From the NCBI GenBank assembly GCA_029931535.1, contig JAQPZY010001240.1:858001-922000 (forward strand): a stretch of DNA of 64,000 nt. Reading direction: 5' to 3'. Positions 1 through 64,000 of the stretch are shown here, in pieces. This DNA comes from Margaritifera margaritifera. Lineage: Eukaryota > Mollusca > Bivalvia > Unionida > Margaritiferidae. The position numbers and the translations under genes were made by a program. The notes beneath the pieces were generated by a model. It was not told the origin of the DNA and ran no database searches. It saw only the letters and a list, made by a program, of their open reading frames with translations. Position 1 is the stretch's first letter. The number at the start of each line of letters is the position of its first letter.

Positions 1-380
1 CTTTTTGACTGTTTCAACATATTAACTCAGCTTATATGAGGCAGAGCCAATTTCCGTAATCGAGTTGACGTGTTCATAGTAAATAATTTAATTTACCTTT
101 CTACTGTAGTACATAGTATTTAGCATTTCAGTAATTTTTTGTGTCATTTACAGTTTTGTTCTATAGCTCTAAAGTGTGGAACATTATGTCAGAAATATTC
201 TTCTTCTTCTTTTAATGAAATAATTTTCACATGTAAATGTAATAAAATTTCTTTCACATCAACTGTTATCTATATAAGTAAAACTTCCTAACTTGACTCT
301 GAGATTTTAAATAAGGACCAAGTTTGTACTGAAGTAAAGTGACAACTTCGTTACATACACCCGGTATTTAGATATGAAAC
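1..380. repeat. dispersed repeat, second copy at 38570-38950
   Basis: This stretch is a diverged copy of 38570-38950. Both carry a TCGGCTTATATGAG-like stretch, the phrase AATTTCCGT followed by GAGTTGAC, a CTTCTTCTT run and a TAAAACTTCCTAAC block in the same order. No coding potential is visible. The family is not recognised; it may be the end or untranslated part of a larger element cut by the window edge. Confidence 0.7.
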
Positions 381-839
381 TATTGTTAAGGGTGTATGCC
401 ACTAATCCAAAAAGTAGTAGGAGAATAGAAGTTTCCGCTCACCCATGGAAAACTTTTGAGTAAATCATTTTCTTTATTTAGTTACAGTGACTTTGACCTT
501 TAAGCTGTTGAGCCCAAAATCGAGATGGTTCTTCCTTAAGAAAAGTGAAAGCCATCCACAGAGGTTGGTAGCTGTTGACGTTGGATAAGTCGAGTTATTG
601 TGCGCAAACCATTTTCGTCTTGCAGTCACAGGGACCTTAACCTTCGATTGTATTTACCCTGAAATCGACAAAATACCTATTTTCTCCACTTGCAAGCTAT
701 CTGGTAAGTTAGGTTGCTGTAGATGATGGACAACTAAAGTTATCGTGTGGAAACAAAATTAACAGACGGTTGGACGGACAATATCGTAAAATAGTAAATA
801 TTCAAAGTCAACAGCACTTTTCCTTGAAACCTCCTCCAA
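381..839. other. non-coding, nothing recognised
   Basis: No exon, RNA gene or repeat could be supported here. The open frame beginning near 770 is short and has no recognisable motif. Confidence 0.4.
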
Positions 840-1090
840 AATATCATAGTTGTGTCGCAATTGACCATTCGCCACTTGTCAATCACACTAAGCGATTAAC
901 CATTCAGCGAGTGTATTTAGACACACCTCCAGGCTTTGTACGTCCCCCATTATCCTCTGGCAAGCTGATTGTCGCGATAATGAATTTGTTACCGTAAATA
1001 TTTATAAATTTTGCAACAGCTCATTTTGAAGATATCGAGAAGTTTATTTCAATTTGGGAGCGGATTGAAATAATAAATTGATAATATTTT
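840..1090 (-). repeat. dispersed repeat, inverted relative to 13930-14155 and 18780-19000
   Basis: The reverse complement of this stretch closely matches both units of the 13-21 kb duplication. In those copies the shared block contains ATGGCGGACGTAAACAAAG followed by TGGAGGTGTGT, which resembles a start codon and a splice donor. In this copy the equivalent reads through CGTCC and lacks the clean ATG context. It could be the 5' end of an unrecognised element. Confidence 0.75.
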
Positions 1091-1316
1091 CCACAAAAGA
1101 ATCAAACATTCCCTTTGAAACTTCTAAGTATATATAAAAAGAAGCATTTTGTTAATCTGTGGATATGTAATGCATATCTGAAACTAAATGATTTCAACGC
1201 ACAGTGCAACACGACTCTGACAAAAGTGAGGTAATCCAGGCTGTTACATAGGTTCCAAGTCGATATAAAATATTCAAAACTTTTTTGTTTCTCAAAACAT
1301 TCTTCATCGTCACTTC
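1091..1316. other. unannotated spacer before the transposon end
   Basis: AT-rich sequence between the dispersed repeat and the AACGTT-rich transposon end. Nothing recognisable is present. Confidence 0.4.
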
Positions 1317-1500
1317 CCGGCTAACAATTCAACGTTGCAACAACGTTGCAGCAACGATGCACTAAGGTTGTGGTAACGTTGTCATATAACGTTGTGGCAA
1401 CGTGATTTGGTGAACTTGCTGGAATGTTGCTACAACGTTGTTGTTCAACGACATAATATAACATTCCTACAACATCCTGACAACATTCAAAACCTATATT
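1317..1500 (+). repeat. left inverted terminus with AACGTT subterminal array
   Basis: It begins CCCGGCTAACA and contains at least seven AACGTT or close variants within about 180 bases. Subterminal arrays of short motifs are usual transposase-binding regions in EnSpm-type elements; that role is inferred here. Confidence 0.65.
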
Positions 1501-2454
1501 GAAAACTGAAAGCTACTTGTGTTTCTGAAACACATATTCCCACTGCTGGCAAGAGAGTTAAAATCTGCAATTAAAAAAACATTTAAAAAATGTCAAGATT
1601 ACCATCCATCTAGGAGGAGTAGCAATAGCAAGATTTTCAAGATAGCTACCATTGTGGCCATATTGGATGTCCGATCAGCACCATTTTCATTTTGGACAAA
1701 TTAAACATCACCAGTCATTTGACCATCCATTAAGAAGCCGTAGTGATAAGATGCCAGGGCACACAAATGCACAAATTACGCAAAGACTGTACATATTTGC
1801 ACACTTGGAAGGCAGTGATGCGAGATAATTTCAACAAATTAGTTTAAAGTCGCACATATAAAAATGCACTCTGCACAGTATAAAAATTTTATTTAACCGT
1901 TATGATAAACTTAATAAGAATCTAAAAAAGATTAAATAGTAAGGATACTTATTTAATTAAAATACTTCTGTCCATTCCAAAGTATGCAAATGTAGGTGTA
2001 ATGTGTGTAATAAGGTGGGCTGGTTTGGTTTGGTTTGTTGGGTTTAACACCATTTTTCAGCACATGATAACATTTGTCTACTTTAATTGTTTTTGTGCAG
2101 TCACACTTAATGAAACTGTAGGGGTAGATGGTCATACAACAGGATCCCATTTAGATGCTCTTAATGCAAGCAGTGAGTATGCAAAAATGAAATTCACTCA
2201 ACTGGATACAATTTACAGATCATCTAGTTAGGAATGAAAATGCTTTATGAATTGGTTTGCCTAGATCAAGCAATTTGTGTAGTTGTTCTAACATGGTTTA
2301 CATGCAAACATTGTTTACTGTTGATGGTATGAAAACCTTTCTTCATGTAGTTTTGCTAACAAGTATTACAGGCTGCAGGCTCAGACATTTGTTTTTAAGA
2401 AAAGACAAGTGGGTATGAAAAAAGAAAACAATACAACATATATTTTACTATCAC
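1501..2454. other. transposon interior, no gene
   Basis: No supported exon is present. Around 2020-2065 is a run of TGGTTTGG followed by TTTAACACCATTTTTCAGCA, which recurs in diverged form at 22285-22335. It looks like a short dispersed repeat or an untranslated region. Confidence 0.4.
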
Positions 2455-2460
2455 TTTATT
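2455..2460 (-). promoter_or_regulatory. polyadenylation signal AATAAA
   Basis: AATAAA on the minus strand lies about 20 bases past the stop codon of the DUF4806 gene, a normal distance for its 3' end. Confidence 0.5.
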
Positions 2461-2480
2461 TTTTAATTTTTTTTCTGGAT

Positions 2481-5400
2481 TTAAAAATCATAATCGGTAT
2501 CCTCCACAGCAAAGTCCTTAAGTGTCCTCTTCTGCTCAGGCTCCTGCAAATTGAAAAATAATTTTAAGGCTTGAAAAAAGTCATATATCATCTCAGCAAT
2601 GCTTACATACATAACAGTCAACTTAACTAGTGTAAGTAAACTTTCTTCACTGTACTTGTGCTTCCCTTAATATTGTTAAGCAGGGTTACATGTTAACTTT
2701 TACACACACTTGTCGATTCTGGGAAGTGGATAGCAAAATCAATTTGCGCAAAAGTAGATTTTATTTGCCCAAATAATTAACGTCAATAAAATTCCAAGTG
2801 GAAGCACTTGTCTGATCAAACAAATTGGATATAAATTTTAGTTGTCTGTACTCAAGTTTTGGTAGTCCCGGGAACTATAATAAGCATCAATTTTATTTGC
2901 CATTTAGAAATGCATCCACTTGTGCAAATACAATGCACAAAAAGACATAATTGAATAAAATATTGATGAAATAAGAGCTCGAAAGGCTAACCTTGTATTT
3001 TGTCCCTCCTCGTTGGTTTGGTGCATACTTTAGGGTCTCTGATATGGCTTCTTCCACTTCGTTAGCCTTGGCCTTGCTGTTGTTTTTCAAGCAGGCTCCT
3101 GCAAGAGTCACAAAATGTTTTTAAAATAAGTTTCACAACAAAGGATACTTTGAATTTTTCTAACTGTCATGAATAATCAATGGAGTATTTGTAAAAAAAA
3201 ATGTGGTCTCAAGTTCTTTTACATTATGTAGTTGCAGTACATATGTGACGAAACATGGAAGTACCTTATCCATTCATTTAAAAATCTCGGGCCAATAAAA
3301 TGAAAAATAGACAACATAAATCAAGAAATACTTACTTATCAAAACCCTGAATATCTGAAGCTCTTGAAAAGCTTTTTTCCCTTTTCGGCCCTTTAAACTA
3401 TACTCTGACCAGAGTCTGTTTGTGCCAATTCTCTTCATCATCCTGCGGATGCAATCCCCGATATTATACCCGCCAAGGGAACTCAGGTAGTAAATCTGAA
3501 AATAACAATAAAAAAAATAATAATAATATTTATTATTCTTTCTTTATCCTGGTGACAAAGTGTGTTTCAACATAGTTCTTTTCTGACATGATTTTGCATG
3601 CATATGTATTTGCACTAACTTGAAACATTTTACTAACCACACCAACTATGCAACACAACATACTAACAACAATTAGAAAATAAATAAACCAGTGAATCAC
3701 TTAACTTCACTAATGGCATTCACTCCAAGATTGAATTGGAATGGCAATAAACATGTAATAGTGTATATATGGAAAGATACCTGTATGGTGCATGTTAATG
3801 GTAAAAAACAGCAAATAAAAGTTAGAGACACCTTAAAAGTTTTATCTGAGAGAAAAGGCCCCAAATTACCATCTTCTTGGAGAGTTCTGGATTCTCCTCC
3901 AGCCTCTGGCAAAGGCCCTCTAGTTCGTGTACTGATTCACCGGGCCTTGTAAGTATTTCTTCTGTACACTCGGTTTCTGGGCCTTTTGTATTTCCCAAAA
4001 TTTTCCTTAGGATAGCCAACTGCTCCTGCTGATTTTCAATTACAGTGTCAAGTTTCATGAGAACACACAGCTGGAAATCTGTAAAAGATTTATGATACTA
4101 TAAGCATCTGTTTAAAAAAAAACTAAATCATTTTAAAGATCCATACAAACAGTGGATGCGTGGCTAACTATGAAAAATATGTACAAAATGAAATACATAC
4201 TCTTTTTTTCCAACTTATTTTAAACAAAAATGAAAAGATCTTACTGTCATTGGAATCCTTTATTTTTTTACTCCCTTGCATTATTATTTCCCTTTTGGGT
4301 TCTGTAAAATCTGCATTTGATGTAGATGCTTTTGGTGACAGGCTTACAGATGAGGATGGTGTAACTAAGATGGGAAAATAAAAAAGCCAATAGAATGAAG
4401 GCCAGAGTAGATACATCAATGAACAAAGAATCGTATTGTAAATCTTGTTTGCATGCACAATTAAGTCTTGTTAGTATGTTTTATGACCTGTAATTTAACT
4501 AATTAAACATCTCACAATGTTCAGAAAAAATGACGCCTAAGCTACAAAAACAGATGATTTCATATAGTAAACTTCCATTTCCATTCATAAAACTAAATCA
4601 GGGAACAAATTTGATGTTTGTCTCAATGTATACGGTATAACCTTAGTATTGAATACTGATAGCTAAAATGTCAACAAGATGACAAAACTATTATCAACTG
4701 AAATGACAACACAGCCTATAGTCAGAGGTGCATCAAAACGTACTTTTTATTTTATTGCTGCAAAACACATACATTTTTATTTTACTGCTACAAATTACCC
4801 GACACTTTTGACATTTAATTAATCAGTGCATCACCATTGCAGACGGCTTAGAATTAACAATGTAACACAGCAAACAGTTCTGCTATTTAAGATTCGATTT
4901 AACTTCATGGATACAATGTAAACTTGATTTACTCACATATTAAGAGAGTGGTAAATAAAATAAAAGATTATATATAAAATCAAAACCTGTATTATATGTT
5001 TCATTATTCTCATGTACATTTTTTCCAAGCCTAAATACATACTACTTGTAAAGGAGCTGGCAGAGAGAAATCTTTCAATTCTCCGTTCCAGAGTGGATGG
5101 GGATGGCGATGGAGTTGCCCTTCTAGATTCAGCTGAAGATACAAAAATAATCACTAGTCATTAATTTCAGTTATAAAGAAACAAAGAAATCAACCTTGAT
5201 TTTTTGTGGCATGTAAATTAATTGTATACTGGTCACAATGACCATTGCATATTAGGCAATTATACAATACATCAAAACATGTATTCATTTTGAACAAAAA
5301 GTCTAATCTCATTTTTACAGAAAGAATTAGTGCTCCTAAAAGCATCTTATAAAAGAGATTATCAGATAAACAGATATAATTCATAAATACTTTTGTTATT

Positions 5401-7565
5401 GCAATCCCAACTGTAACATGGTATAAAAGCGATTATTAGATAAAAAGAGGTCAGATAAACTAAACTGGTCTGTATTGTCCTAAAGATGAACATACCAGCA
5501 GGGATAGAGGAAATCTCAGAGTCTGCAAAACAGTGTTGCATTTCTGGAGGTTTGGGAAGAGATGGTTGGCTGGAAAGTCTTGAAAACTTTGACAATGGTG
5601 CCACTTGAGGTTTTTTCCTTTCCTTTTTCATGTCTTTGTCTTCATCTTCATCTGAAATATTAATGAGGACTTGTATATACTGAAAGATTTCTTGATTACA
5701 CTGAATCTATGTTATGTACAGTGTATGCAGAGTACATGCAAAGCATATTTATCACTTTTTCAATAAAGCTTGTAAATTTTCCCCATGAAATGCACCAGAC
5801 TTCAGTGTATAATCCTGGATTTAGATTTGTAGTCAGGACCAAACTCTACTGTGCTTTTGGGATGGAAGTCTTAACTATAGACAAAGTAATGTACTGAAAT
5901 ATGCAGTAAATGAGGCTGAGCTCCAGGCAAAACAACTATAAGATATGTGATTAATCTTGGTTTCATAATGACTTTTCCCTTGCTATAAATTTTGCCAATG
6001 CAAATTAGATTGAAGTTCGTAACTTAAACTGTAAAATCAAAATATGTGTATCAAATAATTACTATGAGCTTTTCAATTAAACCAAGTACAAGTATCAAGC
6101 AGCGGATTTAGTTCCCACAAAATAAAATGTATTATTGGGTCATCTTGATATATTTAGCTTGGATAAATATTTTAAAAAATCAGTGATCACAGCATGTCAT
6201 AATTAAAACATTATGGGCTTTTGTTTTCTGATCACAAAAGTATATTGGATGCCAATCCTTGATATATACCATGTATAAAAAGTAGTAAAACCTTGTGCAA
6301 GTATTTTGTTTTTCTAGCAACTAGAAAATTGATTTAAATTATACAAAGGAATGCGGACCAGTCATGCAGACTTGAATGATGATCCTTTAACATTTTCTAG
6401 ATCCTTTCCATAAACAATACCACAGTATAAAGCATCATATTATAAAGAACCAAGTAAAGGCTGGACAATTTCCCAGCAGATACTGACCATCACCATTCCC
6501 CTCGTCAGACCAATTTAAGTAGGGCTGGGGTCTTTTCTTTGGCCTAGGTTTATGCTCCTCCTCTGAGTCAACATTCGACGTTTCTTCTGCTTGCTTGGCT
6601 TTAAGTAATGCCTTCTGATAACAGTCTGAATTAAAGAATGACATACTGTCGTTAACATGATGCTAACTTTAACCCATGAATATTGTGCCTAATATGTACA
6701 AGGCTATATGTACTGTTAAATCTTTAAATGTTGCCATATTGGTGCCGAAAACAACTTTTCCAGAAGTTTAATTTTTGGAATTCTTGTTTAAAAGAACTTT
6801 TAATGCAAAAGTAAAAGCCAAAGTACTTACATACCTTTTAAATCTGACATTACTGTCTTAGAAGAAAAAAAAAATAATTTCTCATTTCTATCCTACGTGT
6901 AGATACAAAGACCCTGACTTTGTATTTTGTCCATTTTTCCTTGTCTGGCAACTCGCCCTTTTTGACACGCTGAGCAGCATTAAACCTGGGCCAATAACTG
7001 TACAAGCCCTGAAAATATATAGTAGCAAATTATTGACCATCTTACTCATCCATCATTTGTTACATTGTATAGGGAGCCGCGGTAGTTCAGTTGGTACAGC
7101 ATTGGACTTGTAATCCAAGGGTTGCGGGTTCTATAGCTGCCCATGCCAGCCCAGGTCGGCTGCCTCTGCGTGTCCTTGGGAAAGGCACGTAGCTCCAATT
7201 TCCTCAGCATGATAGAGCCAAGAATGTACTAAAAGTGCAATTAAAGCCAACAAAAAGCTAAAAGCGTCATTAATACCAACAAGAACAATGAAACTGTTAC
7301 ACTGTACTCTCTTTCATAGGTAAATAACCAAAAATTGACTGAAATGATACTGGTGTTGTGTTTGTTTTAAATAACTTGAAATACATAAAAGAATGTGTAT
7401 ACATCTGGAAAACACATCATACAAATCTTAAATATATATCCAACAGTGTTCAAAAGTATAAGCAAATATCCATACCTGATCAGTTTTTTCAATCCATGAC
7501 TTGGGAACTACTTCCACTGCCTTCTCTTCCATAAATTCTATGACAGCATATTCTAGCTCACCCAT
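2481..7565 (-). CDS. spliced DUF4806-domain protein of the transposon, 11 exons
   Basis: The gene reads from ATG at 7565 to TAA at 2481. Exons by position: 7565-7476, 7008-6907, 6856-6835 (22 bases), 6625-6488, 5651-5496, 5132-5046, 4364-4245, 4078-3870, 3495-3336, 3098-2992, 2543-2481. Every border is GT-AG and every phase agrees, giving about 417 residues with no stop. The N-terminus has a short conserved block ending in GLYSYWPRF. The middle is acidic, serine-rich and low complexity. A leucine-rich helix near residues 240-260 precedes the C-terminal DUF4806 domain, which is recognisable by LSSLGGYN, then IRRMMKRIG and KGRKGKKAFQ. DUF4806 proteins occur in many animals, often as repeats beside transposase genes. 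The function is unknown. Its place inside the element and the shared strand with the transposase suggest an accessory transposition protein. The uninterrupted frame suggests recent activity. Confidence 0.82.
7077..7260 (+). repeat. tRNA-derived SINE in intron 1 of the DUF4806 gene
   Basis: The head is tRNA-like: GTAGTTCAGTTGG matches an A box, CTTGTAATCCAAG forms an anticodon arm with TGT (Thr-like), and GGTTGCGGGTTC covers most of a B box, which is damaged after GGTTC. It continues into a body with CCTTGGGAAAGGCACG and CTCCAATTTCCTC, a type of conserved central sequence known from invertebrate SINE families. It lies opposite to the host gene within its first intron. It is not a functional tRNA because no acceptor stem closes. 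Confidence 0.75.
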
Positions 7566-7864
7566 CTTTGAAAAATAAAGCAAAAAATGTTTAAAATAAC
7601 ATGATACTCATATGCTGTGTATGTGCTGCTTTCCTGGTTCACATGCATCAACAGAAAATCTTCGGTGATTTATACTAATGCTGTTAAGAATTGGGTATAT
7701 ATTAAGTTTACACACTACATTTTGTTATTAAATATCTATGGATGTCAAAAAAAATATATGTTCAGCAAAAAAGAGATTTCATAATATAACATGCTTTGTA
7801 AATTGTTACTCACAGGATGACATATATAATGTTAAACACTGGAAAAAAAACATTCACTTACTAG

Positions 7865-9842
7865 CTAAAATTCATGCAGAATCGCCAGGAATATTTTTGT
7901 GCCATGCTCCCGGGTCACCATGATGGCTTTCCTCTCCAAACATCTCTCAGAAAGTATTTTCATATGGACATGTCTTGCATTAACTTGATGTATTCCAATG
8001 GTGCGCGAGTCACATGGCTGCAGGAAAAGTGGCTGTGATCTCTCATAAACGCGGCAAAGCAGCTTTTTGTTGTGCCTTTCATCTTCTTCATTTGTAACAT
8101 CAACAACTTCACAACATGAATAACTGCTGATTATGTAAGCATTATCTGGCCTCTGAGCTGAAACTGTAGTGTGACTCTGCCCATGGATGGTATCAAAGTT
8201 ATCTAGCTCCCCAAGTCTTTTAACAATCTGAGACAGTGGTTTTTTCCCTGAGCGAACCATTCTCTTCAACTGATAAAGGTAGTTTTCAAAAGGGAAGACA
8301 CTACATTTATCTAGACTGCCATACTCCTCTACATCAGAAGCAAGATGAATCAGACAGTGAACGTTGTAAACAAGAAATTCTTGTCCATACAAATTACGCC
8401 CCTGTACAACAAAATACTTCAACAATTCATCTGCATATTCTCTGTGAAGATTTGCAAGTCTTGGGCAAACAAGAATCGACATTGCCACACTCAGTGTCAG
8501 AAAATGTTCAAACAAATCTGGTCTTAGAATGTCTTTAAGCGCAAGTTTTCCAGAATACAGAAGAAACTGTCTGTGCTCCGTCGCCTTCCATCGATCAATC
8601 TCATCCAGACTTCTGGGTTTTCGTGCAAAGCTAGCTGGGATGCATCTCCGAAGTTCAACTAATCGCCTGCTAACCTCTTCAACCTGACCTGCTGACAACT
8701 TAACTTCCTTCTTTCCTCGTAACCAGATTAAGAGCAATCTCTTCATAACCCCCAGGCATGCCTGGTGCATGTAGTCAATTGAAAACTGCTGGACCATATC
8801 AATTGGTAGATTGCAGAAAGGTGACAATCCATGGTGGTGCTCTTCCTGAGCTTGGGTTCTGAATGACAGATCTGTTCTAAGAACTACATTGTCAACATCC
8901 TGATAAGTGAGTCTTCCTAACCACTCTCCTTTCTGGGTGCATCGTTCACAACCATAATAACCAGAGTACTCTTTTATATTCTTCACCATGGCTCTTGCCG
9001 GTGCATCACAAACAATACACCTCAACCTGACCTGGATGATCTTGTCATCACACTGCAAACCATGCTGTAAGAGTTGGTCCATATCTCTAATGGTGTCATG
9101 TAGAAATTCCAAATCTGTTGGTTTCGTCTCACCAAATGTAAGTGCAATGGGAAAAATTATCACTGGTTCTAGTTGTATTGCACACAAAACTGGCCACAAC
9201 GATTTCTTTGTGCTACGAAAAAGGGGCAGACCATCAATGTTTAGCAAAATATCTAAAATATTGACATTTACTCTAGCTTCTAATGGATATTTTCTAAAAT
9301 TTTTCAGAATTTCATCTTCTAATCCAAAGTAAATATACTCCATGCCAGATTTGGTTTCCGTCTCTACACTTCTGACAGTTTTAAGTAATGTCCTAGCTGT
9401 TGCATTGCAGGTTAGGAAGCCCATGGTGCTGTAACAGCTTGAGTAAATGGTCTACTGCATTATGCTTCACCTGAAACTGATTAGCCCATGCTGCCAAATC
9501 ATCTGTCAGTGAAGTGCATGTAACAGCTTCATTTTCCAATTCACTGTCAGAATCTGAAGAAAAAGTTGTATGATCATTCTGATCAATTAGGTCCCAAATA
9601 TCTCCATTGCCATCAGCATCACAGTCATGACTTTCATCAACATCAATGTTAGTGGACCACGATTTAGGCACTTCATTCATTCTTTGACCCTCGCCACCAT
9701 CATTCGACTGAAATCCTACATTGTGAGTACAATCATTACTATTTGGGTTATTTTCAGTGTCACTTCTCATGCTAACAAGTGACTTTGTAGCAGATTTCCA
9801 CTTTCTCCTGTACTCTAAACGTTTTCTCTTAACCTCATCCAT
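7865..9842 (-). pseudogene. EnSpm/CACTA-like transposase, one frame break
   Basis: The protein likely starts at ATG 9842, just after an acceptor TTTACAG. An acidic N-terminal part of about 140 residues runs to about 9393. The core, about 519 codons, lies in another frame from about 9424 to 7865. The two frames overlap near 9393-9424, where the first ends in a stop, so a single-base shift is likely. The core has NIDGLPLFRS, a zinc-type cluster from CIVCDAPARAM to YGCERCTQ, then FSIDYMHQACLGVMKRLL, RWKATEHRQFLLYSG, and FPFENYLYQLKR near the end. These blocks are typical of the animal EnSpm-like transposase family. The Asp of IDGLP, the Asp of IDYMH and the Glu of FENYL are candidate catalytic residues by family analogy. 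The C-terminus appears natural. It sits upstream of and in the same direction as the DUF4806 gene, 300 bases apart. Confidence 0.85.
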
Positions 9843-11699
9843 TCTGTAAATAGTAAGTAATAATGTATCAAATGACATGTAAATCATGCTTTAACTACTA
9901 CATTCTTCTGTAATTTCTTTCAAATGGCAACAGTAATCATCTCCAAAATTCATTATCAGTCTTTAAAATTTATAATCTGGTACAGTTTGATTCTTAAATT
10001 TTAAGAGTGTATGATACTTGTGGTTCCATGCATATTATATTCATGTTCTGTAGTAAGGCACATATGTAATTCTTATCAAAACATGCATACCACATTATAC
10101 TTATGATGTAGTAATCCTGGTCTTTAAATAGTAAAGTCAGTTATTGACAATAAGAAAAAGTGTTGTAATAAAAATAATGCATGTGACAATACTTTTATTT
10201 TCATTAAAATGATTCAAAATATTTTCGTCTAAAAATCAAAGTACAATGCTTGATACTGGAGCATAATTCCTGAAAATCTGACATGTGCAAATTAAACAAT
10301 GATACTTGTAGATTTGATAATTTGTAAATTATGTAGCACCAACTGACTTATATGCTCATAGGGAAAAATCCAATACATAATTATTGTATTTTTCTTTACT
10401 TTCTAACCTTTTAATTTTAGATTTTTGTTAAAAAAAATTTTTTTTAAAGAGGTTGATTTTAAGTCTACTTTAAAATCTAGCGCTACATTATGCTTATCAC
10501 TTCTCACTATGATCATTTTGCTGCTTCAACTTTTTTTCAATAACAAGAACATGTACACAATAATCAATTCAGAATATAGAAGAAATTGTACAAAGAAATA
10601 AAGATAGGGCTTGCACAAATGATGCGCAATTTTTGAACATTTGGTTGAATATTCTGCATGATTTTCTAGAAATCTGTGCGAATTCCCCATTTACACATCT
10701 TGACCCAGACTCCCGCCCCCCATAAAAACTAAAGTTCTTCTAGCTTATCTGATTCATGTTATTACTTAGCAAATAAACTGTATATTTGATGACACATGTT
10801 ATTCGTGTGTGCTGTCTTTATTACTCACAAAAAACTCATGTACATAATTATCACTCAAAAAATGCCAGTTTTGGATTATTTACCACCAACTATATGGCTC
10901 ATTCATGCCTGTAATTATAAAAATTTAATTACCATTTAATGTTTATTTTCTTTTTTACATCTATACATATCAGCATGTATACATCTGTCTAAACATAAAT
11001 TTCTTTAAATTGCACTTGTAATTTATTTAATTTTATTATACTTGATTTTTTTAAAAATATTTTGGTCAAGAACGACAAATCTTATACTCTGGAGCTATGC
11101 GCATGCGCAATTCAAAAACATTAACTCCAAGCATTTTACAACGGAAAACCGATCCTTATCCTCGCTTTTTTTCATTGCAAAATTACCCAGTGTACCAATA
11201 TAATTTGTTTAATACGAGTCAGATAAAGGTCACAGAAATACGCCAAAAAATTTATGTCATTTTATGTACAGATTGAACATGTTGGCGATCAACCTCATTT
11301 CCTTTGTTTGAAAATGGCACCGCATGGTGTTCTTGACATGTGCTTGAATGCGTCTGTAGACGTGATAGAACAATCAATCTAAAAAGAATCTCAGTATCAC
11401 AATAGAAACGTTAAATGCGAATTATAGATTAATTTAAAAAAGCTCATACTTTGACGGTTCAAAACAGTTGAAAACAGTAGATATAATTCAACGTCTCAGT
11501 CACAAATGTTGTTCTGCCGGTACCGGAAGAGCGAAAACTTCGGTTCGTAGATTCGTAAAAAAATTGAAAAGGCAGAGATCGTACATCATGTTTGTAATCA
11601 TAAAAACTGACGAATAAAATATTCCCGACAAAAATTGCAACCTTCATTCAGTTATTTCTTTAAAAAAAAGAAATGAAAAAACTACGAAACAATGATTGT
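9843..11699. other. upstream region of the transposase, no exon supported
   Basis: AT-rich, with no motif-bearing frame. A minus-strand frame at 11459-11647 is short and unrecognised. A 5' untranslated exon and promoter for the transposase probably lie here, since a splice acceptor immediately precedes its ATG. Confidence 0.4.
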
Positions 11700-11979
11700 A
11701 CCCTCTCTACTGTGTAAAGTTAAACACAACATTGGTACAACGTTGTAATAACGTTACAAAATATCTTTGTAACAATTACACATTTTTGTAAAAAAAATAT
11801 GTTATGATCAATGCATATACGTGTCATTTTTATATTTTTTTATATTTTTTAGGTCAGAGGACTATTACGATTATGTTCATGTGTAACGTTTTAGTAACGT
11901 TGCTAGAACTTTATTTCCCCACGTAACCAAATCACAACCTTACAGCAACGTTGTAATAACGTTATGTGTTAGCTGGGAT
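11700..11979 (-). repeat. right inverted terminus with AACGTT subterminal array
   Basis: Read from the outer end on the minus strand, it begins CCCAGCTAACA and continues with AACGTT motifs, GTTGTGATTTGGTTACG and further AACGTT copies. This mirrors the left end, including the GTGATTTGGT element. Confidence 0.65.
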
Positions 11980-12271
11980 ACAGCCATGCTCTAAATGAAG
12001 ATTCGTTTTGAATTCTAATTTTGAACAAAATTGTCTTTGAAGCGTTGCTTTACTACTAATAGGAAAACATTAGCTACACCTTGTTGCAACCTTGAATCTC
12101 TGAAATCGTGCGTTTCTATAACTTCATTAATTCTTACTACCCATGAAATTTTGTTTGTGTGTTCCATCAATTCTGCCTATAAAATGACATACACATTTTA
12201 TTTATATTTCCAATTAGTAGAATTTACAAAAGTGAAATATTTGGCCAATAGTAGACTTATTTGAAATGACA

Positions 12272-12274
12272 CCA

Positions 12275-12332
<58 letters not shown>
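12272..12332. repeat. (AT)n microsatellite
   Basis: About 30 uninterrupted AT units are visible. Confidence 0.95.
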
Positions 12333-12336
<4 letters not shown>

Positions 12337-12383
12337 TCCTTCTGCTCATTCACTCATTTAAAGACGGGTAAAATGCTTCTATA

Positions 12384-12900
12384 TTACACTAAGTAAATTA
12401 ATTCCTTTATAGTTTTCAACGTTACTAACCGATCTTCTTTTATGTAATGGTTTGATTTTGATGTAGCTTCTGACCATGACGGTGGAAGAACACCAGCAGA
12501 AAACAAATGGAATAAAGGCTGTAAATAAGGCAGCAACTCTGCTGAACCATATAGTTCAAGTTCATTCGATAGTTTATCCGGAACAGCAGTTTTCCCAGGC
12601 TTCAATTAATTTATTTAGAAATTGTGTCACTACTTATCAACCTCTTCAGTTCAAGTTCCCCGTCCCTAAAGTATATATTTAGTATCGATCTTGTTTCGTA
12701 CCTTTTTTGACAGATTTCTTGAACTTTGATATAGATTTGCACAGAGTATGTCTCTTTTTCCTAGCTGAGACACGTCTATAATAATTTACCCTTTTCTTAA
12801 ATTCCGTTCTAATTTCTGGAACCTGGTGACTATACCAAGGGGATTTACTCGAAATACTATAATCAAATAATTTCTCTACAATTGTTTGGTTAAAGACGGG
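12384..12900 (-). pseudogene. LINE fragment, linker and start of reverse transcriptase
   Basis: On the minus strand, PWYSHQVPEIR followed by a basic stretch is the segment that precedes the reverse transcriptase in many LINEs. Then comes KPGKTAVPDKLSNEL and ELLPYLQPLF with AGVLPPSW, the opening fingers motifs of a LINE reverse transcriptase. The frame is broken, and nothing of the YxDD region follows. It is a short dead fragment. Confidence 0.75.
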
Positions 12901-14289
12901 ATCTGTTATTGTGTTACTGACGTCTGTTAATTATGTGACTCGATCATTTATCACTTGTTCACATATTTAAGTATTGTTTAGTTCGATAATTAAAATTTTT
13001 AGCCTTGATTTAAAAATTGTCACAATGCAAATTTGACAAATGTTTCTCACATTTATCGCTTCACTATTCCAGACATATCTATTATTAATTTGCATTTCGT
13101 CTGTCATGGACTCTTGAGAACTCTATACACAAATGCTAAAGATAGCAAAACATACAATAAAATGATCCGGACAAATATTTGGAAAATGATTTAATTGTAG
13201 CTAATAAAGGCTGACTTCCATTGGCATAATCCAATAAACCTTTACCTCTGCTGTTCACAAAAGTAAATTAACCAACACTTTTGTCATTACATAAGATTCC
13301 AATAATAATTCGAAAACTTAATTTTGCAAAACTCTAAAAGTAAATAACGTCTTTTACAGATTTACCCTGGGCTCTTGACGCATCACTAATTATCCGCGTT
13401 ACGGAATATGAACTGTTGTTTTTGTCTTGTACGAAATCCGGGTCAGTGCACGTTCAGTAGAATATGATAAAGCCGGGTGGGCTTGGATCTAGGAAATTTG
13501 CGATGATTAAATCGGACACCCTACTCATGCGCATAAAGTTCAACAACGGAGATAACAAAATGATATTTTTCCTAAATGGATGCGATCAAAGCATACATTT
13601 TCAACAAATAATCACCAATGATCTGGTATTGTCAACGGCTATGATCAATGTATGGAATTTATCAAACTCCCTCTTTTCCCTTTCAGCCTGCCGCTCTATC
13701 TCTAACTTTTCTCTTTCAATATCCCTCTCTTTTAATCGTCACAAATGTCATAATAACAGTTACTAGCGGCAACATTCTCCGTTCCAATAATGTTATTATA
13801 CAGTTTGTGTATCACGAGCAAACCAATCACGTCTTAACGAATTATCTCCTGACATTAGATAACATAGATATAAGTATATATCATTTATCTATAATAAAAC
13901 AAACTTGATTTACATTTCACATGAATGTTATCAAGTTATTATTTCAACCCGCTCCCAAATTGAAATAAACTCCTCGATATCTTCAAAACGAACTGTTGCA
14001 AAATTTGTAAATATTTACGATAACCAAGTCATTATCGCGACAATCAGCTTGCCAGAGGATAATGGCGGACGTAAACAAAGCCTGGAGGTGTGTCTAAACA
14101 CACTCGCTGATTGATTAATCGCTTAGCGTGATTGACAAGTGGCGAATCATCAGAATCACTATAGACAAATTCAAAAACATCTCTGACTGATTCTTGATGG
14201 TACATGATTAAGCCCCCGCCCCTTCCCCTTCTTTTCTTAAGAGTTCATTGGACTTAAAAAGAACTATATAGTAAAATTATACCCATGAT

Positions 14290-14480
14290 GAAACGTTCAT
14301 GATTTCATGCACCAAGGTGAGTTAGTATGTGCAGAAAGCTACAAAGTTCTATCAATTATAGTAACAAATGTCGAATAATGAATGGTTGTACGTAAAATAG
14401 AAGGAAAATAATTCTGGTCTGAGGCCTGTATATTGGGGTTCTTAAAGAAAGAAACATGGTTCTTAAATCTTTCATTCTTA
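14290..14480. repeat. dispersed repeat shared with 19140-19330, 40550-40700 and 42780-42910
   Basis: All four places carry GGTGAGTTAGTATG (or a close variant), CAGAAAG, TAGAAGGAAAAT and GTCTGAGG in the same order and spacing. No coding signal is visible. Confidence 0.7.
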
Positions 14481-15326
14481 GTATGCTACTGCAGCCCCAA
14501 ATCTAAAAACTATCACACTTATTTTATATGCCACTAAACGTTTTTTTTTAAATTTATAATTTTAGATTTTGAGAAATTTAAATTTAAATTGTTATTGAAT
14601 TCGTTATGATAAAAATGCAAAGTAAATATATTTTCATCTTGGCATCATTTTCATTGCTTAAGTATGCAGCTAAGTGATATATTTGGCATTCCTACTCACT
14701 TCTCACAGCCTCGTTTTCAATATTGTTCCCTTACATATTAGGTAGGGGCCTATTCTGAAAATGTATGAAAACATCATTCAAGTTGTTTTTGTGCATGGGG
14801 ATCATTGACACTGGTGTTTATTTTCTTTCTTCATTATTTTTTGTTTTTTGACATTAAAGTGGTTAAATTCTGTGCTATTGTTGGTTTAACATACTAGTGA
14901 CAAATATCTGATTCTATAGCTTACAACAATTGTTTATTAACACAGTTGCATGGTACTTAATGAGAGGATGGAGATGAAGAATCTAGGGTACATTCCTCTG
15001 TGTCTGTTTACTAAGCTATTTTTAGCTGTTCTTGGGAGTCGTTGAACTCCATGGGTTTGTTTAACCCGGATCCTTGGGCAAGTGGTGGCGTTAAATCGGG
15101 GGACGATAGGGTTAACTCAGTGTGAGGGGCAAGGGTCCTGGACCAACGGATCTGCGGAGTAGGGTGGTTTTCAAGGGATTATTCAGCAGACCAGAGGAGT
15201 GGACTACACGAGTTCATTCCTTGACCATTCATCGGGAGAGTTAGATCGGGAGAATTCATGGTCATATATCTATATATTAGGTTTTCTAATATGTGTAAGC
15301 TTAAAATTGTTATTGGACGATAGCTT

Positions 15327-15600
15327 TCAGAGGATCGAATCCCCGCTACACTTATAAATCAATCTGATGATTCCCTCAAGCTGAATATCTGGAATTATTC
15401 CTATCTCGAGGATCAGAATGAAAAATGAAGCATAAATAGCCATCATTACATCTGAGGTATACTTTATATAGTCATTGATGATTTGATTATTTGATAGTGT
15501 CTTATTATTTTTATGGGATTTAATGCAGTTTAGGATCTCTTCCTCCATTATTGAGCAGTTGAATGTAATATCATCATCGTCCAGATCTATTTCAAGCTCC
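15327..15600 (-). pseudogene. LINE reverse transcriptase fragment (copy 1)
   Basis: A 73-codon minus-strand frame opens EEEILNCIKSHKNNKTL and later has IYASFF, GIIPDIQLEG and IRLIYKCSGD. This matches the thumb-side pattern of LINE reverse transcriptases (I..IKxxKNNK, G.IP..W..G, IYKkGD). No active-site part follows. The same fragment recurs at 20176 in the duplicated block. Confidence 0.65.
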
Positions 15601-16659
15601 TCAATGTTTTTGAAATTTTAAAGAATTCATAGCGTGTCTAATGTGATGTTTGATTCATCGCCTTAGTTTCCCAAACTGTGGATAATCTATTAAAAATCCT
15701 TCCGTTGTTTGCTTTTAAGATTTCTCAGTTTGCCTTGTGCTGCTTGATTACTTTTATTTCTGTGAAAATGCATTATTTGTTTGCAGATTTTGCTTGCCTT
15801 CTGAAGATTTTGTTGTGTTGACTGGCAAGGATTTATATTGCCTATCGTCCTAGCTAAAAGGTACTTTCATCATGCACTTGGACACCGACTTCAGAACTGA
15901 TGTTTATCTGAATTATTATCATCACTACTATCATTTATTTTCGTACTTATTTCGTATTTTTTTTCCTGCTGACTCATTAAATAGTTTAGAAACTGAAAGA
16001 CTTATATCCATAATATATTCTTCATTTGTTCCGTTAATATTTGTATGTGCTTGTTTGCGATTTATGTCAGTATTTTTATCAGAATTAATGTCATTGATAA
16101 AATTAATCGTATTTTTTTTTCTCCATTTCGGCTTCCCAAACGATTTATTTTTCTTTCTGTGGATATATTCTTAAGTTCGCAGTATGCGTGAATTAAAGTG
16201 TAGTTGTGAGTTACAGGTGTCGGTCTGTGTAAAGCGAATCAAGTTCTGTTATACTGAAATATCAACATACATTAGAGCATGAAATGCTGTTATTAACTAT
16301 TCTATCACAGAAATATGTCGGAATGTGAATGCTGTTATATTGTTATTTCTGTAGATTTAATTAAGATACTACCCTCAATGAATAGTGCAGGATCTTAATA
16401 AATTTTATGTTTAGCAAGACCAAACTAGTGTACCATATATGAGATATTATACAAATCATAAAGCGTCGGTATCGGTATAAGTTTCGGCATCAGCACATAT
16501 GGAAGCATATACATACGTATATCGAACATCATTTATTCCTGGGTCCAAGGGAGCAGTTTAGAGTGGATTGCATAGTATGTACCCCTGAGGATGGGACTAA
16601 CTTTGTACATAATACATGTTTTTTATATTATTTGCACAGTCTTGGCTAAGAATTTGTCT

Positions 16660-17110
16660 TTAGTTTAGTTTTTTGCACCCTGTACACGTACTGTTTTATA
16701 TGGAACTATCAAACTTGGTGAGGAGATGCATCTTGACGAGTACTACACCCTCATCACAATAGTCGGTCCCTGTTACCCACATTTCACGCCTCATTGACTT
16801 TGTTTTAATTTCGTGCTTGAAGTTTGTTTCTCAAGCTCTGTTCATGCTATAATCACCAAACTAGATGAGAATATGCATCTCTATTAGTACCACAACCTTG
16901 CAGCAAAAGGAGATTACTGTAAACTGCATTTCACATTATACTGGCTTAAGTTAAGTGTTTCCTTTCAGCTCATAACGACATATTTTTTTTTTCTTCATGA
17001 AACTGGGTGAGCGGATGCATCTCGATGAGTACTACACAATCATCACAAAAGTAGGTTATTGGGACCCATACATCACGATTCACTGACTTCGGTTAAATTC
17101 TGTGTTGTAA
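16660..17110 (+). repeat. three diverged tandem units of about 160 bases
   Basis: The phrases AACTTGGTGAGGAGATGCATCTTGACGAG, CTAGATGAGAATATGCATCTC and AACTGGGTGAGCGGATGCATCTCGATGAG mark successive units, each followed by a TACTAC/TACCAC block and a TTTCACG-like block. Only one unit is present in copy 2 (near 21560-21660). Confidence 0.6.
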
Positions 17111-17919
17111 ATGTTTATTTAGATGTACATTTTCCACATTATTGACTGTCACTATGCATTGTATATTGTGATAAGTTACCCACAACGGGTTAACAACTGT
17201 ATGTGTACATGTGAATGAGTATACAAATTATATGAGCGGACTGCGTGCATTTCATGCGGGGCTTCAGCTGTAGCGCCTAATTAAGGTGATTATTCCTGCA
17301 TGAACTATGTTTCTCATAGTGGTCATCTTGGCTGTCCTCCAAAGTAACTCAAAGCCCGTGATTCCCACCAAGTAAAATCTGGCTTCTAGGAGTGGATAAT
17401 TTGTTTTAGTTATTTTATGTTGTTTTTTCTAATCCCTGTAATAGGGGCTAACATTTCGTTGTGAAAATTACTTTAGTCTGATTTTATTTCTGCACTATAA
17501 TTATTTTTTACAGTGGATGCAGAAGACTACCAAAGCTTCGTAGAGACGAGCTCTATAATCATTGATTACACTCTGATTATTTAAAGGTTGATTGTCATTG
17601 AACCCGAAGTAAGATATCTATGCATATTTGTCTATTTCAAGAAACTATAAGAACTGAAAATGCTCAGAGAATATGGACTTTTTTGCACACCTATGACATC
17701 ATGCAAAATGGACATTTTACATATTTCAATAAAGACTTTACTTACACACTTCTGATATCCACACAGGACGAGGAACATACACACCTCTGATACCACGCCT
17801 ATATACAGTGGACCTTACAGACCCTCTACTGATATCATATATGATTTATCAGAACAGCGATTTGCATACACAAACCTTTGAAATAATTCATGCAGCATGG
17901 GAATTGTATATGCCAGACA
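16827..17919. other. sequence between the duplicated blocks
   Basis: Apart from the tail of the tandem units to about 17110, nothing is recognised. It is the part that the second copy lacks. Confidence 0.5.
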
Positions 17920-20900
17920 TATCAGACATATCTATTATTAATTTGCATTTCGTCTGTCATGGACTCTTGAGAACTCTATACACAAATGCTAAAGATAGCA
18001 AAACATACAATAAAATGATCCGGACAAATATTTGGAAAATGATTTAATTGTAGCTAATAAAGGCTGACTTCCATTGGCATAATCCAATAAACCTTTACCT
18101 CTGCTGTTCACAAAAGTAAATTAACCAACACTTTTGTCATTACATAAGATTCCAATAATAATTCGAAAACTTAATTTTGCGAAACTCTAAAAGTAAATAA
18201 CGTCTTTTACAGATTTACCCTGGGCTCTTGACGCATCACTAATTATCCGCGTTACGGAATATAAACTGTTGTTTTTGTCTTGTACGAAATCCGGGTCAGT
18301 GCACGTTCAATAGAATATGATAAAGCCGGGTGGGCTTGGATCTAGGAAATTTGCGATGATTAAATCGGACACCCTACTCATGCGCATAAAGTTCAACAAC
18401 GGAGATAACAAAATGATATTTTTCCTAAATGGATGCGATCAAAGCATACATTTTCAACAAATAATCACCAATGATCTGGTATTGTCAACGGCTATGATCA
18501 ATGTATGGAATTTATCAAACTCCCTCTTTTCCCTTTCAGCCTGCCGCTCTATCTCTAACTTTTCTCTTTCAATATCCCTCTCTTTTAATCGTCACAAATG
18601 TCATAATAACAGTTACTAGCGGCAACATTCTCCGTTCCAATAATGTTATTATACAGTTTGTGTATCACGAGCAAACCAATCACGTCTTAAAGAGTTATCT
18701 CCTGAAATTAGATAACATAGATATAAGTATATATCATTATCTATAATAAAAAAAACTTGATTTACATTTCACATGAATGTTATCAAGTTATTATTTCAAC
18801 CCGCTCCCAAATTGAAATAAACTCCTCGATATCTTCAAAACGAACTGCAAAATTTGTAAATATTTACGATAACCAAGTCATTATCGCGACAATCAGCTTG
18901 CCAGAGGATAATGGCGGACGTAAACAAAGCCTGGAGGTGTGTCTAAACACACTCGCTGATTGATTAATCGCTTAGCGTGATTGACAAGTGGCGAATCATC
19001 AGAATCACTATAAACAAATTCAAAAACATCTCTGACTGATTCTTGATGGTACATGATTAAGCCCCCGCCCCTTCCCCTTCTTTTCTTAAGAGTTCATTGG
19101 ACTTAAAAAGAACTATATAGTAAAATTATAACCATGATGAAACGTTCATGATTTCATGCACCAAGGTGAGTTAGTATGTGCAGAAAGCTACAAAGTTCTA
19201 TCAATTATAGTAACAAATGTCGAATAATGAATGGTTGTACGTAAAATAGAAGGAAAATAATTCTGGTCTGAGGCCTGTATATTGGGGTTCTTAAAGAAAG
19301 AAACATGGTTCTTAAATCTTTCATTCTTAGTACGCTACTGCAGCCCCAAATCTAAAAACTATCACACTTATTTTATAAGCCACTAAAGGTTTTTTTTTTA
19401 ATTTATAATTTCAGATTTTGAGAAATTTAAATTTAAATTGTTATTAAATTCGTTATGATAAAAATGCAAAGTAGATATATTTTCATCTTGGCATCATTTT
19501 CATTGCTTAAGTATGCAGCTAAGTGATATATTTGGCATTCCTACTCACTTCTCACAGCCTCGTTTTCAATATTGTTCCCTTACATATTAGGTAGGGGCCT
19601 ATTCTGAAAATGTATGAAAACATCATTCAAGTTGTTTTTGTGCATGGGGATCATTGACACTGGTGTTTATTTTCTTTCTTCATTATTTTTTGTTTTTTGA
19701 CATTAAAGTGGTTAAATTTTGTGCTATTGTTGGTTTAACATACTAGTGACAAATATCTGATTCTATAGCTTACAATAATTGTTTATTAACACAGTTGCAT
19801 GGTACTTAATGAGAGGATGGAGATGAAGAATCTAGGGTACATTCCTCTGTGTCTGTTTACTAAGCTATTTTTAGCTGTTCTTGGGAGTCGTTGAACTCCA
19901 TGGGCTTGTTTAACCCGGATCCTTGGGCAAGTGGTGGCGTTGAATCGGGGGACGATAGGGTTAACTCAGTGTGAGGGGCAAGGGTCCTGGACCAACGGAT
20001 CTGCGGAGTAGGGTGGTTTTCAAGGGATTATTCAGCAGACCAGAGGAGTGGACTACACGAGTTCATTCCTTGACCATTCATCGGGAGAGTTAGATCGGGA
20101 GAATTCATGGTCATATATCTATATATTAGGTTTTCTAATATGTGTAAGCTTAAAATTGTTATTGGACGATAGCTTTCAGAGGATCGAATCCCCGCTACAC
20201 TTATAAATCAATCTGATGATTCCCTCAAGCTGAATATCTGGAATTATTCCTATCTCGAGGATCAGAATGAAAAATGAAGCATAAATAGGCATCATTACAT
20301 CTGAGGTATACTTTATATAGTCATTGATGATTTGATTATTTGATAGTGTCTTTTTATTTTTATGGGATTTAATGCAGTTTAGGATCTCTTCCTCCATTAT
20401 TGAGCAGTTGAATGTAATATCATCATCGTCCAGATCTATTTCAAGCTCCTCAATGTTTTTGAAATTTTAGAGAATTCATAGCGTGTCTAATGTGATGTTT
20501 GATTCATCGCCTTAGTTTCCAAAAACTGTGGATAATCTATTAAAAATCCTTCCTTTGTTTGCTTTTGAGATTTCTCAGTTTGCCTTGTGCTGCTTGATTA
20601 CTTTTATTTCTGTGAAAATGCATTATTTGTTTGCAGATTTTGCTTGCCTTCTGAAGATTTTGTTGTGTTGACTGGCAAGGATTTATATTGTCTATCGTCC
20701 TAGCTAAAAGGTACTTTCATCATGCACTTGGACACCGACTTCAGAACTGATGTTTATCTGAATTATTATCATTATTACTATCATTTATATTCGTACTTAT
20801 TTCGTATTTGTTTCCTGCTGACTCATTAAATAGTTTAGAAACTGAAAGGCTTATATCAATAATATATTCTTAATTTGTTCCTTTAATATTTGTATGTGCT

Positions 20901-21678
20901 TGTTTGCGATTTATTTCAGTATTTTTATCAGAATTAATGTCATTGATAAAATTAATCTTATTTTGTTTTTTTTCCATTTTGGCTTCCCAAACGATTTATT
21001 TTTCTTTCTGTGGATACATTCTTAAGTTCGCAGTATGCGTGAATTAAAGTGTAGTTGTGAGTTACAGGTGTCGGTCTGTGTAAAGCGAATCAAGTTCTGT
21101 TATACTGAAATATCAACATACATTAGAGCATGAAATGCTGTTATTAACTATTCTATTACATAAATATGTCGGAATGTGAATGCTCCTATGTAATATTGTT
21201 ATTTCTGTAGATTTAATTAAGATACTACCCTCAATGTATAGTGCAGGATCTTAATAAATTTTATGTTTATCAAGACCAAACTAGTGGACCATATATGAGA
21301 TATTATACAAATCATAAAGCGTCGTTTCGGTATCGATGTCGGCACATATGGAACTCTTATACATATGTATAGCTTCATGGTATCTCAAACATCATTTATT
21401 TCTGGGTCCTATGCAACAGTTTAGAGTGGGTTTCATAACATGTAAATGTGAGAATGGGACTAACTTTGCACATAATACATGTTTTGTATATTATTTGCAC
21501 AGTCTTGGCTAAGAATTTGTCTTTAGTCAAGTTTTTTGCACCCTGTACACGTACTGTTTTATATGGAACTATCAAACTTGGTGAGGAGATGCATCTTGAC
21601 AAGTCCTACACCCTCATCACAAAAGTAGGTCCCTGTCACCCATATTTCACGCCTCACTGACTAAGTTTTAAGTGCGTG
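17920..21678. repeat. tandem duplication, copy 2
   Basis: Near-identical repeat of 13067-16826. The left junction shows a short doubling of AGACATATC. The right end stops soon after the GCCTCACTGACT phrase. The low divergence points to a recent duplication or, less likely, an assembly artefact from two haplotypes. Confidence 0.88.
20176..20450 (-). pseudogene. LINE reverse transcriptase fragment (copy 2)
   Basis: Same fragment as at 15327, with only a few residue differences (for example NKKT for NNKT). It has no active-site region. Confidence 0.65.
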
Positions 21679-21907
21679 CTCTCGTGTATCATGAACACTG
21701 TACATATTAACAGCGTCCATTACATATTGTTTCTAATCATGTTTAAAAACAAGCTACAATCATAGTATATAACTGGAAATAATTTTGATTCCTCTGGTAG
21801 ACAAGGAAAAAGAACGATGACAACGATTTTAGAAACAAATCATAATTCAAATCAGCAGGTCTAGACATCTGTTTGCTTTTCTGTGCCTCCATTAGTGTAT
21901 TCTACAT

Positions 21908-22609
<702 letters not shown>

Positions 22610-22615
22610 GATATT
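22610..22615. other. Polinton target-site duplication, left copy
   Basis: GATATT directly precedes the element. The same six bases directly follow it at 37749-37754. Six bases is the usual Polinton target duplication. Confidence 0.85.
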
Positions 22616-23262
22616 AGTATTAATATGGAACATTTTAGGGGATTGTGGTTGATTAACATTACGCCGTATGTTCACATGTATGGGTACTTCATGGGTCTAC
22701 GGGAGATTCTATGTTAAAAATGTCCATAGGTTTAACATGGGGGTAGCACTTGAGAGGTCTACTGGAAATGTAATGTTAACTTGTAGACCATTAATGGTCG
22801 TTTCCATGAAAAATGTATAGGGGTCTACTGGAATGTAATTACAATTTGTTGATACCATCCAACATATACTTTTTGATATACCAGCCAACACATACGTTTT
22901 GATATACTATCCAACACATACTTTTTGATTGCTATCCAGCACGCATTATTTTTATATATAATCCAACACACACCCGAATATCCAACAAAAAGGGAAGGAG
23001 TGTTTATACATGCTATACAACATACAAACAAACATGCTATCACATACAAGCAAGGGTAGGATTGTTTATAGACACACTATACCCCCCCACACACACACAC
23101 ACACATACTATCAAACACACGAGGAAAGCTTTTTAAGTTTTAGTTGGATTGTGAACATAGACATAGACATACACGAACATACAAACATATATCGACAGTG
23201 AGTAGTATCTCTCTTTTCTAGAGATCTCAGTGGCCTTGAAAAGGGCCGTTTGGTTGTTGTCC
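22616..23262 (+). repeat. Polinton left terminal inverted repeat
   Basis: It pairs with the right repeat over the outer sequence, a block of short tandem units (about 22850-22990, TATCCAACACATACTTTTTGA type) and the inner part up to a histone-type stem-loop. It is shorter than the right repeat because the right one carries an extra tandem copy of about 130 bases and extra minisatellite units. Confidence 0.9.
23232..23247 (-). terminator. histone-type 3' stem-loop, left inner end of the Polinton
   Basis: On the minus strand this reads GGCCCTTTTCAAGGCC, close to the metazoan replication-dependent histone stem-loop GGCTCTTTTCAGAGCC, with one unpaired position. An A/C-rich stretch (CCAAAC) precedes it and a purine run (AGAAAAGAGAGA) follows about 15 bases later, like a histone downstream element. 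It lies at the end of the long leftward gene train. Use in 3'-end formation is inferred. Confidence 0.55.
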
Positions 23263-23368
23263 TGGACCAAGGATGTTTATCGATATCCAGGACAACTGCA
23301 CCTCCCGGATCTGGCTCGACAAAAAAGGACACATAGTACCCACATATTATGTGGATCGTCAGTCAGCC

Positions 23369-23590
23369 TCAAAGGAGGCTTGCTGGCTTCCTTCTCTCAA
23401 TCTTCTTTCTCCTCCTCATCAGTGATCCAATCTTTGAACCTTTATGAGTTGTCTGGTTGAAGATCGGTGGCCAGATTAGTGAACGCAGCCCTTTATATGG
23501 TAGAAGCACGGATGTGAAGGAAAAAATCCCTCCGATTTGGTACGCGGACGTGAAAGTAAACATTTCGATAGAGAGAATGTGAAAGAGCAC
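23369..23590 (-). CDS. unrecognised open frame near the left end of the Polinton
   Basis: A 73-codon minus-strand frame ends in a basic stretch (RRRKKIERRKPASLL). It lies between the CxxC protein and the stem-loop. No family is recognised, and it could be untranslated. Confidence 0.25.
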   Translation of the reverse strand: MLFHILSIEMFTFTSAYQIGGIFSFTSVLLPYKGLRSLIWPPIFNQTTHKGSKIGSLMRRRKKIERRKPASLL

Positions 23591-23829
23591 GTCAAGATAA
23601 TTTTTTGACTAAAAATAAACAATCAGCAGTTTAATAATAAGAAGCTTCTCTTATTACTGGTCGATGAGTGTTGTCTGTGTTGATAACAAAGGCTTGAACG
23701 TCTTTAGGTTTTTGATGTGGAAGTTCATCGTTAGCACACACCACTGGATTCGAAGAAGCTGTGTACGAACTGTGAGTCAGAAGATAATGAGGTTCCCAGG
23801 TATCGTTTTTTTTACAGGTAATGATAAGT

Positions 23830-24260
23830 TATCAGTTCACACCTGATATTTTCCTTGAAAACAGCTGTCAAGTAAGTCTCAGTATTCTGTTGCAAGAGAG
23901 CTTCGATGCATTTAGTCTCCAGAGGAGTGTTCGGAGGTAAGGAATAATCACGCAAGACTTTATACCAATTGTTCAAAATCTTCTCTTCTGAGATCAGGGC
24001 CTATGCGTCTTCCATATACTCTTCCAATCTGTCTTCTGAACTCATCATCAAGCATTTGTTCTGACTAGGATGCTCGATTTGACAACCATGACAATGTTTT
24101 CTGGTTAGGCCTGTACTTTTTCAGCCAAGTCAGGAGCAAAACAGGCGAGTAAATGGTCTTCTTGTTCTGGCCATCTTGACATCATGACTGTACTTATGTC
24201 TTCTTCACTTGTGGTCTGTGACAGTTGTTCTTGTTCTGGATAGAAAACATCCTCTTCGCC
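23830..24260 (-). pseudogene. small Polinton protein with CxxC...C motif
   Basis: Directly after the capsid gene, pieces in two frames can be read. The first has an acidic stretch followed by SRWPEQEDHLLACF. The second has CHGCQIEHPSQNKCLMM, an acidic helix and WYKVLRDYSLPPNTPL. A small protein with a CxxC, PSQ and CLMM signature next to the capsid gene fits a recurring Polinton type as I remember it. Its role is unknown. At least one frame shift and two stops are present. Confidence 0.45.
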
Positions 24261-24270
24261 TATTTTTATT

Positions 24271-25444
24271 CTAATAGTCTAGGATCGCTTCTCTCAAGCT
24301 GTTGATTTCCAGAGTTTTGTAAAATTCTGCATACAAGATGACGTTCACTGTGTTCGCCAGAGCTACTGCAAACTGAAGTTCCACCCGAAGTTGGCCCGAT
24401 TTTACAGGGTGGAAATGTCCCTCGTCACTGGCTTGGTCTGTCTTGTGGCATCAAACAGTGCCAGGGAAGAGGTCTGGTACTTAAAAAATGGCGATCTCAG
24501 GTGACGTTGAAATGTTGGAACTCGAACGGATTTTGATCGTTAACGGCCGCATTGCTGACGATGCCAATGAGCAAAAGTTCTGATACCTGTCTTTTGAAAA
24601 CATGGTCTTCGGTCTTGGATCGGAGTCCAGATGCAATGGTGAAAGTTTAGACTTCTACTCGTCGTAGAGGATACTTGGCTGTCATTCTGCTCAATGTTTG
24701 ACTGATGTCGTTTTCCACTTTAGGTAAGACCTCTACATGGCGCACGTAAAGTCTGGCTTCCACGATGTTCGCACTGTACTCGTTAGCATTAGCCATCAAA
24801 TGAAATACGGTATTACTGCAATTGACTCTCAGGCGTATATCCACACCATTCAACAAATACTTGTCTTGCAACCACATGTCCAAATGGAAACGGTCCATCA
24901 TTTCTAAACTGCGTTCGTGCTTGATTTTCTTTCGACGGTCTTTAAATCCAACATTGTGAGGATCATCATCCGCAGTCAACTCTGTGTCCTTGAACTTGTC
25001 CAAAGTGTCCAGTTTTCATACCACTGAAGCATCCAAATATGTGTTCTTGGCTTCTTTTCCGTACGTCAGGAGATTTGCCAGGTAAGCTCGGTACGGGTAA
25101 GTGTCCATGCTGCTGCTGATTATTTTTTTTTTTATTCAAGTACAAATCCACATCGGTGAACAATGAATGAATGAAATTGTTGACAGGAGTTACTCTGCAT
25201 CGTCCCCTGGATTGGTGTTTTCCGTTTTGAGAACTTTGATTTTCAGACACAAATAACTGTTATTCAGATCGATCTTATCTTCGGTAGGTCCTTTGATTTC
25301 AAATTCCATAGGTGTTCAGGTGGTCAAAAACGACACAGGATGAAATTCTACCCATTGAAATTCTTGCATCGTCATCATCGTCGGTGGCATGGCAAACAAA
25401 TCGAGTTCTGACTTGGAACATTCGCAAGAATCTCGGTGCATCAT
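24271..25444 (-). pseudogene. Polinton major capsid protein (double jelly-roll), decayed
   Basis: Reading starts at ATG 25444 with MHRDSCECSKSELDLFAMPP, typical of the family N-terminus. It continues through VTPVNNFIHSLFTDVDLYLN (about residue 85 onward), then MDRFHLDMWLQDKYLLNGVD, and LYVRHVEVLP with TAKYPLRRVEV. It ends with VELQFAVALANTVNVILYAE just before TAG at 24271. Total span is about 390 codons, near the usual size. There is a TGA near 25316, frame changes near 25200 and 25130, and further stops near 25020 and 24645. This protein forms the main shell of predicted Polinton virions. It lies downstream of the integrase and minor structural genes on the same strand. Confidence 0.85.
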
Positions 25445-25479
25445 TTTATCTGGGGGTTTTTTTTGTTGTTTTTTTGTAC

Positions 25480-26104
25480 TTTTTTTTTTTTACAGTTAAT
25501 ACTCGACGACATCGTATTACATAAAGATCAAATTCAGTCCCTCCTTCAAATCAACGGGGTAGCAAAAATATTTGAAGAATCGATCGTTGTTGTAATTGGC
25601 TTTGATAGGAGCGACAGAGATGTATCAACCCAGCATATAACACAAACCGGGATTTGAAGTAATGGCAACCGTTTTGCCGTCAGAAAAATACATTTTAAGA
25701 CGATGTACTCAGTCAGTACACTTCGGTGTGTTTTATCCAGTCCTTTGCCAAACTGGTCGTTGAAAATAGCTAAAATTGTTTCCACGAGATGTTGAGCATT
25801 GAAATAATATATTGTAGGAATTTTCATGGTATAGATGTTTGGCTGCTTATGATTGCTTGGATTCGAAATAACCAGGATGATTTTTGTCCAAATGTTCTTG
25901 AACTTTTTCGTTGATGATATCGGCGATGAAAGTATTTTTTGACCTTCGTTGATATTTATAGCTTGAGTAGGATGAATGATTTCTACCAAAGCTACTTCCC
26001 AATGAGCTTCGTAATCCAATTGTATGGATTGAGGTAACTTGTCCGTGATACACATCCATAGAACTGTCACTAGGTAATGTTCAATAAAAAGACTGGTTAT
26101 TCAT
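25480..26104 (-). pseudogene. Polinton minor structural protein (penton-like), truncated
   Basis: It starts at ATG 26104 with MNNQSFY, then a stop, then LPSDSSMDVYHG. After a frame change comes KLPQSIQLDYEAHWEVALVE and IIHP. The N-terminal pattern SFYvtLPSdSSMd plus WEVALxEIxyP is typical of a protein that accompanies the major capsid protein in animal Polintons. The readable part ends at YDVVEY near 25490, and the major capsid ATG follows at once, so the C-terminal half seems missing. Penton identity is an inference from position and family association. Confidence 0.55.
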
Positions 26105-26109
26105 ATTTC

Positions 26110-26530
26110 GATGGTTCTGATATCCGAAAAGTCACTCGTTGTGAAAGGAGAATGATCTTTCAAATGTTGCAAAAGAAGGCTGATACTGTGATTGGAAAAG
26201 TTATTGTGGTGACTAGCGTTGGCTTCGATGCTACCCTTGTTGTTGTTACAGTTGGTATATTTCAAGATTCCTATGGGTGCTCCAACGACACAATACACCA
26301 CAAAGATTTCTCAGAAAAAGGCGCTTTGCATTATTTTGGGACACGTTCTCCACACCACACCCTCAAGGATTGTTTTTGCAGTTCTTGGAGAAAGTATCTC
26401 TTAGAAGTAGATGCAGCTGTGTTTAACGGCATGTTGGTAACTTCTACCTTTTTTATAATCGACGACTTGTGAAGCAATCCAATAATCGAAAAATGGGTAC
26501 ATATCCTTTCCACAGAAATTAAAATTCTTG
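26110..26530 (-). pseudogene. degenerate small gene between integrase and minor structural protein
   Basis: Several broken minus-strand frames are present, for example one with VDYKKGRSYQHA and one ending SDIRTIEI. In related elements a small Gly/Arg-rich protein lies here, but I cannot confirm the identity from what remains. Confidence 0.25.
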
Positions 26531-26544
26531 GAATCGATGTTTTT

Positions 26545-27500
26545 TCAAACCTTCCGCGTTCTTCGATGGAGAATACTTTCGATATCGTAGACGTCGTCTT
26601 CTTTCTTGGTCACTCTTTGTAACTCAGGCAAGTAAAACGTTCCCTTTAACACTTCGCCGTTCATATCTTCCAATTTATAGACAGGAGGATCACGTCCACG
26701 CACTTGTCCAGTGACACGAAACAATAATGTCTTCCAGTTAGGCAAATAACCTTTGCCAAAAGTACGTTTTGCTTTTCCAATGCGAACAAAATCCCCGCTG
26801 GTTAACACTTCTTTCTTTTTGTTCTGGCATGTGTCGTTCCAAACAATTGATCAAACACCATCACTTCTTTTTCAGGCGATACTTCTTCGGGAGCACATCC
26901 GATGCTACGATTGATTGTAAGCTTTGACTAGACGTGGTAACACGTCGATGTATTTGAGAGTATGCTGATGTGTAAATTATCTCCACATACGTTCTTTCAA
27001 AGTTCTTTGAAAACGTTCCACGACACTAACTTTTGTTTCCGGGTTTTCCGTGGTGAAAAAATGAATGTGTCTTTTTTCAATTCTTTTTGAAAAGCTTGGT
27101 TCAGAAATTTGGTGCCTTTGTCTGTTTGCCATTGTAGAGGATGCCGAAGATTTTGTTTTAAGACGGTTTTTAAAGCTCGCACTAACTCTGAACTTGTTTA
27201 GAAGTCAAAGGAACTACCCAAGATGTATTTTAAAAACACGTCTATGACACAAAACAAATATTTGTAACCTCGACTGTAAGACGCCAAATGAGACACATCT
27301 GCTTGCTATTGATGACCGACGCTTTTGTTTGACTTCTTGAAAATTCCTCAAATTGATTTGAACGTGTACGTTGATTGTTCTTGTAACCATTGTGGCATAT
27401 CTTGCAGAAGTAAACTTAGAGTTTGTTTTTATCAGCATTATACAATGTTTGAATTCCGCCGTAACCAGCAGCAAGAGCAGGATTGTAGTAAATGCTAGCG
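26545..27500 (-). pseudogene. Polinton retroviral-type integrase, decayed
   Basis: The N-terminal end near 27470 has IYYNPALAAGYGGIQ and LYNAD. The core has CVIDVF (first Asp), then LQWQTDKGTKFLNQAFQ (second Asp). The third block, with the catalytic Glu in VVERFQ, sits in a different frame near 27020. The C-terminal module at 26808-26545 has GDFVRIGKAKRTFGKGYLPN, DPPVYKLEDMNGEVLKGTFY and DDVYDIESIL, the SH3-like and chromodomain-like part of Polinton integrases. It would insert the element with a 6-bp target duplication. At least two frame changes and several stops are present. Confidence 0.88.
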
Positions 27501-27699
27501 GAAAGTGTCTCCATGTGGTTTGCTGTTGCTGCTGCTGATACGCTTCAATAAGTCACCAACTGTTTGATACTGCTCGTGTGGTATTTTTTTTTTTTTGTAT
27601 TGCGACGATGCTAGGAATAGGAGTAGTCATTGGTTCTTGATTTCTTTTTTCACTTCTGTCTTCCCTTCTTTATTTGTTTCCTTCTGCGGATGAAGGTGT

Positions 27700-28180
27700 C
27701 GACATCATCTTTTTGATCCGAGCTTCTATTTTGTCTCGTCTGGGAGTAGGGGAAGGTTTCAACAATGAGGCTGTCATACTAGGTGTTTGAGCAGTCGCAG
27801 TCTGAAACACTTCTCTTGTTTATTTTTCTTCTTCTTCCATCTCTGCAGTTGTTTCTATCATCGTCTTGGTTGCTTTTTGTTTTTATCGTTTTTCATGACA
27901 TTTTTGAAATCTCTCAGAGTAGGTTTAGCTGTCTCGTCAAAAGCTTTCTCGTGAAACAGTTGAAGACGTTGCAATACTTGTCTGTACCGTTGCGATTTCT
28001 CTGTTTCTGACAAATCTGTTCGATCCATCAACGATTGCAATTCTTGTTGTAAGTGTGACATTTCTGTGATATTAGGATTAGGAGGTAAATGTGATGTCCG
28101 TTGTTCGTACCAACGATGGAGTTCCATCCATAAATTGTAAGGAATTAAAGTTAATTTTCGTCCTTACATAAGAGCCAAAG
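27700..28180 (-). pseudogene. Polinton accessory protein with helical DLSETEK motif
   Basis: The frame from about 28127 has LQQELQSLMDRTDLSETEKS followed by RYRQVLQRLQLF. Sequence just upstream in the same frame suggests KLTLIPYNLWMELHRW. The pattern of an LxxEMxxIL, DLsddEK and YxxVLQRY stretch recurs in Polinton-type elements. A Ser/Thr/Pro-rich tail with stops follows to about 27700. Function is unknown; a virion core or scaffold role is only a guess. Confidence 0.45.
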
Positions 28181-28249
28181 GTACAAAGGTGATGTCTTTC
28201 AAAACAAAATGCGTCCTCTTTATCTTTTTCCTCATCATCTCAGCACGCC

Positions 28250-28666
28250 TCATAATAGATGTCCAGCATTAGATCCTAACAAAGGAGCAGCCTCTGTTAA
28301 CAATGGTCCTATCAGCATTTCTAGAAATCCTCCTCGTTGAACAAGTATTTTGTTCTTTTGATTGCTGAGTATTTTCTTTTTCACCATTTGGCGAAGGAGG
28401 TGAAGATGCTTTCCTAATCGCTGTTTCTGTATCTTGGGCGAAGGCACCGTTCCTTTCAAAACGTTTAAACAACATTCAAGCAAGATATCGATGATTTCTT
28501 TGGGTGGTGTTTGAATGATTTGTTTTTGAATCGGAGCATTGGATTTGGGCCGTATTTACAAAACATTTCAATGTATGGCTGAACTTGGAGGGAGCCCCTT
28601 TTTCTCCTTTTTGGATGAAGGTTTCTTTGGACGTGGTCGATGATAATTATGTGAACTGGGTGACAT
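28250..28666 (-). pseudogene. small basic Polinton protein with QRGGFL motif
   Basis: It opens at ATG 28666 with a basic stretch (PRPKKPSSKKEKKG). After two stops come ECCLNVLKGTV, a Lys/Arg-rich stretch, then QRGGFLEMLIGPLL and LLG. A basic region followed by QRGGFL and a hydrophobic end is common in Polinton and adintovirus-type genomes, where it resembles small adenoviral core or minor capsid proteins. That comparison is by pattern only. Confidence 0.5.
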
Positions 28667-28785
28667 CTTTATTTCAGGAGGAAAAACACTAAAGTGAATC
28701 TAATCCAACATTTCTTCCTTTTTTATACTGGATTTCGTCTCCATTGATTGTCGGGACGTAGTACCAACTTAAATATGGGTACCAC

Positions 28786-29043
28786 TCAACGATGAGGTGT
28801 TTTCAATGGACTAATTCGTGTAAGTTCTTGTTTGGATAAATCCAGTTGGCTTTGTAACACACCTGGTCTCTCTTGTACTTTTATTTTAGAAGAGGCCACT
28901 TTTTTGATTGCAGCAGCAGCAGCTATAGCAGTAGAAGAAAATGTAATCGCTGGAGAAGTAGAAGTTCCATTAGAAACGGGTTTCCGTTTTTGCATCAATT
29001 TGGGAAACATTGGCCTTTCATCAGGTTTGGCAGGCATCATCAT
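28786..29043 (-). CDS. Ala/Lys-rich small protein, unrecognised
   Basis: An 85-codon minus-strand frame starts MMMPAKPDERPMFPK and has an Ala run (AIAAAAAIKK) followed by basic residues. It is intact but short. Its place between the ATPase and the QRGGFL gene suggests a small virion or DNA-binding protein; no family is recognised. Confidence 0.35.
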   Translation of the reverse strand: MMMPAKPDERPMFPKLMQKRKPVSNGTSTSPAITFSSTAIAAAAAIKKVASSKIKVQERPGVLQSQLDLSKQELTRISPLKTPHR

Positions 29044-29044
29044 G

Positions 29045-29534
29045 AACTAAGAAGAAGTGGCAGGAGAAACCGTTACAGAGCGTGGTTTTCTTGAGTACGT
29101 GCGCGTTCTTGCGGCAGTACATCTCTTTCTTGCAGGAGATTTTTCAGGGGAGGTGGTTCTTGGGACTTATCTTAGAGCTTCTCTTCTTCTTTTTGTTAGA
29201 GTGTGAACTTGATGCACCACTTCTCTTCTTTTTGGTCTGCTGTATTTAAGGCGATGTGACTTTTTTTAGCTTCGGCATTAGGATCCAATTTTAAAAGTGA
29301 ACGTATAATGACACCTCCGAATGATCCACTTCTACTGGGTTTCAAATTGATTTGTTATTTGGTTTGCGTATATATTCTTGGATCAGCCAGTTGTGACAAA
29401 CTTATTTTATGTTTATCAAACAAAGTTTTGTTTGATGTGATATGTGAATGATGCCTTGAAGTAATTGACGTGCTGTTGAGATTTAAAGGAAGTCATGTTG
29501 AATACTGTCAGAATGAAAAGAAATGAATGATGTT
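29045..29534 (-). pseudogene. broken small gene downstream of the ATPase
   Basis: Only scraps are readable, such as SGSFGGVIIRSLLKLDPNAE near 29310. Stops are frequent. No identity is offered. Confidence 0.2.
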
Positions 29535-30262
29535 TTAATAGCTTTTTTTAAACAAACGAACACGAGGAATGTGACGTGTAAATGACAGAGCCTCGTTCTT
29601 CACACCAGATGTAAAACAAATTGTACGAAATCTCAAATAATCGGTAGTGGTAGATTTTACATCGACGAGTAAATACGCTTGGGGAAATTGAGTGGCATCG
29701 TCATAAACATAATTTAGCCAAGGTTTTCCTAACTGTTTGGCTAACACTTGCACTTGAGATGTGTCTCTGGGACTTTTAAACAACACTGCATGAAGTGCAT
29801 TGAGACTGATGATACGATGCACTTGACTTTGTTGAAATAAATTTTGAGTAATGTAAATAATACTGGTATTACGATGATGCCTTTTTCGTGTAAAGCAAAG
29901 ATTAATTTCTTCTTCGTCTTCTCCTAACATGTCTTTGAAGAGAACAAGATGTGTTTGACTAAAGTCAGACACGATCCCATCGTCTTAAGGAGGAATTCTT
30001 TCTACAAACGAAATGGATTCTCCTTGACTTTTTTGGAGTGACGCGTAAGCCGATTGCACTTCTTGTAACACTACACGATACATTGTTGAGGACGATCGAA
30101 CAATTGTAATTTGTGTTCCATCTAACGTTTGACAAATTCGGTTTTGCCCGAACCACTTGGGCCAGCAATCACTATTTTTAAGAGATGGTGAAGATACAGT
30201 GCCTCCCAACTTTGAAGATCTGACTTTTCGTCAATCACCTTGAGAACGGAGGATACAGCCAT
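29535..30262 (-). pseudogene. Polinton packaging ATPase (FtsK/HerA type), decayed
   Basis: It starts at ATG 30262 (MAVSSVLKVIDEK). Walker A is GPSGSGKTEF near 30150. After a frame change near 30125 the sequence continues to a TAA at 29985, then in the same frame HLVLFKDMLGEDEEE (Walker B position, with the usual acidic pair partly replaced) and SIIYITQNLFQQ, a conserved strand of this ATPase. The C-terminus has QAYLLVDVKSTTTDYLRFR. The span of about 240 codons equals the usual length. It would pump element DNA into capsids. Confidence 0.87.
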
Positions 30263-30433
30263 AATAATTGTGTTTAGAATTCTGCGATTCCATTCATGAC
30301 ACAAAACATTTTATACACGTTTAATTTGTTTTCTTGTCATGTTTGTGTAGCACAACTAAAACAAATTTACATTTCAAAGTCAGGGTACAAAGGTATAACG
30401 CGAGACAAAGAAAGAAAAAAAGACATAAGTCAC

Positions 30434-30784
30434 TCAGTGCACAAATAAGGCACAAATTAAAATCACGAAAACTGCATATACACAGGTAAGATTACAACGT
30501 TCTCGGTCCATCTGCGTAACATTTAATCTTTGTAAACGCTCTGGCGTTCTAATCTCTGTGGAATTAATCTGCCATAACCTCCCCGGGAATGTCATTTCCT
30601 CATTCTTTTCTATCTGTACAATACTACTACTTTAGTGGGCTCGAAGTATTTCTTCCTCTATTGCTGGTTCTTCTGCCACTGTTTCTAAAACAGACTCTAA
30701 TTTCACTTTCAAGCTTGGCTTTTCTCTCACTGGCTCTAAGTTAAAATATTTTCTTTGATTAGTCACACACAGTGTTTTTGGCAT
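30434..30784 (-). pseudogene. small membrane protein of the Polinton, one internal stop
   Basis: From ATG 30784 (MPKTLCVTNQRKY) to TGA at 30434, about 116 codons, with one TAA inside. The middle is acidic; TPERLQRLNVTQMDR precedes a single hydrophobic C-terminal helix (YAVFVILICALF). A tail-anchored membrane protein is the natural reading. No family is recognised. Confidence 0.45.
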
Positions 30785-30829
30785 AATCAGCCACCTTTAT
30801 ATCCAAGCATCGAAGCCAAGTCACGTACA

Positions 30830-32130
30830 TCCTTCCACTTGTAAATCTGTTGGTGCTACCAACTAGCTATACACACTCCTTGGTAAGTATGAAGCGGTTA
30901 TCACGTACCACGAAACTCTTCTTTAAACGGAGGTACACAACTCGTGCTCATGACTATTCGTATCACTTTCAATACAATGAGTTATTCGTGCACAGAAAAA
31001 GTTTTAGTGGTCATGTCTTTGCTGCTTGTACTGCTCATAACTTTGCCACAACGAATCTGCTGGTAAACGAAATCCAAGAAAAGTAGTCACTAACATATAC
31101 ACCACACGTCGTCAAAAATTCAATGTAATCTAATCATCTTGTGGAATCTGTTATTTAAACAGTATTTGGTAATCCACTAAGTCTTAAACACGGTTACTGA
31201 CTTCATTCCATGGAATTTGCTGATGTACTGATGACAAAAGTCGTGACATTGATAGCTTTATATTCATTTTGTGTTTTGTGTTTGTCATAATATAAGCTTT
31301 CCCAAGAATCAGTCTTCTTATACTGTGGAAATAGCAATAGTTTAAAAGTCGAGGAATGATTTTGAGTTTGCATGTCACTTGAAACTTTACAAACTCTCTG
31401 TAAATGCGTTTTCGCAGTTCCAGTGGTAGATTCTGAATGTGCTCTTCTAAACTAGTTATTCACGAGAATGTCTTCCTTTTTGATGAAATATTCACAGGTT
31501 TGCCAAATGGAATTTGTTGGTAAATCATATCAAAGAAATTCGGTTGTTATCTCACACACATCACACGTCGTGAAGGAGTTTAGTCTTGAAGTGATACTTC
31601 TTTTGATGTTCTTTTGTATTCCTGTAAGTTTTTAACCTATTCCTGGACTTCGTTCCATGGGAGTCTGAGTACCACTGCAATATTGTAGATAGAATTCGTG
31701 ACATCCAAAATCTTACAGTCGTTGATCAACTTTTGACTATTTGAACATCTTCAAACTAATCAGCATATTGTTCAGGTACCAATAGTTAAAATGTCTATGT
31801 CGTAAAGGGTACAATTATTCTTTGCGTTTCACTTGAATCTGTACAAAGTCTCTGAAAATGCGTCCTCGCAACTCCAAAGTTAAACTGCGAATTCTCTCTT
31901 CTAAAATATCCATATGAATAATAATCATGCCCCACCAAGGGAAGGCAGTGACAGCACGGAGACCATCTGGCATGTTAAAAAAGCCGAATATTTATATTTC
32001 CATTGGTGGATCTTCACGCCATAACTGAAACACTGCACTTCGTCTCCTCGTGGCAAGTGGATAATCCAGCTCTATCTAATGGTTTGGTAGTGGGTAATCC
32101 ATCCAGATCTTTAGGCAATTTGTGAACGTC
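30830..32130 (-). pseudogene. tandem array of two or three related small genes (LELR motif)
   Basis: One unit near 31910 reads MDILEERIRSLTLELRGRI then FRDFVQIQVK. A second near 31450 reads LEEHIQNLPLELRKRI then YREFVKFQV. Each is followed by a PWNEV motif (near 31670 and 31200). A third partial unit is suggested near 31090 by FVYQQIRCGK matching MIYQQIPFGK near 31530. The LPLEL...I pattern resembles an F-box start, but that is weak. All units have stops or frame changes. Confidence 0.45.
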
Positions 32131-32451
32131 TTAATTCGGCTTTCAAAGTTACAATAGCCAGGCAAAGCCACAGGAAACGTGTATTTGTCTTTGATTTGTA
32201 CATCTCCATGAGCTAGTGGTATTCAGAGTGGTTTGCGAGTGCATGGATGACATCTATAGATAGGCACACAAATGGCGTCACTTTTGCTATTAACTCAGAA
32301 AGGTCGTGGTAGAGAAGTGGCAAGGTTGTACTGTATCGCTGATACCGCAGAGTACGGCATTACTCAGATCGCAAGGCATAACATCGCACTCGACTTCACT
32401 GAACTTGGAGTCCGAAGTGGGTCCCTCACTCGGTTGCCGTGTTGAATTCAT
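32130..32451 (-). pseudogene. Cys-rich small gene downstream of the polymerase
   Basis: It starts at ATG 32451 (MNSTRQPSEGP), has several Cys residues (ECDVMPCDLS, then CVPIYRCHPC in another frame) and PLAHGDVQIKDKYTFPVAL. No family is recognised. It lies between the polymerase stop and the tandem LELR genes. Confidence 0.3.
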
Positions 32452-32473
32452 CTTTGTAGGCGAACGTTTGTAT

Positions 32474-34990
32474 TCACAATGATCTTTCTGTCTTTGAACT
32501 CTCTGCTTTTTTACACTGGAGATCGGTTTCTGGTAGAAACTCTAATATACTTTTCCAAGGGTCGGCTGACAATTCGGTGATTTTGCAAACGCACAATTTG
32601 TCCAGATCCAATGGTTTCAAGCAAAAGTCTTGATCTTGTCCTGACTTTAAGGCATCTTTTAAGATGACAAAGTTGACCACTGAACGATAGTTTAATGTTA
32701 GTGTTTTCACTTTACATTTGATATGAAATTGTTCTTGTTGGTCTCTGTGTTGGTAACCCTGAAACTCAAAACAGTGTCTTTGGGATGTTCATCGTTCCAA
32801 GCTCATAAACGTTTATCTTCGATGCGTGAGTGACAGCTTCCAGGGCGATCAATGTACATGCAACCATCGGTGTCAAAGTAAATGACTCGACACCCAAAAT
32901 GTTCCAAGACAGAATACAAGTTTAAACGGACCCTGGCTGTCACGTACGCTGTATTGGTTAATGCAAGGTCTGCGCCTTCTTCGTAATTCACTAGGATTAA
33001 ATCTTCAAGTAGGATGTCCACGTGTTTAATGAGTTTTTCTTTGTCTTCAACTTGTTGAAAGTGTCTACTTCGATCTGTCAAGTATTCCGTCTTTGGCAAT
33101 ATCGGACGTTGAGCCAATGTTTCCCACAAACAATTCAGCATACCTTTTCCAAACAATCGTCTTCCTTCGTTCTTTTTCACGTTTTCCAAAGTGATGCATT
33201 CTAAGGATTGGTACCTTTCTCTGAATGTTTTTTTGTCTTCTGTAATCTGACACCAAGAAGGATAACCGTTAGCTTCTTGCTTCAGTTTTAGAAATTCGTT
33301 GACGTAGTATGAAAATATTCCTTCATTGGAGTCGTGATCTTGTTGGTATTGCTCCGTGGTAGGAAAGTGCCTAATTTCCTATACTTGTAACAGTTGGTAT
33401 CCGCTATCGAGAGCATGAAACAATTCGGCGCTCACCCCCGCGTCTGTCAAGCTTCGTTCTTGATCATCGTGGCGATACGGTTGGTCTTGATTACATGTCT
33501 CAGCACACGTACGGTATAAAGGAAACATCAGTTTCCGTGGCAATGATGAGGTAAAACAAGATGGTATAAGTTCGTCGGTGGTAGCACTTTGCATTTGCTC
33601 AAACCTTCGTATTGATGAGTGTGTTCACCGTCAATGTGTTTCGTCCACATCATTTCAGGGTGACCGGTGGGGAATCAATCATACGTATACACCCAAGAAT
33701 ACAAAGAACACACATCGATGTATTTGATTTGCTCTCCTTGAGATTCGTCCATTTCATTAAACAAGCGTGTCGCATTTGTCCAAACAAACTGTCGATTGGA
33801 TTTAAAGGTTCAATGTCCACCACGTCATAATGTTCAACGACTCGTTTAAATTCTGAATTGGTTTTGAAGCGTCGATCGTAGTCGTCTTCCCACATTTCTG
33901 TTACTTAGGATCCTTGATTTTCTAAACTCAGGAGTCGTTAATATGTTTGCTCCTACAACTCTTCCATGGTGAACTCTGAGAAGGGACTTTTCAGATCTCG
34001 TTGAGTAAAAGAAGTTGCATCCGTGAAATAAACATCCCTGAAATTCACAGACGATCTGTGTATTTTTTAAATCCCATCCTTACACGGAAAGACTTCCAAT
34101 TTTCATTTCTCCACCGTCTTTTGCATGTTGTATCCACTTGTCTTCAGTTTCACACAAGTAATGTATCCAGCGCAAAGCTTTGGCGGAGTATCGACGACTG
34201 ACAGAGAGATAGGACTGAGGTGGTATGAAGGCTAGTTTGTTGATAGACTAATCTACACGCTTTGGCAATGGTAGAAGCTTCCTTCAAGGGATCGATACCA
34301 CAGTGATGCAGAAATAATTGTCAAAATTTTCCAGAACACCGTCGTAAAATGTCTACATCAGATCGACAATATTTCAGCATTTCTTCCTGAAAGTCAAACG
34401 GGTATGACGAGTAAAGTTGGTACCTAGCGTAGAAAGCTTCTCGTTGTTCTGTGTGCATATCGTCAGGGTCGTAGTAGCGAACTTCGGGCAAATGTGTTGA
34501 TTAGCCATTTTCGTTGTTCCAAACGTTATATGCCTTCTACTCGAAGTCATAGCCAAATAATTCCTGGAATCTTTAAATTGTACGTTTCCTTCTTTCATAT
34601 AAAAAGAGTTTTACTCCGTTATTGGTCAAGGTTGGAAATTTGATGCCTTGTTCTTAATAATATTTCAACATAAACTGCCCTTCGTAACCGGAGAAATTGT
34701 ACTTGTAAGCCGTCGTTCCAAAGTTTCTGGAAGTCACTTTTTGGGTCCCTCGAATGTGAAAATAATTTTCAGGAGTTAAAAACGATTTTCTTTTTGCGCT
34801 GATCATGACTTTCTTGTTCTTGTGGTAGAGGTAGATGGTGTCCTCCTCAAAATCGTTAGCATGAACTTGTACTAATACTTCACTTAGGGTGTGAGGTGAC
34901 CCCAAAAGTCGTCATCGTCGCTGGGCTTCTTCTGGTTTCTCCTTTGCAAAGTGTGATCCTTTCGTCGTGTTGAAAAATTTGATTTGACTA
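32474..34990 (-). pseudogene. Polinton protein-primed DNA polymerase B, decayed and shortened
   Basis: Readable motifs in order: NFSGYEGQFMLKYY (exonuclease II position, Asp replaced by Glu) near 34700; KYCRSDVDILRRC (exonuclease III) near 34360; DVCSLYSW (polymerase motif A, normally SLYP) near 33700; GKGMLNCLWETLAQRP (motif B) near 33140; and YFDTDGCMYI (motif C, normally DTDS) near 32870. Pieces lie in all three frames with many stops. The exonuclease I region is absent, and a block between the exonuclease II and III motifs seems deleted. About 830 codons remain of a protein usually well over 1,000. It would copy the element by protein priming at its ends. Confidence 0.9.
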
Positions 34991-34994
34991 GAGT

Positions 34995-35070
34995 ATACAC
35001 TCTCTTCCTATATATAGAGAGACCCTCTCACCCTAAGAGAATATATTAATTCAGCGTTCAGTCTGTGAAG
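34995..35070. promoter_or_regulatory. divergent promoter region with TATA element
   Basis: TATATATA at about 35009-35017 lies 55 bases before the ATG of the plus-strand knuckle gene. The polymerase gene points away on the other strand, so the short interval probably serves both. Confidence 0.45.
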
Positions 35071-35480
35071 ATGGAAGAGTCAAAGCAGATAGCACTTCTC
35101 GTCAGAGATTTACAGCGAAGCGTCGAGAGTGCACTTCCAACAAGATTTCGGACTACACCTCTCGAGATAAAAGTCAAGATACCTGCTATGTCTGTCAGGA
35201 AAAAGGACATTGGGCTCCAGAATGTCCACAATGTCAAAGAAAAGGAACCTCTAAAACAGGAGAAAAGAGAGACAAAAGTAACGATACCTGTTATCATTTT
35301 CAAGAAAATGGGCATTGATCTTTAGAGTGTTCCAAGAATAAGATAACAAGGAAAAGGAGCGTTGTTCAGAAGCAGCAGAAAAAAAAGAACCCATACCCGT
35401 AAAGAAATTCAAGAGTGCGAGACAAATAGAAGAACCTGAAGAAGAAGAGGAACCCATGCCAGTAAGGAAATTCAAATGAG
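35071..35480 (+). pseudogene. CCHC zinc-knuckle protein of the Polinton, frameshifted
   Basis: ATG 35071 opens MEESKQIALLVRDLQRS. In another frame CYVCQEKGHWAPEC (35184-35225) is a perfect CX2CX4HX4C knuckle. A second repeat at 35289-35330 has lost one Cys (CYHF) and carries a stop. The tail is Lys/Glu-rich. Knuckles of this type bind single-stranded nucleic acid in Gag-like and cellular proteins. One frame change separates the start from the knuckles. Confidence 0.55.
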
Positions 35481-35729
35481 AAAGACTGTGAAAGAAAAAA
35501 GAAGAAGAAAATCTACGTTTGTGTTGTGTTATGAATTTTCATTGTGATTCTGATTTCACAAGAATATACCAAAAAGAAAACGTGTGTCTTTGTCTATACT
35601 TTTTTAAAATCTCTTTTCTGTTAGTATGGATGAGATTTTTCACACACTCACACACTGTATCATGGAGGGATTTAAGTTTAATTTAATTTGACAATCATTT
35701 AATATTATCTTTTTTTAAGAGATACAGGT

Positions 35730-35745
35730 GGCCATGAAAAGTACC
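35730..35745 (-). terminator. histone-type 3' stem-loop, internal, decayed
   Basis: On the minus strand this reads GGTACTTTTCATGGCC, preceded by CCAAC and followed by ACCTG and a purine run (AAAAAAAGA). Loop (TTTC) and flanks match the histone element, but two stem pairs are broken. It lies about 190 bases after the stop of the minus-strand gene at 35935-36397 and is outside the terminal repeats, so it is not simply a repeat copy. Confidence 0.4.
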
Positions 35746-35934
35746 GTTGGAGTTTTTTAAATAACAAAAAAAAAAAAGAAAAAAACATATGGACTTGATA
35801 TCATCAGCTGTAACTGTTTAAAACCTTTTCCATGGCCAAGTCCTACTCCTACTCCTGTTGTAATGGTAGTAGTAACTGCTGCTGCTGCTGGCATCTCAGT
35901 GCTGGTGGTGAACATCGATGTAGTCATAGAAGGT

Positions 35935-36397
35935 TTAGAAATCTTGGATCGTGAAGGTCTTCGGTTGGGCCAAAGAGGTCTGATACATTTCTCTCAGATG
36001 TTTTAACTCTTCCAAAATGTCTTGTAACAGACTAAACATTTTGTTTTCACTCACTTCCTTCTGTTCACAGTTCAAAGTTTTCCTCTTCCTTTCTTCTTCT
36101 CATCGCTTTCTATTTTCCTCTTTTTCTTTTGAACATATACTTTTTCTTTCTGACGTTGCAAAAAACTCTCCAATTCTGCCGTCTGTTTCTTTCTGAAATC
36201 ATCATATACTGGTAATTATGGAGAAGGAGGTGATGGTGGTCTTGCGGAGACGATAGTAAATCACACAGTGCCAAACTGAAGTCATCCTCTTCTGGAAGAA
36301 TACTTGCTACAGTAGCAATAGTAGTAGTAGTAGTCGTACTATCACTCCGGGCATACGATGTGTCCGCGGCAGGCGCACCCCAATACGTTGTCTTCAT
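35935..36397 (-). pseudogene. unrecognised coiled-coil protein near the right end
   Basis: ATG 36397 opens MKTTYWGAPAADTSYARSD and a Thr-rich stretch. After a frame change near 36200 a Lys/Glu-rich stretch leads to LLQDILEELKHLREMYQ, a likely coiled coil, and TAA at 35935. About 154 codons. No family is recognised. Upstream on the minus strand are two CCAAT boxes and a TATA element. Confidence 0.4.
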
Positions 36398-36459
36398 GTT
36401 ATTAGTCATAGGTATTACATGTAAACTCTTCCGCAATGATAAATCGTAGGAACGCTGGT

Positions 36460-36600
36460 GCGCATATATATTGAAAGTGACGCGTCCGCTGTCCTCTGAT
36501 TGGAAGGGAGACAATGCACCCTGACTGAATTATGTTAGACGCATTCTGATTGGTGGAACATTTCAATCCGTTTCGATCCGGTCCTAGATTATATATACAA
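36460..36600. promoter_or_regulatory. bidirectional promoter with two CCAAT boxes and TATA elements
   Basis: On the minus strand CCAATCAG occurs at 36546-36553 and 36496-36503, followed by TATATATG near 36463-36470, about 70 bases before ATG 36397. A second TATATATA near 36589-36597 could serve the plus strand. Order and spacing match ordinary animal core promoters. Confidence 0.5.
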
Positions 36601-36679
36601 ACCCATTGGTCTATTGTGTCACCTGTTCTCAAGACTACCTGACAAGGTAAAACTAGAACCATTGACCATCATTTCCAAC

Positions 36680-36835
36680 ATGCTATTTAATCCAGACTTC
36701 CTGGTATATGTCAAGGCATCGTGGGCAATTACTAGGATTACAGATACAGCTATATGGAAGAGTAGATTCTATGTGGAAAGGCAAGGGTACCTGAAGTGTG
36801 TCTTAGTCTACGGACCGTCTGGGAGGAGAAGTTAG
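36680..36835 (+). CDS. short unrecognised open frame before the right terminal repeat
   Basis: ATG 36680 opens MLFNPDFLVYVKASWAI and runs 51 codons to a TAG. It follows the bidirectional promoter and ends 64 bases before a histone-type stem-loop, so it may be a tiny gene or the 3' remnant of one. Confidence 0.25.
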   Translation: MLFNPDFLVYVKASWAITRITDTAIWKSRFYVERQGYLKCVLVYGPSGRRS

Positions 36836-36892
36836 AGGAGAAAAAGTGTGAAGCGATGTGCTATGTGTTAACCCTCTTCTTTGGTTAACAAC

Positions 36893-37748
36893 CTCAACGT
36901 CCCTTTTGAGGGCCACCCAGATCGCTAGAAAAGAAAGATACTACGCAAAACATTGCTAATATATGTGTTTGTATATTTGTGTACGTATATATCTATGTTC
37001 ACAATCCAACTCAAACTTTAAACCCCTTACTCCTCTTGTGTGTGATAGTATAGTATGTTTGTATGGGTATAGTGTATCTGTAAACACTCCTACCCTTGCT
37101 CGCAGTGATAGTATGTTTGTATGTATGTAAGTATAGTGTGTGTACAAAAACTTCTACCCTTTTTGTTGGATAGTCGGGTGTGTGTTGGATAGTATATTAA
37201 ACAGTGTGTGCTGGATAGTAATAAAAAAGTACTTAATGTGTGTTGGATAGTATAAGTGTAGAGTTCGTAGTCACTACATACGTTGTGTTGTAAAGTATAT
37301 CAAAAAGCATGTGCTGGATAGTAATCAAAAAGTAGGTGTTTGATAGTATATCAAAAAGTATGTTTTGGATGGTATCTAACAATTTTAACATTATATTTCC
37401 CGTAGACCCTATAAACGTTTCAACACGAAAATGGTCTGTAACGGTCCACAAATTAACATTACATTTCCCGCAGACACCTCAAGTACCACCCGCATGTTAA
37501 ACCATTCGACATTTTTAACATAGGATTTCCCGTATACCCCTATAAATTTTTCAACATGGAAACGGCCTAATACGGTCCACAAGTTAACATTACATTTCCG
37601 TTAGACCCCTCAAAATGTCATCTGCATGTTAAACCTATGGACTTCATTAACATATGATTTCCCGTAGACCCCTCAAGTGCCCCCATATGTAAACCTACGG
37701 CATAATGTTAATCCCCCATAATCCCCTCAAGTGCCCCATATTACTACT
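36893..37748 (-). repeat. Polinton right terminal inverted repeat
   Basis: Inverted partner of 22616-23262. It contains tandem TTGGATAGTATATCAAAAAGTA-type units (about 37165-37375) and two tandem copies of a block of about 130 bases (from about 37399 and 37531), each with TTAACATTACATTTCC. It ends CCATATTACTACT. Confidence 0.9.
36899..36914 (+). terminator. histone-type 3' stem-loop, right inner end of the Polinton
   Basis: GTCCCTTTTGAGGGCC is preceded by CTCAAC and followed by ACCCA, exactly the flank of animal histone stem-loops. A purine run AGAAAAGAAAGA begins about 12 bases after the stem, like a histone downstream element. One stem pair is mismatched. It faces outward, mirroring the left copy. 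Confidence 0.6.
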
Positions 37749-37754
37749 GATATT
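37749..37754. other. Polinton target-site duplication, right copy
   Basis: GATATT directly follows the CT end, identical to 22610-22615. Confidence 0.85.
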
Positions 37755-38569
37755 CATTACTAAACGCTTTCGTCACACGCTTTCTCTGGTGAATGATATA
37801 TGCCACTGTGCAACCCAAGACGTTTTGATAGCATTCGGGTAAGTGTAAGGTAGCGTCATAAAATGTTTTCATAAACACACGTTATTATAATAAAAGTGAA
37901 AACAATCAATTAAATGTAAAAGGAAGTACATGCATACACATATGTCCGTTATTTTGTTTTCATCCCAATTTAAATAATAGATATATTTCTTTTCTTCACT
38001 ACCCACTATTTCTTTACTGTCATATTAAAGTCAAAATCATTAACAGAAAGTCCTGCTGTACTGATCGTAACAAAGTAATTGAGCACCTTATGTGACAGCT
38101 GTTCCTCAATACCAGTAATAAGAAAAGGTGTCATGCGAATGATAAGGATCGAAATTAGGTGACAACATGTTTATTTAACAGAATAATATTTAATGTTAAC
38201 TCGAAACCTAAAAGCATATCGGTACTTGTGCATAGCATATCGGCAGGTACAAAAGCCTCGATGGCTGAAACGATAGCGTACCGGGAATGCAACGGAAAAT
38301 TTCGCTTGTTTGTAACTTATCTTTTCCAGTAGAGTAGATCACGCCCGTGGCTGGGTCAAGCCTACTGAAGTGAGGTATCAAAAGTCACACGTTTGGCGGT
38401 AATTGTGTATCGAGGCGATCGGTTGATAAAAAAGGTCGATCATGTTAACTGTCTACCCATTATTAACTATTCAACCCGGATTACAGAGACACGTCCGCCA
38501 GTGTGACTGAGAAATAAGTAAGTGTTTTAAGTTTTGATTAGTCAGTTATTAACAAAGACACATACTATA
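37755..38569. other. right flank of the Polinton, nothing recognised
   Basis: No gene or known repeat could be supported. Confidence 0.4.
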
Positions 38570-38950
38570 TATTTTACCTCTTCTACGTATTATCTCGGCT
38601 TATATGAGTCAGTGTCAATTTCCGTTACAGAGTTGACATGTTCATATTAAACACAGAATAATGTCATTTACTTTTCTACTGTATTGCCTGGTTTTTAGTA
38701 TATAGTAAGTTTTGGTGTCTTTTAAACTTTGTCCTATGTGAGTACCACCCGTTTTTATGTAGCCCTGAAGTGTGGAGTCTTTCAAAATTCTTCTTCTTCT
38801 TCTTCTTCTTCTTCTTGTAATTAAATAATTTTCACACGTAAATGTAATAAAATTTCTTTTTTACGTCGGCTTTTATCTATATAGGTAAAACTTCCTAACA
38901 TTACATGACTCTGAGATTTTAAGTAGGGTACAGTTTGGTGTAAAACATGT
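38570..38950. repeat. dispersed repeat, copy of 1-380
   Basis: Shares ordered blocks with 1-380, including TCTCGGCTTATATGAG, AATTTCCGT with GAGTTGACATG, a longer (TTC)n run at about 38792-38816 and AAAACTTCCTAACAT. Confidence 0.7.
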
Positions 38951-39675
38951 CAGAATTGCAGCATGATCAAAATCTAATCTCCGAGGAGATTATTTTTAGC
39001 AGTTTACACGAACATTTAGCATGAGATTGATTGATTGATTGATTGATTGATTGACTGATTTAATATGTGTTTGTTTATTCATGTGTTTTGAAAGAGAATA
39101 TAGTTAAAAAATTCTAATGAGCTGAAATACAATCTGGTGTCATTAGTATGGGGAAATTTCTCGCGAGATTTTTTGTACTATTGAATATCGATAGCTCTCG
39201 GTTTAGTAGCCATCGACTTAGACATTATGAACCTTGACTGGTTTCATACCTACATCGTAAATGGAGTCTTAGTTGTAGCAGTGTTAGACATTCTACAAGG
39301 CACCCTTTCAGATTTTCCGGTCCAAATGATTGCAACACTCATTGTCGGAGCGATTCACGGGAAAACAGGAAGGCTCCAGGTGACCGACTGACGACAATAT
39401 TAAACTACAACCTTCTGGTAGCCAGTAAAGATGACATAGACGAGTGTTTGAGAAGATATATGAAACATACATCATCAAGCAGCATAAGCTTCGGCTGTCC
39501 TTGTGAGCGCAACAAATGATAAAGAATTGAAAAATTACGAGCTCAAGAAACGAGATATCTACAAAACCATAATTTACAATCTATTGTTTCGTGATAGACT
39601 ACCGGATTCATTTCGATGAAAGTATGTTTGGCAGATATATGAAACTATAGATCCAACCGTCTTTATTCGTGAATA

Positions 39676-39676
<1 letters not shown>
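38951..39676. other. unrecognised sequence with a (TTGA)n run
   Basis: A tetranucleotide repeat lies at about 39026-39052. The rest has no supported gene. Confidence 0.4.

Positions 39677-39761
<85 letters not shown>
39677..39761. repeat. (TA)n microsatellite
   Basis: About 42 uninterrupted TA units. Confidence 0.95.
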
Positions 39762-39762
<1 letters not shown>

Positions 39763-39929
39763 CTCAATGTAGTGCAAATGGCTTAAACTCCCATCCTTAG
39801 TTTCATGGTCTTATAAGCCTGTAGTCCAATTTGCAATAGCTGTCAAAATCATAGTTTGCCATGACAATTAATCATATTTCCTGAAACATGGAAACAGAAG
39901 AACTGGACTCAAATTTGCCACAAGATGTT

Positions 39930-40245
39930 GGCCTGAAAGGCCTTAGACAACTATTATTTCCCCTCGAGCTTGACCAAAATTAGGGAGATATTCTGGGAAA
40001 AAAATACCAGTTGCCTCTTTCTCCTCACCAAGCGAAATACACCCCTAGCATCGTCACCGTAGTCGCCATTTGCCTCTAATAAGGCGAGTATTGAGAATAT
40101 ATTTTCCGACACTCGTACATCAGTGATCTTCCAGTTCATGTCAACTTCAAGAACCGCCTCAGCCATCATGTGTGATATATTCAAGTCTAAGTTCCATCCT
40201 TTTCCGGGAATGTGTGTTCAGTCGAGAGTGTAATGGAAGGCGGAG
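39930..40245 (-). repeat. dispersed repeat with protein-like frame, second copy at 44035-44290
   Basis: Both copies hold a minus-strand frame with VSENIFSI and RLVRR/HLVRRQRQ, an internal acidic stretch, and matching flanks (CATCATGTGTGATATATTCA, AAGTTCCATCCTTTTC). Similarity in translated sequence is visible, but no family is recognised. It may be an exon or gag-like part of an old element. Confidence 0.5.
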
Positions 40246-40274
40246 AGGAGTGGGGAGGGTTGCTAAGTTACATC

Positions 40275-40275
40275 C

Positions 40276-40326
<51 letters not shown>

Positions 40327-40328
40327 AG
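40275..40328. repeat. (TA)n(GA)n microsatellite
   Basis: About 12 TA units pass into about 12 GA units. Confidence 0.9.
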
Positions 40329-40329
40329 A

Positions 40330-40720
40330 AATCCGGGAGATATTCTGAAAAAAACAATACCATGTTCAATGATGTGTTTCAAAGCTGATTGTTTTTGCAA
40401 AGTTACAAGCAATGTTGATTAGAAAAGGGTATATTTCATAGTTTACAAAACTGCATAGATTGTTCAAATTGTCTGCTCTGCAATGAATACAGTGATATGT
40501 AAAATGTCACCTAATTACATGTCAGTCATGCACTTTTGAAACTTTCAGAATTTTATGCAGCAAGGTGAGTTAGTATGCGCAGAAAGTTATAGAGGTCTAT
40601 CAGTCATAGTAGCAAGAATACAATAATGAACGTTTATACATAACATAGAAGGAAAATTACTGTAGTCTGAGGTTTGTATATTGGTGTTTTAAATAAGGAT
40701 ACATAGCTCTTTAATCTCCC
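40330..40720. repeat. dispersed repeat, diverged copy at 42490-42910
   Basis: Shared ordered blocks are GGGAGATATTC, TGTGTTTCA, TTTACAAAACTG, TCTGCTCTGCAATGAA, GATATGTAAAAT and CACCTAATT, then the TAGTATGCGCAGAAAGTT block that also occurs at 14300 and 19150. No coding signal. Confidence 0.75.
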
Positions 40721-42489
40721 ATTCTTAGCATGCTACTGAAGCCAAAAACTTGAAAACTCTCACGCGTCTTGAATATGTCATTAAAAAGTAAAAATTTTTA
40801 TAAAGTGATATAATTTGAAAACATTAAATTTAAGTTTGAATTTTTATTGAATTTAAAAAAGCCAACTGCAGATTTTATATATTTACAACCTGTCATAACT
40901 TGAATTGCTTCAGTATTAAGATAAAGGAGATATTTGGCATTCCTACTCATTTTTCACAAGAAATATTCTTTCTTATTTATAATTCATGGTTTTATAATTG
41001 TATCGATCTTCAAATTTGATTGAGACTATAGGACTTAAAAGTACTTGTATGTTTTCTTACAGGTACTGATTAGGCTGTATGCACTTTAAATATTCAGAAA
41101 TGTTACGTCCATATTCAGTTAGTTTCCTTCTGGTAACATTTATTACTTGACTACTTTGGCACTCAGCCTCCGTGTATAATGTTATGAACTCGATGTTGCG
41201 CAAATGGCTAAACCTTGGCTAAACCTTCCCCTCCCCTACCATCATAAAGTTTATAATAGCTGGTGCCCCTCATTTCTTACTAAACTTGCAAATGATTAAA
41301 TATATTCTAGCAAATATACCCCTGTAAACCGCATAGTCTCTTTAATACAATTTTCACTTTTTTCACATTTCTAATAAATACCATGCAAAATGTTTTTAGA
41401 TGGTTGTACATATAATTGTATTGTTCAATGTCCATATCTAGCGCTGTCCACTTTATTTACCTGCATTTTAGTGAGATTATAGAAACGTATGCTATCTCTT
41501 TTTAGGTATGGCCTGGTATTAGGAACAAGGCGTATATGTTGGATTAGCTTGAATGCTCCCTAGCAGTCAGGTGGTGCTGGCAAGTCCTCACCAGGACATA
41601 TCCAATTTGTCCGGCAAAAGTCATGCGACCGAAATGGGATATAGTTTCTCAGAAGTATTGCTCAGGTCTTCATCTTAGAGATCAACGCTACTGCTCAAAG
41701 AGGTAAAGCGTCCATGAAACTGTATTTTCCTATTATAGGCCTACCTTCTATTGTTGTTGACATAGGAATGCTTTGCAATTTTGCTATAAAACATGGTGCT
41801 GGTCTCATCACTATGGATATTTTTAGTGTGCTATTTCCTTTCCTAACAACTGGCTGAGTATCTGACACCGGAAACCTAGAGCATAGCACATGTCAGTCTT
41901 TCTTTAGTGTCTACATGTGCACACATTTTATTTTATTTTATTTCATTATTTTCGCCATTGAAAATCAATCTGCTGTATCATGCCCCACTACACATGGGCG
42001 TTATATTATACGTGGCACATACCCAAGGTACCTATTGTCTGAAACGAATTGCATTTGTTAACTTTGCTGTCTAAAATTTAGCAGGTCTGTGGGGTTGTTT
42101 TTTTTACATTTAATGCAAAGGTTTAAAGATTTTCTAAAACTTTAAACTTTTAATTGTTCATTACTTTTCCATTTCAAACTTATTTTCAGATAGAACATAT
42201 CTTGCACTGTAATTAACTCTTTACTGCCTTGAAAAAAGTTATATATTTAAGAAAGATACATCAATGCTAGTTTCATGCCCTTGGAAGAATCTGGTCTAAA
42301 AATTGCACCTTGCTGGACACCAATACTTCACAATTTGTAACAGCGGTCAAACTCATAGTTTGCCATGGAAATTATTCAGATTTGTTAAGTGAAGTTAAAA
42401 CATGATGACATGCAAATAGAATAGTTGGATTCGAATTTGCATCAATATGTTCTTCTGACAGGCCTCAGGCCACAATTAGTTCCCCTGGA
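40721..42489. other. unrecognised sequence
   Basis: A minus-strand frame at 41695-41889 is 64 codons and unrecognised. No exon borders or motifs support a gene. Confidence 0.4.
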
Positions 42490-42910
42490 TGTTGATGAAA
42501 ATCGGGGAGATATTCCGAAACAATAGTACCAAATTCCATGGTGTGTTTCAGAGCTAATTTGTTTTGAAATGTTACAAGGGGTATTGATAATAAAGGGGTA
42601 GAATTCAGTTTACAAAACTGTATCGATTGTTAAAATTTTCTGCTCTGCAATGAACACAATGATATGTAAAATATCACCTAATTGCATGTCACCCACGCAC
42701 TTTTTTATTACTTCTCTTGAGTCAGTTTGTTTACCGTATTAATATACAAAAACGAGACAGTCAACTCAGGATGACACTTTCAGAATTTAACTCGCCAAAG
42801 TGAATTAGTATGCGCAGAAAGTTGCAAAGGTCTATCAGTTATAGTAACACATGTACAATAATGTATGTTTCTACATAACATAGAAGGAAAATAAGTGTGG
42901 TCTGAGGCCA
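42490..42910. repeat. dispersed repeat, copy of 40330-40720
   Basis: Same ordered blocks as the 40.3-kb copy with scattered substitutions and an inserted stretch near 42700-42790. Confidence 0.75.
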
Positions 42911-43054
42911 TTCGGTTTGCCTTAAAGCAATTAAATATGTCTTCTCAGCATAGAAATGAGCCTGACTGGCATTACTAGGAGAACTTACATGCTGATAACG
43001 GCTTATCCTCTACCGTTCTGAGATTTCTGATTTATGGAACCACCTTGAATAGTA

Positions 43055-43463
43055 TTAATCTGATAGCTTTATTATTATGGGATATTTCGTCATTGCCTGT
43101 TGTCTAGATGTCTCATGCATTTTTCCACCGATATTTCTATTTATCCCAGCATGTGACATTTTCTGCTGCATTCCCTTCAAACCAAATACACTTGATCCTG
43201 ATATAGATGAACCATTATTAGATGGTCTTGTGTGCGTATCAGTTTTCTGACTTGATGGGAAACCGACATCTCTACTTCTGTTCTCTAGATTCACAGTTAG
43301 ACCTGCTTCATAGTCTTTTTGAGAGTAGGATGTTCTTCCATCGGCAACACCGCAGCATCAGAAGCTGCCGTCCTCACTATCTTTGGCCCTTATTGCATAT
43401 GATAACCTGACCAACTTCTTCACTGTATTTTGATCCCTTTAAGACCTCGTCCCAATCAGCCAT
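43055..43463 (-). pseudogene. unrecognised coding-like remnant
   Basis: On the minus strand MADWDEVLKGSKYSEEVGQV opens near 43463 and stops after about 28 codons. In another frame a Ser/Gly/Asn-rich stretch of 79 codons follows (43294-43055), with SSQKTDTHTRPSNNGSS. It could be an ORF1-like or gag-like remnant, but nothing decisive is present. Confidence 0.25.
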
Positions 43464-43469
43464 CTTATC

Positions 43470-44034
43470 AACGGTGACTCTCCCGTTCACAATAAGCCAA
43501 ACCGGGTATTCAATACAAAGCAGACCTGTTCACGTTACAACCTATTCAACTTCGGCCATAGACTCCGTAGTGCCTTGGTAATCTCTTTTGGAAAGTCTCG
43601 GCACGCACAGTATTCCGTAGTCTTCAGTTTATCCATATGATACAAAGTAAGCGCTGTATCCGGATAATCCCTGAATAAGCAATGATTGGTCTTATGCAAG
43701 GTTTATCATGGGAACGTAGATCAAAGCATAGAGAACTTACATCGTCGAACCATTGTACGATTTTCTTGAAAAACAACTCTAAAAATGTTAATAGAGTTCT
43801 CATTTGTTGACTCTGGAATACCCTTGAAAAGGATATTATTTCGATGGCTCCTAGCCTCAAGGTCAATTGATTTGTTTTCTGAATGTGAATGACCTGTTAA
43901 CCTTTCTGATGATTGTATTCAATCATATGTTTATCTCACATTGCTAATGTTTTAAAACAAAGACACAAACTTGTCACAAAGCAGTAGATCATATCCTGAT
44001 GATAATGTTTTATAAGATCTAACCTGCCCACATG
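43470..44034. other. unrecognised sequence
   Basis: Nothing supportable beyond short frames. Confidence 0.35.
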
Positions 44035-44290
44035 CATTTGCCCGTTGCCTCTGTCTCCTCACCAAGTGGAATACACTCCCTATCATCGTCACCGTAGTCG
44101 TTATTTTTTCCAATGAAGTGAATATTGAGAATATATTTTCCGACACTCGTTCATCAGTGATCATAGAGTTCATGTCTACTGCCAAGAACCGCCTCACCCA
44201 TCATGTGTGATATATTCACGTCCAAGTTCCATCCTTTTCTGGGAATGTGCGTTCAGTCGACAGTGTAATGGAAGGGAGAGGGAAGAGAAG
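44035..44290 (-). repeat. dispersed repeat, copy of 39930-40245
   Basis: Shares the VSENIFSI-type frame and flanks with the 40-kb copy, but with a frame change in the acidic stretch. Confidence 0.5.
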
Positions 44291-44316
44291 TGGTAACGGA
44301 GGCTAAATTCCAACCT

Positions 44317-44348
<32 letters not shown>

Positions 44349-44349
44349 C
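44317..44349. repeat. (TA)n(TG)n microsatellite
   Basis: Short TA run followed by about 10 TG units. Confidence 0.85.
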
Positions 44350-46075
44350 GTATAAAGAAAATTGATATCCTGGATATATTAGAATATTGTTGATTCACAA
44401 TCCGAGATGAACAGTAGTTTTATCACCTCTGTGAAGCTTTCTTTTTAAATATTTCAAATGTAGGAACACAAACCCTAAATTGCAGAAAAAATTCTGTTTG
44501 GATTTAACAATGGCAATGTACAGCAGGAGATTTGTCGCTATCATCGCATAACTAGAGATCTAATAAAGGGTCCATGCTATGACATGCTGCAATCTTGCTT
44601 TGTTCTCTCCATTATCATTTTAGGTACTTGCAGTTTTTCTTGCAGAAACATGTTTTGCTGCCTGATCACGTCTATTAAAGAAACCACAGTATAAAAGTAT
44701 TCCTATACACTTCAAAGAGGTTCCAAAATAGGGCATCCAAAACCATGTCGTACTGGTTGTCAAACCAAATATATTTCACAGTACTTTAGCATGGAATTAA
44801 TTTTTAATCTTTTCAAGGACAACTTGGGTCCCAAGCCAGGAGTCAGAAAGTAAAAGCTAAAAAGATAAGATGTAACCAAACTATGCTGTCACCAATATAA
44901 TACTTAAGTATTTTGAGAGTGTTTTACCACAAACTAGCTTTAAGTCCTCTGATCGAATCCTACTGGTGGTCATGTGAGAGGGTAACAAGAAGTATTTAAA
45001 CAAAAGCAGTAGAATGTCGCCAAACCGTGTTATCATCAATAACAAATTGAAAGTCTCTCATATTATATTCGCATTGAATGGTTTGCAGTCCTCAAAATGG
45101 CAGCTTAGAGCCCAGTAGTAAAGGAGTAAACACAACAGAATCCCATCAGTAATGTGATAAGCAACATATCTCAGCACATTATAATGCATGTAATAATGAT
45201 TTTACAATCCTGTTGTTTCATAAACCCATTGTGTACTAATTGTTGTAGTTTTGGAAAAGGTTACTTTTTTCCCTATACTTTAAGTTATTCACTTGGGAAA
45301 TAAGTCCAATTATCGTGCACGATGGGCTAGTTTTAGTTTGGGACTTTTAATAAGTGGTTTGTGGCAACAAGAAAGTGGCAATTGGTTTAAGAAGAATTCA
45401 AGGTACTTTCCTTTCTTTCAAGTATAATCAAGATGTTATTAAGAATGGTAGTGTTGTCTCAGAAAGTTTTTTTTTATACATGTGTGCGCTTTTTGTACAA
45501 GAGATTACAGATGGAAGTAGTAGATGTAATAACACGAATTTCACATAATTCTACGTTTCTCCTGCACCACCATAACATAATCCTTAAAATCTTGCAGTCT
45601 AGTTTGTCCAAGAAATGGAAATGAAAGCAAAAATAAGCATTATCATTCAAGCAATAAAAGGAGGTCACTCTGTTCTACATTTGCAGAGGGTAAGCAGTAC
45701 ATATAATGATGAAATGCACCATCAAATGTGCATGACACGAAACAAAATAAAATCAGAGAAATAAAGCTAAAAATAATTTTTTTTTTTTAAATTAAGGTAA
45801 TCACCAGAGCGTGAAATGTAAGTGAGAGGTACCTAATTTTGCTTGTAGTACGCATTACCCCTCAAGGTAAAGGAAGGCTTAGGTCATAAAATGTTATCAC
45901 TTTTACATGCCACAGTGCCAGAGGAATTTACCTTAATACAAAACGTAACCACTGGAGAATGAAAAGGAGGTAATTGTAACATGCCCATGATGAGTAGTAC
46001 CTAATAAAAAAAATTCACCCATCCAGTTGATTACACTCCATTCAGCGGTGGCAGCGAACTGAAGCTAACTGCTAA
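44350..46075. other. unrecognised sequence
   Basis: No gene, known repeat or RNA could be supported. Confidence 0.4.
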
Positions 46076-46079
46076 ATCT

Positions 46080-46200
46080 TAAGATTGACGACGTCGACCC
46101 CCAAAGACAACTCAGTCGGAACATGATGCCAGCGCCAAAACTGCTCTTCAGAAAAAAAAGAAAAAACAAGACAATTTTAAAAAGTGACTTTCTTTTAGCA

Positions 46201-46240
<40 letters not shown>

Positions 46241-46287
46241 TAATAATTTTCCGACTGAGTTGTCTTTGGGGGTCGGCGTAGTCAATC

Positions 46288-46334
<47 letters not shown>

Positions 46335-46340
46335 CAATCA
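46080..46340. repeat. fold-back repeat with (AAT)n and (ATT)n runs
   Basis: AGATTGACGACGTCGACCCC continuing to TCAGTCGGA (46081-46120) is inverted at about 46249-46290 with two or three mismatches. The loop holds an (AAT)n run (46203-46238), and just outside the right arm lies an (ATT)n run (46302-46333) that can also pair with it. Confidence 0.8.
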
Positions 46341-46489
46341 TTCATTTTGGGATTAAAAACTACCTTTTTCATTATTCCCGAGACTTACATATTGGGTGGT
46401 GCCCAACTTGCCACAATGTCTTATAGGCTGTATTATGAGCTAAACTACTATCTCACAACTTGTGTCATTATTTGTACAGAGAGGTTCTC

Positions 46490-46494
<5 letters not shown>

Positions 46495-46554
<60 letters not shown>

Positions 46555-46592
46555 CAGAGAGAGAGACAGACAGAGACAGAGACAGAGAGACA
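46495..46592. repeat. (GA)n microsatellite, imperfect at its end
   Basis: About 27 GA units, then a mix of GACA and GAGA. Confidence 0.95.
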
Positions 46593-46671
46593 AGGCGCAA
46601 TGATCTGTAATTATTATTTTAAAAATTCAAAATATTTATGTAAATCAGTTCTTATCGATAGTTCCAAGCAC

Positions 46672-47366
46672 TGTTACGACTCAATGGTCTAAGAAAAATG
46701 TAACAGAAAGAAAGTGAAACCAACAAATCAAGAAAAATCAACAAGCAATTAATTTCTAGAAAATTAAAATACAAATCAAAAGACACTTACAATAACGTGA
46801 ATTAAATTCCAAATAATCCAATAATCCTAAGTGTCCCAATCACAAGTCCTAAGTATAGAATGTTCCGAGTGAATTTCTGTATCCTTGAATGTGCTGATGT
46901 GCCAATAGTCTTTTGTGTCGTGATCCATTGAATATTTTTAAATAATTCCTCTCTCGGAATTTGGAATGATTTTTCACAACTGTAATGACTCTTTACAGAC
47001 TTATGGTAAGGTCGAAACAGAAAACTGTTTACTAAACTTGGTACATATATATATATAAAGATAGGTCACATGACAGAATGTTCTAGAAAATTATATAATG
47101 CATGTGACTTTTAACACATAATTCTAAAGGAAATTCTAGTTTTATCTGTTGACAAAATTAACACTGACCTCAGATTGAACCAACAGCTTGTTTGCCAAAG
47201 CCGTCCTTGAATTCAAATTCTAAGTAAACAACCTAATTCAAGGACAATAACTAACCATGTAAACATGATATATAACATTAAGGTTTGAGCAAAAATATTG
47301 AAGTCAAGAAACATTTATAATTTCCTGAAATATTTATAATATTATATATAAAAATCATACCTAACA
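46672..47366 (-). repeat. 3' long terminal repeat
   Basis: About 695 bases, TGTTAGG...GTAACA on the minus strand. It matches 53420-54257 apart from substitutions and missing minisatellite units. Confidence 0.9.
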
Positions 47367-47384
47367 CCTCCCCTCAAAAAGAAA
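47367..47384 (-). other. polypurine tract
   Basis: On the minus strand TTTTTGAGGGGAGG directly precedes the TGTT of the 3' repeat, the normal plus-strand priming site. Confidence 0.75.
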
Positions 47385-47504
47385 AAGAAAGATTTATGCA
47401 ATAAAGCTTTGTTTTAAAGATGCATCTAATACTATAATAACCAAAATTACATAGGAAGATGTTTTATGATACTGAACTTAATTACATAAAGCAATATAAT
47501 ACTT

Positions 47505-47900
47505 CTACATTTGTGAGAGTACATCTGCGATTACATTGTCGTTTCCCCTGATGTGTCTAATGTCAATATTATATTCCTGCAATATTAAACTCCATCTCAA
47601 CAATCTCCGATTTGTATCTTTCATTTTGTTGATGAAAGTAAGGGGATTGTGATCACTGTGTACAATAATCAAAGAAAAAGCCGAGGTAACATATACTCCA
47701 AAATGTTGTAAAGCCAATATTAAAGCCAAACATTCCTTCTTAAATGTGGAATAATTTTGCTGGTGCTTGTTTATTTTTAGAAAAATAACACACAGGGTGC
47801 TGCTACACATCATTTTTGTCTTCCTGAATCAATACTCCACCAACCCCTGTATCACTTGCATCAACAGCCAATTTATATAATTGGCTGAAATTTTGTGCAG
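47505..47900 (-). pseudogene. RNase H domain of pol
   Basis: Reads LAVDASDTGVGGVLIQ near 47875, then after a frame change YSTFKKECLALILALQHF, VHSDHNPLTFI and IRHIRGNDNVIADVLSQM. The acidic residues of the RNase H fold (D, E, D, D) are all identifiable. The end is natural and lies about 140 bases before the polypurine tract. Confidence 0.85.
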
Positions 47901-48160
47901 AAGGAACTGGTGCATTCTTAAGCATAGCCTTTAAATTGTCAAAAAAGACCAATGAAATCTGGTTTTCTTACTCAACAAACTTCTCAAAGGTTCAGCAATT
48001 ATATAAAAATGTGAACAAAATTTCCGATAATATCCAGCCATACCTAAAATCGCATCAGTTGCTTTTTACAAATTGGCACCGGAAATTCAGAGATAGCTTT
48101 GACCTTAGCTTCTATAGGTTTAACTTGACCTTGTCCCACAATATGTCCTAAAAATGTGAC

Positions 48161-48620
48161 TCAAGCATGGCAAAACTCACTTATGCTCAAATTAATCGTC
48201 AGAATTGCATCACTGAGTCGATCGAAGAATTTCCGAATGGGTTCCAAGTGACCTTCCCTGATGTTGTTGTAGATAATAACGTCATCGATGTACGCGTCAC
48301 AATTATATAGACCAGATGTTATCATGTTCATCAGACATTGAAACGTTGCCTGAGAATTTGTCATTCCAAATGGCATGACTTTATGTTGATAAAGTCCATC
48401 TGGAATTACAAATGCTGAAATTTATTTTGCCCTTTCCGTGATTGGAATTTGACAGAATCCTTTAAAAGGTCAAACTTGTTGACATATTTCGCATTTCCAA
48501 TTTTATCAATGCAATCGTCCATTATTGGTATTGGAAATGAATCCGTTTTGGTGACATTGTTGACTTTTCTATAGTCAGTACACATGCGGAATGTATTGTC
48601 TGGCACAGGACCGAGAATTT
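48161..48620 (-). pseudogene. reverse transcriptase domain of pol
   Basis: Opens PDNTFRMCTDYRKVN and DSFPIPIMDDCIDKIGNAKY with KFDLLK (first catalytic Asp), a frame change, then MPFGMTNSQATFQCLMN and CDAYIDDVIIY, where YIDD is the active site. It lies downstream of the integrase, the reverse of the usual Gypsy order. Confidence 0.9.
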
Positions 48621-49760
48621 ATGTGACAAAGTTGTTTCTGTTTCCGCCTCTAGGAGTGTTAATGATATAATTGAAGTTATTTATGTTATTTTCAACAGTA
48701 TAAGGAACATACAATTTTGCCCGAAGAGAATTTTGAGGTATCGGCAAGAGAGCCAGAACATTCTCACCAGGTTTAAAACTCTTTTCCTGTGTATTTCTGT
48801 CATATCTTAATTTCATTTTTGACTGGGTAGTGTGAAAATTAGTTCTTGCTACTTCACAAGCCTTTGACAGCTTATATTTGAAATCAGAGGCGTACTCAAG
48901 AAGATTAATCTTTGAATCTTCATTTCAAAGAAGTTTCTCTTTCAATAACTTCAATGGTCCACGGGCAGTATGTCCAAAAACCAGTTCAAAAGGACTAAAA
49001 CCCAATGACTCTTGAACTGATTCCCTAACAGCAAACAACATCAAATGAACACCCTCATCGCAATCAGTTCCTGTATCAAAGCAATATGACCGAATCGTAT
49101 TCTTCAAAGTTTGACCAAATTTTTCCAAAACACCTTGACGTTCAGATTGATAGGCGGAAGATTTAAACTGTTTGATGCCTAATTCTTGCATAACTTGTTG
49201 GAAAATTCCAGACATAAAATTTGATTCTTGATCCGACTGGACAGATTTGGGAAGACCAACAAGTGTAAAACCAACTTCACCAAAGCTTGCACAATGGTTT
49301 AGTTTTAATATTTCTTGGAGGAATTGTCTCTGGAAATCTTGTGGACGCATACATGATGGTCAACAAGTATTGATTGCCTGACTTGGTCGTAGGTAAGGGA
49401 CAGACTCATTCTACCATTATTCTACTAAATGGTTCGTCAAACGTAGGAATAGGTTGCAGATGAGCCTTAGGTACCTTCTGATTGGGTTTTCCTACCATTT
49501 GACAAGTGTGACAAGATCTACAGTATTTAGAAACATCACTTTTGAGTTTTGGTCAATAAAAATGATTCAAGATCTTGTGACAAGTTTTATTGGCTCCTAA
49601 ATGACCAGCCAAAGGAGTTTCATGGGCTAGACAAAGAATTTCCTGTCGATATGACTTAGAAACGACAATTTGATACCTCACTGACAACTCGTCACCAGCA
49701 GGTACTTCAGGTGGTCTCCATTTTCTCATAAGGACCCCATTGTTCACAAAGAAACACACT
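48619..49760 (-). pseudogene. integrase domain of pol
   Basis: The N-terminal zinc domain reads CLAHETPLAGHLG and CRSCHTCQ near 49640-49510. The core has MVEWVCPLP where the family has an Asp (now Glu), QSDQESNFMSGIFQQ with the second Asp, and LEKFGQTLKNTIR with the catalytic Glu. The C-terminal part KPGENVLALLPIP and LYVPYTVE (48816-48619) is the GPY/F-like module. Several stops and shifts are present. Confidence 0.88.
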
Positions 49761-50097
49761 GGAACTTATATGGCTTTAATTTCACAAATAGCCTTCTGAA
49801 ACAAATAGGATATCTCGTTATATTGTTTCTGTTCAACGACAAGTGATTGTCGTTGGTCACCCTGATTAGAATAAAGAGAATGAGTTGTCAAAAGAGGATC
49901 ACTGTCATCGATACCTTTTGATTGATCAAAATACATGAGGAAAAGTAACTTCATCAAAAGACTGACCAATACACGTGTCAGCTAAAGGAATAATTTCCTG
50001 ATTAAAATCACTATCAAGAGCTCTTTTTGACATATCTCTGGTAACTGCACAAGCAGGGTACAAATCAGTGATTTCGATTTAGACAGGATCAACTTTC
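49761..50097 (-). pseudogene. pol linker between protease and integrase
   Basis: Minus-strand frames with FDQSKGIDDSDPL and, upstream, ELLIVILI-like remains in shifted frames bridge the protease and integrase. It is low in recognisable motifs but continuous with pol. Confidence 0.45.
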
Positions 50098-50110
50098 TGA
50101 TTTTAACAAG

Positions 50111-51577
50111 ATTGAAACCGAATATTTGGATTAAGTGAAAACACCAACACAATGTATGTGAATGAAATTTTTATGACAATGAAGTACAAGATCCTACGGC
50201 AACCAATTTCTGATGCAACCATACAATGATAGAAAAATACAATGACCCCCCCCCAAAAAAAAAAACAAAAAAAAAAAAACAACAACAACACTTTTAAGAC
50301 TCGAACTTGGAACACAATGTTCATCACTTCACAAGTAGCGTTAGCGTCTCCTCAGAGACAATTACACTGGATTATATACATAACAAGATACTGACACCCA
50401 AGCTGGAGAACAACACTCCCTTGAATGTATACAAAGAAATCACCTGATGATATAATCAAATGTTGAATTATGCTGACGTTGGCATATTCAACTATTGCAA
50501 CTTGGTATTCACCATAATGCGAATATGATTTCAATAAAATGAACGGGTGGTTCACATAACCACATGTATTGTTCAAAATTCAACATGCAAAGTTCACAGT
50601 TCGAAATTAAATCCTTAGGACGAATTCATCCTGGGTATGCTCCACTATTTTCCCGAACTTAACGGTTCATAGGATGGAGCTCCAGTAACTTCTAGACGGA
50701 ATGGCGATATCTTCTTAATACCCAGGTGCGATACATCACATCCGTGTTGATTACTCTGGTAATGGTTCACCAGCACCACGTTCCCCTAGCCACGTATCAC
50801 GTCGCTAGGTTGCCAACTATATTGCTCAATGCCATTTATGTTGCCCAGTCGCCTTCTATCTTGCCCCGTAGCCAACAATGACACCCTGCTGTCAAATATG
50901 ACAACCTGCTGCCAACTAAAAGTAAACCCAACTGGCAAGTGTACTACATTAAATTACTATTATTAAACTAATAACCAAATATATACATGAACCATATCAA
51001 AATACAAACGAATACATACTTATAATTATCGCAAAAAAAACTTTAAATACATACTGCATTCAACTTTCTTCTTCAATAGAAACAGTCAACTGACTATACT
51101 CATATCTCAAAGCCGGTATAATTTACGGAAAAAGTCTAACTATACAAACAAGCATAAAAGTTGGAATAGTAAATTCAGGCGACATTTTCGACGTATGAAA
51201 ACAATTAGAAATAGAATTTAGTTACAACATAAAATAAATTCATGCTTACTCCTATGGTTGTAGTAAACTGTCTGTAAAGTAGACACTGCCTGACAAGATC
51301 TCTGAATCGTTGTAATAGCATGTAGTACATACATCCTATAAATACTACCGCACAAAAAAATAACAATTGCAAGACCCAGGGTTAAAGTACCCGTGCACAT
51401 CATGAAATACGGGTATCTCGCTGCGAGTGTTCTACAGCGAGATCAGCTATTACTCAAAGCCTCGTTTCGTCAAAAAAAGAAAAATACAACTACACTTGGT
51501 AATTTTGTACTCGCCCAAGATACATAATCATTCTCATATGACACCAAACTACTTACTTGCCCTATATTCCGTGACAT
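50111..51577. mobile_element. insertion of about 1.47 kb in pol, unidentified
   Basis: The insertion is flanked by 13-bp imperfect direct repeats TGATTTTAACAAG (50098-50110) and TGATTCAAACAAG (51578-51590). Pol sequence resumes on both sides. Inside are a C9A11 run near 50247, a possible tRNA-like B box (AAGTTCGAGTC on the minus strand near 50300) and no clear gene. Its type is unknown. Confidence 0.5.
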
Positions 51578-51900
51578 TGATTCAAACAAGGTTTGTCAGC
51601 TACGAGTGGATTAACCACAACCTTATCTCCAGCTAGGTCATTGCCTAGTAATAAGTGAGTACCTTCTACAGGTAGAGAAGTCACTGCCCCAACAGTCACA
51701 GGTCCGGAAACTAAGTCTGATGCCAAATTGACACAATGGAAAGGAACATTTACAAAGCCGCACTCTACTCCCTGAATAAGAACACTTTCACTAGAAGAAG
51801 ACTTCTCAGATAAAGGCAAAGTAGCTGATAATAAAAGACTTTGAGAAGCTCCTGTGTTCTGTATATATTCTAATAGGGATAGGTTTGACAGAATCACTAA
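51562..51900 (-). pseudogene. aspartic protease domain
   Basis: Minus-strand frame with NTGASQSLL, where the active-site Asp of DTGAS is replaced by Asn, then GFVNVPFHCVNLASDLVSG, and LPVEGTHLLLGNDLAGDKV, the conserved ILGNDLAG block of Gypsy proteases. Confidence 0.8.
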
Positions 51901-52013
51901 TAAGTGATATAGAACCTTCTTACATGAATGGTTTATAAATCTCCAAAAATATAATCAGACTCGGGTTTGTTTAACGCAACTAATGTATTGCTTTCAATAT
52001 AAGACCGTGACCT

Positions 52014-52891
52014 TCACCTCTTTGAAATAAGAGCATTTGGAATAGCTCTCTCTTTATTCTGTTGCTTATTTTGCAACCTAAAGCAATCATAAATGACGTG
52101 CCCTTTCTTTTTACAGTAGGTGCACGTAGGAAGAGACAAGGATTTCTGATCAGTCTTAGCAGATGTTTGATTCCTAACAGTTGTGCTGTTTTGAAATGTG
52201 GAAGTACTCTCTTGCGATTGAAATGGTTTTTTTAACAGAAAGCTGCTGAGAGGAAGACTTATTGCCAAATGAAATTTTGTGAGTCAAGTAATAATCATCA
52301 GCCATACGAGCAGCATTTGCCAAAGTATCCACTTTCTGCTCATCAAGATAGGTCTTAACATCACCATGGATGCACCTCTTAAACTCTTCAATTAATACTA
52401 GCTATCTGAGGTTATCGTAATCTTGATCAACCTTCTTGGCTTAGCACCACCTATCAAATTGTCGGGGTTTTGTTTCCATGCAAATTCGACATAAGTTTGT
52501 CTAGTTTCTTTTCTACAATTCCTAAACCTCTGTCGATATGCCTCAGGTACCAACTCATAAGCCTTCCTTATGTACTCCTTAACCACATCATAATCAGTGC
52601 TTTATTGTACTGACAGTGAAGTGTAGACTTCACGAGCTTTGCCAATAAGTACACTTTGTAATAACAAAGTCCAATGCTCTTTTGGCAATTTCAAGTTTTC
52701 AGCAAGTTTCACAAAGTGGAGAAATTATTTATCTACTTCTTTTTCCTGAAAAGGGGGTACTAACCTAATATATCTGGTAACATCAAAACCTGAACTTGTG
52801 TGTAAAAGGGGGGGGGGGGTGCTCTGCTTGCCAATTCTAATTCTCTTAACTTAAATTGCATTGCCCTTTCTTCTCTCTGCATCTGCATCTG

Positions 52892-52964
<73 letters not shown>

Positions 52965-53254
52965 TCTGAAGCTTTGCTAATTCTAAATCCATCTGATTCT
53001 TTAACTCTAATTTCCTTAATTTCCTGTCAGAACCAGATACAGGCTTTCCAATCAAACTTAAAGCACTACTAACCAAAAATTGCCTTTCTTACTAAGTATT
53101 GAATTTAAATAATTTGTATCTCCTGTTTTGTTAATTATGATTTCGCCTCAGACAGACTATATTTTATGGCAAGTTTGAGCAACCCATCCTTTATCACAGA
53201 CTCTAACCCCTCCTGAGTAGTATTTGAAATGAAATTCTGAACATTAGATGCCAT
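52014..53254 (-). pseudogene. gag with SCAN-like capsid domain and zinc knuckle
   Basis: ATG 53254 opens MASNVQNFISNTTQEG. A charged coiled region contains a (GA)n-encoded RERERE run (52897-52960). VKEYIRKAYELVPEAYRQRF and TRQTYVEFA (52586-52480) form the capsid part related to the SCAN domain. CTYCKKKGHVIYDC near 52110 is a CX2CX4HX4C knuckle. Stops and shifts are frequent. Confidence 0.82.
52894..52962. repeat. (TC)n microsatellite inside gag
   Basis: About 32 TC units read in frame as alternating Arg and Glu on the minus strand, so the gag frame tolerates its growth. Confidence 0.95.
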
Positions 53255-53396
53255 TGCGAATGTTTTTTGGTTTCACTTAAAAGAATTCCTCAGATTAATT
53301 TCTGTGCAAAAGACAACGAAAATTCCGAGACAGAATCAATATGAATTTCAAATATAACTTTAATATCTCTAATATGCTTTAAAGAAATTCAGATCT

Positions 53397-53414
53397 ATCC
53401 TGGACGAGCCCCCA
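53397..53414 (-). other. primer binding site, tRNA-Pro
   Basis: TGGGGGCTCGTCCAGGAT on the minus strand lies five bases inside the 5' repeat. It differs by one base from the classic tRNA-Pro primer site. Confidence 0.85.
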
Positions 53415-53419
53415 ATTGC

Positions 53420-54257
53420 TGTTACGACTCAATGGTCTAAAAATGTAACAGAAAGAAAGTGGAATCAACAAATCAAGTTAAAATCAACAAGAAATTTATT
53501 TCTAGATAACGAAAATAAAAATCAAAAGACACTTACAGTAACGTGAATCAAAATCCAAATAATCCTATAATCCTAAGTGTCCTAATTACAAGTCCTAAAT
53601 ATAGAACGTTCCGAGTGAATTACTTTATCCTTTAATGTGCTGATGTGCCAATAGTATTTAATGTACTGGTGTGCCAGTAGTCTTTAATGTGCTGATGTGT
53701 CAGTAGTCTTTAATGTGCTGATGTGCCAAAATAAAGTTCTCCAGAATATCTTTGAATAAGTTCACATAGATACCAAGATCATCAATTCAAAATTCAAAAT
53801 CCAAAAGCCTATGAACACTTTATTAATCCAATAAATATTTTAAATAATTCCTCAATCTGAATTTGGAATTATTTTTCACAACTGTAATGACTCTTTACAG
53901 ACTGATGGTAGGTCGAAACTGAAAACTGTCCACTAAACATGGCATATATAAAGATAGGTCACAGGACAGAATGTTCTAGAAAATGACATGGTGTATGTGA
54001 CTTTTAACACATAATTCTAAAGGGAATTCTAGTTGTATCTGTAAGAAAATCAACCCTGACCTCAAATTGAATCAACAATTTGTTTACCAAAACCGTCCTT
54101 GAACTTAAATACTAAGTAAACAATCTAATTCAATTACAATAGCTAAACATGTAAACCTGATATATAACATTAAGGTTTGAGCAAATATTGAAGTCAAGAA
54201 ACATTTATAATTTCCTGAAATATTTATGATATTATATAAACATAATACATAATAACA
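53420..54257 (-). repeat. 5' long terminal repeat with extra minisatellite units
   Basis: About 838 bases. Compared with the 3' repeat it has additional units of about 25 bases (CTTTAATGTGCTGATGTGCC type, 53630-53725) and other small differences. Confidence 0.9.
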
Positions 54258-55084
54258 TAATCAGACATACATTAACGTTGGTTTTAGTGTGCTACTTTCT
54301 ATACAGACATTTAGATTTTTAAGTCGCTTTTGTGCTGACCGTGGTCTGTATCAATTTTTATGTTCATTTATGCTTGATGTGTGACAGGAATAATATAATT
54401 GTTTGGCAAGGAAATCTCCTAAATTAAGCTTACACAAGTATGCGTCTCGTTGATGTTTGTCTTCCTTTTACTATATGAAGTTAATTTAAAATTATGAAAG
54501 CTGCATTGTAGATATTCCAAGTCAATATTATTTAGACTATTTTTCCTCTTCCTTATGACTCCACTACGATACCAAAAGATGGGGCATATTTTTTTCTGAT
54601 ATCCATCCGTACGCCCGCACTTCTGTATCGAAATTCTTTCAGTGCCATCACACAATCCGCTGAATCGTTTATATTTATTAACGCAAACCGAATGGCACAC
54701 AGATACATTAACATAACTATAATGAGTGAATCTTTGTTCATTTCAAAAGCCCAAACATACTGTGTTGATACAATTTCAATTAATTTAATTGAATGGCGGA
54801 TAATACAATAATCAACAAAATATCATAATCTAGAGTATACAAATACATAGAAAACTTGGTAATTCTCGAAATTACATATGCGTGCAGAAGCAGATCAATG
54901 CAAATCAAATCAGCAGAATAATTCACAAAATATCTCTGTAAGGAAAAAGATATATCTAAATTATGAAAGTTCATAAATATGAAGATAAAATCAGATGTTG
55001 TGTACTTCAAATTCATGTTTAAGCAATGGTCAGTCAAAATATTTAAAAGATAACTGAATATAGGACGCTATTTCTACGCTTAAA
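54258..55084. other. unrecognised sequence between the LTR element and the LINE
   Basis: Minus-strand frames at 54419-54741 and 54780-55037 have no motif. It may be the 3' tail of the neighbouring LINE, but that cannot be shown. Confidence 0.35.
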
Positions 55085-55648
55085 TGCTTTATAAATGTAA
55101 GTAGCTAAATTATTCAAAATTCTAGTATTCCGAGTATTCATAAGTTCTACAAATTTAAACATATTTGGTCTTTTTCTGAAATAATTATCTGTATATTTGG
55201 CTCTTAGATCTTTATACAATAATCATTCAAGTGCAAAAGGAAATTCATCTTCACGGAGGTTACAAATAGAACAAAGTCTCTCATGAATTGGTTTATACGG
55301 TCTCGCCCATCTACGGTTACATCTTCGTGTCTGTGAGAGGATACTCTAAATGTAGCAATTGCATTTCTATATTTCAAAGAATAGATGCTGTCAAGGTGAA
55401 TTTTTGCTCCGTAATTTGCAATATTTACATAAACGAATGCATACAGTTCTTAAGACCATTCATCCAATTTTAGATAAAAATTTCCGATAGCCTTAATTTA
55501 CAAATCTGTACAAAAAATATATGTCATTATTACCGACCCCTTGATTAATGCAAACGTCATAGAATCCTAATCGTGACAATAAATCTTTAACTAAATATGC
55601 CCAATTTACTTTTTTGGGTTGAGTTACTCAATTGTTTAACATCATATG

Positions 55649-55752
<104 letters not shown>

Positions 55753-56355
55753 TTCTTTGCGCGTCTAATATTTGAAACCAATACTTCACAAATTGATAAA
55801 ATCTATTTACTATCATTGTTGAACTCCCTAAGTCCCCATAAATAAAATCACATTGTGTCGTTTTCTTCTTTTCTTCGCCCCTAATATCTTTTTGCAAAAT
55901 AATGAAAGTGGACTCTTTCAATGCATTTAACAGGAATATAGCACCAACGGTGGCAAAAGTACTTTAAGATAGGTTTTATCAGTCTGTAATAAAGGTTCAT
56001 GACATGACTTGCTTTGAAAGATGTAAATGCATAAAGGTATTTTTCAAGTGAAAATATTGCTTTTTAGCTTGCCCTGTCAATGTTGTTTGTGTTGCGGTAA
56101 AGGAACCACCAGATGTCATAACAATTCCAAGATACTCTTATTTGCAATTTCTAGTTTTTCATCACCTTAAGTACTTTCCATATTTCTAGGTAAAGTACCG
56201 CCTTTCCTAAAAGTTATAAATTTTGTTTCGAGGCATTGACCACAAATTTCAACTCAGCACAATGATTTTTTGAATAATTTATCCCGGTCTGAAGGCCTTC
56301 GTGCGAGCCTGAAAAGATGATAATGTCATCTGCGTATAAAGTTGTGCTCTACAGA

Positions 56356-56935
56356 TATTACGTACTTCTGACAGAGTGACAGGTGTATGGTGAAGTTGTT
56401 TGCATTTGCAACATACACAATGGAGAGATTGTATGCATACCTCTATGCTACTTTCATGTACGTGGCTGAAATTTCTTTACATGTTGTAGTTGTAAAAATC
56501 TAACCACACGGCTGATCAAAATGGCTGTTCCCATATGCTCGAAAAATCAGCCTGAACTAGTCCAAAGTACAATAACTTTAGCAGTTATTAAAATAGGGAA
56601 AACGAATTTAGCCAGATTAGACAATACCAGCTTCTGAAACGGCAATGAATGAATTACAAAATATATAAAAAGTCCTCCACCCCAATAAAATTACCTTTGA
56701 AATCCAGGAAGTGAAAATGACCAAACGGAATTTGCAGTTTTTTTGTGTTTTTATTATAGCTGCACATTTGAAGTAAGGCCAAGCTGTACACTCTATAACC
56801 CAAATTACACCCATCAATCATACAGCAAAAACAAAGGGAATTAAGAGTTTTTTTTAACAATACCTAAGATATACAAGGTCTTTTTTTAAATATCTAGGAT
56901 AACCAGTGAGGAAAACCTTGTGAAAGTCTTTTTCT
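56356..56935. mobile_element. insertion of about 580 bases in the LINE reverse transcriptase
   Basis: It lies between GVEGIGFEF and LYADD, which are normally about ten residues apart. No gene or known ends are visible. Borders are approximate. Confidence 0.5.
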
Positions 56936-57332
56936 TTAAAACTCAAATCCTATACCTTCAACACCATACATGACAAATTCTTCCTTTAAATCATTTGCAA
57001 ACATAGAAAAAAGAAACGGTGATAAACATTTACCTTGCCGGACACCAAGAATACAATATAATTCATCACTTAACATATAATCATACTTAACTCTGGACTT
57101 TAGATTACTGTACATTGATTTAATTATATCTAGAATATTCTCCTTAAACCTAGCTTTATCAATTTATACCATATGTTATACCTTACTATGTAATTAAACG
57201 CTTTGGTAAAATGAATAATTATTATATACTCATTTTTTTCTCCATTAACTTTGCATTGTCAGAATCGTGCAGTATTTCTCTATACTGCACGGCTTCATAC
57301 TGCACGACACGTGTGTCTAAAAATAGTATCGC

Positions 57333-57883
57333 GTGTTAGGAACTACTTTTTATTGTAAACAAACAATGTACGCAAATGTAGCAGACACAGGAGCTTTTGC
57401 TTTATTAGATTTGTCTGTGGATGAACTAAACAAGCTGTTTGAGAGTAGAGATGATAAAGCTGACGATGTGGATGAGTTCATTGAGTCACAAAAGAATCTT
57501 TCAACTAAGCAAGTGACTGAACGTGATATTCACAATGTACAGCGGTGGCTTTATGACAACAAACGTGAGGCATGCAGTATTTAAAATATCATTCTGATCA
57601 TTTAAACACTTATTTAGCCGATGGTTCAGACTATGAACCGTGCTCTCTAGAGTCTATAAAAAATAGCATAAAAAGGCATCTTATGACCAAATGATATTCC
57701 GTTTCTCTCAGAGACCGCTAATTTTACAAGTCAGTCCAAGCACTAAATTCGAAAAAATACAACTAAAGAAGGCGGGTTTTGGTACAAAAGCAAGTGCCTC
57801 GGAGCCAAGAAGCCACGATAACGAAGAAGCCTTATTTTCCGCTGACGAAATGGGCTCTCACACCCCAGCCGCTTTGCAATTTT

Positions 57884-57890
<7 letters not shown>
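57333..57890 (+). pseudogene. N-terminal part of a Crypton/KIAA1958-like protein
   Basis: MYANVADTGAFALLDLSVDE and TERDIHNVQRWLYDNKRE (57366-57575) are followed in another frame by YEPCSLESIKNSIKRHL. A third piece has KIQLKKAGFGTKASASEP and HTPAALQF. This order (helical N-terminus, YEPdSL...SI.RHL, LKKxGxGnkpnaaE, sPeaLLn) is that of the KIAA1958/Crypton-type proteins of animals. The catalytic part is absent; a T run at about 57886-57914 replaces what should follow. Confidence 0.6.
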
Positions 57891-57916
<26 letters not shown>

Positions 57917-58679
57917 AGAAATTGTTTGGATTTATTATGACAGTACATATAAATATGTCATCTATAGCTGGTAATAAGAATGACAATAAATGTACTTACT
58001 TTTCTGCATCCTGAATTTCTTCAAAATGTACTTTCTGATCCACGGCGCGAAATTGCACTGCAATCTAGACTACATTTCCAACAGAAATCACATTCCAAAG
58101 AAGAATTTACTGCACTCCAAAACCAAATGAATTTAATATTCCCTAAAAAAATATTTAATCTAGCATCTTCTTGAGAATTTCACTTAAAAGAATTTCATAT
58201 TTTGTCCACCTTATGATTCCAAACTATCAATGACAGGACAGTAACACATGTGTAAGCTACCTTGCTGTCAAGGCCAGTCCCTCTAGCTACATGTAAATCG
58301 TACGTAATAGAACCAGCTAAAAACTAAAAGAGCAGAATTTAGCTGAATCGACATAAAAACAAAATCCCTCCATTCCAGATCAACTGGGAAAGTTGTTCCA
58401 AGGCGCAGTCATTCACAATATGACTCAAAATTTCAATTTTAAGTAGACCAAAATGAGATTTCTTTTTGAAACAAATCACAGAGCGCGCACTACTCAACCA
58501 AGTTCAAAGGTCACTGGGCGGTGCCATGTGCGCATGAATACTGTTACTGTGTATTGGTTTAACTTCGGTTGTGTATTTACTTTAGAATATAGCAGAAATT
58601 CAGTTACTTTGTTTCTTGTAGTGTGTTCTTTTTTTTTATTCAGCCTTAGGTAGAAAAGCTAAATGAGTATATAATAAAA

Positions 58680-58799
58680 AGGTTACTGCATTTGTATGGG
58701 AAAATATGAACTCGTTTTTCTGAGCTATACTGCACTCCTGACGTCGTGCAGTATAGCTCAAAAAAACTCGTTCATATTTTCCCATACAAATGCAGTAAC
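58680..58799. repeat. near-perfect palindrome, arms about 55 bases
   Basis: GGTTACTGCATTTGTATGGG at the left arm start is inverted at the right end (CCCATACAAATGCAGTAACC). The centre reads ATACTGCAC-TCCTGACGTC-GTGCAGTAT. Arms differ at only a few positions, so the single strand would form a long hairpin. Confidence 0.9.
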
Positions 58800-58890
58800 C
58801 TATAAATACAGAATATACGTTTGTACCTTGATTAATAATATGTGAGATAGTCCCATGTATAATATAACTATTGTCAACTCTACTCATATT

Positions 58891-59439
58891 TTATCTAAAT
58901 CATATTTCTCTGGAACTTTATCGTGACTTTTTAAAATATTTTAAAGAATGGCAAACAAACATTGTAAAAAAGATGTCATGTGGTATCGACAAACATCTTC
59001 AATACTGCCAGTATAACCATTGTCAAGTAATTGTTCGTTAATAATTTGTATCTACTGTATTACAGAATCGTCGTTTAATTTTGATTTATATGAATAATAT
59101 ATATGTAGATGATCGAATTAAATTTCCAGACTTTGAAAAACCATATAAAAAGCTTATTATTACATAATAATGTTTATCTTTTAAGATGACTGAGAAATAT
59201 ATGTTCCAAATAATTTATAAAAAATTAATTTTTTTTAAAAATCGAAAATACCTTTCTTTTCATTTCAATTTATTTACATTCTATTTGTCTGTTTATAACA
59301 TTTTTGACAATGTACAGTGTCAGAATGCTGTCATATGAAAGAAAAAAGTAGCCGAGTTTTAAAGACAAATATTCAATCCTTCAATCACCCACTTTTCGTA
59401 ACTTAAATGGATTTTGCGCAGTTTCTGGCATCTAATTTA
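58891..59439. other. unrecognised AT-rich sequence
   Basis: No coding motif. The LINE upstream of RVDNSYI is not found here. Confidence 0.4.
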
Positions 59440-60700
59440 AAAGTAAAAGCCAAGCAAACACAAATCGTGTGTTGAAATTTTAATGGAGATAAAACCTTTT
59501 CTGACCCTCTTTCAGTAGCTGGTGGTTTTGCAGATTATATTGCTGACTTGTACACACCCAAAAATCATAATTTGAATGACAAAAGACTTTTACAACATAG
59601 TAGAGAGAACGGTTCATGATATCAAATATTATTCTAAGATGTACGTGCATAAACAAGAATCTTTAGATGATGACATCACTGAGCAAGAATTATGCAGCGC
59701 AATTTGAACCATAGTGTGAGAATATACCAAATAAATGGAGGAAAGGTCTTACTGTCTACAAAGGGAATAGTAAAGTTTAGCTGATCCCGATAGTTATCGG
59801 CCAATATCATTGTTGCCAGTGTTGTACAAATTATTTGAGAAAATTGTGCAAGCAAACATTAAAAACTTCTTGGTGACAAATGAAACCCTATTCCCTAATC
59901 CACGACAGCACGGCTTTCAAAAGAATCTAAGCTGACTCACATCAGCTTTTAATCCCCAAGAGGTCATTAATTACGACTCTGACTGTAGTAGTCCTGCCTA
60001 TGATGCCTTTCACGATACTCAAAGGGTTTTCGACACTGTTTGGCACGCTGCTCTACTTTTGAAACTATATACTATGGGAATTCAGGGAAAAATCTGCAGA
60101 ATACTAGGGAATACATATCAAAGTGTACAAAGTGCAGTCATTGTTAGCAAATGCCAGCAATCAAGATGGTTCGATATCATGCAAGTGTGTGTGTGTGTGG
60201 GGGGGGCATCCTGTTCTCTCTTTTGTATCTGGTATTTATAGACGAGTTGCTACATGACACTGCAATATTCAAACTAGGTATAAAATTGGAAATTAGAGTG
60301 CTGCTGCCCTACGCTTGCAGATAACGTTACATGCCTGTCCAATTCTCCAGATAACTTATCTCAAATGCTAGAGATTATCCTCGAATATTCTAATAAATGG
60401 CACTAAAAAAAAAATGCTTGGAAGTCATATATTATTAAAACTCCGTTACTAACCTGGGAATATTACAGGAAAGGTCACGTCGTTCCATTAACCGTACCCG
60501 AAACGTACGTAGAAGAGCAAGGCAAGCCATTTTTGCATATGTTGGAATAGGTACCTAAAACCTAAACCCAATAACAGCCGCCAGTTTATATAAGATAAAC
60601 GCGATTCCAATCGTTCTTCTAAAAGTCAAGTTGCAACACTTTATTGCCAAACAAATAATAAAAAACAATAACACTGGTCTACAACCAAAATGCTTCTGCA
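59440..60700 (+). pseudogene. second LINE remnant, reverse transcriptase
   Basis: Plus strand, three frames: ADPDSYRPISLLPVLYKLFE near 59780 (with a stop in the run-up), then RVFDTVWHAALLLKLYTMGI near 60027-60090, the catalytic-Asp block. Near 60310 LADNVTCLSNS stands where YADD is expected, so the active site is lost. LNPITAASLYKI near 60570 is a conserved C-terminal block. The remnant continues at 63400. Confidence 0.75.
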
Positions 60701-61196
60701 ATAAATGTTGTCAAACTTCACTAATTCTGGGTCACTGAGAACGAAAATGATGCTTAAAATTGTTGATTGGCTCTAGTTTTAAAGATATTATACTGGGTCA
60801 GTATATACAACCTTTGACTTGGGAATGGCGGAGGATAAGTGAGTTATAAAGGGAAGGGATCTCAATTTAAACCAGAAATGACTAAAATACATCTTTGGCT
60901 GGATCTATGAATAAATCTATGACTGGGTTTAGACAGTACTTGCTTTTTAGGCAAAACAATGAATGATGCAATCTGAAGCTGGTATTGCGTCATACATGAT
61001 ATGAATTGCATCATGTTATTCCTAGAAGTCATGGAGGATGCAATCATAACTAAGCTTACATCACCCTGCTGAAGACATTGCCTTATATCAGCTCTACAAA
61101 TCATACAGTGTCGTGCTCTCTTATTTGTCAGTGTTTGATTTTGCAAAGAAACACATTTCTGTTTAGCCAAAGTGAGCAGAGATTCCTCGTACATGT
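60701..61196. other. 5' part of the inserted transposon, no gene supported
   Basis: The minus-strand frame 60862-61248 is open for 128 codons but has no recognised motif. It overlaps the start of the plus-strand gene and is probably a shadow. An imperfect inverted stretch (GATGCAATCTGAAG, GCGTCATACATGATATGAATTGC) is visible near 60965-61015. Confidence 0.3.
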
Positions 61197-62879
61197 GTGA
61201 ACAATACAGATAACTTCTGCTATGCTTGTGGTGAAGTGACTTTTGCATTAAAAAAGCTCAGTATAACCACTATGGTTAAGAAAGCCTATCACCTTTATTT
61301 TGGCTGCAAAATTGGAGATCAGGACAAGATGTGGGTCCCACACATATGGTGCAACACTTGTGCAACAAATCTTCATTAGTGGTTGAACACGAAAAGGAAA
61401 TCTATGACTTTTACAGTGCCAATAATTTGGAGACAGCCAACAGACCATATCAGCAATTGTTACTTCAGTATGGCGCCTCCAGTTGGGAAAGGTGTGTCAA
61501 AGAAGAAAAAGTGGACTGTGCATTATCCAAACATTCCGTCAGCTATACGCCCAGTACACCACGGAGAAGGACTGCCGGTTTCTGATGCACCAGATTCATT
61601 CTCACTTGAGTCAGACGAGGAAGAGAAAGAGGATGAAACTTCTAGTCCTGAACCATCAATGTCACATGAAACATATTTTCTCCCATCCTCCTCCTCCTCT
61701 GAACCACACCTCATAACACAAGGTGAACTGAATGACCTTGTCAGGGATTTGGAACTACCCAAGAGTAAGGCAGAGCTGTTGGGCTCCAGGCTACAGCACT
61801 GGAATCTCCTGGCAGGTGATGTTAGGATTTCCATGTTCCGTGACCGTCAAAAGGATCATGTCCCATTCTTCTTTATGGAACGTGATCTTGTAGCATGCAA
61901 CAACATGGATGGTGTGATGACAGCCCTCAACACCGTTCATGATCAAGATGAGTGGAGACTGTTGATTGATTCATCGAAGACGAGTCTTAAAGCTGTTTTG
62001 CTGCATAATGGCAGTGTTCTGCCATCAATTCCAGTTGGTCATGCAGTCCATATGAAGAAAACCTATGAAAACATTAAACAACTTTTGAGGTGCATAAACT
62101 GTGACCAACATCAGTGGCAGCTTTGTGGCGATTTCAAGGTTCTTGCTCTCTTGCTTGGTCTGCAGACTGGATACACAAAGTACTGCTGGTTTATCTGCGA
62201 ATGGGATAGTCGTGCGAGAGATTCTCACTACATCAAGAGAGATTGGCCACTCAGACAGTCATTGGAGCCTGGGATAAAAAGTGTTAAGCATCCACCACTT
62301 GTTGAATCAAGGAAGATTTTGTTACCACCCTTGCACATCAAGCTGGGTCTGATGAATAACTTTGTCAAGGCCATGGACAAAACACAAGCAGCTTTCAAGT
62401 ACCTCCGTGGAAAATTTTCAAGGTTAAGTGAAGCTAAGATAAAGGAAGGTGTCTTTGTTGGTCCTCAGATTCGTGAACTTCTTCGAGATGATGCATTTCA
62501 CTGTGCACTGCGTGGCAAGGAAAAGACGGCATGGAAAGCCTTCCAGTTAGTAGCAACAAATTTTCTCGGAAACAACAAGGCAGACAACTACAGGGAGTTG
62601 GTGGAAAACCTCCTCAAGGCATACAAAAGCCTTGGTTGCAACATGTCACTAAAGATACATTTTTTGCACTCTCATCTAGATTTTTTTCCACCGAACTGCG
62701 GAGCAGTGAACGACGAGCACGGCGAGCGATTTCACCAGGACATTGCAACAATGGAGAAACGCTATCAGGGCAAATGGAGCCCATCAATGCTTGCAGACTA
62801 TTACTGGACAGTGACAAGAGATACTCCATTTAATGAATACAAAAGACAAGCCAAGGAGCGCCGAATAGACAATGAATAA
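61197..62879 (+). pseudogene. transposon-type protein of a widespread animal family, one stop codon
   Basis: The N-terminal part has FCYACG, YFGC and HIWCNTC, a likely zinc-binding domain. A single TAG at 61378 interrupts it at CATNLH; the frame then runs 500 codons to TAA at 62877. Conserved blocks are YPNIPSAIRPV, SRLQHWNLL, DSSKTSLKAVLLHNG, CGDFKVLALLLGLQ, CWFICEWDSRAR, PPLHIKLGLMNNFVKAMD, SLKIHFLHSHLDFFP and DEHGERFHQDIATMEKRYQG. Proteins with these blocks occur as repeats in fish, insects and molluscs without a named function. An RNase H-like transposase is likely, with the Asp of DSS, the Asp of CGDF and the Glu of HGER as candidate catalytic residues. The start codon is uncertain. Confidence 0.75.
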
Positions 62880-62902
62880 GGACTAAACTATGTACTTATA
62901 TA

Positions 62903-63399
62903 TACATAATAGTTTTTTGACTTTAGTTTCAATATTTTTTTATTTATATAACCCTTTTGCTGTTTTTTAAAGTGTTACATAAACAGGACAGGTGAAATAT
63001 TATCATGTAAAGCAACCATAAACACATGAAAAGACCTAGGTTTACAATTTATGATTAAAACTCTACTATGTACACAATATACATAGACGTAAAATATAAA
63101 AACTTAAATATCTTGGAAACAGTAGCCAATCAGTTGTTTTAATTGTTATATTTGAATTCAGCACATCAAAAGCCCTAATAAATAGAACATTTTATCTCTG
63201 AAGCAGATGACTTCGAAAAAATTGTAGACCAGTGTAATTAGGGATTCCCTTAACAAACGTGCTCAGATATGCTCGAGTCAGTGCTGGGGGGTGATAAGAA
63301 TCGCAACCGAAATTGATCGGTGCAATCTCTTCTTCCTAGGTAAATTCTGCAACCTGTACTTACAACATCATCTCCAAGCAAATATTTCCCATACGTATT
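62903..63399. other. 3' flank of the inserted transposon, nothing recognised
   Basis: The inverted second copy shares sequence only to about 62902. The rest has no supported gene. Confidence 0.4.
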
Positions 63400-63775
63400 C
63401 ACATGTATTATGATAGCACCCAATCTGTACAAACCGGTTTTATTTCAGACATTTGGAATTCACTTCAAACGTTTGAGTTTACAGATAACCTCATGAATTT
63501 TATTGTTCAATCAATTTTGTCTAACAAATTTCAGTGTAAACAATTGGTCAACATGTCTATATTTGAAAAGAAAAAGACTGGCGCTACAGAATGTGAATAG
63601 ACATCCTAATTATTTACGATTTCGACATCTACTCACGCAGATTCGCCTTTGCATTCTGCACTACACTACAAAGAATAATTGCAAACGTAAATCAACCAGG
63701 TTTATAGCGTCTCGATGTGAAAATGTTGTCAGCAGTATACCGAACTACCTCAGCATGTGGTCACATCATGTCCAT
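63400..63775 (+). pseudogene. continuation of the second LINE remnant
   Basis: SVQTGFISDIWNSLQTFEFT, then LQNVNRHPNYLRFRHLLTQI in a shifted frame, fit the variable C-terminal region of LINE proteins. Together with 59440-60700 this suggests that the 60.7-63.4 kb block was inserted into it. Assignment is by position and loose similarity. Confidence 0.4.
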
Positions 63776-63823
63776 TAACAAGGCGAGTTGCCAACGACTT
63801 TATATAAGTACATAGTTTAGTCC

Positions 63824-64000
63824 TTATTCATTGTCTACTCGGCGCTTCTTGGCTTGTCTCTTGTATTCATTAAATGGAGCATCTCTTGTCACTGTCCAGT
63901 AATAGTCTGCAAGCATTAATGGGCTCCATTTGCCCTGATAGCGTTTCTCCATTGTTGCAATGTCCTGGTGAAATCGCTCGCCGTGCTCGTCGACTGATGA
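63824..64000 (-). CDS. partial inverted copy of the 61-kb transposon protein
   Basis: Minus strand, cut by the window end. It ends TAA at 63824 and encodes ERFHQDIATMEKRYQGKWSP and PFNEYKRQAKKRRVDNE, nearly identical to the C-terminus of the gene ending at 62879. Similarity continues about 23 bases past the stop (AAGGACTAAACTATGTACTTATATA). The visible part is open except that the last few bases at the edge read into SSTS instead of DEHG-like sequence. Confidence 0.85.
   Translation of the reverse strand, partial: SSVDEHGERFHQDIATMEKRYQGKWSPLMLADYYWTVTRDAPFNEYKRQAKKRRVDNE

Follow-up and report, generated by a model that had tools for sequence, protein, structure and literature searches.

The closest described counterpart of the signal considered here is the 3' end of histone mRNAs (Rfam RF00032 Histone3; SLBP/U7 snRNP), which it resembles in the sequence and size of its stem-loop, in a flank of the ACCCA type, in a purine element downstream and in its short distance from the stop codon. 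Unlike the histone signal, it belongs to a mobile element whose copies are dispersed, and the genes that bear it are not histones. In its integrase, PolB, A32-type ATPase, capsid protein, protease and terminal inverted repeats the lineage is like other Polintons/Mavericks (Adintoviridae-like), but it differs from them in that five accessory genes have 3' ends of the histone type. Our search of the literature found no description of histone-type 3' ends on Polinton/Maverick accessory genes. Matches of the same Rfam type, the histone 3'UTR stem-loop (n = 6), are listed for a collection of Polinton-like virus (PLV) and virophage genomes (PMC12220804), but the section concerned gives them as a count in a list of ncRNAs, apart from the cryptophyte PLV matches, and names neither positions nor genes nor a function.

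The window element and its stem-loops

The window, i.e., the whole analysed stretch of 64,000 nucleotides of Margaritifera margaritifera DNA, contains a decayed Polinton in which tblastn recognized homologues of protease, capsid protein, integrase, ATPase and PolB, the identity of the pieces being 26-71%. A Pfam search of the window's own broken frames gave only a zinc knuckle above the cut-off, with no polymerase, integrase or ATPase match, and for this reason the genes were identified by way of relatives. A family-B polymerase, an RVE integrase and an A32-type ATPase, which together with terminal inverted repeats characterize Polintons/Mavericks, were found by Pfam in one better-preserved relative, C72, and by tblastn in the window element, which is a decayed member of the signal-bearing lineage. 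The protease is a putative one, named by resemblance, and the major capsid protein is presumably such from its position and, again, by resemblance. The features are as follows.

22611-23258, unstranded: left terminal inverted repeat, left stem-loop close to its inner edge (both ends compared by blastn, repeat search)
23194-23199, minus: left third block, decayed, ACTGTC (ATTGCC in relatives; direct reading, alignments)
23212-23219, minus: left purine element AGAAAAGA, like the histone downstream element (HDE; direct reading, alignment)
23232-23247, minus: left stem-loop GGCCCT-TTTC-AAGGCC, one mismatch, flank ACTGA (Rfam Histone3 24.7 bits, E 0.0038; alignment)
23658-23828, minus: protease remnant (tblastn 71%; C72 copy without Pfam match)
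24467-25051, minus: major capsid protein remnant (tblastn 63%)
26113-27514, minus: integrase remnant (tblastn 36-49% to C72 pieces; C72 piece matches Pfam rve, 2e-13)
29563-30259, minus: packaging ATPase remnant (tblastn 60-67%; C72 copy matches Pox_A32, 2.5e-7)
32534-34920, minus: DNA polymerase B remnant (tblastn 36-59%; C72 copy matches DNA_pol_B_2, 1.2e-6)
35157-35357, plus: zinc-knuckle gene, convergent with orfC (zf-CCHC 1.2e-6, tblastn)
35690-35695, minus: internal third block remnant ATTGTC (alignment)
35730-35745, minus: internal stem-loop GGTACT-TTTC-ATGGCC, two mismatches, flank ACCTG (alignments, direct reading)
35962-36063, minus: orfC remnant (tblastn 58.8% identity, 34 aa, E 1.4e-6)
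36653-36817, plus: orfD remnant, from the gene that precedes the right stem-loop (tblastn 60%, residues 5-59 of 76, E 9e-20)
36887-37753, unstranded: right terminal inverted repeat, right stem-loop near its inner edge (blastn, repeat search)
36899-36914, plus: right stem-loop GTCCCT-TTTG-AGGGCC, one mismatch (Rfam Histone3 21.0 bits, E 0.088; pattern match with 2 mismatches)
36927-36934, plus: right purine element AGAAAAGA (direct reading)
36952-36957, plus: right third block ATTGCT (direct reading)

Direct reading bore out an earlier note on this DNA as to the places and strands of the three stem-loops, and the outer two are, as it had said, partners in the terminal repeats, which are about 80% identical in pieces when both ends are aligned by blastn. 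The purine run that the note had placed after every stem-loop is present at the outer two and has decayed to an A-rich stretch at the internal one. The left stem-loop comes after a decayed left terminal gene, and its counterpart in the related copy L050 is intact and lies 41 nt past an orfA-like end; the internal one occupies the place of the relatives' orfC stem-loop, with the C-terminal remnant of orfC just upstream; the right one is directly followed by ACCCA (36915-36919), and an open frame at 36539-36835 covers the orfD remnant before it. At each of the three sites, relatives in this genome that are better preserved have the signal.

The covariance model that the note had proposed as a check gave a divided answer in the window itself, where the outer two stem-loops scored below the Histone3 gathering score of 34 bits (E-values computed over 4227 families), the internal one was not reported at E<=10, and a scan at gathering scores listed none of the three. 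The pattern GGYYCTTTTNARRRCCAC, allowing up to three mismatches, has 9 matches in the window vs 2.58 expected, the three stem-loops having 0, 2 and 1 mismatches and the other six matches 3 each, and CAACGGYCCTTTTCAGGGCCACCCA, again with up to three, has one (36895-36919) vs 0 in 100 shuffles. The stem-loop definition used for the tally of gene ends in relatives (below) gave no match in the 46 kb of the window that flank the element. Three strict exact patterns had 0 matches in IMG/VR and in prokaryote contigs, the latter search doubling as a specificity control, and from these counts, set against expectation, shuffles and prokaryote contigs, a chance origin of the stem-loops was rejected.

Relatives in the same genome

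In the host genome Rfam Histone3 gave at least 75 candidates, all 75 of which scored over the cut-off (best E 1.7e-9), and in 14 control genomes there was a match in one and a match over the cut-off in none. Among the loci so reached, 14 hold 27 Histone3 matches over the gathering score. The relative C72 has five stem-loops in one Polinton (E 1.2e-10 to 4.1e-6), four of them over the gathering score and one at 33.3 vs 34, and each lies 24-36 nt past a stop codon on the sense strand. The clustering after stop codons that the earlier note would have looked for is seen in 46 of 66 stem-loops (37 loci), which are found 15-60 nt past the stop codon of ATG frames at least 50 aa long, vs 5.0% of random points.

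The genes that end in this way are orfA to orfE, small accessory genes near the element ends with TATA-like boxes of their own, and for those of C72 neither Pfam nor PHROG gave a match at E<=0.01. In the sampled loci, with the window's own three stem-loops left out, a stem-loop stands at 37/41 orfA-E ends vs 0/41 ends or near-ends of all other element genes, counts that are not independent, because the copies are related, and that are inflated for orfA, orfD and orfE, every relative having been reached via a stem-loop match at some point of the element, a route with a bias towards elements that keep the signal. For orfB and orfC, whose stem-loops were outside the match list that led to the loci, the figure is 15/17 ends. 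Polymerase, integrase, ATPase, protease and capsid genes are within the 0/41, the tally queries for MCP and PolB ending short of the gene ends, and the zinc-knuckle gene is followed by a stem-loop in 0/10 relatives. The position of the signal and its partition by gene type, both observed directly, sit badly with the earlier note's idea that it would suit a self-replicating element, given that it is found on accessory genes and, at the ends or near-ends sampled, not on the polymerase. From the expected gene end to the signal there are 18-75 nt for orfA-D and 140-163 nt for orfE, and in C72 there is a second orfE frame, which ends 24 nt before the signal.

These positions bear on two other accounts of the stem-loops. 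The outer window copies lie inside the terminal repeats, as might be expected of a DNA-level hairpin that serves replication or integration and resembles the histone element by chance, but copies also follow orfB, orfC and orfD, in sense with the gene ends, they come with an HDE and a third block, and their Rfam E-values go down to 1e-10; this reading, which we hold to be barely conceivable, was rejected on the copies outside the repeats. Alternatively, the element might have inserted into, or captured, histone genes, the stem-loops being inert leftovers that match host histone ends for that reason. Against this, an exact-word test found no histone word in the first 30 loci, the signal has been kept beside diverged flanks in copies with accessory proteins that share 48-88% identity with the C72 ones, and it is present, though decayed, in the window element despite the 26-71% identity of its pieces. 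We rejected this origin too, as highly improbable, on the lack of histone words and the retention of the signal beside diverged flanks.

The three-part signal and host histone ends

The complete signal consists of a stem-loop with ACCCA, a purine element at +27-28 and the block ATTGCC near +50 (71 of 77 contexts). The contexts were selected by requiring an HDE-like word (of the window stem-loops only the internal one qualifies), so that the purine element is present in 77/77 by selection; it starts at +27 or +28 in 75/77. There are 15 stem-loop sequences among the 77 contexts, and the island of stem-loop and HDE is common to five gene types while the flanks are near chance identity. Pairs 3 and 4 of the stem vary (C-G, U-G, U-A). 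The compensatory changes by which the earlier note would have judged the stem are modest: the covariation score is higher than in any of 500 shuffles, and so is the count of doubly changed cells (5), but the doubly changed pairs (2) were reached by 132/500 and the pair types by 129/500.

The expected lack of AATAAA held in part. In 57/77 contexts there is none in the 60 nt upstream, at +16 to +110 there is none in any of the 77 (ATTAAA occurs there in two), and orfA-E of C72 have neither AATAAA nor ATTAAA within 160 nt after their stops. In the remaining 20/77, all of the orfE type, AATAAA precedes the stem-loop by 21-22 nt, in 19/20 flanked by GGAGG and CCTCC as a possible hairpin, and because of this placement orfE could also be polyadenylated. 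Human histone pre-mRNA is said, in the title of one study (PMC9756948), to have overlapping histone and canonical processing signals, which would be a precedent for dual 3' ends, with the stem-loop used in S phase and AATAAA giving some genes constitutive mRNAs beside the replication-coupled ones; with 57 contexts and all five C72 genes on the other side, we think this possible but somewhat unlikely. The converse expectation, AATAAA in place of the stem-loop on the other genes, found little support (in C72, AATAAA at 6 nt for the ATPase and ATTAAA at 59 nt for the protease; in relatives, protease ATTAAA 3/5 and zinc knuckle AATAAA 1/8), and two clean classes of 3' ends are not claimed.

In all eight host histone ends that were read (5 H4, H2A, H2B, H1) a stem-loop (33.9-38 bits) is followed at +28-30 by a purine element and at +48-51 by a TTGCCA-like block, the last by a pattern written after inspection of these ends, in which ATTGCC itself occurs in 1/8, TTGCCA in 4/8 and TGCCA in 6/8. 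The host's three-part layout is the same as that of the Polinton signal, and the two differ in the flank, mostly ACCCA in the Polintons vs ACACA, ATACA or ACTCA in the host histones. With this layout and the better-preserved relatives, the earlier note's central claim, that a Polinton carries histone-type 3'-end signals, is strongly supported. None of the matches listed in the host genome, at least 75, lies on an H4 contig, an observation of little weight, as host histone stem-loops that pass singly are absent among the matches listed. The host also encodes an SLBP domain (SLBP_RNA_bind PF15247 on C413, 2.3e-14 and 2.1e-6).

Proposed use of the host histone pathway

Because small Polinton genes end in the same three-part signal as host histone genes, a borrowing of the host's histone mRNA machinery is suggested, and we consider it very probable from the sequences that orfA-E of this lineage use the host histone 3'-end pathway. 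Each would be a short unit with a TATA-like box that ends in a complete processing signal of the host type. By analogy with the known histone pathway, host SLBP would bind the stem-loop of the pre-mRNA and U7 snRNP the downstream elements, cleavage immediately downstream of ACCCA would set the transcript free with no poly(A) tail, and, because it would be released in this way, as histone mRNAs are, it would accumulate and be translated mainly alongside them, in S phase. Among the genes sampled, those for replication and for the virion lack the signal. The stem-loop might instead be mainly a binding site for SLBP that acts in translation or stability, or a decoy for host SLBP or U7, without cleavage. 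At least 75 high-scoring sites in one genome could serve such an end, but neither the purine element nor the ATTGCC block, both spaced as in the host, would then have a role, and the signal lies at the distances given above from the ends of orfA-D and orfE; we regard this as improbable.

If orfA-E do use the histone pathway, a virus-like element has placed a histone-type signal on several unrelated genes, and it is a testable idea that it thereby ties its own gene expression to host DNA replication. We think it likely that the lineage took over the host's complete histone 3'-end code, including the third block, TTGCCA-like in the H4, H2A and H2B genes of the host, which would make these the first known non-histone protein-coding mRNAs of animals to end in a stem-loop rather than in poly(A), and would let accessory, probably early, genes be switched on with DNA replication. 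With its 15 stem-loop sequences in 77 contexts, the lineage supplies, alongside the histone genes of the host, naturally varied forms of the signal on genes that are unrelated, and the third block is a candidate part of U7 recognition.

Searches beyond this genome found no DNA relative from another species. Nothing usable came from IMG/VR by way of the integrase, the capsid piece, ATPase alignments or stem-loop patterns; its loci L051 and L052, from the ATPase search, were set aside with only 48 and 24 residues matched and no Histone3 match at E<=1. Prokaryote contigs searched via the ATPase and public phage records queried with the window PolB piece likewise gave no relatives. A search for homologues of orfB gave none; that for orfD gave two proteins, on short contigs.

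Stem-loops of the window element

Each of the three stem-loops reported for the decayed Polinton in the window (the window element) was found by direct reading of the sequence at its described place and on its described strand:

23232-23247, minus strand: left stem-loop, after a decayed terminal gene
35730-35745, minus strand: internal stem-loop, after a remnant of orfC
36899-36914, plus strand: right stem-loop, after a remnant of orfD (60% identity, E 9e-20)

The outer two are partners in the terminal repeats, as the earlier note had it, and lie near the inner edges of terminal inverted repeats (22611-23258 and 36887-37753) that are ~80% identical. These are decayed copies, with one stem mismatch in the left, two in the internal and one in the right; a pattern search of the 64 kb gave 0, 2 and 1 mismatches in the three, as compared with 3 in each of six other matches. 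As to their closeness to the histone element, the Rfam model Histone3 (RF00032; gathering score 34 bits) scored the outer two below gathering (left 24.7 bits, E 0.0038; right 21.0 bits, E 0.088; E over 4227 families) and did not report the internal one at E<=10. The proposed position downstream of gene ends holds, in that the window copies map to the same places (orfC, orfD and terminal gene) as in relatives; at L050, a copy related to the left terminal gene, an intact stem-loop lies 41 nt past an orfA-like end. Since the places are the same in the window element and in a better-preserved relative on contig C72, to whose proteins the window pieces are 26-71% identical, the arrangement predates the split of the two lineages. 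Short tandem repeat units occur inside the terminal repeats (window 37181-37673; C72 loci L031 6830-6960 and L033 7156-7356), and a tRNA match (38.1 bits, above gathering) lies at window 7076-7148.

Relatives in the genome and position relative to genes

A genome-wide Histone3 search of the 2.45-Gb assembly scored at least 75 candidates. Among the matches listed, 75/75 are over the cut-off (best E 1.7e-9, best score 45.8 bits), and host histone stem-loops are absent, though these pass or nearly pass when scored separately. We inspected 38 of the 75, the first 30 in 3-kb loci, in which no histone words were found, and eight more in 10-kb loci; Polinton genes are present in twenty 10-kb loci. 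The C72 element (L031-L033) has some core frames interrupted and encodes an rve integrase (2e-13), an A32-type ATPase (2.5e-7) and PolB (1.2e-6). One end carries the small accessory genes orfA and orfB, followed, in the same orientation, by protease, capsid genes, integrase, ATPase, BIR and PolB; towards the other end, a convergent zinc-knuckle gene follows PolB and precedes orfC, orfD and orfE. The names "protease" and "capsid" are presumptive, from position and resemblance, and "F-box" is a label assigned here. The inhibitor-of-apoptosis (BIR) domain lies at L032:8971-9624(-) (3.5e-23) and at about 31934-32180(-) of the window. orfD (L033:5980-6207(+)) has two relatives, 65-67% identical, on short contigs of public collections, and another, more diverged Polinton (L038 5891-9982), its PolB pieces 41-61% identical to C72, adjoins the end of a first.

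Within L031-L033 (30 kb), Histone3 detects five stem-loops (E 1.2e-10 to 4.1e-6), all in sense and 24-36 nt past a stop codon, which for orfE is that of a second short frame. The expected clustering after stop codons was confirmed more broadly: in 37 loci, 46 of 66 stem-loops are preceded at 15-60 nt by the stop codon of an ATG frame at least 50 aa long, compared with 5.0% of random points. In a tally with in-frame queries, a stem-loop lies within 350 nt of 37 of 41 orfA-E homologue ends and of 0 of 41 ends of other element genes, where the capsid and PolB queries stop before the gene ends and every locus was reached via some stem-loop, which biases the tally toward elements keeping the signal. 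The stem-loops of orfB and orfC, outside the genome-wide matches listed, still give 15/17.

Gene ends with a stem-loop within 350 nt
orfA 7/8; orfB 7/7; orfC 8/10; orfD 10/11; orfE 5/5
None with a stem-loop (ends tallied): ATPase 2; BIR 3; integrase 3; capsid piece 5; PolB 2; zinc knuckle 10; F-box-like 2; minor capsid 3; p156 2; p173 3; protease 6

A TATA-like box lies 46-68 nt upstream of the ATG in all five orfA-E genes of C72 and 44-108 nt upstream in six others of the 14 genes checked. TGACGTCA-like (CRE/ATF) words, which to us recall early viral promoters, occur upstream of C72 orfA (L031 about 7436-7450(-)), orfE (L033 about 6416(+)) and orfC (L033 about 5815(-)).

The three-part signal and host histone ends

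The signal, and its placement at orfA-E ends, are shown directly. A set of 77 contexts was chosen by a stem with <=2 mismatches, a purine word and 3/5 letters of ACCCA. Their pairwise identity is 0.8-1.0 at most stem-loop and purine-element positions, partly imposed by selection, and mostly 0.24-0.38 upstream of -25 and past +45. The stem is perfect in 69/77, the start of the purine element falls at +27 or +28 in 75/77, and a third block, ATTGCC, which had no part in selection, occurs at +41 to +54 in 71/77 (about 1.5% expected). The upstream sequences form eight clusters (28, 24, 9, 7, 6, 1, 1 and 1), of which the five large ones correspond to orfE, D, C, B and A, so the signal is common to genes with unrelated coding sequence. 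In an alignment of 32 hand-chosen sequences (31 distinct), 96.8% of stem cells are paired, and pairs 3 and 4 vary among C-G, U-G and U-A. The idea of compensatory stem changes gained from a covariation score above all 500 shuffles, but not from the pairs changed on both sides (2), a count matched by 132/500.

Host H4 genes are tandem on contigs C642, C308 and C528 and single elsewhere. Eight host ends were read (five H4, in two similar groups, and one each of H2A, H2B and H1). The stem-loop is present in every one (33.9-38 bits, 7/8 at or above gathering), as is a purine element at +28-30; the best Polinton signals (to 45.8 bits) outscore them. All eight also have a third block at +48-51 (TTGCCA 4, TGCCA 2, GTACCA 1, ATTGTCA 1), by a pattern composed after viewing them; this common TTGCCA-like block of the host genes (L053-L059) lies some 50 nt after the stem begins, past the usual histone downstream element. 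Joint alignment shows a layout common to Polinton signals and host ends, whereas the flank is mostly ACCCA in Polintons and ACACA, ATACA or ACTCA in the host.

Proposed 3'-end formation

In the histone pathway, stem-loop binding protein (SLBP) acts on the stem-loop and U7 snRNP on the purine element, yielding mRNA without poly(A) that is produced and stable mainly during S phase. Host contig C413 encodes an SLBP RNA-binding domain in two pieces. By analogy, we infer that host SLBP would bind the Polinton stem-loop and U7 snRNP the purine element, that cleavage would fall just past ACCCA, and that the resulting Polinton mRNAs would lack a poly(A) tail and likewise be produced and retained mostly during S phase. 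More speculatively, the third block, common to host histones, may extend U7 pairing. In the open-licence full-text literature we found no account of Polintons with histone-type ends; six histone 3'UTR stem-loops are counted among ncRNA hits in PLV/virophage genomes in PMC12220804, undiscussed in its section 16, and the main text of PMC11071296 is without the word "stem-loop".

A lack of AATAAA, as anticipated, characterizes the 60 nt upstream in 57/77 contexts, but not in the other 20, all of the orfE cluster (e.g., L034, L035, L042 and L049), where it lies 21-22 nt before the stem-loop; at +16 to +110 it occurs in 0/77. Transcripts of orfE may thus end in either of two ways. In 19 of these 20 contexts AATAAA is flanked by GGAGG and CCTCC, possibly a hairpin presenting it in the loop.
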